From Liolophura sinensis (taxonomy: Eukaryota > Mollusca > Polyplacophora > Chitonida > Chitonidae): 64,000 bases of DNA. A program made the position numbers and the translations under genes. The notes beneath the pieces were generated by a model. The model did no database searches, was not told where the DNA came from, and was given only the letters and a program-made list of their open reading frames with translations. Shown piece by piece: positions 1 through 64,000 of this stretch (positions within the stretch are counted from its first letter, which is position 1; each line of letters begins with the position of its first letter). The stretch covers positions 21,835,788-21,899,787 of the forward strand of contig NC_088302.1 in NCBI RefSeq assembly GCF_032854445.1. Direction: 5' to 3'.

Positions 1-880
1 AACATTATGGCTATTTTACATGGCCAATTAGTGTAGACCAAACCAGACGTGTTGCTCACCACTAACATTGGCCTACTGGGGCGAGCAATGGCTACAGGGT
101 AACCATTGAAGCTGTATCACATGGAAAACTGAAATAAAACAAACCGGACAAACTGCTCACCATGAACACTGGCCTGTTAAGGAGAGCAATGACTACAGGG
201 CTCACCTAGAAATTTGGCCTGATTGGGTGAGCAATGACTACCTGGCAATTGCTGTAGCTATATTACATGGCAAACCAGTTTGGGTCAAATCTGATACACT
301 GCTCACTATGAGCATTAGCCTGTTAGGGTGAGGAATGGCTACTTGGCAATTGCTGTAGCTGTAGTACATGGTAAACTAGTGTAGGCCAAAACCAGACGTA
401 ATGCTCACCTTGAACTTTGGTATGATTGGGTGAACAATGGCTACAGGGTACTGCAGCTATATCACATGGAAAAAAAGTGTAGGCCAACTACTGCGGCTAC
501 ATTCTGTGGCGAAATAGTGTAGGCCAAAGACATATTTCTCACCATGAACATTGGCCTGTTAGGGTGAGCAACTACTGTAGCTATATTACATTACAAACTA
601 GAGTAGGTCAAAACCAGACGTAGTGCTCACCTTGAACATTGGCTTGTTGGAGCAAGCAATGGGTACATGATAGCTACTGTAACTATATTACATGGAAAAC
701 TAGTGTAGGCCAAACCAGACGTAGTGCTCGCCTAGAATTCTGGCCTGATTGGGTGGGCAATGGTTACAGGGCAACTACTGCAGTTATATCTCATGGCGAA
801 CTAGTGCAGGCTAAACCAGGCATACTGCTCACAATGAACATGTTATGGTGAGAAATGGCTACCTCGCCGGGGACTTCGCC
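1..880. repeat. Tandem array of ~100-bp monomers related to the adjacent CEMIP-like exon end
   Basis: About nine diverged copies of a monomer of roughly 100 bp. Recurring landmarks are GCTCACC followed by a short variable segment, GCCTGATTGGGTGAGCAATG and CTACAGGGTAA, seen near positions 55-100, 153-200, 200-245, 300-345, 402-447, 536-570, 624-665, 724-770 and 826-865. Read on the minus strand, the landmark block matches the 3' end of the CEMIP-like exon at 982-1216, including its GTGAGT-type donor, at roughly 38 of 48 positions. Several copies still read PCSHCSPN or a close variant; others carry stops, for example the copy near 60-100. Most likely decaying tandem duplications of the exon end plus intron. 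Confidence 0.7.
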
Positions 881-981
881 AGCATATAGTTCATGCAGGC
901 GACTGGCGCCTAACCAATCGATCTCTCACTAGTTCTCAAAACCCTTAAAAAGGCGTAAGCTACATGAGGCATACAACTCAC

Positions 982-1216
982 CCTGAATCTTGACTTGATT
1001 TGGTGAGCAATGACTGCACGGTACGGTGATAAACTCTTCGGCATGATGCATGTCGTTGTCTGTGCTGCTGATGATTAGCCTATCGCCAACTTCCCATGAA
1101 GTGACGTCATCGGCTAAAGTGATAGTGTTCTCGTGCTGGCCTACAATCATCCAGTAGTATATATCATACTGACCATTAACCGTTATTTGATTGACGATAT
1201 GATAAAAAGGTATCAA
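982..1216 (-). CDS. CEMIP/TMEM2-like exon (leftmost visible coding exon)
   Basis: The minus-strand reading contains DDVTSWEVGDRLIISSTD, MHHAEEF and PCSHCSPNQVKIQG. These match the segment of CEMIP/TMEM2 (cell-migration-inducing hyaluronan-binding family) that precedes the parallel beta-helix region. The exon ends in a consensus donor (CAGG/GTGAGT, last base 982). The right boundary is uncertain: an acceptor after TGTAACAG (exon from 1216) gives phase 0, while an acceptor after GATTGTAG, about 60 bases further in, would give the phase needed to follow a phase-1 exon. Later exons lie beyond the left edge of the window. Confidence 0.75.
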
Positions 1217-1235
1217 CTGTTACATAAAACGTTTT

Positions 1236-1383
1236 GAGGTCTTGCAGCAACCTGCAGATGGTCGTGGTTTTCCCCCGGGCTGCCCGGTTTCCTCCCACCA
1301 TAATGTTGGCTGCCGTCGTATAAGTGAAATATTCTTGAGTACGGGGTAAAACATCAATGAAATAAAATAAATAAATAAATAAG

Positions 1384-1430
<47 letters not shown>

Positions 1431-1432
1431 AT
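1236..1432 (+). repeat. SINE family 1, 5'-truncated copy, with long AAAT tail
   Basis: Runs from AGCAACCTGCAGATGGTCGT through CACCATAATGTTGGC, GTATAAGTGAAATATTC and TTGAGTACGGGGTAAAAC to a tail of about 20 AAAT units. It matches the middle and 3' end of the family found in full at 3630-3888. It sits immediately upstream (in transcript sense) of the CEMIP-like exon at 982-1216. Confidence 0.9.
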
Positions 1433-1837
1433 GTAACGTTTTGGGGGGAAATTTTCCGCTTTAGTTACATTTCAAACTTTTGTCTTTTGTCTTGCAAAGA
1501 ACACAACTGAAACAGGTTAGAATCAGACAGAGCATATTTTAATACCGTTACTGAATTCTTATGCATGAAGAGTTGTATTTGAATCAAGTAAGAACCATGA
1601 TTTTACATACTGAGAACTAAAGTGAAACAGAGGTAAATAAACGTTACTTTTGTCAACGTAAAGGTATTCGGATATGGTATACCTTGTTAAAACTGAGATA
1701 GGTCCAAATCAGAATAAAATCAACCTCGAACAAAAATGAAACAACTCAACAACAGGCTCAAATATACGTCATTTTTGTCAACCTTAAATTGTTCTTATAC
1801 TGCAGGGATTTCCACTGGATCATGTCACAATGATCTG
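1433..1837. other. Intronic stretch, no gene recognised
   Basis: AT-rich sequence between two SINE copies, within the presumed CEMIP-like intron. I see no supported coding or RNA feature. Confidence 0.5.
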
Positions 1838-1963
1838 GCCACAGTCTGCAGATGGTCGTGGGTTTCCCACGTGCTCTGCCCACATTCCTTCCACCATAAT
1901 GCTGGCCGCCGTCGTATAGGTGAAATATTCTTGAGTACGGCGTAAAACACCAATAAATAAATA
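1838..1963 (+). repeat. SINE family 1, 3' half
   Basis: Matches the 3' half of the family: CTGCAGATGGTCGTGGG, CCACCATAATGCTGGCCGCC, GTATAGGTGAAATATTCTTG and GTACGGCGTAAAACACCAAT, followed by a short AAAT tail. Confidence 0.9.
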
Positions 1964-3023
1964 TAGAAATCCGAATCACAATGAAATCTAAAGCGAGCAA
2001 CAGTGCAACAACTCATATTCAAGCAAAGGTAACTTTTGTCTGCGCTGTGGACAATATTCCATTATTGAAAGAATAAGTCATGCCAGCATGCATTTGGGGG
2101 GAAATCAAATTCAGTCAAGAACAGCTTTCCTAAAATTCCCTGTATCTCACAGTCAGGCCTTGGACGTGCGGACACAAGCCTGCTTCTATACTGAATATGG
2201 TATATAGACTTCGAGACGCATTCTATACACCATATGTATCCAACCTAGTCTTTGTTGACCCATTATATATTAAAGGCATCAAATGAGTATTTTAGATCGT
2301 GGTACATAATCGTGGTAACTGCATAACTTGAAATCTTAACTGGATTTCTCTAACCGAGTGGTTTAATACGCTTTCGCTTGAGATCAGCACTATGCATGAG
2401 CTAGAGATGTTTTAAATTGAACGTTGTATATTAAATGCTATGACAACACAGCTTTTTGAGTAATTTTAAACAGGTGATGCTTAAAACATTGCAACTAAAA
2501 CTACTGTCGTCACTGCTATTGTGCTATTAAGCACTCTCTGTGCTTAACTAAGATATGCATTATATATATATATAATACACCATACTGTGACTATATGTAC
2601 TTTAGCAACTTTAGTGTAGCGTAATATTTTGTGTTCACGTCATGTTTCTGTTTTGTTATGCTTCTTCTGTGTCTATGGACTGTAATGTGACTTACACGAA
2701 TAGGGTTTGACATAAACTTAAATAACCCGAGTAGATGTAGACCGCAACGAACGGGGAGAGGATATAGATATAAACTTCCAAGAGGACTACATTGGAAATG
2801 ATTTCCTACATCAACAATCCACAGGAAACATTTGCGTGTTAGTTCCTGAAAAGTTGGTATTGTTTAAACTTTTAATTCTAAGTTCAATGAGCAGCGAGAT
2901 GATTAAAAATTGATTTAAATACACTTTAGAGACCTACTGACCTCTGAAATCACCAGTGTCGTCAAACTAAACTCCCGTTTGTCTGTTCCCTTTCAAATTT
3001 GCCGGGAGAAAAACTAGCCTCAC
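1964..3023. other. Presumed CEMIP-like intron; one weak exon candidate
   Basis: AT-rich with a short TA run near 2564-2578. On the minus strand near 2148-2200 an ATATTCAG acceptor is followed by an open stretch reading YRSRLVSARPRPD and a GTGAGA donor. This vaguely recalls the YRVRF segment that precedes the 982-1216 region in CEMIP relatives. Its phase does not join the exon at 3024-3290, so I do not call it. Confidence 0.3.
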
Positions 3024-3290
3024 CTTTCCAAAGCGTTTTGTCTAGGAATGTCCAGGAGAGCTTTTCCTTGCCGTGTATTTCCAGGATACCACCAGCAGCC
3101 ACACACAAGCCTTTCTTGCCACATTCCTCATCGTAATCCTTATCGTAAGACTTGCCCCGAAACAAAATTGTCGCGTTTCCTCTGTGGCGACATGATTCGC
3201 TGCCTATGTGCAGCGCCCCCTGGTTCTCTATGTGGATGAACTCTACCGAGAGGAAAATTTCCCCGGGACCGTCCATAAATACCAAGACAC
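3024..3290 (-). CDS. CEMIP/TMEM2-like exon encoding most of the G8 domain
   Basis: 267 nt bounded by a consensus acceptor (CCTTCCACAG at 3300-3291) and donor (AAAG/GTGAGG). Phase 1 in and phase 1 out, so it joins the exon at 4089-4229 in frame. It encodes VLVFMDGPGEIFL, IHIENQGALHIGSESC, ILFRG, AAGGILEIHGKEKLSWTFL and DKT. This is the glycine-rich beta-strand pattern of a G8 domain, and IHGKEKLSWTFLDKT is close to the family's ELHGxxKxSWTxLxKT. In characterised relatives (CEMIP, TMEM2/CEMIP2) this domain lies N-terminal in an extracellular hyaluronan-degrading protein. Whether this protein degrades hyaluronan cannot be judged from the fragment. Confidence 0.88.
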
Positions 3291-3629
3291 CTGTGGAAGG
3301 GTATATGGAAAACACCATCAGATAAACGACATTCACGAGCAGGTGATACTTTAAATTTTCTTAAATTGCAGAAAATGCTGCTTTTTTCTATATATAAAGA
3401 TGTAACAGGAAATGTCAGTCAAAATTCTTGTCGATGTTTTGTGGCTAGTTAATGCTGAAATACTGCAGATACTGTGGGAAACCACCGCACGTCATTAAAA
3501 ATCCAACAAACCTGTTGCGATCAAACCAGTGAAACCTCAATTATGAAGGCTTACAGAACTTCAAGCAAAAGTAATTAGTCTGGGTTCAACTTAATGAGTA
3601 GGCTATGAAGGAAAGATCAATATGAATAT

Positions 3630-3888
3630 GGGGGCCTCCGTGGCTCAGTCGGTTAGCGCGCTAGCGCAGCGTAATGACCCGGTAGCTTCTCACCAATGCG
3701 GTCGCTGTGAGTTCAAGCTGGCTTCCTCTCCGGTCGTACGTGGGAAGGCCTGCTAGCAACCTGCGGATGGTCGTGGGCTCATCCGGGCTCTGCCCGGTTT
3801 CCTCCCACCATAATGCTGGCCGCTGTTGTATAAGTGAAATATTCTTGAGTACGGCGTAAAACACCAATCAAATAAATAAATAAATAAA
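3630..3888 (+). repeat. SINE family 1, essentially full-length copy
   Basis: Starts with the tRNA-like head GGGGCCTCCGTGGCTCAGT and a box-A-like CTCAGTCGGTTAGCGCG. It continues through CACCAATGCGGTCGCTGTGA, TTCAAGCTGGCTTCCTCTCC, GTACGTGGGAAGG, CTGCGGATGGTCGTGGG, CCACCATAATGCTGGCCGC, GTATAAGTGAAATATTC and TTGAGTACGGCGTAAAACAC to an AAAT tail. The RNA polymerase III box-A-like head and A-rich 3' tail identify it as a tRNA-derived SINE. It lies in an intron of the CEMIP-like gene in the opposite orientation. Confidence 0.93.
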
Positions 3889-4088
3889 TGTGAGTATGCT
3901 ATATTGTCTCTTAACGAAAATGTGGATATTTATAACCTGGTACCGGCATAGTCAAAACTTATATAGCAAGGAGTAATGAGGGACGTGTGATAAAACCTAT
4001 GTGTTTCATGAAAACTCCTGGAAAGATTAGTTAAACAAATATGTTGTCCCTGATATAAAACAAATCAGTCAGATAAATCAATACTCAC

Positions 4089-4229
4089 CGCCATCTTTGA
4101 TGTAGATGGTTCGGAGCTCAACGGACTTCTCGAGTCTGAACTTCATTCCACTGCTGATGATGACATCTTTGTGTGGGTCCGAGTATGGAAGCCATGGCGT
4201 CAAGCTTTTGTCGTCGGTAGGGCAGGGAC
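4089..4229 (-). CDS. CEMIP/TMEM2-like exon, start of the G8 domain
   Basis: 141 nt with acceptor CTTTACCCTAG and donor GGCG/GTGAGT. It encodes PCPTDDKSLTPWLPYSD, HKDVIISSGMKFRLEKS and VELRTIYIKDGG. The CP-x-x-x-x-x-L-x-PW signature and the strand before the glycine pair match the segment just after the signal peptide in CEMIP-family proteins. It enters and leaves in phase 1 and joins the next exon as KDGG-VLVF. The exon carrying the start codon and signal peptide should lie at higher coordinates, but I could not identify it: the reading frame at 4404-4763 offers no phase-1 donor. Confidence 0.85.
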
Positions 4230-4403
4230 CTAGGGTAAAGGAAAGAGGAGTGCACGCGTGTGATAGGTCCTGGGGTGAGTAATGTACGGGATAACTTTTT
4301 GACATTGCAGTGGACATTCCGGGAATCTGAGATCAAGACTTACTCTCACCAAGCTACTGTAGACCTACGTTCACATAACCATCATGCCAACGCGATGTCT
4401 TCA

Positions 4404-4763
4404 TTAATTAATAACGTGCGTGTAACTCAAGGAGGGCCTCGTGGAATTGGTCCTTAGATAGGCTCTTAGGATTTGCTGTCTTGAAGCAAAATGTTGCCAC
4501 TTCGTAGGTCTTGAAAGTACATTAATATCAGATGTGTTCGCCTGGAAGTCAAGGAATCTGGTTTCAAAATAGTACTTGTTGCTGCGCCGCTTGTCGCTCA
4601 TCACTGCGAGGTTAGAGCAAGGAAACAGTACAGGTTGGCCCAGCGTCAGTGTAATGTGACTGGGTGGAATGCCATGTCTGGTGTCTACGACATGGTACTT
4701 CAGTGGCGGAAGCACATTGGTTGCATGAACTCGCGCTGCCACAAGAAGACACCAAACAAACAC
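4404..4763 (-). CDS. Unassigned open reading frame with signal-peptide-like start and transthyretin/HIUase-like motif
   Basis: 119-codon minus-strand frame. It begins MFVWCLLVAARVHAT, a short hydrophobic start that could be a signal peptide. It then reads KYHVVDTRHGIPPSHITLTL, and later SDKRRSNKYYFETRF. The HVxDTxxGxP pattern recalls the N-terminal signature of 5-hydroxyisourate hydrolase/transthyretin proteins, and YYFET could parallel their YKxxFET strand, but the spacing (about 45 residues) is shorter than usual and the rest is not recognisable. A GTGTCTTCTTGTGGCAG acceptor near the start suggests it could be an internal exon instead. Possible pseudogene or chance frame. Confidence 0.25.
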   Translation of the reverse strand: MFVWCLLVAARVHATNVLPPLKYHVVDTRHGIPPSHITLTLGQPVLFPCSNLAVMSDKRRSNKYYFETRFLDFQANTSDINVLSRPTKWQHFASRQQILRAYLRTNSTRPSLSYTHVIN

Positions 4764-4976
4764 CTAATGACTCCTCGTCGTTATATGCCTGAAAACTTGC
4801 TTGGTACGACGTAAAATCCCAAACATACGTACATATTATACGTGCATATCGAAATGTCCGGTAGCTTTATTATTCGCAATATATGGACTAGGCGTCATCT
4901 GCATGCAGTTGTAAATAAATAACGGTTTATTCAAAGAGTACAAATAACACCTAGACGTAATCTCTGAAAATGAATA

Positions 4977-5098
4977 AGTGCAGCATAGAACTGTTCCCAT
5001 GCAGCATAGAACTGTTCCCATGCAGCATAGAACTGTTCCCATGCAGCATAGAACTGTTCCCATACAGCATAGAACTGTTCCCATGCATAACACTGAAT
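4977..5098. repeat. 21-bp minisatellite, about 5-6 copies
   Basis: Near-identical direct repeats of GCAGCATAGAACTGTTCCCAT. The period is a multiple of three, so the minus strand reads a repeated heptad MGTVLCC inside a fortuitous frame; no gene is implied. Confidence 0.92.
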
Positions 5099-7496
5099 AA
5101 TATAGAATTCTGAGGTTTGTCCTGAAAAGCTTCAGTATCATAACAGTGTTAAAATCTATGAATATTAGAGCTGGGAAGAGAAATTGTGAATTGCGTGAAA
5201 ATGTAGCTAACCCTACATGGCTTTGTTAAGTTTGAAAAGTGACTGTATTAATATTAAAGTAGATTGGAAGCTTTTGTGACTGATGCCCAATTGGTGAGAT
5301 ATTATCAGCTCAGAGACCAGTTCATTTCATAGAAAGATATTTAGAATATTCCTGAATTTTCTGAACATTAGTTGAGTATTCTCCAGTTATGAAAAAAGGT
5401 GATGATTCTTAAACCACGGTAGTAACTGAATTGTGAAAGTGTTACCTCAGAGATTTGCACAGGGTAACTATGGAAAGATAAGCTGAATTGTATTTATTTA
5501 AGTATTTATTTATTTATTTTATCACACTGATTTTTCACATAATACGTCGTCAAATTGTAGAGTTTTGAGTATTGGACTATAACGAATAAGAATTGTTGAT
5601 GTACATTAGGAAGTTTTATGTACCATTTAAAAACAACTACTGGCCTCAAAACATGTACCTTAAATCAACTTTGAACAGTTTGACATCAAACAGACTTTGA
5701 AAAGTTTGAAATACTTACCGGTCACACCTTCACAACCAATGAACTGTATATTGAGCCATATCAAAAAGTAACTGATAACTGAAGGACTGCAGTACGATCT
5801 CCAGTACATCTTTGACATGATATCGTACAGGGCTCAGTGTCTTCACATCTTTCCATCTAACAATGTTTTGGCAAGTAAAAGCCAAACAGATCTGTTTATG
5901 GTGTGACATTCCTGTATCAGAAATGACCAAAACATATCCTGCTATATAAAGCGGTATCCAATTTAGCAATAACTTAAGGAGCGAGTTAGGAAAATGTCTA
6001 CAGTTGTGGTTGGAAAGTCATTTCACACCTTAAGTTTAAATGTGGTAATACCTTGTTTATGACAAGCTCACGACTAGTTGTTGTCAAATTAGCGGTGTGG
6101 ATACCGCTACTTAAACCAGCATCCATAGCTCGAATAACTGTGGATTAGACCTAAACGAGGGATTTGTTTGGCGTGGATGATGGGGACTGCGTACAGGCGA
6201 ATCCGGTGGTTTGCGTAACGACCTCGGTTTTGTTGTCACAAGACCGCTCACGTGACTCCATGACACCTAGCTACGACAAATCTTTATGGGTACATCCTAA
6301 TATAGGGACTGGACAAGTATAGCGAGCAAACGAAAAACCCTGCTTGCGGGCTGTTAACGCTTGGTTGTCTGCTAGCTTAAACGTGTTCGCTCGATCGATT
6401 TCATCTGTTACCTGTCGTATATATGCTTAGTACAATGTTTTCCCATCTCCATCGCTAAAGATGCATATATAGACCCGGTTGGAATTCCTAAAACTTTTTA
6501 AAATACAATTATAACGTCTATATCCTTTGATTATAAGGGTTTTTGCTTTCCTCTACCGGTCGTTACCTGGACCTTGGTCAATGGAGAACCAGGTTCGAAT
6601 CCAGTTATTCCTGCGTCGTGACGTTCTGACGTGGTCTCTGTCTGGTTTCCTCTATTCACAAAAAAAAAAATCCTCCGCCATACAATTAAACATCAGCTAA
6701 ATCAATAAGTCATTTAATCAATACTAATTATAAAAATATGATTTCTATTCTTTCACCTTCTTGTATACGGTTATTTGACTCTACAAGGTGCTTGTACATC
6801 TTGTCAAGGAAAATAAGAGTTTACCATGGAAAGCGTAACATTGCCGCTCGTCGTTACCTTTTTTGTTGAGGGGATCAGTCACATCAGTGTGTAACAAAAC
6901 AGTCTAGCAATTAAGAACAGAAATATACGACAGGATGGCCTGTAGGTTAATCGTATGTAAAATGTTACTAGCTAAATTTCACTGTTTACCCCACGGAAAA
7001 ATATACTCTTACGCAATTTAATCACAGGCTTATAGTACAACGTAATATGCTAAGATCAACGAGCGACATTTAGCATCCCTGTGAGATAAAAAAAAAACAG
7101 GGAATATATTTATGTATATTATGTATTCTGTCAGGCGTGTCAAGGCATATCTCTCCATGCTGGCAGCCTACATTTTTCTGATTGAGCCTCTTAAAGAGAT
7201 TGTTGAAGGCTGTAGTTTTGAGGGTTGATCATCCCTGAGAATGTCATTGTGGCAGCCATACTGATGTCTTTGAGAAACGACTAGTTTTTGGTGAGTTTTA
7301 GTGCTCGAGCTTATATATTCTGTAAACAACGCTGTAATGTGAAAAAGACGTTTGCGACAGACAACTGGTAACGAAGATGGCAATTATACAAGTAGTATAA
7401 TTTTAGCATTTATTGGGAAGCACTGACTACCCGGTCAACCTCGTGCATGGCGGATCAAATCTGTGTGTACATGGTGACTTGTCTGATGAACCGTGC
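5099..7496. other. Intergenic, no gene recognised
   Basis: AT-rich unique-looking sequence. A degraded SINE-tail-like TATTTATTTATT stretch lies near 5486-5520, and a possible box-B-like GGTTCGAATCC at about 6591 belongs to no recognisable tRNA. A minus-strand frame at 5730-5969 has no identifiable domain. Confidence 0.5.
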
Positions 7497-7727
7497 TTTA
7501 TTTATTTATTTATTTGATTGGTGTTTTACCCCATACATAAGAATATTTCACTTATACGACGGCGTCCAGCATTATGGTGGGAAAAGAGCCCGGGGAGAAA
7601 AACACGACCATTCGCAGGTTGCTGCAGACTTTGGCACGTACGGCCGGAATGGAAGCCAGCATGAACTGGACTTGAACTCAAAGCGACTGCATTGATGAAA
7701 GAGTTTCTGTGTCATTGCGCTGTGCTT
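7497..7727 (-). repeat. SINE family 1, nearly full length
   Basis: Reverse orientation: TTTATT tail, GATTGGTGTTTTACCCC, GAATATTTCACTTATACGACG, CAGCATTATGGTGGG, CGTACGGCCGG, GAAGCCAGCATGA, then a degraded head ending TCATTGCGCTGTGCT. Confidence 0.9.
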
Positions 7728-9134
7728 TATAAGAGTGTCTAAGAGTGTCTATCCTCTTGCTAGGGGAGTATATTCATCGTGTTACATTTCACATTTTGGA
7801 CATATGAACAGTTTTGCCATCAAAACTTAAAGTAGACACAGGGTTTGATTATCGACAATTTATATACACGATTCGGATACTTGTTTAATTAATTTCCCCT
7901 ACAACATTCCTTGCGTCTCTTTATAACCATTGCAAAACTTTGACTGCTTTTCTATGCATGAGTCCGTCATTCATAGATTTTCTTAGTTCTTTGGAGGTTT
8001 CGGTGTTGAACGTTGTTTTGGATACTGGCCTTGCGATTTACCGAACGGGAACGTCCATTTTTGTTGAGGGCTGGTAGAGGGATGTCTGTATTGACGTCCG
8101 GATTCTTGTCTGCTGTCTATATGTCCGTGTCTGCATCAAGATGATTCACGTAGACTACCCGAAGGTATTTTTTGTTACATGATTCCAAATATCGCATCTA
8201 CGGAAGAAAATAATCTCCCTTTTTTTCTGGTGGAAAATTCAAGCGAAACTGACGTGACATTGTAGATACATTACATGGGACCTTCTTTTCATCGGCATAA
8301 TTAATCCATACAAAATAGCAATGCTATAAGAAAGGCTCTCGGTCGCTTCACTGTTATCTCTTATAAATACAGTGCCATGCCGTTGACAATACAACATATT
8401 CAGCATAATAAATACATCACCAGATGTTCTGTCTGGTATAATATACCATCCTTCCTGTCAAATAGCAGGTGTAGCAGCTGTATTAGATGACAGTATTTAT
8501 GGGAATGATTCTTATTTATTCGAATAAGCAATTTCATGAGCAGACCGCCGCGCGTGTCATGGCATACGACGGTGGCCAGCATAAGTTGCAGCCTAAATTT
8601 ATCTAAAGTCGTCAAAATTCAGCGGATTCACGTGTTGGACTAATGTCTAAATTTTTTTCTAACTGAGCGTCCAACACATACAGCAGGGAGAGGTCATTTG
8701 TAGGTTCTTCTGCCTACAGAGTAATAAGTGGATTTTCAGCGGGGAATATAGAGGCGTCGAAATGTGACAGTTATTCCTAACGATCCAGTTCATTAACACA
8801 GGTCCTACTTTGGAGTGACTGGTGAGTTTGCATACGCCTTAACCGTGAAGGTCTATACTCTGTAGATAAAAATGTTATGACTGAAATGACGATTACGACG
8901 GAAAAAATGGTAGACGTGTTGATAATCTACGTCTGTTCTTGAGTTTTGTTCATAGCTGTTGAATAGAATGTTTGATGCTGCGGGACATGGACAAGTTTTA
9001 AAACAGGCCAGTCAACTGCAAAATATGCCAATGGAATAAGCAAAGTAAAATGTATTAATATACTTACATGTACATAAAGCATTTCTTGACAGGAAAATGC
9101 GATAATGAACAAAAACAAAGCCTCTGACTTCACG
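7728..9134. other. Intergenic, no gene; one dispersed-repeat member
   Basis: Contains a short segment near 7975-8070 (GTGTTGAACGTTGTTTTGGA and following bases) related to segments at about 36170, 44220 and 57900. Otherwise I see nothing supported. Confidence 0.45.
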
Positions 9135-9195
9135 CGAATTTACAAATATTTTAACCGCGGTGCAAATATTTTAACCGCGGTGCAAATATTTTCGG
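9135..9195. repeat. 20-bp direct repeat, about 2.5 copies
   Basis: Repeats of CAAATATTTTAACCGCGGTG. Each unit contains the 6-bp palindrome CCGCGG. Confidence 0.85.
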
Positions 9196-9284
9196 TATGA
9201 AAAAATAATTTCCTCCATAGAAAAAAGTACTTTATGGTATCAATTTTCCTCTAGAAATCGATGGGACTAGGACAGTACATTTCG

Positions 9285-9492
9285 GGCGCGAACATTCGTT
9301 TCACCGCTGTGAGTTCAAGTCCAGTTCTTCGGTTCTCCGGTTGTACGTATGGCGGCCTTCCAGAAACCTGGGAACGATCGTTCGTTTCCCACGGGCTCTG
9401 CCCGGTTTCCTTCCACCATAATGCTGACCGCCGTCGTATAAGTGAAATATTTTTGAGTGCACCAATCAAATAAGTCAGTAAATAAATAAACC
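9285..9492 (+). repeat. SINE family 1 copy, head degraded
   Basis: Contains CGCTGTGAGTTCAAGTCCAG, GGGCTCTGCCCGGTTTCC, CCACCATAATGCTGACCGCC and GTATAAGTGAAATATTTTTG. About a dozen bases of the usual ACGGCGTAAAACACC tail are lost before CAATCAAAT. It is followed by an AAAT-like tail. Confidence 0.88.
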
Positions 9493-9637
9493 AGCTCCCA
9501 TGCTTTGGCAAACCTGCTTACTAATCGACTTATGTTCCCGCTTTCCTTCCACGTGTGACAGTGTTAACATATTATATTTCGTTTCGCACGCAAATTTGAC
9601 AGTCATCACATATGATCAGTTATTCTACATGTATTAA

Positions 9638-9792
9638 TTTTATTTATTTATTTATTTATTTATTTATTCATTGAACTGGTGTTTTACACCGTACTCAATA
9701 ATATTTCACTTATACGACGGCGGCCGGCATTATAGTAGGAGGAAACCGCGCAGAGCCTGGCGGAAACCATCCCCAGGTTGCTGGAAGACCAA
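9638..9792 (-). repeat. SINE family 1, 3' half
   Basis: Begins with a TTTA run, then TGGTGTTTTACACCGTACTC, AATATTTCACTTATACGACG, CCGGCATTATAGTAGGAGG and CCCCAGGTTGCTGG. It lies only about 150 bp from the oppositely oriented copy at 9285-9492. Confidence 0.9.
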
Positions 9793-11394
9793 TTATTAAT
9801 TACAGCGCTGTTCATGATGATGGCGGAGACGTTGATCTGTTTTGATATCTCGCTGTTAAAACTTTTAATGTTCAAAATGGCGACTGCGTCTTAAGCGTGT
9901 CACGGTAGACTAGCTTTTCAGGATGTGTATGTGATCTATGCCCGTACGTGCAGGCTTTCGGGGAGCAGACGAAAGAAAGTTGATAGCTAGGCAGCAGTAA
10001 CGACAGTCTGTTACCCTTGTTTTATTCGTTACGATATCATATACGGTAATGAATGAACGGTCATATAGGGGTCGACTTTTTAAAAGGTCATAGCCTCCCT
10101 CGTCTCTTTTAACTTTCGGAAAGCAGTCGGTGTCATCGTAAGTACAGCGGAATTACCGCACCAACTGAAGACTGCGTATGTGAGCGGGGTTACACAGTAC
10201 CTACGAAATAATCAGTGTGAGAGAGAGAGATTGGGCGAGCGATAATTTCATGAATAACATACTGCTAGCCCAGCTTGATTTCTCACTTCGACAGCAGGCT
10301 AAAAGCTCCAGCTCGTCAGAGACCTCTGACCGCAATACAATGTGTTGACAAATGGCTTCTGCTATACACTTTCTGAAGGGACACAGTTCGCGATCCAATC
10401 CTCACACGGTGAGTGTCTTTGACATATACATATACGAGTATATCTATTCCTTCTCTAATTTTCAACAACGGCACATGTTGTTGCATGGCCTGAAATATAT
10501 GATATGACTAGCAATGACCGGGATGCACTGAACTTGCACTTTATGGCTGGACACCGCGGTCATGGCTCTGCTCCCCACCCCCCCAATCCCCAACCCAGCT
10601 GTTCACCTGTATATCTGATATTTTTTATGTTCTTCCACCAAAAGGATGTGCAGGGTTTAGACACGAACTGTATAATTTACAGCTTAGGGGACGAAAAAAT
10701 ATTTCGGATTTTACTTTTAATTTTTTTTTCGTGGCTTTTTCGCCTTTGGGAGACCTTCTAAGCTATTTAAATATCGGACCTCCAAACTTTGTACACCTTA
10801 TGGGGCCTCACACATTCAAAATGGGACGCTGAATTTATTAGACCGTATTCATGACTGTACATGTACGGTGGTACATGTATGTATGCTCGAGGTTTAACTT
10901 CATAGCAAGCTATAAAGTTTAACGGAAAGTCTGTTGTCTGGGTGATGCTAATGTATATTTGATTAATTATAATAACATAACAATGTGTCATATACAACAT
11001 TATATCCTGCTAGTCTAATACAATCTTTATGTTGAATTAATACCATAGGTGTGCTACATTTAAAAGAATCATCTACAGGAATAAAATAATACATTCTAGC
11101 ACCACTCAAACAACAGACTTTCTGTTAAATTGAACAGATAGTTTTTTTTTAGAATACCGTGTACATTTGGATATTGCAATCTGCCCTGATGACTGCCATA
11201 TCCCTCTCTTATTGTACAGCTACATATGTACGTGCATTTCATTACCCAGATAACGAGTCAATGTTAGTTACTTATTTCATTGGTGAAACACAAAAGTGAT
11301 TTTTTTCCCTGTTTTTATACGAGCTGGATTGCCAGGGTACTGTATTTGAGCAAATCACAGCCCCCTTTGCCGCCAGGTGCGGCACACTCTCTTA
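9793..11394. other. Intergenic, no gene recognised
   Basis: Unique-looking sequence without supported exons. There is a GAGAGAGAGA run near 10220 and a C-rich tract near 10575. Confidence 0.45.
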
Positions 11395-11660
11395 AAACTG
11401 AAGTGTTACCTATAACACTGTAAATATCACCAAGCTTGACTGCACTTATAACAGTTACATATATGTGACAAGTTTATATGAAGTGCTAATTTTTCAACAC
11501 TCTTCAAAGGTGTTCATATTTCAACTTCATTAAAAGTGTTAAAAATGTGAACGTTTTGGTGAGTTTAAAACATTTACACTTTATAAAAGTGTAGTCACTC
11601 CTCGTGATCTTAAAGTGTTAAATGTCGCACTTGAGTTTTAATAGTGCACAAACAGTCTTC
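11395..11660. repeat. Cluster of short AGTGTT/AACACT-type inverted motifs
   Basis: Repeated short motifs in both orientations: GAAGTGTTACC, TATAACACTG, AAAAGTGTTAAA, ACATTTACACTTTATAAAAG, AAAGTGTTAAATG and AATAGTGCAC. The spacing is irregular and no longer unit is seen. Confidence 0.5.
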
Positions 11661-12545
11661 GTTAGAGGTCTGTGTTGGGTTTATGAAGAGCCACTGTCTT
11701 GACATTTTTGATTTTAGGGTAAAATAAGATGACAAACTGAACACCCTTACTTGAAACTCAAGTGTTATTTATTGTACTGTCATTATTTATTTATTATTAT
11801 GATTTATTAATACATTTGACCATGAAAGTCGTGACGTGACAAGTTGTATATGTTTAGCATGAAGTTAAGCACGGCAGTCGTTTGCTCATGAAATGGAAAA
11901 AGAACGAAAAGCAAAAAAAAAAATAAAATAGGGGAAAAAAGTAAACAAAATGAAAAACAACAAAAACAAACAACGACAAAAAAATGAATTCTTCTAATAA
12001 TATTCTTTTTGAATTCTAAAAACTGTGCGTATGTTCCGTAAGTATTGGAATATACTTTTAGTGCTGCTCATATATCAAAGGTAAAAGATCAAAACTAAAA
12101 GGGTTTTAAATGATGCGAGCCGAATCGGCGAAGAGGGGAAAAAGATTGCAATATTTAAAAAAAATGCCTTGTTGTGCAAAATCTATGGTCATGATATAAA
12201 AGCTTTCAGCGTCTAACCCAAATATTCACCTAGCGTGTAACCTAAAATGTCACCTGCACGCGTTATACAGTATGTATACCAGAGGCGATTTTTTACTGAG
12301 AGCATTTTCAAGGACTCCTTTATGCATATAATGTTACACATGAATCATAATCTAAAGTACATGCTCTTTATAATTTGGATTCTTAATATTATGTATATTA
12401 AAGTGAACTAAAATAAAGGCCTGACATGCTCTAATTCGTTCAAAGAATGAGGTTATCCAGGTTATTGGACGCCATAAGAACAGAAAGAAAAGGCCATTGC
12501 CCGATCATATAAGCATATGCCTCGTACCATTCACAGGCAATATAA
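11661..12545. other. Intergenic, no gene recognised
   Basis: AT-rich with A-rich runs at about 11895-11990. I see no supported feature. Confidence 0.45.
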
Positions 12546-12775
12546 AAATAAATGTCCGTTAAGTATGAGAGTAAATGTCTCTTGAGTATAAGAGTAAATG
12601 TCTGTTTAGTGTGAGTGTAAATGTCTGTTTACTACGAGAGTAAATGTCTGTTTAATGTGAGTGTAAATGTCTGTTTAGTTTGAGAGTAATGTCTGTTTGG
12701 GTGAAAGTAAATGTCTGTTAAGTGTGAGAGTAAATGTATGTTAAGTATGAGGGTAAATATCTGTTTAGTGCTGCT
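12546..12775. repeat. ~23-bp minisatellite, about 10 copies
   Basis: Diverged copies of GTAAATGTCTGTTTAGTGTG plus GAGA or similar. Individual units vary at two or three positions and one or two are shortened. Confidence 0.88.
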
Positions 12776-12981
12776 GTTTATCAAGGCGTTTTTTTTTTTA
12801 TAAGTGTCATCGGATTCTGTCAGTAATGGTTATTTCACTGCTTTGTGATATCAAATACAAACGTGTGTAGACTATATGTAAATATTTTGCGTTGTCAATC
12901 CTTTGATGAGAGATTTTTCTTTTTGTGTTATCACAATACAACGGAATCATGGCTATCAGTTAACACATGTTGAAAGTTGCT

Positions 12982-13311
12982 ACCGGCCCGGATAGCACAG
13001 TTGGTAGAGCGTCCGCTTCAATCCTTGATCGAGTCACACCTAAGACTTTAAAAGTTGTAAGTTCCTCGTTTGGCGTTCAGCATGAAGGGGATAGTGCAAC
13101 GACTGGTTGACCCGTATCAGTATAATGGCTCGGGCGGGGCAGCTTACTTGCCTTCAGTAAGTTGTCTCAGTGAAGCAGCACTAAATAAAAGAGCGGTGGA
13201 AATCCGTCCTGCAACAAGGAGGCACATTACACGTACATGCACCCTAAGGATTCCTTCGTCGCCATGACAAAAATTGTTGAGTACGACGTTAAACCCCAAG
13301 CACTCACTCAC
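12982..13311 (+). repeat. SINE family 2 (tRNA-derived), full-length with perfect target-site duplication
   Basis: Head GGCCCGGATAGCACAGTTGG continues TAGAGCGTCCGCTTC (tRNA box-A-like). The body has GAAGGGGATAGTGCAACGAC, ATGGCTCGGGCGGGG, AGCAGCACTAAATAAAAGAG and GGAAATCCGTCCTGCAA, and the 3' end is TTGTTGAGTACGACG followed by TTAAACCCC and a CACTCACTCAC tail. It is flanked by the 12-bp direct repeat TTGAAAGTTGCT at 12970-12981 and 13312-13323, so the element boundaries are well defined. Confidence 0.93.
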
Positions 13312-13323
13312 TTGAAAGTTGCT

Positions 13324-13806
13324 CAAGCTAACTGAGACACCACTAAGGTGGAGCACAGCATCAGTGCGACTCACCTCCACTGGAGAGTTTCACTAACATT
13401 TGTTCTTGATATGCACGAATTCCTCAAGTTATCCGATGTTTAAAACCCTCCTATGACGTAAAACTATCCTTACATCGATGCATTACTGTTAAGGACTTCG
13501 CTATTGGCACAGGTCTGGAATGCATGCGGCAGGCATGCCGGAAAGTAACAAATCTGTGTGGTTTAGCATGCAGACCTAACGACACACATGTGGTTTTAGC
13601 CATGCATGTAAATACACGATTGTCAGCAGGGTGGTTTATAGAGGTATGTCCGTGCTACGCCCCATTCCTTAAGATGATGGCGCCTTAGCTCCTTCGGGAC
13701 GTTACACTGACATTACCCTGTACACAGATGTTTCAGGGCAAACATTTAGCATTGATCCAGCCGTAAAAATGCGCTGAAATATTTATCTTATTCTATTGAG
13801 AACTAA

Positions 13807-13845
<39 letters not shown>

Positions 13846-14345
13846 GGCAGGGATGTATTGTGTAATGTTGGAGCAGAATCATTGGACCTGCCTGTAAACA
13901 GATATACAGCGACCCAATCCGTTTCATCGTGTAAAATGTGTCCATGCATATGTATGTACAAACATTGTGACCTTTTGGATTTTCCTTAAGCTGGATATAC
14001 ACAGTCACATAATTAGCTCTGTTTGCCCCAGGGGATCAATTAGCCCTACGGTAAATGGTGTAAAAATACTTTATTGTTTTTTATATAATAAATGCAGAGT
14101 AATGAAAGACAATTCAAACGTGTCATGATGGCCTTGAGGATTATTGAAACAAAAAAGCAGTATATATATCCCGTCTGTGTGGTGACTATACTGTATAGAC
14201 GGCGTCACGGTAGGGTTATGATAACTGCGTGGTTCCCAATGCAAATTTCCCCACAGCGTTGAAGTTTTTTTTCTTTTTGCTTTGTGTGTTGCCTGTGTGG
14301 ACTTTAAGGCAAATCTCTTCAACAGTATATTCATATACCATTAGA
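13324..14345. other. Intergenic with a TA microsatellite
   Basis: Contains a (TA)n run at about 13809-13842. No exon is supported. Confidence 0.5.
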
Positions 14346-14408
14346 CCTACCCACGGGCTCTGTCCGGTTAAACACCAGTGAAATAAATAAATAAATAAAT
14401 AAATAAAT
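14346..14408 (+). repeat. SINE family 1 remnant with internal deletion
   Basis: CCCACGGGCTCTGTCCGGTT joins directly to AAACACCAGTGAAAT and an AAAT tail. The roughly 80 bp normally between these blocks are missing. Confidence 0.75.
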
Positions 14409-14779
14409 ATACCCTTATGTTCTATTGACAACCTCTACTATCACCCTGTATGCATTTGCCTCCCTGAATAAGCTATCCTCGGACTGAGGGCTAGGATTTC
14501 CGTTGTTAGTGAACAAGACCATAACGACCTATGACCATTACGGAACAGGCCGATGGCGGGATGAGGTAATAATGGAACAAGACGATAGAGGGACATGGTG
14601 GAACACGTCTACAAATTTGTATTTGCTGTTATTACTGCATGGCTGAAAATTTCCCAACTGTAAAATTTAACACCAGTCATTGAATTGCCTTTTGATTTTC
14701 GGACCTCAGAATGCTGGTGTTGTTTTGCTGCACAGTTCAAACCAGAACATCTCCTTCATGGCCGCCAGGATGGTCATGT

Positions 14780-15810
14780 CATTGTGTATCGTCCTTTCAC
14801 ACGTCATCAGTGTACTGTGCTGTCAAGTGTCCTTACTTGAACGTCAAAACTATACTGTGTTGTAATGTAATTTCACTTGAACATCTTAGCTATGCAGCCT
14901 CTCTGGAACATCATACCCATACTATATTGCCATGCGACCAGCCCCAATAGCACAACTGGTAGAGTGTCCGTTTCGAGAGGAGGTAGAGCCAATGTCAATC
15001 CTGGGTTGAGTACCAACTAACTTCTTCGCTTGGCGCTCAGAATGAAGGGGATAGTGCAAAGGCTAGTTGACCCGTGTAAAATGGCTCGGGCGGGGGCGCC
15101 TTACTGGCCTTCGGTAAATCGACTCAACGAAGCAGCACTAGATAAAAGAATGGCAGAAATCCGTCCTGCAATGTTCAAGGAGACACAATACATGCACTCT
15201 GAGGACTCCTTCGTGGTCATATGACTGAAAAATTGTTAAGTACGATGTTAAACCCCAATCACTGACTCACTAATTATATTAATATGTAAAGTCACTGGAA
15301 CATAATAATTCTACTGTAACCTCACGGGAGCATAATAACTATATCATATTGCCATGTAGCCTCACAGGAGCATAATAACTAGATCATATTGCCATGTAGC
15401 CTCACGGGAGCATAATAACTATATCATATTGCCATGTAGCCTCACGGGAGCATAATAACTGCACAGTCTTGTCATGTAACCTCACGGGAGCTTAATAACT
15501 ATACCATATTGTTATGTAGCCTCACGGGAGCATAATAACTGTACTGTCTTGTCGTGTAACCTCACGGGAGCTTAATAACTATACCATATTGTCATGTAGC
15601 CTCACGTGAGCATAATAACTGTACAGTTTTGTCACGTAATATTACGGGAGTATAATAACTATACCATATTGCCATGTATCCTCACGGGAACATCATAATT
15701 GTACTGTCTTGTCATGTAATCTCACTGGAACATCATAACTATACCATATTGCCATGTAACTTCCCTGGAACGTCGTAACTATACCATGCTGTCCTGAAAT
15801 CCCACTGATC
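14780..15810. repeat. 40-bp minisatellite, interrupted by a SINE
   Basis: From about 15285 to 15810 the 40-bp unit CATAATAACTATATCATATT + GCCATGTAGCCTCACGGGAG repeats about 12 times with substitutions. Diverged units are recognisable before the SINE family 2 insertion, for example ATTTCACTTGAACATCTTAG and CATACCCATACTATATTGCC at about 14870-14935. The array therefore predates that insertion. Confidence 0.85.
14936..15273 (+). repeat. SINE family 2, second copy
   Basis: Same structure as the copy at 12982-13311: CCCCAATAGCACAACTGGTA head, GAAGGGGATAGTGCAAAGGC, ATGGCTCGGGCGGGGG, AGCAGCACTAGATAAAAGAA, GCAGAAATCCGTCCTGCAA, then TTGTTAAGTACGATG with TTAAACCCCAATCACTGACT. It is inserted within the 40-bp minisatellite. 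Confidence 0.92.
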
Positions 15811-16919
15811 ATTACTGGATCTTACTAGGTCAGTGGAGTAAAATTACTGTAGAGGAAATTACAGCTCCCGGTGAAGTTACACCTTCCATGCAGGGAAATT
15901 AAAACTCCCGACGAGTTCCGAGTCGGACTATACCTATAAGACATTAAAATAGGCAATCACGGTATACATGTACTTTATTGCCTTGGGGATGAGCCTGAAG
16001 AACTAGTCGGCGGCGATGTCAGTGCTGTGCCTGGGCTCTATCACCATGTATAGTCTTTTACATGGCGGGCCAGCGAGATAGTACTGTAGCAAACGAAAAT
16101 TCTCAATGGCCTAAGCATCACGCAAAAGATCGAAATCTACTTAAACGCAGGCCGCTAATTAAGTGAATGGCCTAAGTTTTAAAGATAAAATGTGATACAT
16201 CAGGCCGACAGGCTGACCAACCGACCGAAGGACTGACCGACAGGCAGACAGAATGCGGTCTGACCGACAGGCAGACAGAATAACTTTTAGAGGTGCTTGT
16301 CTTATAGCTGAAAATGTTGTCGGTATGACCTCGGCCAACTTGGAGGTGAAACCTTCGTGATATGGCAGAGAAAACGTTGCATGTAGCGTTAAATTCAGCG
16401 TTAATAAACAGACACTCTCATCTAGTAACCCTGCAGCGGAGAGCGTTAATCAAATGAACGGAAAAGTAAATAAATCATAGCTGCACACGTGTCCAGACAA
16501 TTGTTGTTTATACCAGGCGAATATTGATCAGTTACCAGCAGTTGTGTTGTTGGATGAACAGGTGTTGCATATAAGCCTAGAACCAATGGTGTGTATGCGA
16601 TGAGCGAAACATGAGCTGGTTATTCTACATGAAATATCGCACGGATTGGTACATGCATAACTGAATGAATGCTTATATGGCTTAGCGCCATTTCGACAAT
16701 ATTTCAGTCATATCGTGGCGCTGGCGTGTCATTGAAAGTCGGTGAGCTGCTCAACTTTTCTCTTGCGCAGCTGTCTGGGCAAAAGATGTGTCGTTTCTAT
16801 AATGAGGTGAGATTACCATCGGTTGCGTTCGCAAATTTCCCTGCATGGACCCGGTTTCCCATCTGGAACAGGGCGTTAGTTTTGTGTTGGAATTTGTAAA
16901 TGTTTTACACCGGAGCTTA
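15811..16919. other. Intergenic, no gene; short GACAGGCAGACAGAAT direct repeat
   Basis: Near 16203-16285 the segment CTGACCGACAGGCAGACAGA occurs twice among related shorter units. Nothing else is supported. Confidence 0.5.
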
Positions 16920-17113
16920 TGTTACGTGGAAGGTCTGCAGTAGCCTGCGGGTGGTCGTGGATTTCCATCCCCGCTCTGCCAGATTTCCTACCGCCATGAT
17001 ACTTACCGCCGTCGTAAAAAGTGAAATTTTCTTGAATACCGCGTAAAACTGCAAAGAGAAGTACATCGTGTAAATAAAAAAATAAATAAATAAATAAATA
17101 AATAAATAAATGA
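16920..17113 (+). repeat. SINE family 1, diverged 3' two-thirds
   Basis: Contains TTACGTGGAAGGTCTGCAGT, CTGCGGGTGGTCGTGG, CGCCGTCGTAAAAAGTGAAA, TTTTCTTGAATACCGCGTAA and an AAAT tail. Confidence 0.85.
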
Positions 17114-17215
17114 AAACTTACTGTTACTTACTTTGAACATTGGCTGTCGAAATCACTGCTGTCAAACGGTAGTCAGGTCTAACCGCTTAGCGAAATGGCT
17201 CCTAAACCGTTCCAA

Positions 17216-17396
17216 ATAATATGAGTGCAAGTCCAGCTCATGTTGGCTTCCTCTCCTTCCGTACGTGGGAAGGCCTGTCAGCATCCCCCCCCACCTCTCC
17301 GCCCCTGCGCTCTGCCCGGTTTCCTCCCACCATAATGCTGGCCGCTGTCGTATAAGTGAAATATTCTTGAGTACGGCGTAAAAACACCAAGCCTTT
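17216..17396 (+). repeat. SINE family 1 copy lacking head and tail
   Basis: Runs from GAGTGCAAGTCCAGCTCATG through GTACGTGGGAAGGCCTG, CTCTGCCCGGTTTCCTCCCA, CCATAATGCTGGCCGC and TTGAGTACGGCGTAAAAACA. It ends in CCAAGC without the AAAT tail, only about 100 bp after the copy at 16920-17113. Confidence 0.88.
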
Positions 17397-18755
17397 CCTA
17401 AGCTGAATTTTAGGTATGGTACATGCACATGTATTCAAGCGTGAGAAAGGCTTCAAGATTTAACCCAGGCAACCCATCTCCACTGTCAGCCAGTCAGTGT
17501 CGATTTCCCAGTAAGGTGTGTATTTACCATCATGGCGCATGTCTTCGCTATATACAAAATACGTCACGTGAGGTGCAAGTTACGACCCAAGATTTCCAGT
17601 AAAACTCGGGTACGTTTCACCGCTCACTGGCGACTCGTGTCTGAACAGAACTGACCAATGTTCTTTCGTAATGCTTGGACAATGCGTTACCAATTTACCT
17701 AACTTAAAAATTTCATCGCGAAGGCAAGAATGAACAACTAACTGCAAATCGTCTCAGGCCTGAATTACTTTAGGCGAGGCAGGGTCCTAAATATTCTAGC
17801 TAAACAGCCCTGGGATGTAAAGAATACATAAAACGGGATTACGGTTTTCATGATGCGTTTGCTTGTGGTCAACCTGATAGATTGGAATCATCGAAATGGC
17901 AAAATTTTCCTTATACAGTAGTTATTTGTGAAAAAAAAAAGAAAAAAAAAAAGAAGTAATGTATATCGTCATATAACATATATATGAGGATTTCCTGTCA
18001 CCAGTGCCGTTTAGGTTGGTTATAGTCGAAAGTTATACACCCCTTGTTTCTTTAATCTACATGTGCATGTAGCTTTTATTTGGTCATATGCAAGTTGTGT
18101 CAATCATATAGTAAACAAATGAAATGGTAGATATCTCGACAGACTGTGTAGTATGGTGTCTCATCACCCACGTGAACAGAGAACCTTTCATTGCCGGTTT
18201 TGAAACATAGTTCAGGTTAGGTGCCACCTATTTTTGTAATTAGTTTAATTATTTGCTGAATTATCTGGCCAGTTGGAGTAAAAAAGCGTGTATAGACAGA
18301 TATAATAGAACACCATTTGCGTTTATGTCTTAAAATGAAGATTACGTCTTTTTTTTTATTGCCGGGAGAATATTGTCGACACATCAGAAAAATGTCTGAA
18401 TTTGTATTTTTCGTATCAAAGACTGGCATGAAAAGTTTAATAAATAAATAAAAGACTTTTTTTTACTGGAATTTGTGATGGACTTGCTTTGCCGTTTTTA
18501 AATCCCTGTTAATTTGGCCTCACCAGTTTAAACAACAGCTGTCGACTCTCTGTATTGTGTTTACAGTCGTTTCAGGCAGAATTTCACCATTTCAGACTGT
18601 TTATTTTCTCAGACACCGTTTCAAACAGATTTTATTTACCCTTTCAGGCATATTTAGTACATTGTATACTTTTTTCAGAAATATTTTGTTCACCATTTTA
18701 CATTTCAGCCTAGAATGATCCTGACCACATCACGCTCAGCCTGAGCTCGTGAAAA
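17397..18755. other. Upstream region of the SLC36-like gene
   Basis: No gene is recognised. The 5' untranslated region and promoter of the SLC36-like gene presumably lie here, but I see no clear TATA box or initiator. There are T-rich runs with a repeated TTTCAG motif at about 18560-18710. Confidence 0.4.
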
Positions 18756-19000
18756 ATGACGACTTTAGAAAAGAAACAATTAATCGGCTCTTGGAAGAAT
18801 GGCCAAGTGAACGAGGCATATTTGGAGCCTAGTGCTCCCCCATTAGGCATCACCACCCCCTCTACACAGTCTGCGGGATCAGGAGAACCCAGCGACGGAC
18901 TCATACCACTCCAAGATTCAGGTTTGGTAGAAAGCAGTGGCGTCTCTGAGAGAAAAAGGATTTTACCCCCACCGGAAACAGAAGAGAAAGGCAGAATAAA
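18756..19000 (+). CDS. SLC36-like exon 1 (start codon, cytoplasmic N-tail)
   Basis: Starts MTTLEKKQLIGSWKNGQ in the context AAAAATGA; phase 2 at a GTAAGT donor. It encodes an acidic, proline- and serine-rich tail containing EAYLEPSAPPLG (a tyrosine plus PSAPP stretch) and EKGRIK. No upstream in-frame ATG is favoured. Confidence 0.88.
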
Positions 19001-22000
19001 GTAAGTATTATTTCTTTTTTTCTTTGCACTTTGATTTGTGCTTTTGTTTTTAGTAGGTTTTCTTTTTATTTCTTATTCCTTGTAACGTTGACTTATCATT
19101 ACTTATTAATTATTTGATTGGCGTTTTACGCCGTACTCAAGAATATTTCACTTATACGACGGCTACCTGCATTATCGTGGGAAAGCCCGGGGGAAATCCA
19201 TGACCATCCACATGTTGTTGGCAGACGATCCGACGGCCGGCCGGAGAGGAAATCAGCATGAGCTGGATTTCAACTCACAATGACCGCATTGGTGGGTGAC
19301 CCCTTGCCGCGCTGACGTGATAACCCCATCGGCCACCACTTTTGATTAAAATGCGGTATAACGTAATGGTGTTAAGCTATACTTGTTACCAAATACCCAA
19401 TTAAGTCGGTCTCAAATGCAGATTGTTTTTTTTTTAAATTCTCATTACCAATATTATATTTTGCAGTTCTTTTGAGGCATTTGTCCACATCGTTCGATGT
19501 CACGCCGGGTCGGGCTTGTTAGGGGCAGCGAGGGCTGTCAACTATGCAGGGCTCGTGGTAAGATCTGCGGGATTATTCTTGTGAGTTAGTCCAGCATTTT
19601 ATCCCACAGCTATTTGCTTTTTCACACTTTTTGGGTTTTGGTAAATTACAAGAATGATACCTAGGCACATATCCTCATCACATGTCAGATCCTCAACCGG
19701 ATTTGTATTATTTGGCAATGAATATATAATCTAAAGGCTGTAAACTCTGTGTTGTATTAGTGTATTACCCTGGTGTGAGAACCTCTGTTTTCATCACATG
19801 GGTCATGCAATGTATCAACCGTTTGTCGCACAATGACACACCCCCATTTGTTCTTTGATTGGATTGTATTATGCCAAGAATTCTTCACTTACACGACGGT
19901 GATCTTATTTATATGTAATTAATTGGACCCTACCAGAGGGATAACACCGCTTTCTCGCCAGAGTTTAGCTGACAAACATTCTGATGTAAGGCCACATATT
20001 TTAAAACAGTTGGAAATCGAAGTCTTTAGTCACTAAAGGCGAAAAAAGTCCTACTGTATCATGTGACCTGTCAAAAATGTTAGGCAACTCTTAGTGATTA
20101 CAAGTACTATGACATAGTCGTCGCAGAAGGTTATTAAGAGTAGATGAACGAGGGAGAAAATTGAGTAGTTGAACGTTTATGAACTTGAGAAGTTTCTAAA
20201 GGAAAGAGGTTTTATTTGTTTCTCTGGAACACGGTGGAACAGGGGATCGGTAAATTAATAAGTTACTTAACATAATACAGTAGGACTGGTTTTACCTTCA
20301 ACGACAAAGGAGTTAAAACTCGAAACTCGCCTATTGTCAAACTCGTTCTTGTCCATAGAAATAAAGCAAATCATCAACACAAAATGAGGAAAATCTCAAT
20401 GGCTCGTTAGCTGTCGACGGTCTTCAGGTTACACAGGGATAGGTCTTCCGATTTTGTAATATACAACTTATTACAATTACTAAATCTTATTACTTAATCT
20501 CTCGACTTATTTCTTTTATAAAATGCAACTTTTGTCACACATGTAGAGAAAAGAGTAGTTCGTACTGGCATGTCACGATACTGAAGTTTTAATCAATGTA
20601 TTTGTATGGATTAAATTAACTGTATGTTACAATGAAACTAGCTGTTTCCATGACATTTGCGAATTGGTGTATCATTATATTCCGGCATCATTCAGTGTAG
20701 TACTGAATATTCAAACGGTTAGTTTTGCCAGTTTAAAACAATAACGTAACATTACTATCACACATGGTTGTCTTCGGTTTACCAGATCCAGGGATGATCT
20801 CCCCTGAATACAAAACATTGCCGTAGTTATCCTTGGGGCTTAATGGGGCGTAGCGATATCTTATCTCACGATTTGTGTGGATTGCAAACACTTTATATGT
20901 TCACCTTCTATACATCCGGAGATCAGCGTTAAAATGAGAAGTCTGGACCCATCCCTGCTAAACATTAGGAAGTAGGCCAAACAAGTCACTGGCACGGCGC
21001 GATGTGTTATTCAAGTGAGGCAGCATGCACCATAAATGTGTTAGTATTGGGACTGTTTTACTGCAAGGGTTTTACTGCGTCTTTGTTACTAAAATATTGC
21101 TGAATGCAACAATCCCGAGGCAAACAAACAGACATTTAATGTAACAAACAAATCAGTCCCGGTCTCTCTCTCCGCAGGTCGGCTTTTTCCTGTTCATCGC
21201 TAGTGGATTTCTGGTTCTAACTGGAATGCATCTAATCTTGTCATGCGCACGACGTCTTGGGGAAAGGTATTTATTTATTGATTTATTTTATTGTTGTTCA
21301 ACGCTACAATAAAAAATTGTTCACTTATAGGATGGCGGTTAGTTTCATCGGTGGAGGAAACCCATTCCTTTGGGATATTATCTCAGATTTACTATTATTG
21401 TGGCTGTATCATAACGATGCTTTTGGCCTCAGTTACGGTTACTGTGTTTTTTGCTGTTACAAGCGGTTTTATAAATCGTATTGTCGGTCGGTATATCGAC
21501 CAGCTTGTCTGTCCGTCTAATTGTTGACCTCATATCTTTTCGCATGTGCCTTCCACATATCAAAGGCCTGAGTGATATCTGGCAGCCTGGCCTGATTTAC
21601 ATGTATTTACCCTTGAAAATGATGGCAATTAAGCCAGATGACCTTTTTATGAGTTTTATTGCACTGGATTCTGAGTAAACCATATAATGTTTTTTTTTTT
21701 AATAAAAACGGGTAACATTTAATTGAAATGAAGAGCGAAATTAATGTCAGCAAAGGGAGACTACTCCTATAGGCATTATTATAGGTTAAAGAAAAGTATG
21801 TATTTGTTGCTCGTTTAGAAACTTTCTAAAACAGGATCCATGATGCCAGTGCATGATTTTGTGCTCAGTCGAAGGCAAAAATCCGTGGATAACTTTGTCC
21901 TTAATGTTGTTGACAGACACGCAGACAAATAAACGCGGGCAAATATGCAGCCTCATAATTGGCAGTGGTAAGAATAAGTAAGGCGGATGGTTAGGCTGCA

Positions 22001-25000
22001 TCCCACAATGTGACGGCATGACAGGTTTACCTTACCTGTCACAAGGAAATCACATATCGGACATAGAGAAATATACTAAATATAAATATAGACATTTAGC
22101 AGGAAACCGAAAATATACTAAATATAAATATAAACATTTAACATGAATCCAAAGAATAAAGAACATATCGATTTTGTTTTGATACAGGCTTCAAATAGAT
22201 CACACCGCTCTGACATATCAGGATATTGTCGAAATGGTGTTTTTAAATGGGTCCCCGAAGGTCCGGAAGTTTGCCGTTATCGGTCGGTGAGTATGCGTAT
22301 GCGTATGCTTAGGGTTTTACGTCATGCTTAACAATTAACGACGAGGAATCGTTAGGTGTGTGTACATGTAATCGGTCGTTAACTTTTAATGAGATCACAA
22401 CCAGACTAAAATTCTGATACTAATATGGCTAACCGCTTGCTGCCGTTGCCATTGGCCTTTACTGCTGCAATTAGTCAATAGTTATTTATTTATAACCACA
22501 GGTTGAAATGCCATATATATAAAGATTTGTCTTACGACATCAATAATACTGTTATTGTGTCAAAAAGTGCTACATCAATGAACATACGGACTAACCGTCG
22601 CTGGTATCACAAGATTCGTATATTTAACTTTGCTCTAAAAAAAGCACTGTTATACTAAGTGAAAAAAACTGCACTCTGGAAAAACGTTAAGTTATTTCTA
22701 ATCTAAAAACACCATTTATGAGTTTGCAAATGTTGTTAATGACTAGTTTAATGGGAAAAAAAACGATATTTTAATTTGCAACAACGCTAACGCAACCAAC
22801 TATGGAGGAAGCGAATTTAGAATGGCCAGTTTCCCTCCAACACCCCAGACATTGCACATGACCTGTTTCCCGACAACTCTTCAAGCACCAATCAACTGGC
22901 TCCTTTAGCAGACAGAAATCAACACGATTAATCCACACCTGTTACCATGCACAGATCATCGATATCAGACTTACCGTAATAACAATATTTAATTGCTGTT
23001 TCTTGAACAGTTGGTGAATATAATATGGAAGTTAAATATAAACAAATTAAAGGAAAACGCCAACTTTAAATAATATGCCCATATTCTGAAGGATGTTCAC
23101 GTGTGATTTTTATTTATTTTTTTCATAGCATTTAGGCTATGTAGTGGTTTTTTAGTGCCATTTTGAACAGATTGATGCAGGGGGATGTCTTGGATTCTTT
23201 TTAGTTGCTAACCAGACTTTAAGTGTTATTTTTCCACTCTGAGCACATTAAGTACTGCATGAAGACGTGTAAGTTGAACACAGTGTAATGGAGTTTCGAA
23301 TTCGAACTCAGAAATTTTAAACAACTATTTTTGAGCACATTACTATAACATGGGCGTTTGCAAAAAAGTTCCACTGCAAGTAATTTAATCTGAACGAACG
23401 ATGGAGACAATTGAGGAGCTGTACGTTCGTGAACTTAAGAAGTTCTTACAGGGAAAAAACGTTCTTAAAGAATGAATGCTTCTGGTTTCACGCCGTTTTT
23501 CTTAAAGAAGTGTCATTTGAGTCTTTGGAACACGGCGAAACAGGTGATCAGTAAATTGAAATCAGCAAATGTTACCTAACATTTTTCACAAGTCATATTA
23601 TACAGTAGGACTGTTTTTACAAAAAAGGACGAAAATTCGAAACTCCCTTATACTGTAGCATTCAGAGCATATTTAGCAATGAAAAAAAAAATCGATGACA
23701 TCACTGTGCTTCATCAGCCTGTTCAATATGGTCAAAAACAGTCAACCGAGGGACCTTTATTTGCGTTTTATCCATTGTGAAAAAAATTGCATAAATTTCA
23801 CAAAATGCGACGGCGGCCAGTATTATGGTGGGAGAAAACCGGGCAGAGCCCGGGGGAAGCCAGCATGAGCTGGACTTGAACTCAAAGCGACCGCATTGGT
23901 GAAAGCTTTATAGAAATAGCTATAACGTAGACCCTGTTTACAATCCGTAGATACACGAATTGGTAAACTTTTAGAACTGATGCAGTGCGATAAATAACCA
24001 AACGAATCTTTTTGGAGAGGCTTCACACAATCTTTGGTTGGTTAGAACTAACTATACAGTACAGTAGTGAAGTAAAGGATAAAGACCTTTCGGAACGGTC
24101 AATCAAGAACACGCATTTGACCAGTCATAATCAGCATTTTAGCAAGTAGGTCAACCGGATGTCCCACACATTGGTTCCGAATGTTCAAATGTTTTGTGAC
24201 GTCACAAAAGCTTAAAATGTGAAATGGAGTGAAAAGTAACGTTATCATGAGAAGGGGTGGTGGGATATTGGCTGTGGTGTATCCGTCCATAGCGCCGCAC
24301 GCTGCTGTTTTAAGAATAAGGCCCAGCTGATATTATAATAAATAAAGCTTTATAGTAATAGCTTTTTTAAAATGCAACATTTTGTACTTTTACAGCCGAA
24401 CATTTGAGTCATGCTGAGGAAATAGTCACTCATGTTAGATCCATTAAAATTATGGATTAAACATTTTATGTCTTTGTAATGTTAGAGTATGCCTTTTTCC
24501 TGTCCTTGTAGATCAGCCTCCATCTTTTTCTCGGCACTGCTACAGTTCGGTGTTTGTGCATTTTTCTTCGTGGTGGTCGGTGATGGTGTCAAGCAGGTAA
24601 GATATGACGTTATTCTACTCAGGAATGAGGGACCTTTCCCGCGTAAAGTGATGGAGTACCTTTCCCGCGTAAAGTGATGGAGAACCTTTCCTGAGTAAAG
24701 TAATGGAGAACCTTTCCCGTGTAAAGTAATGGAGAACCTTTCCCGTGTAAAGTTATGGAGAACCTTTCCCGCGTAAAGTTATGGAGAATCTTTCCCGTGT
24801 AAAGTGATGGACAACCTTCCCCGAGTAAAGTGATGGCGGACCTTTCCCGCGTAGAGTAATGGAAAATTTTTCTTATGTAAAGTGATGGAGAACCTTCCCT
24901 TAGTAAAGAAATGGACAACCTTTCCCAAGTAAAGTAACAGAGAACCTTTCCCGCGTAAAATAATGAAGAATCTTTCTCGAGTAATGTAGAACAGAATCCT

Positions 25001-28000
25001 TCTCTCGTAAAGTCACAGAAAACCATTTCCGCGTAAAATAACAGAGAACCTTTTCCACATAAAGTAGTGGAGAACCTTTCCAGCGTAAAGTTATGGAGAA
25101 CCTTTCCAGCGTAAGGTAATGGATAACCTTTCCCGCGTAAAGTAATGAAGAACATGTCCCGAGTAAAGTGATAGAGAATCTTTTCCACTTAAAGTAATAG
25201 AGAACCTTTCCCAAGTAAAGAAATGGACAAACTTTTTCCGCGTAAAAACCTTTCCCGCGTAAGGTAGTGGGGAACCTTTCCAGTGTAAAGGAATGGCGAG
25301 AAGGAGGGGGGGGGGAGGGTCCAGGGTAAAGTAATGAAAAAAATTTCCCGTGTAAAGTTATGGAGAACCTTTTCCAAGTAAAGTAATGGAAAACCTTTCC
25401 GGCAGTAAAGTAATGAAGAACCTTTCCTGAGTAATGTAGAGCAGAATCTTTCCCGCGTAAAGTAAAGGAGAACCTTTCCCAAGTAAAGTGATGGAAAACC
25501 TTTCCCAAGTAAAGTGATGGAAAACCTTTCCCGAGTAAAGTGATAGAAAACCTTTCCACGTAAAGTAATGGAAAACCTTTCCCGGGTAAAGTGATAGAAA
25601 ACCTTTCCACGTAAAGTAATGGAAAATCTTTCTCCAGTAAAGTAATAGAAAACCTTTCCCCTTTTGAAGTATGGACAACTTTTCCCGCCTGATGTTATGG
25701 GAAGCCTTTCCTGCGTAAGGTAATGGGGAACTTTTCCAGCGTATTGTAATGGAGAACCTTTCCCGCGTAAAGCAATGAAAAACCTTTCCCTTCTGAAGTA
25801 ATGGGGAGACTTTCCTATGTAAGATAATGGAGAACTTTTCCGCCTAAAGCAATTCGGGTCAAAGCTGTGTGGTGTATTGTTAATTATTACTTCAGCGATA
25901 ATGATTAGTGGCCAAACTGGTAACGCAGTACTTACATTTATGTATTACAAGAGAGCATTGGTCAATCCGTCTTGAAACAGCGATGAAATTGCACGAGAAA
26001 AGGTATACTCCAATACGAGGGTGGCCCATATAAAATCATAAGTATGTGTTATCGTGTTATCATTCAAAATCGGTAATAAAATTTCTAAAATTTATAAAGT
26101 GCTTCGCATTGTAGCTTTTTCAAAATTCAGAATCATTCTAACATGATATAGAATATAGGTACAAGGCTGTTCCTTACTGAAAAGACCAATAATGGTAATT
26201 ACAGAAAATTTTACTAGTTTAGCGAATACTATTTTTTTTGCCGAAAAGCTTTAATATTGCCTGTTTAATACGCTTACTGCAATATAGTTAATTGCACTTT
26301 TAAACACATCCACTGTGATCATTTGTTTATCTTTCATCGGTTTTTTTGTTGTTCAGTTGTTTGATGACTTTCTGGACATACATTTGGACGTCCGTATTTA
26401 CATGGTTGTGATGTTGGTCTTGTTGATTGGACCAGCCTTCGTCAAGAGACTCGACATCCTGGCTATATTCTCAGGGATAGCTAATGTTTTATTTGGTACC
26501 TGTTTGCTGATTGCCCTAGGATATATTGTGCCGGGTCTTCCACCAATCACTACCCGCCCTGCATACACTTCCGTCTGGTCAGTTCCAATGTTTCTTGGAC
26601 AAGCCCTGATGGCTTTGGAGGGAATTGCCGTGGTAAGTTGGCATTCTTTTTACTGTAGTTTTATAAGTGGGTATCACCCGCTTTTGGAGTCCTAGTCAAG
26701 CTCATGCTTTCTTACCTCACCAGTCATACGTGGGAAGGTCTTCCAGCTACCCGTGTATGGTCATGGGTTTCCCTGTCCTCCCACTCTAATATTGGCCGCT
26801 GTCGTGCAAGCCAAATTTTCTTGGGTATGGCGTAAAACATCAATCAAATAAGAAAATAAATAGATATTGCAGGTTTTGTTTTTTTTTCTCAGTTCAGATA
26901 GTTAGGCGTATAGTTAGGCATGTATATGGCCTGAAATGTTGATTCAGCTTTGTTAAATGAAATGTTTGTTAGTGTTCGATGTAACCTGAATATAAGTAAA
27001 CTGAGTAAGGAAGTGTACTGTAAACTAAATGTATTCTCAATGTATTATGTATTTACAAAAATACAAAATCTGTATTGATAAGATACAGAGTACGACAAAG
27101 AATGGCAGGTCCGTTTCGATAGTGTGACGATCTCTCCTTGACGCTTGATGGAAATTAGGTTATTTGATGTGCATGATATAAAATATAAAGCTCAACACCA
27201 GTGAGAGTACACGACGACAGAGTGATAGTGGGCAAATATTCACACATATTATTTATTTATTTCATTGGTGTTTTACGCCGTGCTCAAGAAAATTTTACTT
27301 ATACGACGGCCGCCAACAATGCGGTGGGGGGGGGGGGGGGGGGGGGGAAACCGGTGTCACACGTATCACCAGTGAAATCTGCATGCCCTCTTGTCAACTG
27401 ACCTAAGTCAAAGTTTTATTCGTATATATTTTTATTGTATATATTTAAAAAGTAGCAACGTACACGCTCCTCTGGTACCATAACTTAATCAGAATTAGGT
27501 AGAATTTTTTAATTACTGTATTGCCACTAAATTTTCCTCTTATATGTCGAAATATGTTGTGATCGTTATTCAGATAGTTCCTGTCCAGAATAAAATGAAG
27601 AAACCGGAGAAATTCTCAAGCATTTTCGGTGTGCTAAATTTGGGCTTGTCATTTGTCATATGTCTTATGACCGTGCTCGGTTGCCTTGGCTACTGGAAAT
27701 ATGGACTGGACACAAAGACGAATATTTTGTTGAATTTACCCGCTGACCAATGGTAAGGGTAATGTGTAGATCGAACGGGAAACTGTACTCAATTATGGCC
27801 CATGACCAAGATAGACAGGCGCCATCTAGATATTGTCTAAGGGAAGATAATTCGCTGATCAGCCCAATACTCTTTGCTGAGGTCTAGAGACATTAATGTT
27901 CCCTACTACGCATGGCAGTAGGAAACCATGTGCAGAACATACAGTAGCAGAACTCAACTGGTTTCCCAATACAACTATGTGATGGGAAGCCTTGAGAGCT

Positions 28001-31000
28001 TGTAAGATTGAACCATTAACGGCAGCTAACAGTAACCATACACAGTATTTAGTGTCGTTGAAATTACGGGCTATTAAGTCTTTTTGTACTTAGTTATAAT
28101 GAAATAACTCAAACTTGTACTGAACCACAAAAAAGAAGAAAAAAGATGTGACCCACTGAATCATGCTACTGAGTCACCCCCCTTGAACAAAATTCAGATC
28201 TCTCTATGCCTATCTTGGTCATGGGCCATAGCTGAGTATTCAGGGGCGCAGTTCTTGTCACAGCTGTATATGAGGGAATGGGTTATGATTTTACCTGAAA
28301 CGGTGGACAGTGAAATTTAAGGGTACAAGTGATTGCATGGGGGATCATGTTTGCTTGACTGAAAATGGTTTAACGTCACTTTGCCCATTATCATGGTCAA
28401 TTTACAGTGGTGTCTGTCTGTAAGAGAACGGCCTAAATATCGTCTAGGTTGAGTTCCTCAAACGATGGCGAAGGCAGAATAATATGATACCCTTCCCAGG
28501 ATACAGCACAACATCAAACTGACCAGTATACCCCTTGTCCTCTCAAGTCCTATCGCCTGTATTTCGCCAAGGAATCATTTAAATAATGATGGCTGTATCT
28601 GTCCCACAAAACGACATTGCAATTAAGTGATGACACTGCTCGCAATGGCGAAACCTTGCGACATTTTTTCTTGGTTGAATCCGTAATTCACAATTATAGG
28701 ACCGGCATGACAAATGTTAGGGAATGGACTTCATCGGCTACCAGTCGTCAGTATGGCTTTTACGGGCACTCATATCAGCATGAAGTCAACAATCCTAAGG
28801 TATCAAATGTTGTTACTATGAGCACTGCACAATCATGCGTTCTCGATGATTCCTTTTGTAGACACGCTACATTCTCGTTACATGTAACGCAAACATTATA
28901 CTGGGGGAATATAACTGTAACAAGTATGTGTGACCTTTATTCTCTTGGTAGGGTAATATTACAAACCAAACATGCAATCTCCTCATTCCATCCAGTTTGG
29001 AATTAATTTACTAAACGTTAGTTTATCTTGCTAGACAGTTAGCCAATTGCTGAGCAGAAAGCAATGGCGCCATTATGCGCTTTCTAAATGTATATCCTAA
29101 GTTGTATTATTTACTGAGCATTGGTCCTGATGGACCGTTTATGAAATGTTTCTTGGATTTATCTAATTTACCATATTTGTCATTCTTTATATTTTTGTGA
29201 GGTATCACTGAACACTTGAGATATTTACCTCAATGTATGAACTTGCAGATAAACAATTAAATTGTGTTATATTCCTAGCACAGTATAGTTCAAATCCGAA
29301 ACGTGATGGAAAATTGTATCTACTGGTCCTAATTTTGTGGAATGGCTGCGTGTTGAATGGTCTACACGGTTGACATATTACTAATGATTGTGCGCCTTAG
29401 TGAGGTCGCAGGTTCAAAACTCAGTGTTGTTCAAAAAGAAATGAATTTTCAGCACTAAAATCTGTATGTCCAGAATGTGTACCGTATGTAACCACAATTC
29501 TGTTCTACAAGCATGTATAACGTTCTGTGTTTCTCTTCTTTGACCAGGTTATGCTTGGCAGCCAAAATAATGATGCCCCTATCAATACTGATGACCTACC
29601 CCATACAGTTCTACTTCATCTTTGTGATGATATGGCCGCCAGTCGCTGACCGCATCCAGTCTCCCTGGCTCCTTGGGAACGGAGAGTACATCCAAAGAAT
29701 GATCACTCTAGTCCTTACATGTAAGTCTGTATTTGTGACAGGAAATGGACCTACACTGAAGAAACTTTGTTCGCCGAAAGAGATTTGTTCTAAGTAATGT
29801 AAATATATGTGTCAAAACAGATAATTGTCAGCCAACCGTCAATCAAATTGGATGTTGAACGTTAAGAAAGTATGTAAAATACGATTTACAGTTTCATTGA
29901 TGTGAAAAGACTTAATGAATGTTCTAGGCGAATGATTCAGATCGTGTACCTTGCTAGTATATAAGTTGCTGACAATCACTGTATGTATCTAACTCGTGGT
30001 TCGATTGCAACTGTTCTTATATCCAGCTTGCATGGCTCTCTCAATCAACGCCATAAAAATACATACAGCCCTTAGAAATTCCCTGCTATAACGTTGCAGT
30101 ACTTGTGAACTATCTCTTTGTTTTATGAGCAAAACTATACCGAAACAGTGATACATTACATAAAAAAGCAAAAGATTACACCGTTAGGACGGACTGCTTT
30201 CAGACTTGTTATGTTCCCCATTATTTTTAAGCTTCCTTGTCGTATTTATGTTATAATGTAACATCAAACAATAATGGAGGAGCTGCCAAAATAATTTGAA
30301 CGACTGATATGTGTTGCTTTAAACTTGTCCTATCAGTTGACGGAGCTCATCATTGTTATCCAAGACAACAAACATTACAGAAGAAGCAGGTTCAAATCCA
30401 TTTTGTCAAGTACCTGGTAAATTTTATTGAGAGCAGAATCTACCGGTATTTTTTCTGTTAATTTTACTCTTCTCGGAACTAAGGAGTACTGCTACGGCCG
30501 ATCCGTCCGTCCACACGTCTGTCTGTCCCCCAGATCTCTGACGTTATTTAAAGGAAATGTATGGACTCTTATACTCAGAATAGATTAACAGAGGCATTAC
30601 TTATGGATAACAACTCCTGGATTTATTGTGTTGGTGACGTTTCGATGTAGGTCCTTACATCGTTATCAAACCATATGAACATACAGAGATACAAGACAAC
30701 ATATATACAGTAAGAGGGTGAGTGGTGTCAAAAACAGGCAACAATGTAACATAGATATTAACTTCAGGGTTAATGGCTTCAGGGTTTAAGGCGGTCACTG
30801 TCTAATCTGATGAGGTCATTATAGGCGCTCGGTAGGTGGTACCCGCTGTCTCGGTGAAGCTGTGGATTGTGTCGTCGGATCATGATGGCTTCTAGCAGTT
30901 TCCTTCTTTTACAGTCTGACTGGTTGTTTTGTAGGGTAGTTTTTCCGATTCCGATACCCCCCACAATTAGTGGAGAGAACGATCAGCAAAACCCTCAATC

Positions 31001-32285
31001 CGGCTAACAAGACCAAAGCAACGAGACCCGGCCACCCCAATATATATATAACCATTCCGTATATAGGGACCCCAAGCTACCAGATAAGATGACTCCTGCA
31101 TGACAAACTGAACATACAAACAACGTTTACCTCCGCCTCTAACCTTAAAACCCTACTCAAAGCCAATGGAAAGAAACAGCCAACCCATAGGGAAGAACCC
31201 AAAGAATCTGTGTACTGCATTAATTGCGATTGTCAACAGCAATGCATTGGAGAAACCGGTAGACCACTCAATATCAGAATTGCAGAGCACAAGGCCTCAG
31301 TAGAAAAATTAGATGGAAAATCAGCCCTCAGTGACCACATCAGAGCCCATCCAGAACACCAACTCCAATGGAACACAGTTCATACCCTACAAAACAACCA
31401 GTCAGACTGTAAAAGAAGGAAACTGATAGAAGCCATCATGATCCGACGACACAATCCACAGCTTCACCGAGACAGCGGGTACCACCTACCGAGCGCCTAT
31501 AATGACCTCATCAGATTAGACAGTGACCTCCTTAAACCCTGAAGCCATTAACCCTGAAGTTAATATCTATGTAACATTGTTGCCTGTTTTTGACACCACT
31601 CACTCTCTTACTGTATATATGTTGTCTTGTATCTCTGTATGTTCATATGGTTTGATAACGATGTAAGAACCTACATCGAAACGTCACCCACTTACTTATC
31701 CATAAGTAATGCTTCTGTCAATCTATACCATCCCAATTCCTAAATGCCTCTGAAAGAAGTCTTATACTCAGAAGATCATTGGGACTCGCGCATGTGCCTG
31801 TTGCCATTTTCAGATCTATCCTTGTATTAATTTGTATACTAATTCGCTTAATTTACATAACTGTCGTCATTTTATCACCGCTCTATCTCGGAACATATTA
31901 GAAGGAAATTCTTGAAGTTTTGTTCTGTTGGTCATCTGAAGTTGCGCTTTTCTTAAACTTTGCACCAGTACATGAAACTGCTTCGGCCTTCCCTTTGGCT
32001 TGTGTTATTTCCCTTTTCCTCTACATATTCTTTCTTTTCTTTTCAGTCGCATGTGCGGCGTTTGTTCCTCATCTCGATCTATTGATGGCGTTGTTTGGCT
32101 CCACATGTGCTACGTTCCTGGGTTTTATTATCCCAGCCACTGCTGACATTGTATCCCGTACATCGGAAGGAGATCGTATAACAGTGCTCCACCTCGTAAA
32201 AGATGTCATGTACATTATATTTGGAATATTCATCTTTTTGTCTGGGTCATATTTAGCAATGAAAAGTATTATAGATACCTTTTAA
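18756..32285 (+). CDS. SLC36-family proton-coupled amino acid transporter-like gene, nine coding exons
   Basis: Joining 18756-19000, 19467-19557, 21178-21266, 22188-22286, 24512-24596, 26357-26632, 27574-27752, 29548-29720 and 32047-32285 gives a continuous 1476-nt frame (491 residues). Every junction is GT/AG with matching phase. The protein has a polar N-tail of about 80 residues and then multiple hydrophobic helices of the amino acid/auxin permease fold. Family landmarks are GSGLLG in helix 1, ALEGIAVIVPVQNKMKKPEKF (SLC36: EGIGVVLPLENKMKNP), LGYWKYG, ILLNLP and TYPIQFYF. Known relatives move small amino acids with protons across plasma or lysosomal membranes; the substrate here is unknown. 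The length is close to known SLC36 proteins (about 470-500). Confidence 0.92.
19103..19345 (-). repeat. SINE family 1 in SLC36-like intron 1
   Basis: Reverse copy: TTATTTGATTGGCGTTTTAC, CCGTACTCAAGAATATTTCA, CTTATACGACGGC, GAGAGGAAATCAGCATGAGC, ACCGCATTGGTGGGTG and a degraded head CGCGCTGACGTGATAACCCC ending ATCGGCC. Confidence 0.9.
19467..19557 (+). CDS. SLC36-like exon 2 (first transmembrane helix)
   Basis: Follows TTTTGCAG and ends before GTAAGA. It encodes SFEAFVHIVRCHAGSGLLG and AARAVNYAGLV, aligning with the SLC36 helix 1 segment (family pattern GNIGTGLLGLPLAxKNAG). GN-I is replaced by CHA, and the proline and lysine of the family pattern are absent, so helix 1 is divergent. Confidence 0.9.
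19850..19905 (-). repeat. SINE family 1 fragment (tail part)
   Basis: TTGATTGGATTGTATTATGC, CAAGAATTCTTCACTTACAC and GACGGTGATC match the reversed family 1 tail with several substitutions. Confidence 0.6.
20100..20340 (+). repeat. Dispersed intronic repeat, copy A (pairs with 23380-23660)
   Basis: Shares with 23380-23660 the ordered blocks ATGAACGAGGGAGAAAATTG / GAACGATGGAGACAATTG, TGAACTTGAGAAGTT / TGAACTTAAGAAGTT, GGAACACGGTGGAACAGG / GGAACACGGCGAAACAGG, TACAGTAGGACTG and CGAAACTC. Two introns of the same gene thus carry related sequence of roughly 200-250 bp. Confidence 0.7.
21178..21266 (+). CDS. SLC36-like exon 3 (second helix)
   Basis: Acceptor TCTCTCTCCGCAG, donor GAAAG/GTATTT, phase 0 in and phase 2 out. 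It encodes VGFFLFIASGFLVLTGMHLI and LSCARRLGE. The M-H-x-x-x-x-C-A pattern corresponds to the family's CMHILVRCSH segment. Confidence 0.9.
21267..21362 (-). repeat. Degraded SINE family 1 remnant directly after exon 3
   Basis: ATTTATTTATTGATTTATTT, TTGTTGTTCAACGCTACAAT, TTCACTTATAGGATGGCGG and GTGGAGGAAACCC follow the order of the reversed family 1 element with many changes. It begins at the splice donor itself. Confidence 0.55.
22060..22145. repeat. Direct duplication of ~42 bp just upstream of exon 4
   Basis: AAATATACTAAATATAAATA + TAGACATTTAGCAGGAAACC is followed at once by a near-identical copy (AAATATACTAAATATAAATA + TAAACATTTAACATGAATCC). Confidence 0.8.
22188..22286 (+). CDS. SLC36-like exon 4
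   Basis: Acceptor TTTTGATACAG, donor GGTCG/GTGAGT, phase 2 to phase 2. It encodes LQIDHTALTYQDIVEMVFLN and GSPKVRKFAVIGR. This is the cytoplasmic loop and helix 3 start; the YxDxVExA pattern and the positively charged R-K-F are as in SLC36 members. Confidence 0.88.
23380..23660 (+). repeat. Dispersed intronic repeat, copy B (pairs with 20100-20340)
   Basis: Related to the segment in intron 2 through the ordered blocks listed there; this copy has an extra insertion around 23455-23510 (AACGTTCTTAAAGAATGAAT and following bases). Confidence 0.65.
23808..23910 (-). repeat. SINE family 1 internal fragment
   Basis: GCGACGGCGGCCAGTATTAT, GGTGGGAGAAAACCGGGCAG, AGCCCGGGGGAAGCCAGCAT, GAGCTGGACTTGAACTCA and GCGACCGCATTGGTGA. 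The stretch between the central block and AGCCAGCAT is deleted. Confidence 0.85.
24512..24596 (+). CDS. SLC36-like exon 5 (third helix)
   Basis: Acceptor CCTGTCCTTGTAG, donor AGCAG/GTAAGA. It encodes SASIFFSALLQFGVCAFFF and VVVGDGVKQ, matching the SLC36 segment with LxxTQxGFCxVYxVFxAxN in order, though the asparagine is replaced by GD. The 26-bp minisatellite begins about 30 bp past this donor. Confidence 0.9.
24625..25850. repeat. 26-bp minisatellite, about 46 copies, in SLC36-like intron 5
   Basis: Unit CCTTTCCCGCGTAAAGTGAT + GGAGAA with point changes (GTAATG, CCGAG, CCAAG, CACG variants) and a few shortened units. A G-rich interruption lies at about 25295-25325. As 26 is not a multiple of three, all three minus-strand frames stay open for long stretches (for example 24619-25188 and 24900-25610), giving spurious repetitive reading frames, not genes. 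Confidence 0.95.
26357..26632 (+). CDS. SLC36-like exon 6 (helices 4-6)
   Basis: Acceptor TTGTTGTTCAG, donor GCCGTG/GTAAGT, phase 0 to 0, 92 codons. It contains DIHLDVRIYMVVMLVLLIGP, FVKRLDILAIFSGIANVL, LGYIVPGLPPI and MFLGQALMALEGIAV. The last block is the start of the diagnostic FEGIGVVLPLENKM region of SLC36. Confidence 0.93.
26719..26857 (+). repeat. SINE family 1, diverged 3' half
   Basis: TCATACGTGGGAAGGTCTTC, CAGCTACCCGTGTATGGTCA, CCACTCTAATATTGGCCGCT, GTCGTGCAAGCCAAATTTTC and TTGGGTATGGCGTAAAACAT, then CAATCAAATAAG. Confidence 0.82.
27248..27350 (-). repeat. SINE family 1 fragment ending in a poly-G tract
   Basis: TTATTTATTTATTTCATTGG, TGTTTTACGCCGTGCTCAAG, AAAATTTTACTTATACGACG and CAACAATGCGGTGG lead into a run of about 23 G that replaces the usual GGAGGAAACCGGG. 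Homopolymer length may be unreliable. Confidence 0.85.
27574..27752 (+). CDS. SLC36-like exon 7
   Basis: Acceptor CGTTATTCAG, donor CAATG/GTAAGG, phase 0 in and phase 2 out. It encodes IVPVQNKMKKPEKFSSIFGV, LNLGLSFVICLMTVLGCLGY, WKYGLDTKTNILLNLPADQ. N-K-M-K-x-P, LGYxxxG and the LNLP motif are strong family landmarks. Confidence 0.94.
27753..29547. other. SLC36-like intron 7, nothing else recognised
   Basis: CTATGGCCCATGACCAAGAT appears at 28216-28235 on the minus strand and a nearly identical GGCCCATGACCAAGATAGAC at about 27796 on the plus strand, suggesting a small inverted duplication. A box-B-like GGTTCAAAAC near 29409 follows a degraded head-like stretch. No gene. Confidence 0.4.
29548..29720 (+). 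CDS. SLC36-like exon 8
   Basis: Acceptor TTCTTTGACCAG, donor TTACAT/GTAAGT, phase 2 in and phase 1 out. It encodes LCLAAKIMMPLSILMTYPIQ, FYFIFVMIWPPVADRIQ and EYIQRMITLVLT. TYPIQFY corresponds to the conserved TYSIQFYVP segment in SLC36 helix 8. Confidence 0.93.
30579..30937 (-). repeat. Left inverted arm of the Penelope-like element
   Basis: Reverse complement of 31383-31729. On the minus strand it encodes LQNNQSDCKRRKLLEAIMIR and RHNPQLHRDSGYHLPSAYND, differing by few residues from the right copy. It carries about 15 bp extra (AACTCCTGGATTTATTGTG region) relative to the right arm. Confidence 0.88.
30633..30672 (-). ncRNA. Hammerhead-ribozyme-like motif, left arm
   Basis: The minus strand reads TTTGATAA, then a 7-bp stem CGATGTA/TACATCG around a short loop, then AAACGTC. 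Penelope-like elements are known to carry hammerhead motifs (CUGAUGA - stem II - GAAA). Here the first core segment is UUGAUAA rather than CUGAUGA, so two core positions differ and activity is doubtful. Confidence 0.35.
30961..31542 (+). pseudogene. Penelope-like GIY-YIG endonuclease domain, interrupted
   Basis: One frame runs from 30961 to a stop at 31540-31542 with a single internal TGA at 31090-31092, so the upstream part is broken. Downstream are the GIY-YIG landmarks: VYCINC, QQQCIGETGRPLNIRIAEHK (nuclease core with the arginine and EH pair), the acidic helix LIEAIMIRRHNPQLHRD and a terminal GYHLPSAYNDLI. In Penelope-like elements this domain cuts the target for retrotransposition. Lacking the reverse transcriptase and carrying a stop, this copy is dead. 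Confidence 0.88.
31649..31688 (+). ncRNA. Hammerhead-ribozyme-like motif, right arm
   Basis: Same structure as the left-arm copy: TTTGATAA, stem CGATGTA/TACATCG with loop AGAACC, then AAACGTC. The two copies differ by one base in the loop. Same reservation: non-canonical first core segment. Confidence 0.35.
32047..32285 (+). CDS. SLC36-like exon 9 (C-terminus and stop)
   Basis: A pyrimidine-rich tract ending TTTTCTTTTCAG precedes it. It encodes FACAAFVPHLDLLMALFGS, TCATFLGFIIPATADIV, LHLVKDVMYIIFGIFIFLSG and SYLAMKSIIDTF, then TAA. P-x-L-D-L-x-x-x-x-G-S-x-x-x-x-x-L-x-F-I-x-P is the conserved penultimate-helix pattern of SLC36. The C-tail is very short. Confidence 0.93.
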
Positions 32286-32308
32286 ATGTATTACCTTTGT
32301 ATAGGTGC

Positions 32309-32314
32309 AATAAA
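32309..32314 (+). promoter_or_regulatory. Polyadenylation signal of the SLC36-like gene
   Basis: Canonical AATAAA 24 bases after the stop codon, implying a very short 3' untranslated region. Confidence 0.65.
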
Positions 32315-32439
32315 AGAGAGATTGAATAAGTTTACATGCAGATAAAATTGGCGTTGTGTTTACTAATATTATTTATTTTTTATTCCATATATTCCACCTT
32401 TATAATCAGATGTATTTGGCTTTATGTTAATTAAGATTC

Positions 32440-32765
32440 ATTGTTGCTGGACGTGACTCAGTGGTAATTTGCGAGACTCTCAACCCGCTGTTACAGGAAA
32501 TTAGGGATCAATTCCGCTGTTGTCAAGGTATAAAGCAGTAGCCAATGCAAGTGATGCCGTTTTAGAAATATTATCTTTTTTTCTGAGAAGATCGCCCGTC
32601 TACCACCCCCAGTATGGACTACAAGTGTACACGTTACATTTAGGAAAGCTTATCACTAGCTTGCCAAAGATCGGTTTTTTATACCCGGCACTCATGCACC
32701 CGGCAAAACTGACTGCTATCGTATAAGCCAACGATTCTTGAACGTATTGCGTTTAACACAAGGTA
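32440..32765 (+). repeat. Degraded SINE-like segment with tRNA-like head
   Basis: GGACGTGACTCAGTGGTAAT resembles a box-A region. Downstream are TACCACCCCCAGTATGG, CTATCGTATAAGCCAACGAT, TCTTGAACGTATTGCGTTTA and ACACAAGGTAAT, which follow the order of the SINE family 1 tail with heavy divergence. Confidence 0.4.
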
Positions 32766-33084
32766 ATAACTTAACAAATTTATCTACGGTAATTCTATAA
32801 ACATAGAAGACAGAAACAAACAAAGTTTCAAGTTTGAAAATTGTAAATCGTGCGGATGTATATTTATTACTTAATGAAAACATGTATGTAGGTGACAGGC
32901 ATGTGTGCAGTGATCTACAATAAGTGTTGAATAATACTTAATAATACAGGCCTAATACAGGCCTAATCATATTTTTTAGTCGAACCCGTTATCAGCTTTC
33001 CTCAAATGAAGGTTCGAATCGCAATCATTCTCACCTAAAAATAGAGTCAAGAAAAATATCGAGTGAGTACGGCTCTTTTTAACG

Positions 33085-33185
33085 CAATTTATTTAGTTTT
33101 TGATTGATGTTTAACGTTGTACACAAGAATTTGATTTATCTTATATGATGGCATTCAGGTTTATGGGTAGATGAAGGTAATTGGG
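33085..33185 (-). repeat. Degraded SINE family 1 tail
   Basis: TTTATTTAGTTTTTGATTGA, TGTTTAACGTTGTACACAAG and TTTATCTTATATGATGGCAT correspond to the reversed family 1 tail and GACGGC block. Confidence 0.55.
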
Positions 33186-33601
33186 ATGACCTGAGTGGAC
33201 TGCTTTCGCCAGGTACCGAACAATCCTCATAACTTAAAGCCCGTAGCCAAACTTGTCAGAGCTCCATTCTAGATTACGGCAGGATTAGTAAAAGGCGGAT
33301 GAGCTGAGGCAGGATCAGGGCTTTAGTTGCTTGGGCTACAGAAATCTACTTTAATTGGTGTCATTGTATCGTTCCATATCTACGTACTCCAGTGCACATT
33401 GACAGGTACACGGAAATAATCCATATCGCGCTTCTAGACGAAACACATAATGCATTCTGGTAGGAAATATTAGAGGAAACTGGCGAGCGCGGAATCTGCC
33501 TGACAAAGTAACGAACATTTCCACAGTGCCCAAGACAATGAGTTATGATTCAAGCGTCTGATTCAACAACAACACAAATTTCCCCCCATAATTACCTCAG
33601 T

Positions 33602-33660
33602 ACCGCGTCGTATATTGTAGTAACATCGCTCCGCGTCGTATATTGTGGTAACATCGCTTC
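33602..33660. repeat. 29-bp direct duplication
   Basis: CCGCGTCGTATATTGTAGTA + ACATCGCTT is repeated once with one substitution. Confidence 0.85.
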
Positions 33661-33859
33661 AGTGGCACATAAGACATTGCATGAGAACTACCGATTATAT
33701 AACGCATTATCATAGTTTTCTCTTTATTTATGTACTTCCAGTGTTATCTGTATTTGTTGTGAGATAAGATGATATTACTGTAGTTAAACTGAGCTACGCT
33801 GATATTATGTTGAAGGATACCTACGTTGCCTGTATATAAACATTGTGTTGAAAGACTAC

Positions 33860-34950
33860 ACTGTACCTAGCCAGGGGCAAACATCATGTAGGATTACCTA
33901 GCCGTGTACAAACATGTAGGATTACCTTGTCGTGTACAAACATGTAGAGTTACCTAGTCGTGTACAAACACCGTGTATGATTAGCTAGCCGTGTACAGAC
34001 ATGTAGGATTACCTAGTCGTGTACAAAGATCATGTAGGATTACCTAATCGTGTACAAACATGTAGGATAACGTAATCGTGTACAAACATCATTTATGATT
34101 ACCTAGCCGTGTACAAACATGTAGGATTACCTTGTCGTGTACAAAACCATGCATAACTACCTAGACGTGTACAAACACCGTGTATGATTAGCTAGCCGTG
34201 CACAGACATGTAGGATTACCTAGTCATGTACAAAGATCATGTAGGATTACCTAATCGTGTACAAACATGTAGGATAACGTAATCGTGTACAAACATCATT
34301 TATGATTACCCAGCCGTGTACAAACATCCTGTAGGATTACCTAGCCGTGTACAAACGTAAGATTACCTGGTCGTGTAGAAAGATCAGGTAGGATTACCCA
34401 GCAGTGTACAAACATCATGTAGGATTACCTAGCCGTGTACAACACCATATATGATTACCTAGCCGTGTATAAACACCATGTAGGATTACCTAGGCATGTA
34501 CAAACATGTAGGATTATCTAGTCGTGCACAAAGATCAGGTAGGATCACTAAGCCGTGTACAAACATCGAACTGAAAGATTATCAAGTCGTGCACAAAAAT
34601 CGAGTTGAAGGATACCTAGCCATGAACAAATATCATGTTGGAGGAATACCTAGCCGTGTACAAATATGGTGTTGATTGATACTTAGCCGTGTACAAACAT
34701 CATGTTGATGCATACCTAACCGTGTACAAAGATCATGTTGACGGATACCTAGCCGTGCACAAACATCATGTCGACGGATACCCAGCCGTGTACAAACATC
34801 ATGTTGATGGGTACCTAGTCGTGGTCTGGCATCGCGTTAAATCATACCTAGCCGTGTACAAACATCGTGATGAAGGATACCTAGACGCGTACAAATATCA
34901 TGTCGAACGATTACGTAGCCGTGTAGAAGTTGAAGGATACCCAGCTGGCA
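33860..34950. repeat. 28-33-bp minisatellite with higher-order repeats
   Basis: About 36 units built on GTAGGATTACCTAGCCGTGT + ACAAACATCAT, with lengths from about 28 to 33 bp. A block beginning CCGTGTATGATTAGCTAGCC at 33971 recurs at 34178 with the same order of unit variants, a higher-order period of about 207 bp. The last third (about 34640-34930) settles to 33-bp units, so one plus-strand frame reads an 11-residue repeat (YLAVYKHHVDG). I treat this as satellite, not a gene. Confidence 0.92.
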
Positions 34951-35009
34951 CATCGTGTTGCTTTGATCAAAATAGTCGTGTTTGAACTCACCATAAAGGA
35001 TTTTCAAAT

Positions 35010-35135
35010 TATGCACCTGTACCTGTTTTCCTATATATATACATGTACCTGTTATATTATAGCTGTATATATGCCTCTACCTGTCATATTATATACCTGT
35101 ACCTGTTTTCAAACCTATACCTGTTTTCATATGAA
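35010..35135. repeat. Short degenerate TACCTGTT-based repeats
   Basis: Variants of TATACCTGTACCTGTTTTC and TGTACCTGTTATATTATA occur about six times with irregular spacing. Confidence 0.6.
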
Positions 35136-37225
35136 TACGACTATATGCAGAAATTACATGTACTTAAACGTAATATCTTTAAAGCTCGATCGTTTTCATT
35201 TAGCAAGCGGTATATTTGTGACCTACTGGCGTTAAATAACCCCCATATTGGTGAAGGCAATCTATCCTCTTGCATTGGATGTAAAGGAGACAACAGATAG
35301 TTCTGATGGTACATCTTATTTGATCTATATCTGTACAAAGACGAACAAGGTCTCCTTTCACGCCGCCTTTCCGACAAAAGGGATAATTTCAATTTTGATT
35401 GTAAATTATCCTTATTTGGATAGCAATATACCCAAGGGTCCTGTATATGGCGTATACATATCTCGCCTTGTAGCATTTGTCAGATCTTGCGTAAATTGTG
35501 ATGACTTTAATCTGCGTCACAACTTGTTAGTTCAAAAAAAAGTTTGTCAAGGATACTCCATCAAACGCCTGCATTCTTAGTGTCTCAAATTTTACAATGA
35601 GTATAACACTCTCGTTGGCAGTTATGGACAGAGCGTCTGTGGCGATCTGCATTGTGATCAACCACATAGACGGCGCTGTTATCCTTATGTATATATCTAT
35701 CGCGTACATGTTATTTAACAACATAGATGGCGCTGCTTGCCGAGTGTAACCGTCTATCTTGTAGACAGCGTTTATACAGACCAGCATGTCATGTGTAACA
35801 TCATGGATGTCGCCTCTTGTAGTATGAGCTCCTTACATATTAATGGGAAAAACGTAATCGTCTGTTACTTTTGAATCACAATCTGTTCGGTTAAGGTCTG
35901 TAACGCTCGAACTGTATCTAATACCGTTTAACCTGGGGCTAGGGGCCGCAAAGGCAGCCATTACATCTGCATGATGCCTTTATGAAAAGTTGCAATCAAA
36001 GCGCGACTGAGATACCTTGTTTAATTGTTATTTGACTTGGAACTCATTCATGGACAACGAATTTGAACTTTGATATGGAATTCATGCCTGGAATATCCAC
36101 TGTGTGCGCGGCATCATTGAAAACTGATGACCGCTTCTCTCTTGTGTGTTACTGGCTTTATTTCCTACTTGTACAATTTCTTACATACCTTTGTCTATGG
36201 GAGCTAGTGTTAAACGTTGTTTTGGAAATGGATGTTACGATTATCGACATGGAACGCCCTTTACGGACTACGAAACACTACAAGTGTTTGTTTGAAACTG
36301 TGTTTTGGTAGACGTTGTGGCGAGGATTGTATATTTCGCACCATTGCATATCACAGTGTCTTCATGCGCTTGGATTCTTGCTGTCAGACAAGATAAATCT
36401 TGGCGATGATTTATTTTACCGCCTTCTTTATCACACCCCTAAACTGCCATCGAGTCAGCTGGATAATATTTATTTACATGCTTTGAATCTCAGGGCACTG
36501 GATTTCTTTTATATAATGTCTCTGAATCTTCTCGTTGCCTTGGTGTACGATGGCTGGCAGGGGTGACAGCGGAGGTGGAGGAGGGGAGATCTTTTTTGAT
36601 TTGGGCTGTGGAATTTGTTTAAACTCCTAGTTTATATTTTGTAGTTCGTGTGCCACTTCCTTTTCGCCATCGCGTCCCTGAGCCTGTTATGTGTTGAGTC
36701 ACAGTGCCTTCCTATCTCCTTCCAAGTTGTGGCTGTCAGGAAGCCAGCGAGAGACTATCAATCTGTATTCTTAGTGCGTGAAATTTGTTACTTTTTATTA
36801 GTAACATCTGGTCTTCTCGATGCCGTACCATTTGCCTGGCCTCCTCAGATTCTCCATTCTTGTAGCTTTAAGCGGTCCACTTGAATATTACCCTCAGGTC
36901 ACAATGTGATTGCGATCCCAATGTAATGACGGATAAGTTCAACAGCAATGGATTTCTAACGCAACAGATAAAGCAATTTTCATCTCCGGAACAAATAATC
37001 ATTGGCAAAGGGCCATTTAACAACAGACCACCAAGTAGTTTTTACTATTTGACATTGCAATCTTAAGGGAAAAACTGTCACTCGATCCACTTGCCGGCGA
37101 TCGTTTGTAATTTGCGGATGAGAATTAAATTTTACCTCCTAAAAAGGGAATATTTTATGGCTCTTTTCCTTCTTTTACGTTCAAGTTGAACTATTTCATG
37201 AGGTACATTTAAATTTGATTTACGA
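35136..37225. other. Intergenic, no gene; short dispersed repeat members
   Basis: AACNACATAGAYGGCGCTG-like segments occur three times (about 35659, 35719 and 35798). A segment at 35990-36265 shares AAGCGCGACTGAGAT and GTTAAACGTTGTTTTGGA with 57755-58010. Several open frames exist, but none has a domain or splice support. Confidence 0.45.
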
Positions 37226-37500
37226 ACTATAGCACTGTGGAAAAGACAGCACACACACAAAAAACACTTGTGTTGCATGAACACAAACTTGTGCTTTTTC
37301 GAACAAAAGTCTTGCATCATGTTTGAACAACTCTGTCTTGTGTTGAATTAACACAATGTATTGTTTTTGTTTTATTAATTGTAACACAAACATGTGTACT
37401 TCACATTTATTTAATACATGCTTGTGTTGGGGTAACACATTTTTGTGCTGATTGAAACAACACACTTGTTGTGATAGATTTCAACACAAGTATTTTTGTG
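37226..37500. repeat. Cluster of AACACAA/TTGTGTT inverted motifs
   Basis: At least ten short motifs of the type ACACTTGTGTT, AACACAAACTTGTG, CTTGTGTTGAATTAACACAA, GTAACACAAACATGTG, GCTTGTGTTGGGGTAACACA and AACACACTTGTTGTG occur within 275 bp, many locally palindromic. The tract contains no intact longer unit. Confidence 0.65.
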
Positions 37501-39070
37501 AGAATGTTAAAGCGGTTAAACCATATAGATATAAATACCGCCCACAGGTGGATGTGAGAAGACTCCAGGGTCAATATCACCAAGCCATTTTTGGCTTCAA
37601 AAATATAAAGTACGATTCTAGAGCTTATTTGGGGACCATAGAGATTAAAACTTTGACATCCTTATAAATGTTATCGTCAGTCAAATTTGTCAAGTTTCTA
37701 ATTCCGTGTCGTAAATAAAGCGTTGTGAAGAGGTTTGGGACTCAGAACAGCTTTTGCATGCTAAGATTCCATATAAGAACGACATATGCTTTACTGAAGC
37801 GTATCGCTTTGGTCGGTTCATTTTACTCTTGATTTTCTTGCCTTAAATGCGAACAGTAAAGCGTTTAATTTTCAAATTGTTGTCAACATGCAAACTTCTT
37901 CTGTTATTGTATAAAATTGTGAAGTGGGCATTGTGAATATACTTCTGTAATTTTAATATGAATTTTATAACTGCCCAGTGTAACGTTGTATGGAAAATAT
38001 CCATCGCTGATCGTTTTCAAAACGTCACTATATACGTCATTTTTGGTGTACTTCATCCATTTTTAAAAAATATAGAACAGTTTTTCTTACGTCATATACG
38101 ATCAGATGAATGAACTAGGGCAACGTTGACGTCACATAGTTCCTAAGTTCAAGGGAAACAATCCACGGCGTTGTGAGTGAATTATATAGGCTACTGTTTA
38201 TAGATTGCTGCCGTTTACTCTTGGCTAAACATAAGCTACAAATTGCATGTACGTATGCCAAATGATAAAAAAGAATGTAACACAATTATCACCATGATTT
38301 CACATTCTTAACATTCAGCTTTAGATTAAAAGCTTTTACTGTTCACCTTTACTTTTATTGAAGGTACACTTTAAATCTTCAGCCCCGACGTGCGACCATT
38401 TCACACGCGTACAGTGGAGACAAAATCTCGACAAGCACGCCATTAAAACAGGAAAGCGAACTTTCTTAATACAGCTTCTTCCCTTGAGTGTGGCATCAGC
38501 TTTGAGACAATAAGTAAGACCAATGCAACTTGTGCTAGATCCCGGATATCAATTAAACGACAAGCTCCCCTGGCTTGCCTCATGGCCGTTCTAGAATAAA
38601 CACTTCCGCTACAGTAATTAGGACGGCTGTTGATTGGCGGAGACTGACTGTGGCAGGTGGAAGTCTGCCGAAGAACAAGCAGCCCGCTGAGACAGACACG
38701 CGAGGCGCTTGGATGTCAGCGTATGGGAGCAAAACCGTCCTGTTAAGATGCTGTCAAGTTTTCTGCCAACAATACTTCCTAGAATCAGAGAAAAAGCACA
38801 GGGCTTTCGTTTGAATTTAATTTGTTGTATTTATGCATTCTGTATTTCTATGGTACCACGTGTGGCACAATAAAGTACAAAATGGCTTTATAAATTACAA
38901 ACTGGCTCAATAAACTACAAACTGGCCTGTGTTACACAGTAACTATCTTATGTATTTGTTAATATTATTGTTCAACACATTATTTTGTACAGTAATAAAA
39001 GTACTATATCATCAGCCATGCATAGCGTTGGTGAAAACCGCAGTATTTTGCTGACTTCGATGGTTGTATA
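37501..39070. other. Intergenic, no gene recognised
   Basis: A plus-strand frame at 38575-38814 is in less AT-rich sequence but has no recognisable domain or splice context. ACAAACTGGC-type short repeats lie at about 38875-38930. Confidence 0.4.
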
Positions 39071-39447
39071 AAAGAGGAAATAGATAGATGGACTAACATT
39101 ACTGAGGATGCTGACCTATGTCGTCCACTTTGTCTTTATTTTCCCCGTCTGTTTTTACTTCCCTTTTCCTGTTATATAGCAAAAACGCATTGAAGTAATG
39201 TATAGGTACTAAAATCGAAAAATTGGTAGCCTGTTCCAGTCAGACTGAAATGTCTAATGCAAAAAAAAAAAAAAAAAAAAAGAATAAAAAAAAAAGAAAA
39301 GAAAAATACGACCTATACATTGCTTAAATGCATTTTTGCTATATAACAGGAAAAGGGAAGTAAAAACAGACGGGGAAAATAAAGACAAAGTGGACGACAT
39401 AGGCCAGCATCCCCAGTAATGTTAGTCCATCCATTTATTTCCTCTTT
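39071..39447. repeat. Long inverted repeat (two 137-bp arms, ~103-bp A-rich spacer)
   Basis: The arm at 39071-39207 is the reverse complement of 39311-39447 at about 93-95% identity. Shared blocks include GATGGACTAACATTACTG, CCTATGTCGTCCACTTTGTC, TTTATTTTCCCCGTCTGTTT and CCTTTTCCTGTTATATAGCA. The spacer has a run of about 20 A. It could be a foldback/MITE-like element, or two head-to-head copies of an A-tailed element. A transcript would form a long hairpin. Confidence 0.92.
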
Positions 39448-42400
39448 CCTCTATTTCCTCTTCCTGAAAAATTCCTGAGCACGCAGTTATGCACCAGTCA
39501 ATTAAATACTTATATAACAAATGTTCAGCCTTATACTTCCGCTACGCGTAACGTGTTAATGTTAGCGATAGCTGGAGGACCACGTGCTCTCAACCAGGGT
39601 TCACATATGATTTCGCTATAGTTGCCACACATTACGTAATACCATGGCTTAACAATTATCCACTCTACTAAATGAAAACACATATCTAATGCAAAACAGC
39701 CTATATCTTCACCCACACAAAAAGTATGTTGACAGAGAAAGAAAAATAACCCCACCAAGAATCAAAATCTTCCTTGAGGTAAAATCTGTTCTCCATAATG
39801 ACTCCCTTAGTTCACTGTACTGTGGAGGATGACTGACAGACTATGTCAGAAATACGGATTTAAAGTTGCCAGAGTATGAAAAAACTGATCACATTATAAA
39901 GTTTATTTTCTCCATATGAACACAAAAGTTAACCAAAACGAAACTTTGACAGCACATAGAAATACACACAGGAAAGTTTCAGCAGAGATGTTTTTCTGGT
40001 TAACGTTGACCTTCAAACTGTAAATAAAAAACACAGCGCCTTGTTTGAAAGAAAACTTGGCATTTTTGATCGAACGTGCATTTTTGGAGGTTGATTACTA
40101 AGCAACCATCTCTTTTATGGCATTATAGCTTTTTTTAAGTTTTATACTTCTGATTCGGAAATTTACAAAATTCTGATGGGATTTTGAAATTTGCACTTTC
40201 TTATCGTACCTCTCTGAGGCGATTCTCCGCTTTAACGTATCAGGTCCTTTCTGCCACATTTCCATACTGCTTCACACAGGCAGTGTTTCAGCTACTACAA
40301 ATTTCGGCCCATACTCCTTTCAGCGCATGTGCCGCTCTCAACGTTCGCTTTACATCACTGATACCACTGTAGGCAAGCTTGACCTTTGGAGTCTTAGCGA
40401 AGCACCAAGGCTTGACTAGGCTTAGCCTCACCACTGGTGTCCTCGCGCGGACCTATTTAATCAGCATTCGGCCATAAAACTGCTTTACGTGTTGGTTAGA
40501 ATCATGTTGTGCGTACTTCAGATAAAGCAAATGCAAGTGTATAAAGTAATATCAGAAACAGAGATTAAGACAGAGTTTTTGTTTTATCTGATATCACTTC
40601 CTGCTTCATTACCGTGACCCCAGTGACCTCGCCCTTGTTCAAGATTTCTGTACAAATTTTGCTAGTGGTGGCGGTGACGTTAGAGTGTGGCAGAGTGTGC
40701 GTTATCAGGAGTATGATTTCATCAACACTTCTACACTCATAGCAGTGCAAGTTACAAGGGCTATAATTTTCGGCCACACTTCGATCCTCTTCACAGTGCA
40801 CGGCCGCACCTGATGATCCGTTGTATGGGCGCATGCCACTTGGTATAATTACCACACCATTAGTTTATATTCTTCTATGTAAAGTATTATTCTTGACCAG
40901 GCCAACAACTAGGTAAATGGGCTAACACGTATTTGTCAAGGCATCCCGTGGTTAATGTATGTGCCAACAACCAGGAACGTTTGATACAAATTCAGAGTGT
41001 ATGATTATAAAACCAGTCATGATTGATAAACCATTTATGACTCCCTGAGAAATTTCCAGACAGTAGCATGGCATATGGTAAGGTCATGAAGTTTAGCTCC
41101 AGATCAGTTCTCAATAATTTCACGAAATTGGCTGAACCTAATATAACATCCTACAATCTTCCAAACTTCAAATTTAAAAAAAAAACTTATTTGATAAGTT
41201 AACATTTTCAGCTTTGCGAAACTGGTAAACCCTTTAGCAAATTATGCCGAAATAATTATATCGCTATGGTGTTTGTCTGTCCATCTATCTAGAGGAGATG
41301 GCCCTGTAGATCTCATGCCTTTTCAGACAGGGTTTTCAAATTTGGTATGCACGTGTGTGTGCTACTGAAATGCATTTCCATTTAAAACAGCTAATTAACT
41401 ATTTGATTTCTGCTCGATTCTTGTGACTTTTTGAATCACGTCTTTGTTGAGCTTAATCAATGATACATGTAGTTGGGTCTTTCGCTCATTTACATTATTC
41501 CAACGTGCATCATGTATGAAAATACTGCTAAAAACATCAAATGTGTCATGGTGACTTCTTTGGTTGTGTCTGTTAAATTTTAATCAAGAACATGCGCATT
41601 GAAGGTAGCGTGTGCTTGGGATTAATTAATGAAGCGTTGAGTATTCTCAGGAGATAATTAATTGGCTGTGACCTTTAAAATAAAATACCTGACAGAGTAT
41701 AGATTTCGTAAGGGCACGCACAGGTTAAAATGCCTGTGCTCTTAAGGAATAGGTATAGATTTTATTCAAGAGCATGCATGGCCGAAATGGAACTATGCGA
41801 TACCGGTATATAATAATACATCTTCGTTCTGCACCATTCATCATAATGTCAACGGACTTCAAAGATGCAAACTTAAAATATCTCTTATCGCCTTTTCTAT
41901 CATTCTCGCACGCAACTCTGGTGTAATCTTTAAGGCACTCTGGGGAATCCTGACATTTTCCCATGCAAAGTTACATCTACTTGGCCATCGCGGCTCCTCG
42001 TAATCACAAAACCTGTGAAATACATTAATTTGAGCTGGCCCCTGAAGAGCTATGCTTGCACAGATCATTATACGACCAGAACCTGTTTCCCCTGTCACTT
42101 CTCCGTTATTTTTAGACCTCATAAACTGTAGCTGAAGCCAAGTAAAATCCAGCGGAATGTAAACTGTACTTAATAAATACTTCTGAAGCAATTATCCTCG
42201 GCTTTTTTTCTCTCTCATCTAAACACACGTCGGTGGCAAAGTTAACGCCGTAAAGTGAGGCGAGGTTCGTTGAGGTATATAGTCCCGCTAAACGACTTCT
42301 TAGATGAACGCGGACCGGTTAGCACCTCTTCGAGTAGCCATTATAAACAGCGCAAGGAGTTTTGTTGATAATGAATTAAACATACCTTTTGAAGAATGGC

Positions 42401-43100
42401 CCCTATATCCTCGCATAGCTGGTGAATGTTCCTTTCTTATACAATAGAGACACTGGCAATTCATATAACTAATGTTCTTTTATAGAGTGTATCTGAATAG
42501 ATATGTGTTTATGTGTGAACATTCCTACAATGAAGCCGATGAATGAAGATAATGGTTTTTGCTATAACAATTAAACCAAGAGATCAAATCCGAAGTGGGG
42601 CATCTCAAGCTTGACGAGAATGACGAGCCTCTATGTCTGTCTTATAGATGAGCCCAAAGCTATAAAGAGGTATCGTTTTGCTGTTTTTGGAGTTACCTGC
42701 ATAGTGTGAAATTTCTGTGTTTCTAAACTCTTAAATCGGTTGCCATGTCAGTGGGACAGGTGAGTCACCTTCTGCAATACCTCGGTAGGAGGCCCCATAG
42801 AACCGAGATCGCGTGGAAACAATGTGGGAATCGGCGGGGGAAATGGGGTGGAGGGACGACCTATAGATCAATTCTGCCACAACAAATCATGACCCCTGTT
42901 TAAAGGTGCCACAAAACAAACTTCACTGTCAGCTTACTTTATGACTGTTCGGGACATTCCTGTGCAAGGTAGGCAGTGCACTCCGGCAGAGCCGTCGAAA
43001 ACCGCTGTTCATTTCAGACACGTGACAATCACAAATCTTAAATCTTATTTTAAAACATTATATGTATGTGACATTATCTTAATATATTAGGTTTTATTGT
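39448..43100. other. Intergenic, no gene recognised
   Basis: Minus-strand frames at 40565-40855 and 41859-42191 are moderately long and contain cysteines, but lack a recognisable domain and several alternative frames look equally open. I see no RNA gene or clear repeat. Confidence 0.4.
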
Positions 43101-43104
43101 TATT

Positions 43105-43210
43105 ACCAGAAGTTTTCACACTTTTCACATTTTCGTGTTTTTCTCACTTTCACGTTTTTCACATTATCACGTTTTTTTCACATTGCCACGTTTTTCATAT
43201 TTTCTTTACA
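43105..43210. repeat. ~18-22-bp degenerate CACGTTTTTCACATT repeat
   Basis: Five or so diverged units: TTCGTGTTTTTCTCACTTTC, ACGTTTTTCACATTATC, ACGTTTTTTTCACATTGCC and ACGTTTTTCATATTTTC. Confidence 0.75.
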
Positions 43211-43310
43211 CAGTTTTCATATCTAATGAGTTCATTTGGCTAAAGTGTATGCCGTAAATCGACCCTGACAAATGATTCCACAGAGGTTTCACAGATTCGG
43301 CTATTACTTT

Positions 43311-43370
43311 AAGTGAGTGAGTGAGTGCTTGGGGTTTAACGTCGTACTCAACAATATTTCATCCATTTGA
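43311..43370 (-). repeat. SINE family 2 3'-tail fragment
   Basis: AGTGAGTGAGTGAGTGCTTG + GGGTTTAACGTCGTACTCAA + CAATATTTCATCCATTTGAC is the reverse complement of the family 2 3' end seen at 13270-13311. Confidence 0.85.
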
Positions 43371-43399
43371 CGAATAGCTACTACTTTAAGTCAAGAAAA

Positions 43400-43495
43400 A
43401 GCGGTGGTCTCCTACGGACACAACGGTTTCCTCCAACCATAAAACTGACCACGTTCCCATAAGTGAAACATTCTTTGAAAGGCGTTAAACGGTCA
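43400..43495 (+). repeat. Degraded SINE family 1 fragment
   Basis: GGTTTCCTCCAACCATAAAA, CTGACCACGTTCCCATAAGT and GAAACATTCTTTGAAAGGCG + TTAAAC follow the order of the family 1 3' half. Confidence 0.6.
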
Positions 43496-44985
43496 TTATA
43501 TAATGATATAGACAAATAATTATAAAATATCTCTCTGCAATATGACTTTATGCAGGAATGCTGTTATGAAAGCCTATCCTAACCTGAGAGAGATAAGACA
43601 CTCGTAACAGGATTTACAGGATGTGCAAATTCATTATTTATCATTTTATCTGGTTTTTAAAATTTTGATTGTATTCCATTGTTGGATTTAGAATAGCTAA
43701 AGGTTTTTTTTTACTATTCACCAGAAGCTCCAGTTTCACCATTTGAAGTTGGCATACTGTGGCAATATCTATTTAGGGCTACCGGTACATACTTTAGCAC
43801 GATTAATTTGAATGATGCTTGAATTACCCTTCCGACTGAAAACATTATAGCTTTACGGCTGAAACCTGGAGAAGTCGTTACTTGTAAGAACGGTGGCAAA
43901 TTATCACTGGCATGATTGACGTGAAACACCGGCGTCTAAGCGAAGATGATTGGTTGGTGCATGTGGATCCTAATCGGAGAGTCTAGAGGATCTATATGCA
44001 TCATTATATATAAAGTCGTCATGTTGGACATACTAACAGATGTGCATTAAATGCAGCTTAGGCACATACATTTCATTACCGACAACTCATAAGCTGGTAA
44101 GGTTTTCATTGAGTATTGATTACAATGTCCCAACTAGAACACTCCTTGCCTAGCTCTTTTCGGCATCGTTGAAAATTGTTTCTCTTTACAAGGCTCCGTC
44201 TTAAGTTCTTACTTTATATACTCTCTCAGTTAATTCTTCAGTTGCTTGTGTTGAACGTTGCTTTGCACACCGATCTTGGGATTACTGACTTGGGATGTTC
44301 ATTATAATAGCTGACAACTGATTCACAGTACGTAACTCTTGCCATTATCAATGCCTTTCTTGCACTTTGATAACTTGTCATTGTTTATATTTCGCGTGTC
44401 AGTCAGAGATATTGCAATTGTTACGCACTTCGAAGTGACTTGCGTTGCGTAAGCAATGACAAGTCATTCTAATGACCTGTATAACGCATGAGCAATACCT
44501 TGTTATTGCAGTGCATTGTGATTCATAAGCAGTACCAAATCAACTTAATGTCCTATGATGCATAAGCAATGACAGCGTTTTCATTCGCTTGCCTATATAA
44601 TATAAAAGACCATAGAGGGCGGACAGTAAAAACAGAACCGTTACGACAAAGTAATAACTTACAAATGACCACACATCGAATGCTTCCTCTTTGTTGTCAA
44701 ATAAATGCTAAATTAGTAGCAACTTAACACACCGTAACTTAAGAATTAGATAAGAAAACTGCAGTGGTATTAATAACAGTTTATCAGGCGTCCCTGGTTT
44801 AAATTTGCTCAAAATGCTGTGTCGTCAACACGTTTTTTTAAAATTTATTCTAGTTACGGTTTTATTCTAACTGTTCATGCAAATACTTAAATAGTAGCAA
44901 CGAGGAATTAGTCACGCGACCTGTAACGCGTGAGCAATGAACAACCCAGGCCCTTGGTGTGATGCATGATGCATGATGCATATTT
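43496..44985. other. Intergenic, no gene recognised
   Basis: Contains a further member of the TGTTGAACGTTG dispersed family near 44215-44315. No exon is supported. Confidence 0.45.
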
Positions 44986-44989
44986 GATG

Positions 44990-46005
44990 GTAAGTCTTCA
45001 GAGTGACATATGCCACATAAACATCGGGAAAATCATCGGAGTGACCTACGGCACATAAACATCGGGAAAACCATCGGAGAGACCTATGGCACATAAACAA
45101 CCAAAAGTCATCGGAGAGACCTATGGCACATAAACAACCAAAAATCATCGGAGTGACCTATGACACATAAACATCGGGAAAATCATCGGAGTGACCTATG
45201 ACACACAAACAACCAAAAATCATCGGAGAGACCTATGGCACATAAACATCGGGAAAATCATCGGAGTGACCTATGACACACAAACAACCAAAAATCATCG
45301 GAGAGACCTATGGCACATAAACAACCAAAAATCATCGGAGTGACCTATGACACATAAACATCGGGAAAATCATCGGAGTGACCTATGACACACAAACAAC
45401 CAAAAATCATCGGAGAGACCTATGGCACATAAACATCGGGAAAATCATCGGAGTGACCTATGACACACAAACAACCAAAAATCATCGGAGAGACCTATGG
45501 CACATAAACAACCAAAAATCATCGGAGTGACTTATGACACATAAACATCGGGAAAATCATCGGAGTGACCTATGACACACAAACAACCAAAAATCATCGG
45601 AGAGACCTATGGCACATAAACAACCAAAAATCATCGGAGTGACCTATGACACATAAACATCCGGAGAATCATCGGAGTGACCTATGGCACATAAACAACC
45701 AAAAATCATCGGAGTGACCTATGACACATAAACAACCAAAAATCATCGGAGTGACCTATGACACATACACATCCGGAGAATCATCGGAGTGACCTATGGC
45801 ACATAAACAACCAAAAATCATCGGAGTGACCTATGACACATACACATCCGGAGAATCATCGGAGCGACCTATGGCACATAAACAACCAAAAATCATTGGA
45901 GTGACCTATGACACATAAACATCCGGAGAATCATCGGAGTGACCTATGACACATAAACATCCGGAGAATCATCGGAGTGACCTATGATACATAAACATCA
46001 AACAT
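44990..46005. repeat. 37/38-bp minisatellite with a ~187-bp higher-order unit
   Basis: About 27 units begin CATCGGAGTGACCTATGACA or a close variant and end in one of three ways: ACATCGGGAAAAT (38 bp), ACAACCAAAAAT (37 bp) or ACATCCGGAGAAT (38 bp). Between about 45085 and 45520 the unit types recur in the order 37-38-37-38-37 with the same GAG/GTG and CACATA/CACACA markers, a five-unit block of about 187 bp repeated in full at least twice. Beyond about 45655 the third ending takes over. Confidence 0.94.
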
Positions 46006-46670
46006 AATGAGACATAAAAATGTAACACTGATATTTTTAAACATACACTTCCCTAGTATATTGGCACTTGTGTTCATACAGTTGAATAAACCAAATTTCT
46101 AAATCCTTGTGGTGGCGGATAAGCCTAGAATTCTACAGTTGCAAACGATCTGTAAATATTCACAAAGCTTTGCGAACTTACACACGGTGCAGAAACTATG
46201 GCAAATCCTTAGACTGGCATACCACTGAAGAGAGGTTGGCAAATAGTTGGAATAGTTGGAACATGTGTATATGTTGCGTATATAAGTTTAAGTAACTGAG
46301 TAGTTTATTACTGTATTACACTCAAAACATCAAATAGTATAATTTAAAATCGAAATAAATTTGCCACATTTGATATCAGTTAAATATTCTAATATATATA
46401 TATATTATATATATTAAAGGAATAGAGCACATCTGGAATAAGCATCTGTGATTTTATTAAAACATGAAAATAAAAAATTAATTTAACACCTTTTGAATTA
46501 AAGATGAAGATACTTTTAAAAATAATGGATATGGCTAATGTCATTATATTTCGTCCATCAAATTAAGTTTGCAAAACTTCTTTTCCGTTTGTGGTAAATG
46601 GATATATTAACGAAAGGCATTCGTTGAGAAGGTATTCCCACGGTATGGCTGCAGTACTGCCGGAGAAGGA
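46006..46670. other. Intergenic, no gene recognised
   Basis: AT-rich; TATATATATATATTATATAT near 46393. Nothing else is supported. Confidence 0.45.
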
Positions 46671-46880
46671 TTTATTTATTATTTATTTATTTGATTGGTG
46701 TTTTACGCCGTACTCAAGAATATTTCACTTATACGACGGGGGCCAGTATTATGGTGGAAGGAAAGCGAGCAGAGCCCATGAGAAGCCCACGACCATCCAC
46801 AGGTTGCTGGCAGACAAGGCACGTACGGTCGGAGAGGAAGCCAGCATGAGCTGGACTTGAACTAAGAGCGACCGCAGAGT
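46671..46880 (-). repeat. SINE family 1, nearly full length without head
   Basis: TTATTTATTTGATTGGTGTT, TTACGCCGTACTCAAGAATA, TTTCACTTATACGACGGGGG, CCATCCACAGGTTGCTGGCA, GTACGGTCGGAGAGGAAGCC and AGCATGAGCTGGACTTGAAC, stopping at GCGACCGCAG. Confidence 0.92.
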
Positions 46881-47251
46881 GGGATTTAAGCAATACTCAT
46901 TCATACATTCATTCAATGAGAGGCACTGTTCGCTTTTCGCCTACTGTGGTGCGCTTTATACGTGTCATGTGCTCTAACAGGAACGCGGGAAATTTATATA
47001 TACATACGCAGAAAATTTATATACACAGATCGCTGTTATTGTGGAAGATCGGCTACCAGAGTTTCATTGACCTGCTTAACTGAGTGCACAGCCATTTTTT
47101 CTTTCCTAATCTCTCTCAATGATGTATAGCATCCGGAGAACTTTTCTTGTCCACCTGGTTGGGGAACAGCCATAAATGGGAAGTCCATAACATTACATTG
47201 TCTTACGCAGCACGAGCATCCATGCAGCGGTATGAACATGCGCAGATGTAA

Positions 47252-47483
47252 GGAGCGAGCGAGCGAGCGTGTGAGCTTTCTCTTTGCCGCCGCGAACTAT
47301 CCCCTCGTTCTATAAGCCACATGCAGAGTGGAGTGTGTTACGGTGAGAAGTAGTTGATATCAAGTACCAGGCACTCTATCCCATCTGCCCAGGACTCTAA
47401 CCCATCTCAGCCGGACGTAGACCACTGAAGACAGCATTCCATAGAAAACTGGTATACACTTCGTACGTTCCTCTTGCACAGAT
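47252..47483 (+). promoter_or_regulatory. Possible promoter/5' untranslated region of the GPCR gene
   Basis: GAGCGAGCGAGCGAGCGTGT followed by CCGCCGCGAAC is the most GC- and CpG-rich stretch for kilobases. It precedes a short ATG-GT exon candidate (47484-47516). Purely positional inference. Confidence 0.25.
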
Positions 47484-47516
47484 ATGGATTACCTTGCTCC
47501 TGACTTAGCCTATCTG
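47484..47516 (+). CDS. Candidate first coding exon of the GPCR
   Basis: ATG opens MDYLAPDLAYL and ends at a GTACGT donor in phase 0. The main receptor exon begins after a TAG acceptor at 55513, also in phase 0, with ALNASSSTNNTP, so joining them gives a plausible extracellular N-terminus with two N-glycosylation sequons (392 residues in total). The intron would be 8.0 kb. A second, equally phased alternative is ATG at 54039 (MEVTE, donor GTAAGA). Neither is proven. Confidence 0.35.
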
Positions 47517-50500
47517 GTACGTAATTCGCCTGTCACTGCATGCAAGTAAGCGACTGTCAGTTTTCAGTAACTGCTAATTTATATGTGCCAATTTGTCTGT
47601 CACAGGAATGAAATGTTGTACGTTTGAACATATTTACCTGAGGCAACCCTGACTGACCGTATGTACAGGGCTACCACAGAATATAAACTGCATGGAAACT
47701 TCAAACAGGGCGTTTCTAACGTCTGTTGTGTATGCATAGGGGCCTATACTATAAGAGCAACTATAGTACTGATTTAGATACTTGCATTAGATGAAGTAAC
47801 TTAAAATCAAGAACACGCTTCCATGTAGAGAGAAATTTTCCGGAATAGTCTGGAGATGAATTCTTAGAGAATTGAACGGTTGCTGTATATTTGTGTGTAT
47901 TTTGATGTCAGTTTGGTTCATGTTTACTTTATACTTACGAGTTTCTCACGTATACGACCGTTAGATGATTCGGTAAACCACAGCCCTTTGCTGGGTACCC
48001 GACACCAATCTCCTGGTTTAAAGCCGCAGTCGGATAAGCGATATCTGCATTCGTACCTACAGCCTATAGATCTCACAAACGCATATTAACTACCGCAACT
48101 AACCAGCCAGACTAACGCTTTGAAGTTGAGGGAAAATTCACATTTCATCGCACTGCGCTTTCAGCGTAGCGTCATGTTTACAAAAGGCTTCTCCATTTTA
48201 TAAGAATATTGCAAAAAAACCTAAGCATTTATTTTATCTTTGCCTTATATAAACATCAAAGTGCCTGAACGTAACTTCTTGCCACAAGGAGAAAAAATAC
48301 AGCTGGGACCTTTCTCCATTTATCTATAACGGCGTCTACGTTTAGCATGTCTGTTTACTTAAAGTCGATGTAGTCCTAAATCAGGGCAGGGTTTACGTTG
48401 ACTCGGATTTGAAGTCACACATGCGCACAGAGGTGTTTGTGTGAACGACGAACATTACTGCCCCAATCCCACATGTTGTTAATGATTAAATATATTACTA
48501 GGGTCAGTTTGTATAATGATCGTTAATAACCCAATTATACATAGGAAATGATGGATACTAGTCCTATATTTGAAGTTTATCACCTGGGTAGACAATAACA
48601 ATTGCATAAGCAAATAATTTTAGAAACCTTACGTACAGAAACAGTTGCTAATACTCTTAAGTTTCATTTGTACTCCAGTATAGTGTACGTGATGTTACAT
48701 ATTGTGTAAATTGTGATGATAGACGAGGGGATCACCCCCTTAATTCACCTCTTGTTTGCTTGTATCCTTGTTTCCGGTTTGCTTATTTCCTTGTTCTGCA
48801 TAACTGCTTATTTTCTTGTTTCCATATTCACTTGTTTCCTTCTTTGCATGGGCCGTCTTGACCGTATTTTCGATGGCATAACGACAGTGCTTGTCGTGGC
48901 AGGGTTAATACAGACGTAATCATTTTGTAGGTTTGCCCTATTCCAGAAATTCCGATTTAAATTAGAATTTTAGTATGATTCTACGGCTTTTTTGGATTCC
49001 GTATGTTACAAAGTTTACCTTACATGTTCTGTATAGTCGGTATTTCTTCGTTTCCAAATTATAACGGCTTATAACGGCTCTACAAAACAAGCATACGAAC
49101 TAAATATCTGGAAGAAAGTAAACTGCAAACTATATATAGGCTAGAGAAAATTAACCATGCAAAACTTTAAAAAACCCATCATATGACCGTAAAGTGGGTC
49201 AAGTTTTTCAATCGGGCGTCATGACAGACGTTCGTTTGCCAATCGTCAACTATAATGGACAGTCGAGGTGAATAATCATAAGATCCAGTCCTAAAATCAC
49301 ATTTATCCGCAAAATTTACACAGGAACGTCAGTCTACTCACAGTGATTATTCCGTTTCCTGCACTTGTTTTACATCAATGCCTAAACTGTGTATACATAC
49401 TTGACCTTGTGACCCCACGAGGCCTATACACGTGGTCTTGTTTACGTTCAGACGCATCACTTGTCGTTCTGTGTCTGTCCGCGGACTTGTCAGAGTTCAT
49501 CGACGAGAAAGGCGTCAAGTGGTCATTATAGCCTTCTTTGCATATTTTGAATTCAAGGGAACCCATGGGTTTTATAAGTAAGATTTATGGGAGAATGCGT
49601 TATTTTTCTAAAGTTACTTCATGCCTAACTTCGCCGTGGTTCGTTGCTTATGAATTAAAATTTTTAGGGAGATATGGACATGGAGATAAATGATAAAATA
49701 TGGTTCAAACTATTTGCAACTGGTCCTCAATTTCTGGCCAAATTCGCTATACTTTTTTTTGTCAATGAAGACAAAGTGAGAACTCGAAATGTGTGATTTG
49801 CATTTAACAGGGAAGACACAAGCCTTTACACGTGAGTACATTACTATACTTGTTTTTCCATTTATCGCGAGATCAGGGTCATCTTTTCGTGATTTGTGTA
49901 CTTACGCAAGGCCTCTTACTTCACTTCTGAGAACTAGAGATTTATGGGTAAATATATCGTCACGAAAAAAGCCATAGACCGGTGTTGTGCTTTAATTTAT
50001 TGACGAACATAGGTTTGTGACCAAGTGAGCCATTTGTAAATAACTAAATGTAAACAAAGAGTAGAAGAAAAAAGAAATGAAATAAAAAAGGGAGAAGAAT
50101 CAGTCACCTAGCAACCGGTTCATAAATCATTTTAATCTTAAAGACGTTTTAGCCTGTAGTTATACAGATCACACTTTTGCCGATTTTTTTATCGGAATTT
50201 TACCCGATTAATAAATCTTGACTCCCTTACGTTTACAGAGTTGCCGCCTCGAGCACTCTCCCGCCCCTACCCCAAAGCATGTGCCCCACATATCGTTTTT
50301 GGTGGTAGATCACTATACCCAGCTCTTCTCTTGATCCCTTGAGCTAACGTGTAGTGTATTATGTGCCAATAAAAATCACGGCTATATACAGCAGACTGTA
50401 AAGCCACACGCACAAGGTCTGTGTGTTTAAGATAACTTTGAACACCGGCAAGACAAGCAATTCAGTCACGACTATACTTCAGCCATTTCTACCGTAATAA

Positions 50501-53500
50501 ATCAATGTGCTTAACCTTTGTAAAATTTGTTTGATCGGGGTTGCTGAAGTTAATGGTAAGACCAAACAAACGGAAATCCCCGAGAGGAATTCTCTAGCAG
50601 CCCGAAGAGTCAATAAGGACAGACTCTATCGTTTGCATGGACCTGAATAAAGCCGTGATAACGTGTGGGGAAGGTGCCTATAGCACTAACCATGTGGGAC
50701 CGAGACCCAACCTGCTGGGAGGGCAAAAAGCCCTCACCGTCCGGAACTAGCCAATGGTGGACGTCATTGATCTGATTTTACAAGTATCTTTTGTTAACGA
50801 GCAAAACAGAACAAAAGACCTTAGCGAGGAAAATAAGTAATTGTAGCAAGAACACTTGACTGAACTCAACCGTCGATCTGATGCAATTGGATAGACAAAT
50901 AATGGTAGTTTTTTTATGTGTTTTTACCTTTGGGTATACACTTGTGAATGGATAGTCGTGTACAGTTGAAAGTCTTCCGGCTTGTGATCGGGTTGAGGAT
51001 TTCCCAGCGTGGATTGATTCCACCGAAGACTGTTGTTGTAACACGTTTATGCTTACTGCCGAGTGGGGCATTTTATAGTCTACCTCCACCTGTTTACAGA
51101 GAAACAAAAATGAAAATGCCGAGTGACAACACGTTTATAAATAGAAACTTGACGGACGGCCGGTTTAATTTGTTACAAATTTAGTGTATGGAAGGAGAAA
51201 GTACATACCTGTAATGTCAACTCAGTTTGCCGACCTGCTTTTATGCTAGTGTGTGGTATATTGGCAGACCCACCTAAATGATAATTAAAAACAGGTACAT
51301 GTACGTTTGAAGACAGTAGAAGATTTGCTTCAATAAGAAGATTAAAGCATTCCTGTAGCATCAGTGTTATGTAACAGAATTTTATAGTAGACTAAATTGA
51401 AATATTGAATCTCCAACATCGTCTCTGGATCTGCCAGATATTAAAGGCTGCTTTCTTCATCATTTCTCAAACCGTTTCACCCTAGCTCATTCTCCCATCT
51501 CTACACGGAAGAAGTTATTTCAACTACATCTAATCTGAAGATTAACCTGTCAAGACTGATGGGTGAGTTAAATTCGAGATCTCGAAAAAAGTTTATGAAT
51601 AAGGGAAAGGTATGTTTTATTCAGTAAATGTACAGATATCTTAAAACTGATTGGAATTGCATTCCATGCTTAAGATCAAAACGGCGCCTGTTTATATCAA
51701 GTGCAGAGATGAAATCTGCTTTATAGTTGGGAAGTCATCACGGAGGTGGTCCCTGACATAAGTAAGATACATGCTACAAAAGTCTTTAGCTGTCAACTGC
51801 AGAAATATTTCACTAGGAAAAACCTCACGCAAATGTATACGGAAACTTTATGCTACTCTTTCCCGCGCAGCGGAACGCAAAATAGTGCTTTGTGCCAAAT
51901 AACTTCTGAGCTTGTGAATTGATATGTGGTATACATAATGTAGACAACTCTCACCGCATTTTGGCAATCTGAGAGAAATCGTGATGTTCTTTGAAAGATT
52001 TTCACACAGCACCGAACAATAATTTTCATCTATTACTGACAGCATCTGATAAAGATCTAGCATAAATATCTGTGTAGGGGAAAAAATCATCTTTGTACGT
52101 ATAGTTCACGCCACGATTTTCTATACGTTTTCCGAGTATTACTGGACTGATTGCTTAGGGATTGACGTCGTACTTAACAATTTTTCCGCCATGTGACGAC
52201 GAAGAAGTCCGAGAGTATTACGTGATGACGTCTTCTTTGAAATATCGAAATAATAGTCTTGTGAGTCTCTTTTCTAAAGCTTTTTTTATCTCCTTTCAGA
52301 AAGCACAAAAGAAGAACAGTGGTGTACAAAGAATATAGAAGTGGACAACATAAAATCAAGCAGAAAGTCATGGCGCCACCTTTGTTGTTCTTGAGACGGC
52401 CAGAATATAAATGGATGAGAGTTTTTCCAGGAAGGACTTCGGTATAGGTACGAGAACCTTAGTCTGGAAGGTCATTTTTACTAAAGCTTTTTTTTTATAA
52501 GACTCAGTCCCAGTTTGTTGAAATTTTATATTTAATGGCATTATTTACGGAGAAAGTTTTCCACAAGAGACCAACAGAATTTTCCAGCAATTCTGCATAT
52601 CTGTAAACTATAACCATTATCTTAGTCAAGATCTGTATTTGATGATAACAGCTGTAGTGAGGCCAGATATAGCAGACCTTTAGTTTGAGCTCTTGGAATC
52701 TCTCCCCCTCCCCACATAGTGATGTTAGGTATCACTTTACAGGTTTCAACCATATTCTTTTGCGCAAAAGGCCATCGCCCTACAGCCTTGGCATCTATGT
52801 ATGGACCAGTTATATTCCAGATGGGTACAGACCACCTTTCAACCCTGTTCATACCAAGTATATTTGATGTACTTTAGCTACCGATGTATTTTAATGATGG
52901 ATAGTATCATATACTCTGTTCTGTTTATAAAACAACTGCACATTCTGCGCAGTGCATATTAGATAAAATAATTAACTTACGCTGAAGCAATGATTTCGAT
53001 TTTCACATTTGTTCTTATTTGTCGTTGCAAATAAATCGAACTACCTTTCATTTCCTACCGTTGATTCAAACTTACAATATATATGTGTATATTCATATGC
53101 CGTAAGATAGTTCTACACATAGGTCATTTTTTATTACATTGTTACATTTTTATTACATTGTTACATTTATTACTGATATTCGCTATACAAAGAGGGTGAA
53201 CTGAAACTGGACAGAGCGTTTGAAAACATCATTATTATGTGCCATCATTACATGCAATGGACAAACGTGTCCCACCTTTTTTCTCAGGACTTCCAACTGC
53301 CACCGGATTAATCATACATTCTATGGGGTCTCCAGTACTTACGGTAAATGACACAAACTTTCGTCGTTGCAGACCGCGCTACATATTTTACCTCATTCCG
53401 AGACTTCTATTGATCTTAGCAATGCGTTTTAAGGTTCACTTGAAAGGTGCTTAATATCCAATAGACAAAATGTAACTTTTAGCATCAAAACTAATATTTT

Positions 53501-53505
53501 ATTTC
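47517..53505. other. Presumed GPCR intron or intergenic, no other gene recognised
   Basis: Unique-looking AT-rich sequence. A degraded SINE-tail-like GGGATTGACGTCGTACTTAA lies at about 52158. TTTTTATTACATTGTTACAT is duplicated at about 53128-53168. Confidence 0.4.
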
Positions 53506-53509
53506 GTGT

Positions 53510-53692
53510 ATTTGTCCAGCTCATGCTGGCCTCCTCTCCAGCCGTAAGTGGGAAGGTTTGCCAGGAACCTGCGGATGGTCGTGGCTCTGCTCGGTTTCCT
53601 CCCAAAATAATTATCATAATGCTGGCCGCCGTCGAATAAATGAAACATTCTTAAGTACGGTGTAAAACACCAATCAAATAAATAAATGAATC
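53510..53692 (+). repeat. SINE family 1, head missing
   Basis: GTCCAGCTCATGCTGGCCTC, CGTAAGTGGGAAGGTTTGCC, CCTGCGGATGGTCGTGG, ATAATGCTGGCCGCCGTCGA and AAGTACGGTGTAAAACACCA, then an AAAT tail. An extra AAATAATTATC is inserted before the ATAATGCTGG block. Confidence 0.9.
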
Positions 53693-53784
53693 ATTTGCTG
53701 TAGACAACGTCAGCTGCAAAATTCATGAGCTAAGATACAATATTTTTCTTTCTCTGTAGGTTTTCGCTACGGATGCTGGAAATG

Positions 53785-54035
53785 AACTAGGTATCACGCT
53801 ATTGAAGGTTGAGGTTGACAAGGAATCGCACTACTGGAGTTTGAGGTTGACAACGCAACACACTACTGAAGGCTGAGGTTGACAATACTGCTGAAGGTTG
53901 AGATCGACTAGATATCACGCTAATATTAAAGTTGACTAGATATCAGGCTACTGAAGTCTAAAGTCAACTACATACCACGCTACCTGAAGTCTGAAACTAC
54001 AGTTCTGCTAAAACTACAAGGTGACTAGGGATCAC
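53785..54035. repeat. Degenerate ~35-40-bp minisatellite
   Basis: About seven diverged units around TATCACGCTACTGAAGGTTG + AGGTTGACAAG, with drifting length. Confidence 0.75.
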
Positions 54036-54814
54036 GCTATGGAAGTGACAGAAGTAAGATATGGTTTCATAGGACTGTTTAACTGTCGTGACAACATTTT
54101 GAGTCATTATAGACCAGTGATTACAGATTATCATCACTGCATGTATATTCTGAACCTGCTTAGAGCATGTTGCAAGGGTGTGTGTAAGTTGCTACTATTT
54201 AAGTATTTGCCTGAACCGTTAGAATAAAACCCTACCTGAGATATAAGGCCAGATTTCACCGGTTAGATGGGATCATTTGTTCAAGAAAAAGACCTCTCAA
54301 AATCGAAATAGGCATCACTAAACAGACCACTTAAAACTATGCATATACTTTCATAAATTTGTTAAAGAGTTAAAGGCGCTCAAACATTTGAATTCTGAGC
54401 TGAGCTTTATGGACCATACTATCAGGAATAAGGAACTCCCGGGAAGTTTTCCCAACTCTAATCACGACACCGAACGTTGGGAAAACTCTTTTTACTTATG
54501 AGTAAAAGATAACTGAAATAATGTTTCCAAATATTCCTTCCTTCTGGTGATCATCACTCATTAATCTGGTCTTTCTGTGATACGGATGTTAACGAGAAGG
54601 CCTGCTTCACCCAAACCCCAGTTGTCTATTCTACCATCGTAAATACAAGTTTAATGTCATTATACCAGCCTGGAATACTGTTGATAAATGGGATTGATTC
54701 ATATGTTAAGATGATGGAAAAATAGATGTAAATGCTTATTCCACTGTTATGTAACCGTTGATTCAGCTGCTGTAGTATGTCTGGAAGTTTGACACGTACT
54801 TTACGAGGCGCGGT

Positions 54815-54930
54815 CAGTTTAGTCGAGATCTGTCCTGATTCCCACGGCCAAAAACCTGACCGCCGTCATGTAAGATGAATAAGGCGTAAACCGCTGGCTG
54901 GTCAATCAACTAATCTATCAATCAAACAGT
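54815..54930 (+). repeat. Degraded SINE family 1 fragment
   Basis: CGGCCAAAAACCTGACCGCC, GTCATGTAAGATGAATAAGG and CGTAAACCGCTGGCTGGTCA + ATCAACTAATC follow the family 1 tail order. Confidence 0.5.
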
Positions 54931-55029
54931 TACATTTTTGATCAAACCTTTAAAAGCAAATACATATCTGTCCATTTCTGTTGGATGGTCTTTCTGACTC
55001 AGGCTCTGCTACTTAGAAAGCCTCGCCGT

Positions 55030-55345
55030 GAAATGCCAGAGATGTATCACTTTGAACGTTCTCTGAACCTTAGTCACCTTTACCCTTGGACAAAAACTTT
55101 GTTTCCTGTTTACAAAAAGCTGTGATTTTCCAACCTCATCATGAAATGCCAGAGATTTATCACTTTGAACGTTCTCTGAACCTTAGTCACCTTTACCGTT
55201 GGACAAAAACTTTGTTTCCTGTTTACAAAAAGCTGTGATTTTCCAGATTCATCATGAAATGCCAGAAATTTATCACTTTAAATGCTGCTGAAGTTTAGTC
55301 AGCTTTACCCAAGGACAAAAACAGCGTCTTCGGGATTATAAAACG
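55030..55345. repeat. 113-bp tandem repeat, ~2.7 copies, upstream of the GPCR exon
   Basis: GAAATGCCAGAGATGTATCA starts units at 55030, 55143 and 55256. The first two are nearly identical over AACGTTCTCTGAACCTTAGT, CACCTTTACCCTTGGACAAA and GTTTCCTGTTTACAAAAAGC. The third is diverged and partial. Confidence 0.92.
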
Positions 55346-55512
55346 CTGTGATTATAAATTCAGTTTTATCCAGTCTCAATTTATTTGATTGGTGACTTTA
55401 TCGGTACTTTAGGTTTATGGACGAATGAATCACATTTCGTCACATTGTTTGATTTTAATTTTGTTCTGTTTTGTACAAAATCACCAGTGTTTTTTTAAAA
55501 TTTATTCGATAG

Positions 55513-56658
55513 GCTCTCAATGCATCCTCATCAACCAACAACACTCCTGTGGATAGGCAGTTGGCGGACATATACGCAATACACAACCCTGGTCAGGCCG
55601 CTGTGGACAAGTACGTCACTCCCATTATATACATACTTGGCTTTCCCGGAAATATCCTGGCTTTCCTCGTTTGGATAGGAAAGCGCATGCGCCATTCATC
55701 CGGATGTTACCTGGCAGCTTTGGCGCTCTCTGATCTAATGTTCATGGCGTTACACGTTCTGTTCGAATTGGTGAATGTCTGGAATATGGCCATTTTAGAC
55801 GTGCCTATCATCTGTGAAATGTATGCTGTATTTTTTCTGTGGTCTCAGTATTACTCCCCTTTGCTTGTTCTCGGCTTTACTGTGGAGCGCTACATTTCCA
55901 TTTGCCACCCGTTCAGAAGGGAGAAACTGTGCACCACGCGGCGTGCAGTTATCGTTATCATCCTGCTGTGCTTATTGTCATTGGGATTATGCGCTATTCA
56001 GGGATATTTCTTGATGTATGATTACAATCAACAAATCTGTACTATGAGAAAAAGCGTTACTGACGGGGGTGTCGAGTCTGTTTGGTCCATTTGGACATGG
56101 GTGACAGAAATGCTTATTTTTCTGCTTGTTCCGGTTGTGGTACTGGGTGTTAACATCCGGGTCATCAAGGAAGCACGGCGTATCGGTCGCGAAGAGTCCA
56201 TGCGCTCCTTGAAAGGAACGCCGCGAAAAAACTCTGCCACGACACTGATGCTTCTGGCCGTGTCCTTTTATCTGATAGTGACTACTCTACCGGTGTCTAT
56301 CATGTACGCTTTAAACTATTCATTCTTGGAAGGAAGATTGTCGATGACGGACGAAGAAATAGAAAACGACGTAACATGGCAGCAACATTTTGCTTACTTG
56401 CAAGCGCGTGCTGTAATTCAGGAAATCGGGCTCACGCACTACGCTTGCAACTTTTATATCTATTGCATAACCGGTAAAATATTTCGCGGAGAGCTGTGCA
56501 AAATGATAGCCTTTGTTCGCTGTAAAGCGTGGAGTAAAGGTGGCATGCTTGGCGAGCATACTCGGTACTATAGCACAGCAGAAACAACAGTTGCCTTGAA
56601 TACTTGCACCACTGCTAACGGTAGGAGTACTCAGTCGACGCCAGAGACGTCAGTGTAA
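55513..56658 (+). CDS. Class A (rhodopsin-like) G-protein-coupled receptor, main coding exon
   Basis: An open frame enters after a TAG acceptor at 55510-55512 (in-frame stop just upstream) and ends at TAA 56656-56658. Numbering from V at 55549 as 1, there are seven hydrophobic helices. Landmarks are GN at 34-35, LALSDL with D62 in helix 2, C89 (top of helix 3), ERY 113-115 in place of DRY, C164 in the second extracellular loop (disulphide partner), P248 in helix 6 without the usual CWxP, and NFYIY 301-305 in place of NPxxY. FRGEL follows as helix 8. N-terminal NAS and NNT sequons suggest glycosylation. The protein ends in TSV. It resembles divergent lophotrochozoan neuropeptide-type or orphan receptors; the ligand is unknown. 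Confidence 0.92.
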   Translation, partial: ALNASSSTNNTPVDRQLADIYAIHNPGQAAVDKYVTPIIYILGFPGNILAFLVWIGKRMRHSSGCYLAALALSDLMFMALHVLFELVNVWNMAILDVPIICEMYAVFFLWSQYYSPLLVLGFTVERYISICHPFRREKLCTTRRAVIVIILLCLLSLGLCAIQGYFLMYDYNQQICTMRKSVTDGGVESVWSIWTWVTEMLIFLLVPVVVLGVNIRVIKEARRIGREESMRSLKGTPRKNSATTLMLLAVSFYLIVTTLPVSIMYALNYSFLEGRLSMTDEEIENDVTWQQHFAYLQARAVIQEIGLTHYACNFYIYCITGKIFRGELCKMIAFVRCKAWSKGGMLGEHTRYYSTAETTVALNTCTTANGRSTQSTPETSV

Positions 56659-57221
56659 CCACACACAGCAGTTCTGGGTACAACTTTCTTGTCGGATGCA
56701 TCCATGGATCCTATATTCTCCATGGCAGTTGCTATAATTTACCTAACCTGTGATTAACATGCTTTTAACAATGAACAGTTTTAGACAATACCGATTTTTG
56801 TTTTATCAGTTATCATTTATTAACTGCCACAAGCAACTCTCTGAAAATCTGGCGTTGTTGTAGTTGTTCTTATTGCTTCTGTTAAGTTGTAGTTGATGGT
56901 GGTGTGCCACTTTTGATGGTTGCCGCGCATATCGGTCGTCTTGTTTCAATCTGATTAATGAATTATGCCATCCTTGAGCACATTCAAAGCCACCAAACGA
57001 TATGACGATCTAGTGTTTGTACACTTGGCCAGTTCTGCTAGTTTGGTAGTTTCCTGTTCTGCCTTATAGGTTCTCTTTTTCTAAACTATTCTATAAAGAA
57101 AAGTATCAGTGAGCCACATTAAATAAGTCAAATGTATGGAAACAAATCTGATAAATCTTAAAGAAAAAAATTTTTTTTTTTAGAAATGCATTTCGAAATG
57201 CAGAATAACGATTGCTCGATA
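56659..57221. other. GPCR 3' region, nothing else recognised
   Basis: No canonical AATAAA is seen close to the stop codon; AT-rich with a T run near 57169. No gene. Confidence 0.4.
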
Positions 57222-57490
57222 TTTATTTAATTATTTGATTGGTGTTTTACACTTTATTGAAGAATATTTTATGCATATACGATGACGGCCAGTGTTATGG
57301 TGGTAGGAAAGCAGAAAGAGCTCGGGATAAACCTAAAATCATCCGCGGGTTTCTAGCAGATCTTCCCACGTACGGCCGGAGAGGAAGCCAGGCTGAGCTG
57401 GACTTGAACTCACAACGACCGTATTTTTGAGAGGTCTCCTGGGACATTGCACCACGCTAAAACCCTAACCACCTCGGCCATGGAGGCCCC
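57222..57490 (-). repeat. SINE family 1, full length
   Basis: Reverse copy from the TTATTTGATTGGTGTTTTAC tail through CGGCCAGTGTTATGGTGG, CCCACGTACGGCCGGAGAGG, AAGCCAGGCTGAGCTGGACT and TGAACTCACAACGACC to the head CACCTCGGCCATGGAGGCCC. Confidence 0.92.
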
Positions 57491-57754
57491 GCTTGGTATA
57501 GATGTGTTTTATTATTAACATGAGAGGTCGCACACAGGCAACTGTATTCGTTCACAATGATACATTCATTTACATACATTGTCAAGAATGTCATTACAGT
57601 GTTTCATTAGAGTAGATAACCGTTCAAACACTGGGGGCCAGTTGTTAAAAAGAGTTTTAACTAAAATTGGTATTAAGTCATATTTTATATTTAGATTTTT
57701 AGCCAAAGCTAAAAGCTCAGCAGCCAGCGTAGTTCTCCAAAGTCAAATTGATAT

Positions 57755-58010
57755 ATGAAGAGATGCAATCGAAGCGCAACTGAGACAAATTTTATTTTGG
57801 ACAACCAACGATCTAGCTTGGTACAAGGTTTGAATTCTGATTTCACCCATTGCATCTTTCCAACATGGCAGAAAACTGTTGAATGTCTCTCTATGTATAC
57901 TTAAAATACTTTCTTAGTTATTTGGTAATTTGTATTAATTGTCGTTTCGGGGAAATGGTCTTGCGATTATTAACCTTGAACGTCAATCTTGGTAGACGGC
58001 TGATATGCAA
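57755..58010 (+). repeat. Member of a dispersed low-copy repeat family
   Basis: GCAATCGAAGCGCAACTGAG parallels GCAATCAAAGCGCGACTGAG at about 35994. GTCTTGCGATTATTAACCTT and GAACGTCAATCTTGG parallel segments near 8025, 36225 and 44270. Identity is only moderate. Confidence 0.45.
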
Positions 58011-58154
58011 ACGCCTGTTTCGACGCGTTGATTGTCTACTTTTGCGAGTGCCGTACTGGACAAAGGTGCCTTAGGTGGGAAACTTGAGCCACACTTTTGT
58101 TTTTGGAATCCGATCTTTTTGGGTTGACGGGGCCCCCTTGCCCTAATATTTAGC

Positions 58155-58352
58155 GTCTTAGTGCAGCACAATGAACCAGGAACCTCCCACCAATGCGATC
58201 GTTCATGCTGGTTTCCTCGCCGGTCGTACATGAGGTCTACTAGCAACCTGTGGATCTTTGGGTTTTTTTACCCAAACTGCTTCCACCGTTATGCTAGCTG
58301 CCGTCGAGCATAGGTGAAGTGCAGCTGAAAACTTCAATGAAATAATAAAAAA
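58155..58352 (+). repeat. SINE family 1, diverged
   Basis: TCCCACCAATGCGATCGTTC, ATGCTGGTTTCCTCGCCGGT, CAACCTGTGGATCTTTGGG, TTCCACCGTTATGCTAGCTG and CCGTCGAGCATAGGTGAAGT; the 3' tail is eroded. Confidence 0.8.
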
Positions 58353-58684
58353 ATTCTTTTATAGATAGATGCCATGAGCGGAGAACTTTTGTCACATGCT
58401 TAGTGAGATTCTCTAAGTGAGGGTATTCGCCTAAAGATGACAAGCTTTTTGTTCGTCAGTTTTATTCACAAAAATGTTGATCTTAATGACGATGGGGAGT
58501 AGCCGGTGCAGCGTGAATAAGGAATATAATTCATATTACAAACCGGTGCTTTTGTTCGCCTCGGATCATTTGCTCGGTATGAAACACCTGGCGAATCATT
58601 TGCTAACCTTATCTGGTCATCTTGCTGACCTTCTTCCCCTTACTAACACTGACCGCACCAGGGTTGAGACTGTGCTCTGTAGTT

Positions 58685-58752
58685 CACACCGGGATATGAA
58701 CTCTCCCCTGTCAAGGGGTTAGTAGTTTGTCAGCTGAGCTAAAGGGAAATTC
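58685..58752 (-). repeat. tRNA-like segment (SINE head or tRNA remnant)
   Basis: The minus strand reads CCCTTTAGCTCAGCTGACAA then ACTACTAACCCCTTGACAGG and GGAGAGTTCATATCCCGG. This has a box-A-like TTTAGCTCAGC and a box-B-like AGTTCATATCCC with an anticodon-arm-like hairpin. The acceptor stem is not convincing, so it is probably not a functional tRNA. Confidence 0.4.
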
Positions 58753-59080
58753 CTACTAGCTATGGTGTTAGTAAAAGCACTGGAGGGCTGCTCACGTTAC
58801 TCTCCTCCACATTTAAATCTTCCGCTTTATCAAGAAACACTCATGTTCCCAGGCACAGAGACCAACGCTTAATTCTTAGAACCCGTTGGGTCACTGCACC
58901 GATAAAATGAATAAAAGTTTCACAGACGCATTAATATCACCACAGACATGAATAATTCTATCTGTTGTAAACTTTCATTATACTACGCCTCCCCAAACAT
59001 GAATGCTTCCAAAAATCAGTGTCATGTAATATAATTATATTTAGACGGTTGTTTAACTACGCTTCCACGAAATGATTGTA

Positions 59081-59338
59081 GGGGCCTCCGTGGCTCAGTT
59101 GGTTAGCGCGCTAGCGCAGCTTAATGACCCATGAGCCTCTCACCAATGCGGTCGCTGTGAGTTCAATTCCAGCTCATGCTTGCTTCCTCTCCGGGAAGGT
59201 CTTCCAGCAACCTGTGGATGGTTGTGGGTTTCCCCCGGGCTGTGCCCGTTTTCCACTCACCATAATGCTGGCCGCCGTCGTATAAGTGAAATATTCTTGA
59301 GTACGGCGTAAAACACCAAGCAAATAAATACATAAATA
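59081..59338 (+). repeat. SINE family 1, full-length copy
   Basis: The head GGGGCCTCCGTGGCTCAGTT + GGTTAGCGCGCTAGCGCAGC is almost identical to that at 3630. Then come CACCAATGCGGTCGCTGTGA, CTGCTTCCTCTCCGG-like body, ATAATGCTGGCCGCCGTCGT, TTGAGTACGGCGTAAAACAC and an AAATA tail. It is the best-conserved copy in the window and lacks about 12 bp (TCGTACGTGG region) found in the other. Confidence 0.94.
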
Positions 59339-60715
59339 ATTGTAAATTACGTACTATTTACTCTAAATTTTCTCTGTTTTTAATTTCTAGTTCATATTTC
59401 ATGTTTTGTTGGCCACTTTCGTTGTAAAACTCTTTCTGGCTAAAGCAGCTGGTTGACACTCTATAGGATCGTAAGTGAACAATAGAATTAGTGTGCCAGC
59501 CAGTTCTCTGCTCCGGTCTTGGTTCAGGAATAATCGTATGCTATTTATGCTAAGTTGTCTCCCTTGGATTGTGAAATATTCAGGCCCAGCGTCCCAGTGG
59601 ACCTACCGTACAAATCGATCCATGAAAGTTCAGTCGTCCCATCAGTGTACATGATAATTTTACATGGTGGTTTCCCTTGAACTGATAAAACCTTGGAACC
59701 TCTCAAGTTCAGCAGCGTGGTAGCTATTCGAGAGATCGATTGTATTACAAATCTCTTGGGAGATTGTGAAAAATAAGACATTACAGAATATGAGTTTTAC
59801 ATGTACAATAGTACACATAAGTTGTTATTCAGATTCTCGAAATCAACGAGATTTGCCAAGAAAAATATCTAGTGAATTCTATGGCCTCCTTGCAAGCTGT
59901 CAAACACCAATGTCAATTTATTGAAAGTTGATTATCCTTTGACATCTTAATTGTTCTTTGTACAGCTGACTTATGCAATGGCGATCTGCTTAGGGGTGAG
60001 GAAATAAGAGAGCTCCGGATAAACCACCCACCTATGGCAAGTTACAGATAAACACGTAATACTGTTGGTTTTCTAAAACGTACGGCTGCGCAAGCGCCCG
60101 TGACCTCTTACTATCACTAGGACCGCACATATATCAATGTGAGAAAGCTACTAATTGCTTATCCAATGTATAAGACTTATATAAGCGTAGTGACGACAGT
60201 GTGATAATTGACAAAAGGTCACACGTAACCCGGAAAAGACAGATTTTGTTTGGGGAGATTTTTCAGATACAGGAGTTAAATAGTGTTATTTAATGTAAAT
60301 CTCTTTGAACCATGGAATGAGCTCTGTTCCACACGGTTTCCTTCCCATCACTTTAATATTTTCACATTATTTTACTGGTGCTGAAGTAAGTAATAACCAT
60401 CTAAACCGCCTCTCAAGCTCTGTGGACTGCTTTCTGCTACCAAAACCCTGCTAACAAGGGTCCGGAGGGAATCTCAAGGGATTCCCCGTTTTAGGCTGAG
60501 ATTAAACTCACAAGTACCCTTGCGTGCAAGCTTCATTTAAACTTCTGATGTATCCTCATTGGCTGCTATATATGTTCAGCAGATGGGTTGAAATACTTTG
60601 AAATCTCCTTAACCAATAAGAAATGTTATAATAATATTAACCCCAAGTTTCCTGTATAACAGTCATTTCGAGTAGCGATTGTAAAAGCATAAAAGAATAC
60701 GCCATAAGAATGTTC
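59339..60715. other. Intergenic, no gene recognised
   Basis: A minus-strand frame at 59545-59781 has no identifiable domain. No repeats of note. Confidence 0.4.
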
Positions 60716-60800
60716 GTTTGTTTATTGGTTTGGAGTTTACGCCGTGCTAAAAATATTTTACTTGCTTAACGGCGGGTGGCTTTTTAGGCGGAGGAATCCC
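60716..60800 (-). repeat. SINE family 1 tail fragment, diverged
   Basis: TTTGTTTATTGGTTTGGAGT, TTACGCCGTGCTAAAAATAT and TTTACTTGCTTAACGGCGGG match the reversed family 1 tail. Confidence 0.7.
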
Positions 60801-63800
60801 CAAAAGTAGCTTTTTTCACACAAAAAGCGAAGCCAAACTTAGACGGAGGTACTGAGAGAGAACACAAGTGTCGCCGAATGTGTTGTGATAACAAGTCTTT
60901 ATTGGCTTTAACGAGAATCATATACATATACATGTATTATACTGTGGAAACATATACGAAAATAGGGTCTCGTAATAATCAACAGGAAATCAACGAGGTT
61001 TCTCGCGTAAGAAACATGTGACCATAATTCAACATGCCAAGGTAAGTGGAATAACTCACGAAACACAAAGAGTGTTCCCTGTTTAAGGTAAAGCCTCGGA
61101 AATGAGAAATAAAGGTGTAAAGAGGATCGATTACAAGATGCATGCTTTACTTAATCACTGCCGAATTAGGTGTCGTTTAACGACAATCACAAACCCTCAT
61201 TGCTGCCTGGAAAGACCACACATTATGGAGAGACTAACACGGCCTTGAGTCTTAGACCTCACTTGGATAGTGCCCTAAGGATACAGCACTGATTGGGGAT
61301 TTACATTTCATTTTCCCTGTATAAAAACTGACATTACCTTGTGATTTTAGGCTCCCTTGGATATGTGCCTTTTGGACTGACAGCGCCAATGTTTCCACTG
61401 TTGATTTGAACCAGATGTCCTTTAACAAAGTTCAGTAGTAATATCTCTCGATTTCAGTTGAACTAGACGGGAAAAATCTAGCTTTTATTAACAGCAAAAA
61501 CATTGTTTTTTCGTTTGAAAAGAAAAGGTTTTACCAGATTGAAATTTTCTTAAGAGCGCCACAGAAATAAACCGTCCCGAGTTCACCGGTAGTTTAACCG
61601 GAAGTATAGTTCATTTAATACCCATGATCTCACACACAGTCCATCAGGCTATGAAGCTGTAAGGCTGTTTTACCTTGCCGCTTTGTACAAACTCTCTTGG
61701 GAATAATACATTTCAAGGAAAGTGCTACATATTGAATACGGACTACCACTACTAAAGGTAATGAATGTCGTGTTGCTAAACATGTGAGCAACACGACAAT
61801 AACAGGAATGCACAGTGACAAAACCAAGTTCAAACAAAAAGATAAACTTATAACAACCATTCCCAGAGAGTATAAAAAAATGGCCGCCTTCAAGGGTAGG
61901 TTTTGTGAGACTCGAAAACATGAATGTCAAGGTGTGAGATACAAGAATGTTGGGGTTCTTTAGGCAGGAGAATAAGTGAAGAAACTGTAGTTAATGACAA
62001 AGATCTGAAATGACACGTCAAACTAGAACGTCACTTGGCATAAAACTGTCTTGTGTATTGTAACACTTAACTGTATTACGAAAGAAAAAGGGCGAAAGGG
62101 CATTTACAAATACTGGCTAACCAAGTTTCTGACTTCTGTTTAAATTATGGTGTAGTATTTCCTATGATGATTTAAATAGGCTTCCAATAAGTGAGTTTTG
62201 CTGTGTTTAACAGAGGTATTGGAGAAATGGTAAGTAGGCCTCCCGGTGGCACTATGAATATAGTCGATTCAAGCGTGGGAAATCTTCAAACGAATCTTTC
62301 CATGTAATTAACTCTCTACAACAACACATGAAATGAACGGAGGTATTTCTGAAATTGAAATCTGATGAGGCATGATTACAGCATATCTTCCAAGGTTTTT
62401 ATTTACGTGAATTAAAACTACTCGGTAACGATAACGAAACATCTACAATCCGTGGAAGACTCTTCTAAAGTCAATGAAACGGTCGAAAATAAATGATCCA
62501 GGGACACAACTGGGGAACATAAAACACTCTAGTATTTGGTTTCATTAACTCAGTTATCTCCCTTCCTACACTGAAACGCTGTCCACAACAATCGTACATA
62601 GTGCTTTCGAGCAAGAATGTATTTTTTGCAGTTCATATCACAGACGATTGAACGATTTCTGAAGGCTAGTGATAGAGCCGTCGGCCCGGTATGTCCAGGA
62701 GACCAGTTACATATATCAGGGATGATGTCACATGGTCAGAATGATGTCAAAGATCACTTCCTGTCAAACACTCTAGTAACAGCTGATATTAAGGACACAG
62801 GCTCTCAAGTCGTGTTCGTGATGCGGACACTTTGTGTGGTGTTCTAGATTTTGAAGAGAATACTGTCAGTTCAGAACGAAAAAAAGCCGAGACTTTATGA
62901 AAAAGCGAAAACATGGTTGTGTAATGATATACAGAATCCGTTCAGAGTTTATATCAACTTTCACACTCGGATTCTTCAACACTATCTCCATTCTTTTCAC
63001 GCCACTGATGTTAGTGACACGACAAAAAGTCATCAATGAAGCTCGTTGGAAACTGAGGATTTCCGTTAACATGGTGGCAGATTGAAGGAAAGCTCTGCGG
63101 AAAGGGGACGACTAGGTAGGAACATGGACGGAAGTTACGTAGAAAACAAGAGTTTGTAAAGAGACTTGGAGACTGGCTACACAGGTTCACTGTATCAACA
63201 TCATCATCATTATAATCAGCATCATCATTACCATCAATCAGCATAACACCAATCACACCCAGTCATACTGTCACAATACTTCATTTTTTCGTATCTTTAT
63301 AGATATATGTATATATATAAACAACTAAGAACGCTCGCCGTTACCTGTACACTCGAACGCCATTATAGGCAAGCATCATATACAAAGAGCTATCTTCCTC
63401 ACGAAAAATGTACTTTGTATAGATCAACAATGGAATGTCATCAGCACACGTAGCCGCCGAATGTTATCTATCACGTTTCATAAAGCTGCTACCGAAATCT
63501 CGTCTCTGGCGAAATCTCGTCACAAGATCTCGCGCTGATGAGTCATTTCCTATCACAGTGGCCGGTGTCTGTCGGCATTTTTAATGTCTTCTCTCACAAG
63601 TTCAACGTTCCATTACACGTATCACAGAGCACTATATTCCCATCTGTACCTTTTTAGAAGGCAACCCGCGGCATGCTGCTTTCCGGCAGGCAGGCAGGCG
63701 ATGAGATGTGCATCACACACCGGACACAGAAGACCTTGTTTGGTTTCAGCACAGTTTCCAGGACTTCCCTCCACCATTACCAATGGTAGTAACGCTTATT

Positions 63801-64000
63801 CTATCGCTATTTTGTCCATGAACCCACATGGCATCAGACCAGGAATCTTTTCTTTCCGTTTTCTCATTGAAACCAAAGTAAGGTTGTTGTTCAGTACAAC
63901 GTGCGATTGTGCTCGGCAAAAGACTGTAGGAACGACCTGCAGCAGGTCACCTGAGAGATGTTCATAGCTGACTCGAACTGTTTGCTCCCGGCAGCTGAAA
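60801..64000. other. Intergenic, no gene recognised; small microsatellites
   Basis: CATCATCATTATAATCAGCA-type trinucleotide repeats lie at about 63198-63242 and TATATGTATATATATA near 63303. Overlapping open frames at 61630-61930 and 63584-63967 have no recognisable domain. The sequence becomes less AT-rich after about 63600, so an exon of a gene beyond the right edge is possible but unproven. Confidence 0.4.

Follow-up and report, generated by a model that had tools for sequence, protein, structure and literature searches.

A boundary-spanning tandem array in a CEMIP/TMEM2-like gene of the chiton Liolophura sinensis, probably a minisatellite founded by an exon end

The start of the window (the whole 64,000-nucleotide stretch of Liolophura sinensis DNA analysed here, G000:C8:21835788-21899787) carries a tandem array that is very probably a boundary-spanning minisatellite, or 'mirage', i.e. 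a neutral repeat in which the end of a coding exon has been duplicated into the intron. According to the proposed mechanism, a segment of about 100 bases that comprised the final ~42-64 exon bases, the donor and ~30-37 intron bases would have been duplicated in tandem and would then have expanded within the intron. The copy joined to the exon body would have stayed the exon end, and therefore the spliced mRNA would be unchanged, while the other copies would have become intron and decayed. As long as the site that touches the exon body is the one used, the mRNA would stay the same and further expansion would be free. The proximal donor is presumably the one in use, and the array itself is likely to be without function. 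Slippage and unequal exchange are the steps by which minisatellites expand, and one of the two has presumably acted here; unequal exchange fits because two block types alternate along the array (a reading by eye) and copies 7 and 8 are fused.

The minus strand at the start of the window lies inside a CEMIP/TMEM2-like (hyaluronidase-like) gene, as judged from a G8 domain in the exon upstream (PF10162, E=5e-21 in a profile search) together with family-typical downstream exons. For the exon ending at 982, phmmer gives a match to human TMEM2 (8c6i) with E=5e-11 that extends nearly to the last residue of the exon, the two sequences aligning at the exon end as ...EEFITVPCSHCSPNQVKIQ and EEFTLLPCSECSHFQVKVK. 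Its 5' end at 1216 is an earlier reader's figure, and the open frame starts at 1219. The next exon, L001:8203-8033, continues the protein, and a phase 1 junction between the two restores the conserved sequence. Paralogues on contigs C11 and C13 contain exons 44% and 43% identical to that of the window; both end at the homologous place and are followed by GTAAGT, and the exon chain of the window gene is shared with the C11 paralogue. Tandem Repeats Finder reported no tandem array at the homologous exon of either paralogue, and in the boundary test described below the homologous C13 boundary had a single weak match ~800 bases away. The coordinates of the features are collected in Table 1.

Table 1. 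Features of the array, its founder exon and comparable arrays elsewhere in the assembly; positions without a prefix are those of the window
Feature	Position	Strand	Remarks
CEMIP/TMEM2-like coding exon	982..1216	-	3' end at 982 is the exon part of the putative founder unit
5' splice site GTGAGT	976..981	-	predicted; 9.7 bits with a generic matrix
Ungapped match between exon end and array unit	953..1023	-	42 exon and 29 intron bases; array HMM
First in-frame stop on read-through of the exon	929..931	-	precedes all array copies
Tandem array	1..896	-	unit ~101 bp; nine copies above threshold, remnants at ~474-509 and ~1-23
Array copy 1	798..895	-	5-base insertion and 6-base deletion relative to the profile; donor GTGAGC at 832
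Array copy 2	697..796	-	GC replaces GT at 731
Array copy 3	594..695	-	donor at 630, score 10.5, above the real donor
Array copy 4	511..591	-	donor at 542
Array copy 5	373..469	-	spells PCSHCSPNHTKVQG; donor at 408, score 10.5
Array copy 6	271..371	-	donor at 306
Array copy 7	200..270	-	closest copy to the exon end by blastn (82% over 39 bases); donor at 205
Array copy 8	140..201	-	fused to copy 7; donor at 160
Array copy 9	25..124	-	donor at 59
C11 donor-side array, independent of the window's	L003:1270-1837		founder exon end near L003:2397
43-base C11 array	L006, joined C11 index 15322-15862		exon tail and GTATGT-like donor, 8 copies
Acceptor array of a kinase exon	L019:4057-4632 (G000:C3:13485000-13494450)

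Several features of this and other regions are recorded in passing. The donor region of the next exon (L001:8203-8033) is present as a two-copy duplication. SINE-like repeat copies lie in several introns (window ~1240-1440, ~1830-1990 and ~3660-3910), one of which has an (AAAT)n run after it at 1360-1432. Upstream of the CEMIP-like exons, the minus strand has an open frame at 4566-4763 that might be mistaken for a first exon; it resembles stretches on C13 (61% over 66 residues) and C11 (62% over 26 residues) and for that reason looks like a dispersed repeat. At 24622-25944 a 26-bp array carries overlapping minus-strand open frames, the longest of 264 codons, with a repeated GKVLHYFTRERFSITL-like motif. 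The region G000:C8:37880506-37891931 encodes eight haemocyanin beta-sandwich domains in a row, the arrangement of mollusc haemocyanin.

Tandem Repeats Finder delimits only part of the array (568-832, 101 bp), and an ungapped repeat search returns nine 48-base blocks, the ninth of which is the exon end. An HMM built from seven array units, with the exon excluded, was run with nhmmer over 1.7 kb; it recovered nine array copies (25-895) and, as a tenth match, the exon end at 1023-953, ungapped over 71 bases with 30.8 bits and E=1.4e-10. The envelope of this match, 1044-946, amounts to nearly a whole unit, so the exon end and the start of the intron are themselves a unit, and the array units thus appear, from homology and reading frame, to span the exon-intron boundary. 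The intron part matches less well than the exon part (12-17 of 30 positions, ungapped, in seven copies). The HMM bears out the claim of an earlier note that minus-strand monomers of about 100 bp match the exon end and its donor; the limits of 1-880 given there fall short of the ~896 that the array reaches, and the block of exon end plus donor stands but continues into the intron. The segment between the exon and copy 1 (~896-952; query 860-980) was not found elsewhere and may be a degenerate unit, and blastn detected no further copies in the 20 kb to the left of the window (L001/L002).

Splice consensus and low-complexity sequence could in principle produce a fortuitous resemblance, and GGTGAG is present in both exon and array. 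That account has a negligible chance of being right and is refuted by the profile scores: against a profile of the eight 48-base blocks the exon scores 38.7 bits, with 9.2 as the best of 223,842 other positions on both strands, and when the donor and everything 3' of it are omitted the exon still reaches 28.9, the background maximum then being 15.7, so the match goes beyond the common splice consensus. The earlier note had named a lack of similarity above background as evidence against its reading, and the opposite was found.

The direction of the duplication follows from the age and the distribution of the sequence. The exon end is old coding sequence, common to human TMEM2 and the two paralogues, and the array unit was found only at this locus, which together make the exon end the founder. 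This agrees with the earlier note, which had proposed that an exon end was duplicated locally along with the intron next to it and had regarded monomers scattered genome-wide as contrary evidence. In the 609 Mb assembly (609,464,459 bases in 632 contigs) neither a 305-base query nor a 31-base pattern allowing up to 3 mismatches recovered the unit outside this locus; these searches skip very common words and may miss diverged copies. The converse order, in which the array, as the repeat core of a mobile element or as a satellite, existed first and supplied the exon with its end, would account for the exon end behaving as one more array unit. It is scarcely credible, given that the exon end is shared with human TMEM2 and with paralogues that have no tandem array at that exon, and a dispersed element or satellite was rejected on account of the single locus, even if a diverged or very common sequence can escape the search.

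The sequence differences between exon and array are consistent with a founding exon end that went on coding. Nine of the 12 differences between the exon and the array consensus fall at third codon positions, which make up 14 of the 41 columns (one-sided p=0.005). Such an excess suggests that the exon lineage kept its protein while its sequence drifted, as expected under coding constraint since the founding; the corresponding comparison for the C11 array tested has no excess (6 of 13, p=0.22). For eight copies, the mean identity of exon to copy is 66% (59-73%) and that of copy to copy 70% (59-83%). Divergence among the copies is similar to their divergence from the exon; the array is therefore old and has seen no recent homogenisation. 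Within the array, third-position columns also vary more than the others (a mean of 11.2 differences per column versus 7.3 and 7.0, p=0.019), a pattern not expected of a purely neutral array; it would be explained by repeated seeding from the exon, by conversion with the exon, or by chance. The C11 array has no such internal excess (p=0.34).

Translated in the frame of the exon, four of eight copies are open to the donor (blocks 192, 395, 617 and 718) and four contain a stop, which lies at one and the same codon in blocks 147, 293 and 529 and at the next in block 46; the ninth copy, with an internal deletion, was left out of this set. The earlier note's description of some copies as open and PCSHCSPN-like and others as interrupted was thus accurate. 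The shared position of three stops suggests that a stop-bearing unit itself multiplied. The open copies with their PCSHCSPN-like ends, along with the concentration of array variation, to some extent, at third codon positions, might be taken as signs of alternative small exons that swap the exon end in the manner of Dscam. This reading is very improbable and was rejected because of the stops in the other four translated copies. The copies do not have the properties of mutually exclusive exons, no clear acceptor is apparent upstream of the blocks (by eye, unscored), and since the exon's own end is retained, a copy would extend the exon rather than replace its end.

Splice signals are kept in many units of the array, but not in all: the donor position reads GT in eight of the nine copies and GC in one. 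On a generic matrix, which gives a rough guide only, the real donor scores 9.7; the copies range from 2.4 to 10.5, with two higher than the real donor and three at or below 5.5. The earlier note had spoken of decoy or alternative donors, and as a description of the anatomy the term holds; productive use as alternative donors is unlikely, to judge from the sequence, because the exon frame extended past its donor meets a stop at window position 931, ahead of any copy, and use of a decoy would yield a truncated reading frame. A regulated role is a rival reading. If U1 bound the copies and splicing occasionally used one of them, the exon would be extended into this stop and the resulting transcript would be destroyed, and such poison splicing would tune the amount of the enzyme; the retained GT dinucleotides, the two donors that outscore the real one on the generic matrix and the stop that read-through to any array donor brings in all accord with this scheme. 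We nevertheless regard it as improbable. The copies have diverged to ~70% identity, one donor has turned to GC and a third of them score poorly, and similar arrays occur at unrelated exons and also at acceptors, at a rate no higher than that at neighbouring points, as expected without selection. A further candidate, a hairpin in which CTCACC pairs with the donor GGTGAG, is predicted in the exon and in four of the five array copies modelled, but the six folding energies are ordinary with respect to shuffled sequences (z from -1.46 to 0.62), and it was dropped.

The neutral minisatellite reading gains breadth from four further arrays found by the boundary test: two at C11 exons and two at kinase exons (loci L019 and L015). 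With the window, the unit lengths are 101, 87, 43, ~80 and 37 bp, all within the minisatellite range, and in the first boundary count the four had 7 (C11 6902-7105), 8 (C11 15198-15368), 8 (L019) and 4 (L015) copies. The C11 exon 6902-7105 (VVGYDTLG...DPEECT) is homologous to the exon of the C8 gene that ends at L001:6155, and not to the exon of the window. Here the repeated stretch comprises the last 65 exon bases, the donor GTAAGT and 13 intron bases in all; there are seven repeats, one of them partial, and the array starts ~530 bases downstream of its founder. At C11 15198-15368 the first unit of a 43-base array is the exon's own last 43 bases. By eye, these units (L006) also contain a pyrimidine-rich AG.

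On the acceptor side, seven identical 19-base strings, CCTGTTTCAG/ATAGTTTCT (CCTGTTTCAGATAGTTTCT), stand ~80 bases apart at L019, which is the best single case of a row of identical sites; the last of the seven is apparently the real acceptor and leads into the exon without stops. The units at L015 are 37 bases long, CTGTAACAG/AGATGTTAAG. The upstream extensions translated, six at L019 and three at L015, contain stops. In each of the five cases the presumed real site is the first of the row at a donor and the last at an acceptor, which would be explained if a duplication across a donor keeps the original order at its upstream edge, and one across an acceptor at its downstream edge.

The frequency of such arrays was estimated from the 128 ends of 64 homology-supported exons, comprising 44 of the CEMIP family, chosen because of the finding in the window, and 20 of kinases, picked by a fixed rule regardless of it. 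The kinase exons are those of best E-value among matches covering no more than 130 model positions, drawn from the 131 of 835 candidates that were scored, and 9.4 kb was taken around each. A boundary counted as positive when three or more matches to the 140 bases around it lay on the same strand within 3 kb and crossed the boundary by at least 10 bases. Searching outside the arrays for a stretch similar to the unit gave none for 28 of 31 arrays with blastn, and none for 12 of 19 and 30 of 39 with profiles (the array sets overlap); this route overlooks boundary arrays whose last unit is the exon itself, and the boundary test was therefore used for the count.

Five of the 128 boundaries were positive, three of 64 donors and two of 64 acceptors, so both kinds of boundary are affected in this genome; the exon ends counted are the ends of homology matches rather than mapped splice sites. 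The kinase exons alone gave two of 40 (95% interval 0.6-17%). Eight of the 20 kinase matches contain a stop, which means that the match runs past the exon or is not intact, and the two positive ones are free of stops. Some of the C3 and C13 exons rest on E-values of 1e-4 to 2e-3, and the CEMIP-family entry C13 14691-14784, with a stop inside, is probably not an exon. A looser count finds some match at 13 boundaries: the five arrays, one two-copy case (the donor of the next exon of the window gene), and seven boundaries with one or two matches that are likely to be dispersed repeats. Control points 250-1000 bases away, outside known exons, were positive in 35 of 447 cases (Fisher p=0.17 against boundaries), although they are not independent, as one array can cover several, and may include unknown exons or intergenic DNA. 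Exon midpoints were positive in none of 64 (p=0.014 against the control points). Arrays thus fall on boundaries about as often as beside them, or somewhat less, and none was seen inside exons. Such rates are what a neutral process would give if only changes that leave the mRNA intact are kept; a preference for splice sites is not needed.

The balance of the evidence tips, if modestly, towards arrays of this kind lying at several per cent of exon boundaries in the genome, and hence in thousands of genes, as near-identical sites of which only the one touching the exon is productive. If this is true, the chiton offers a natural test bed for how the spliceosome chooses one among identical sites, and, with near-identical splice sites lined up next to the one productive site, splice-site choice could be studied in natural genes. 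It would also mean a standing source of intron lengthening, and possibly of intron gain, in a protostome. Mirages have been described as a feature of lancelets in the portions of the literature available to us (PMC3087553; PMC3902484), and their presence at unrelated chiton genes suggests that they originate wherever minisatellites are common; exon ends seem to have no protection against them, as the duplicate does not show in the mRNA.

No report of boundary arrays in a mollusc was found among titles and the beginnings of abstracts, a search that covered few subscription journals and is weak evidence of absence. As far as found, the chiton arrays belong to a known but little-studied kind with an ordinary mechanism, in a new phylum. 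In one known case a tandem repeat at an exon end consists of donor-bearing units of ~12 bases, and several of the donors are in use. The units in the window are by contrast ~101 bases long, and use of their donors is hypothetical. The closest counterparts come from amphioxus, where tandem repeats spanning exon-intron boundaries were given the name mirages in the sections of the paper at hand (PMC3087553). These sections describe globin mirages at both boundaries with units of 150-160 bp and Adh3 units of 10-72 bp, many with AG/GT, and RT-PCR of Adh3 and globin transcripts suggesting that regular splicing is undisturbed (PMC3087553); a later paper, likewise in excerpt, adds a PGBD5 mirage and cites Adh and troponin C (PMC3902484). 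As in the chiton, the described cases (Adh3, BflGb6, BflGb9, PGBD5) are minisatellite-like tandem duplications of donor or acceptor boundaries in which many units, though not all, keep AG/GT, with the authentic boundary, as we read these excerpts, at an edge of the array (PMC3087553; PMC3902484). Going by the same accounts, the chiton differs in its molluscan host and in unit length, 37-101 bp across the five arrays. The copies in the window are older, at 59-83% identity over the block compared with 81-100% for the units of BflGb6, and globin splicing was examined by RT-PCR in amphioxus whereas the chiton arrays are known here from sequence alone.

In human segmental-duplication genes, variable internal tandem repeats occur at exon-intron boundaries, as stated in the part of the study consulted (PMC2812944), and like the chiton arrays they are minisatellites across such boundaries; they change in copy number. 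The human repeats belong to recent primate paralogues and, by that partial account, alter the structure of exons or introns, as supported by RNA (PMC2812944), whereas the chiton mRNA is predicted to be unchanged. Minisatellites also lie in introns of an earthworm metallothionein gene; the available passages do not state that they span boundaries (PMC12783039). Finally, mirages have been proposed, in the same sections of the amphioxus paper, as a route to new introns, with citation of the Rogers model, in which duplication of an AG/GT segment leads to intron gain (PMC3087553). As outlined there, both involve tandem duplications carrying splice signals, but the chiton array lengthens an existing intron rather than forming a new one.
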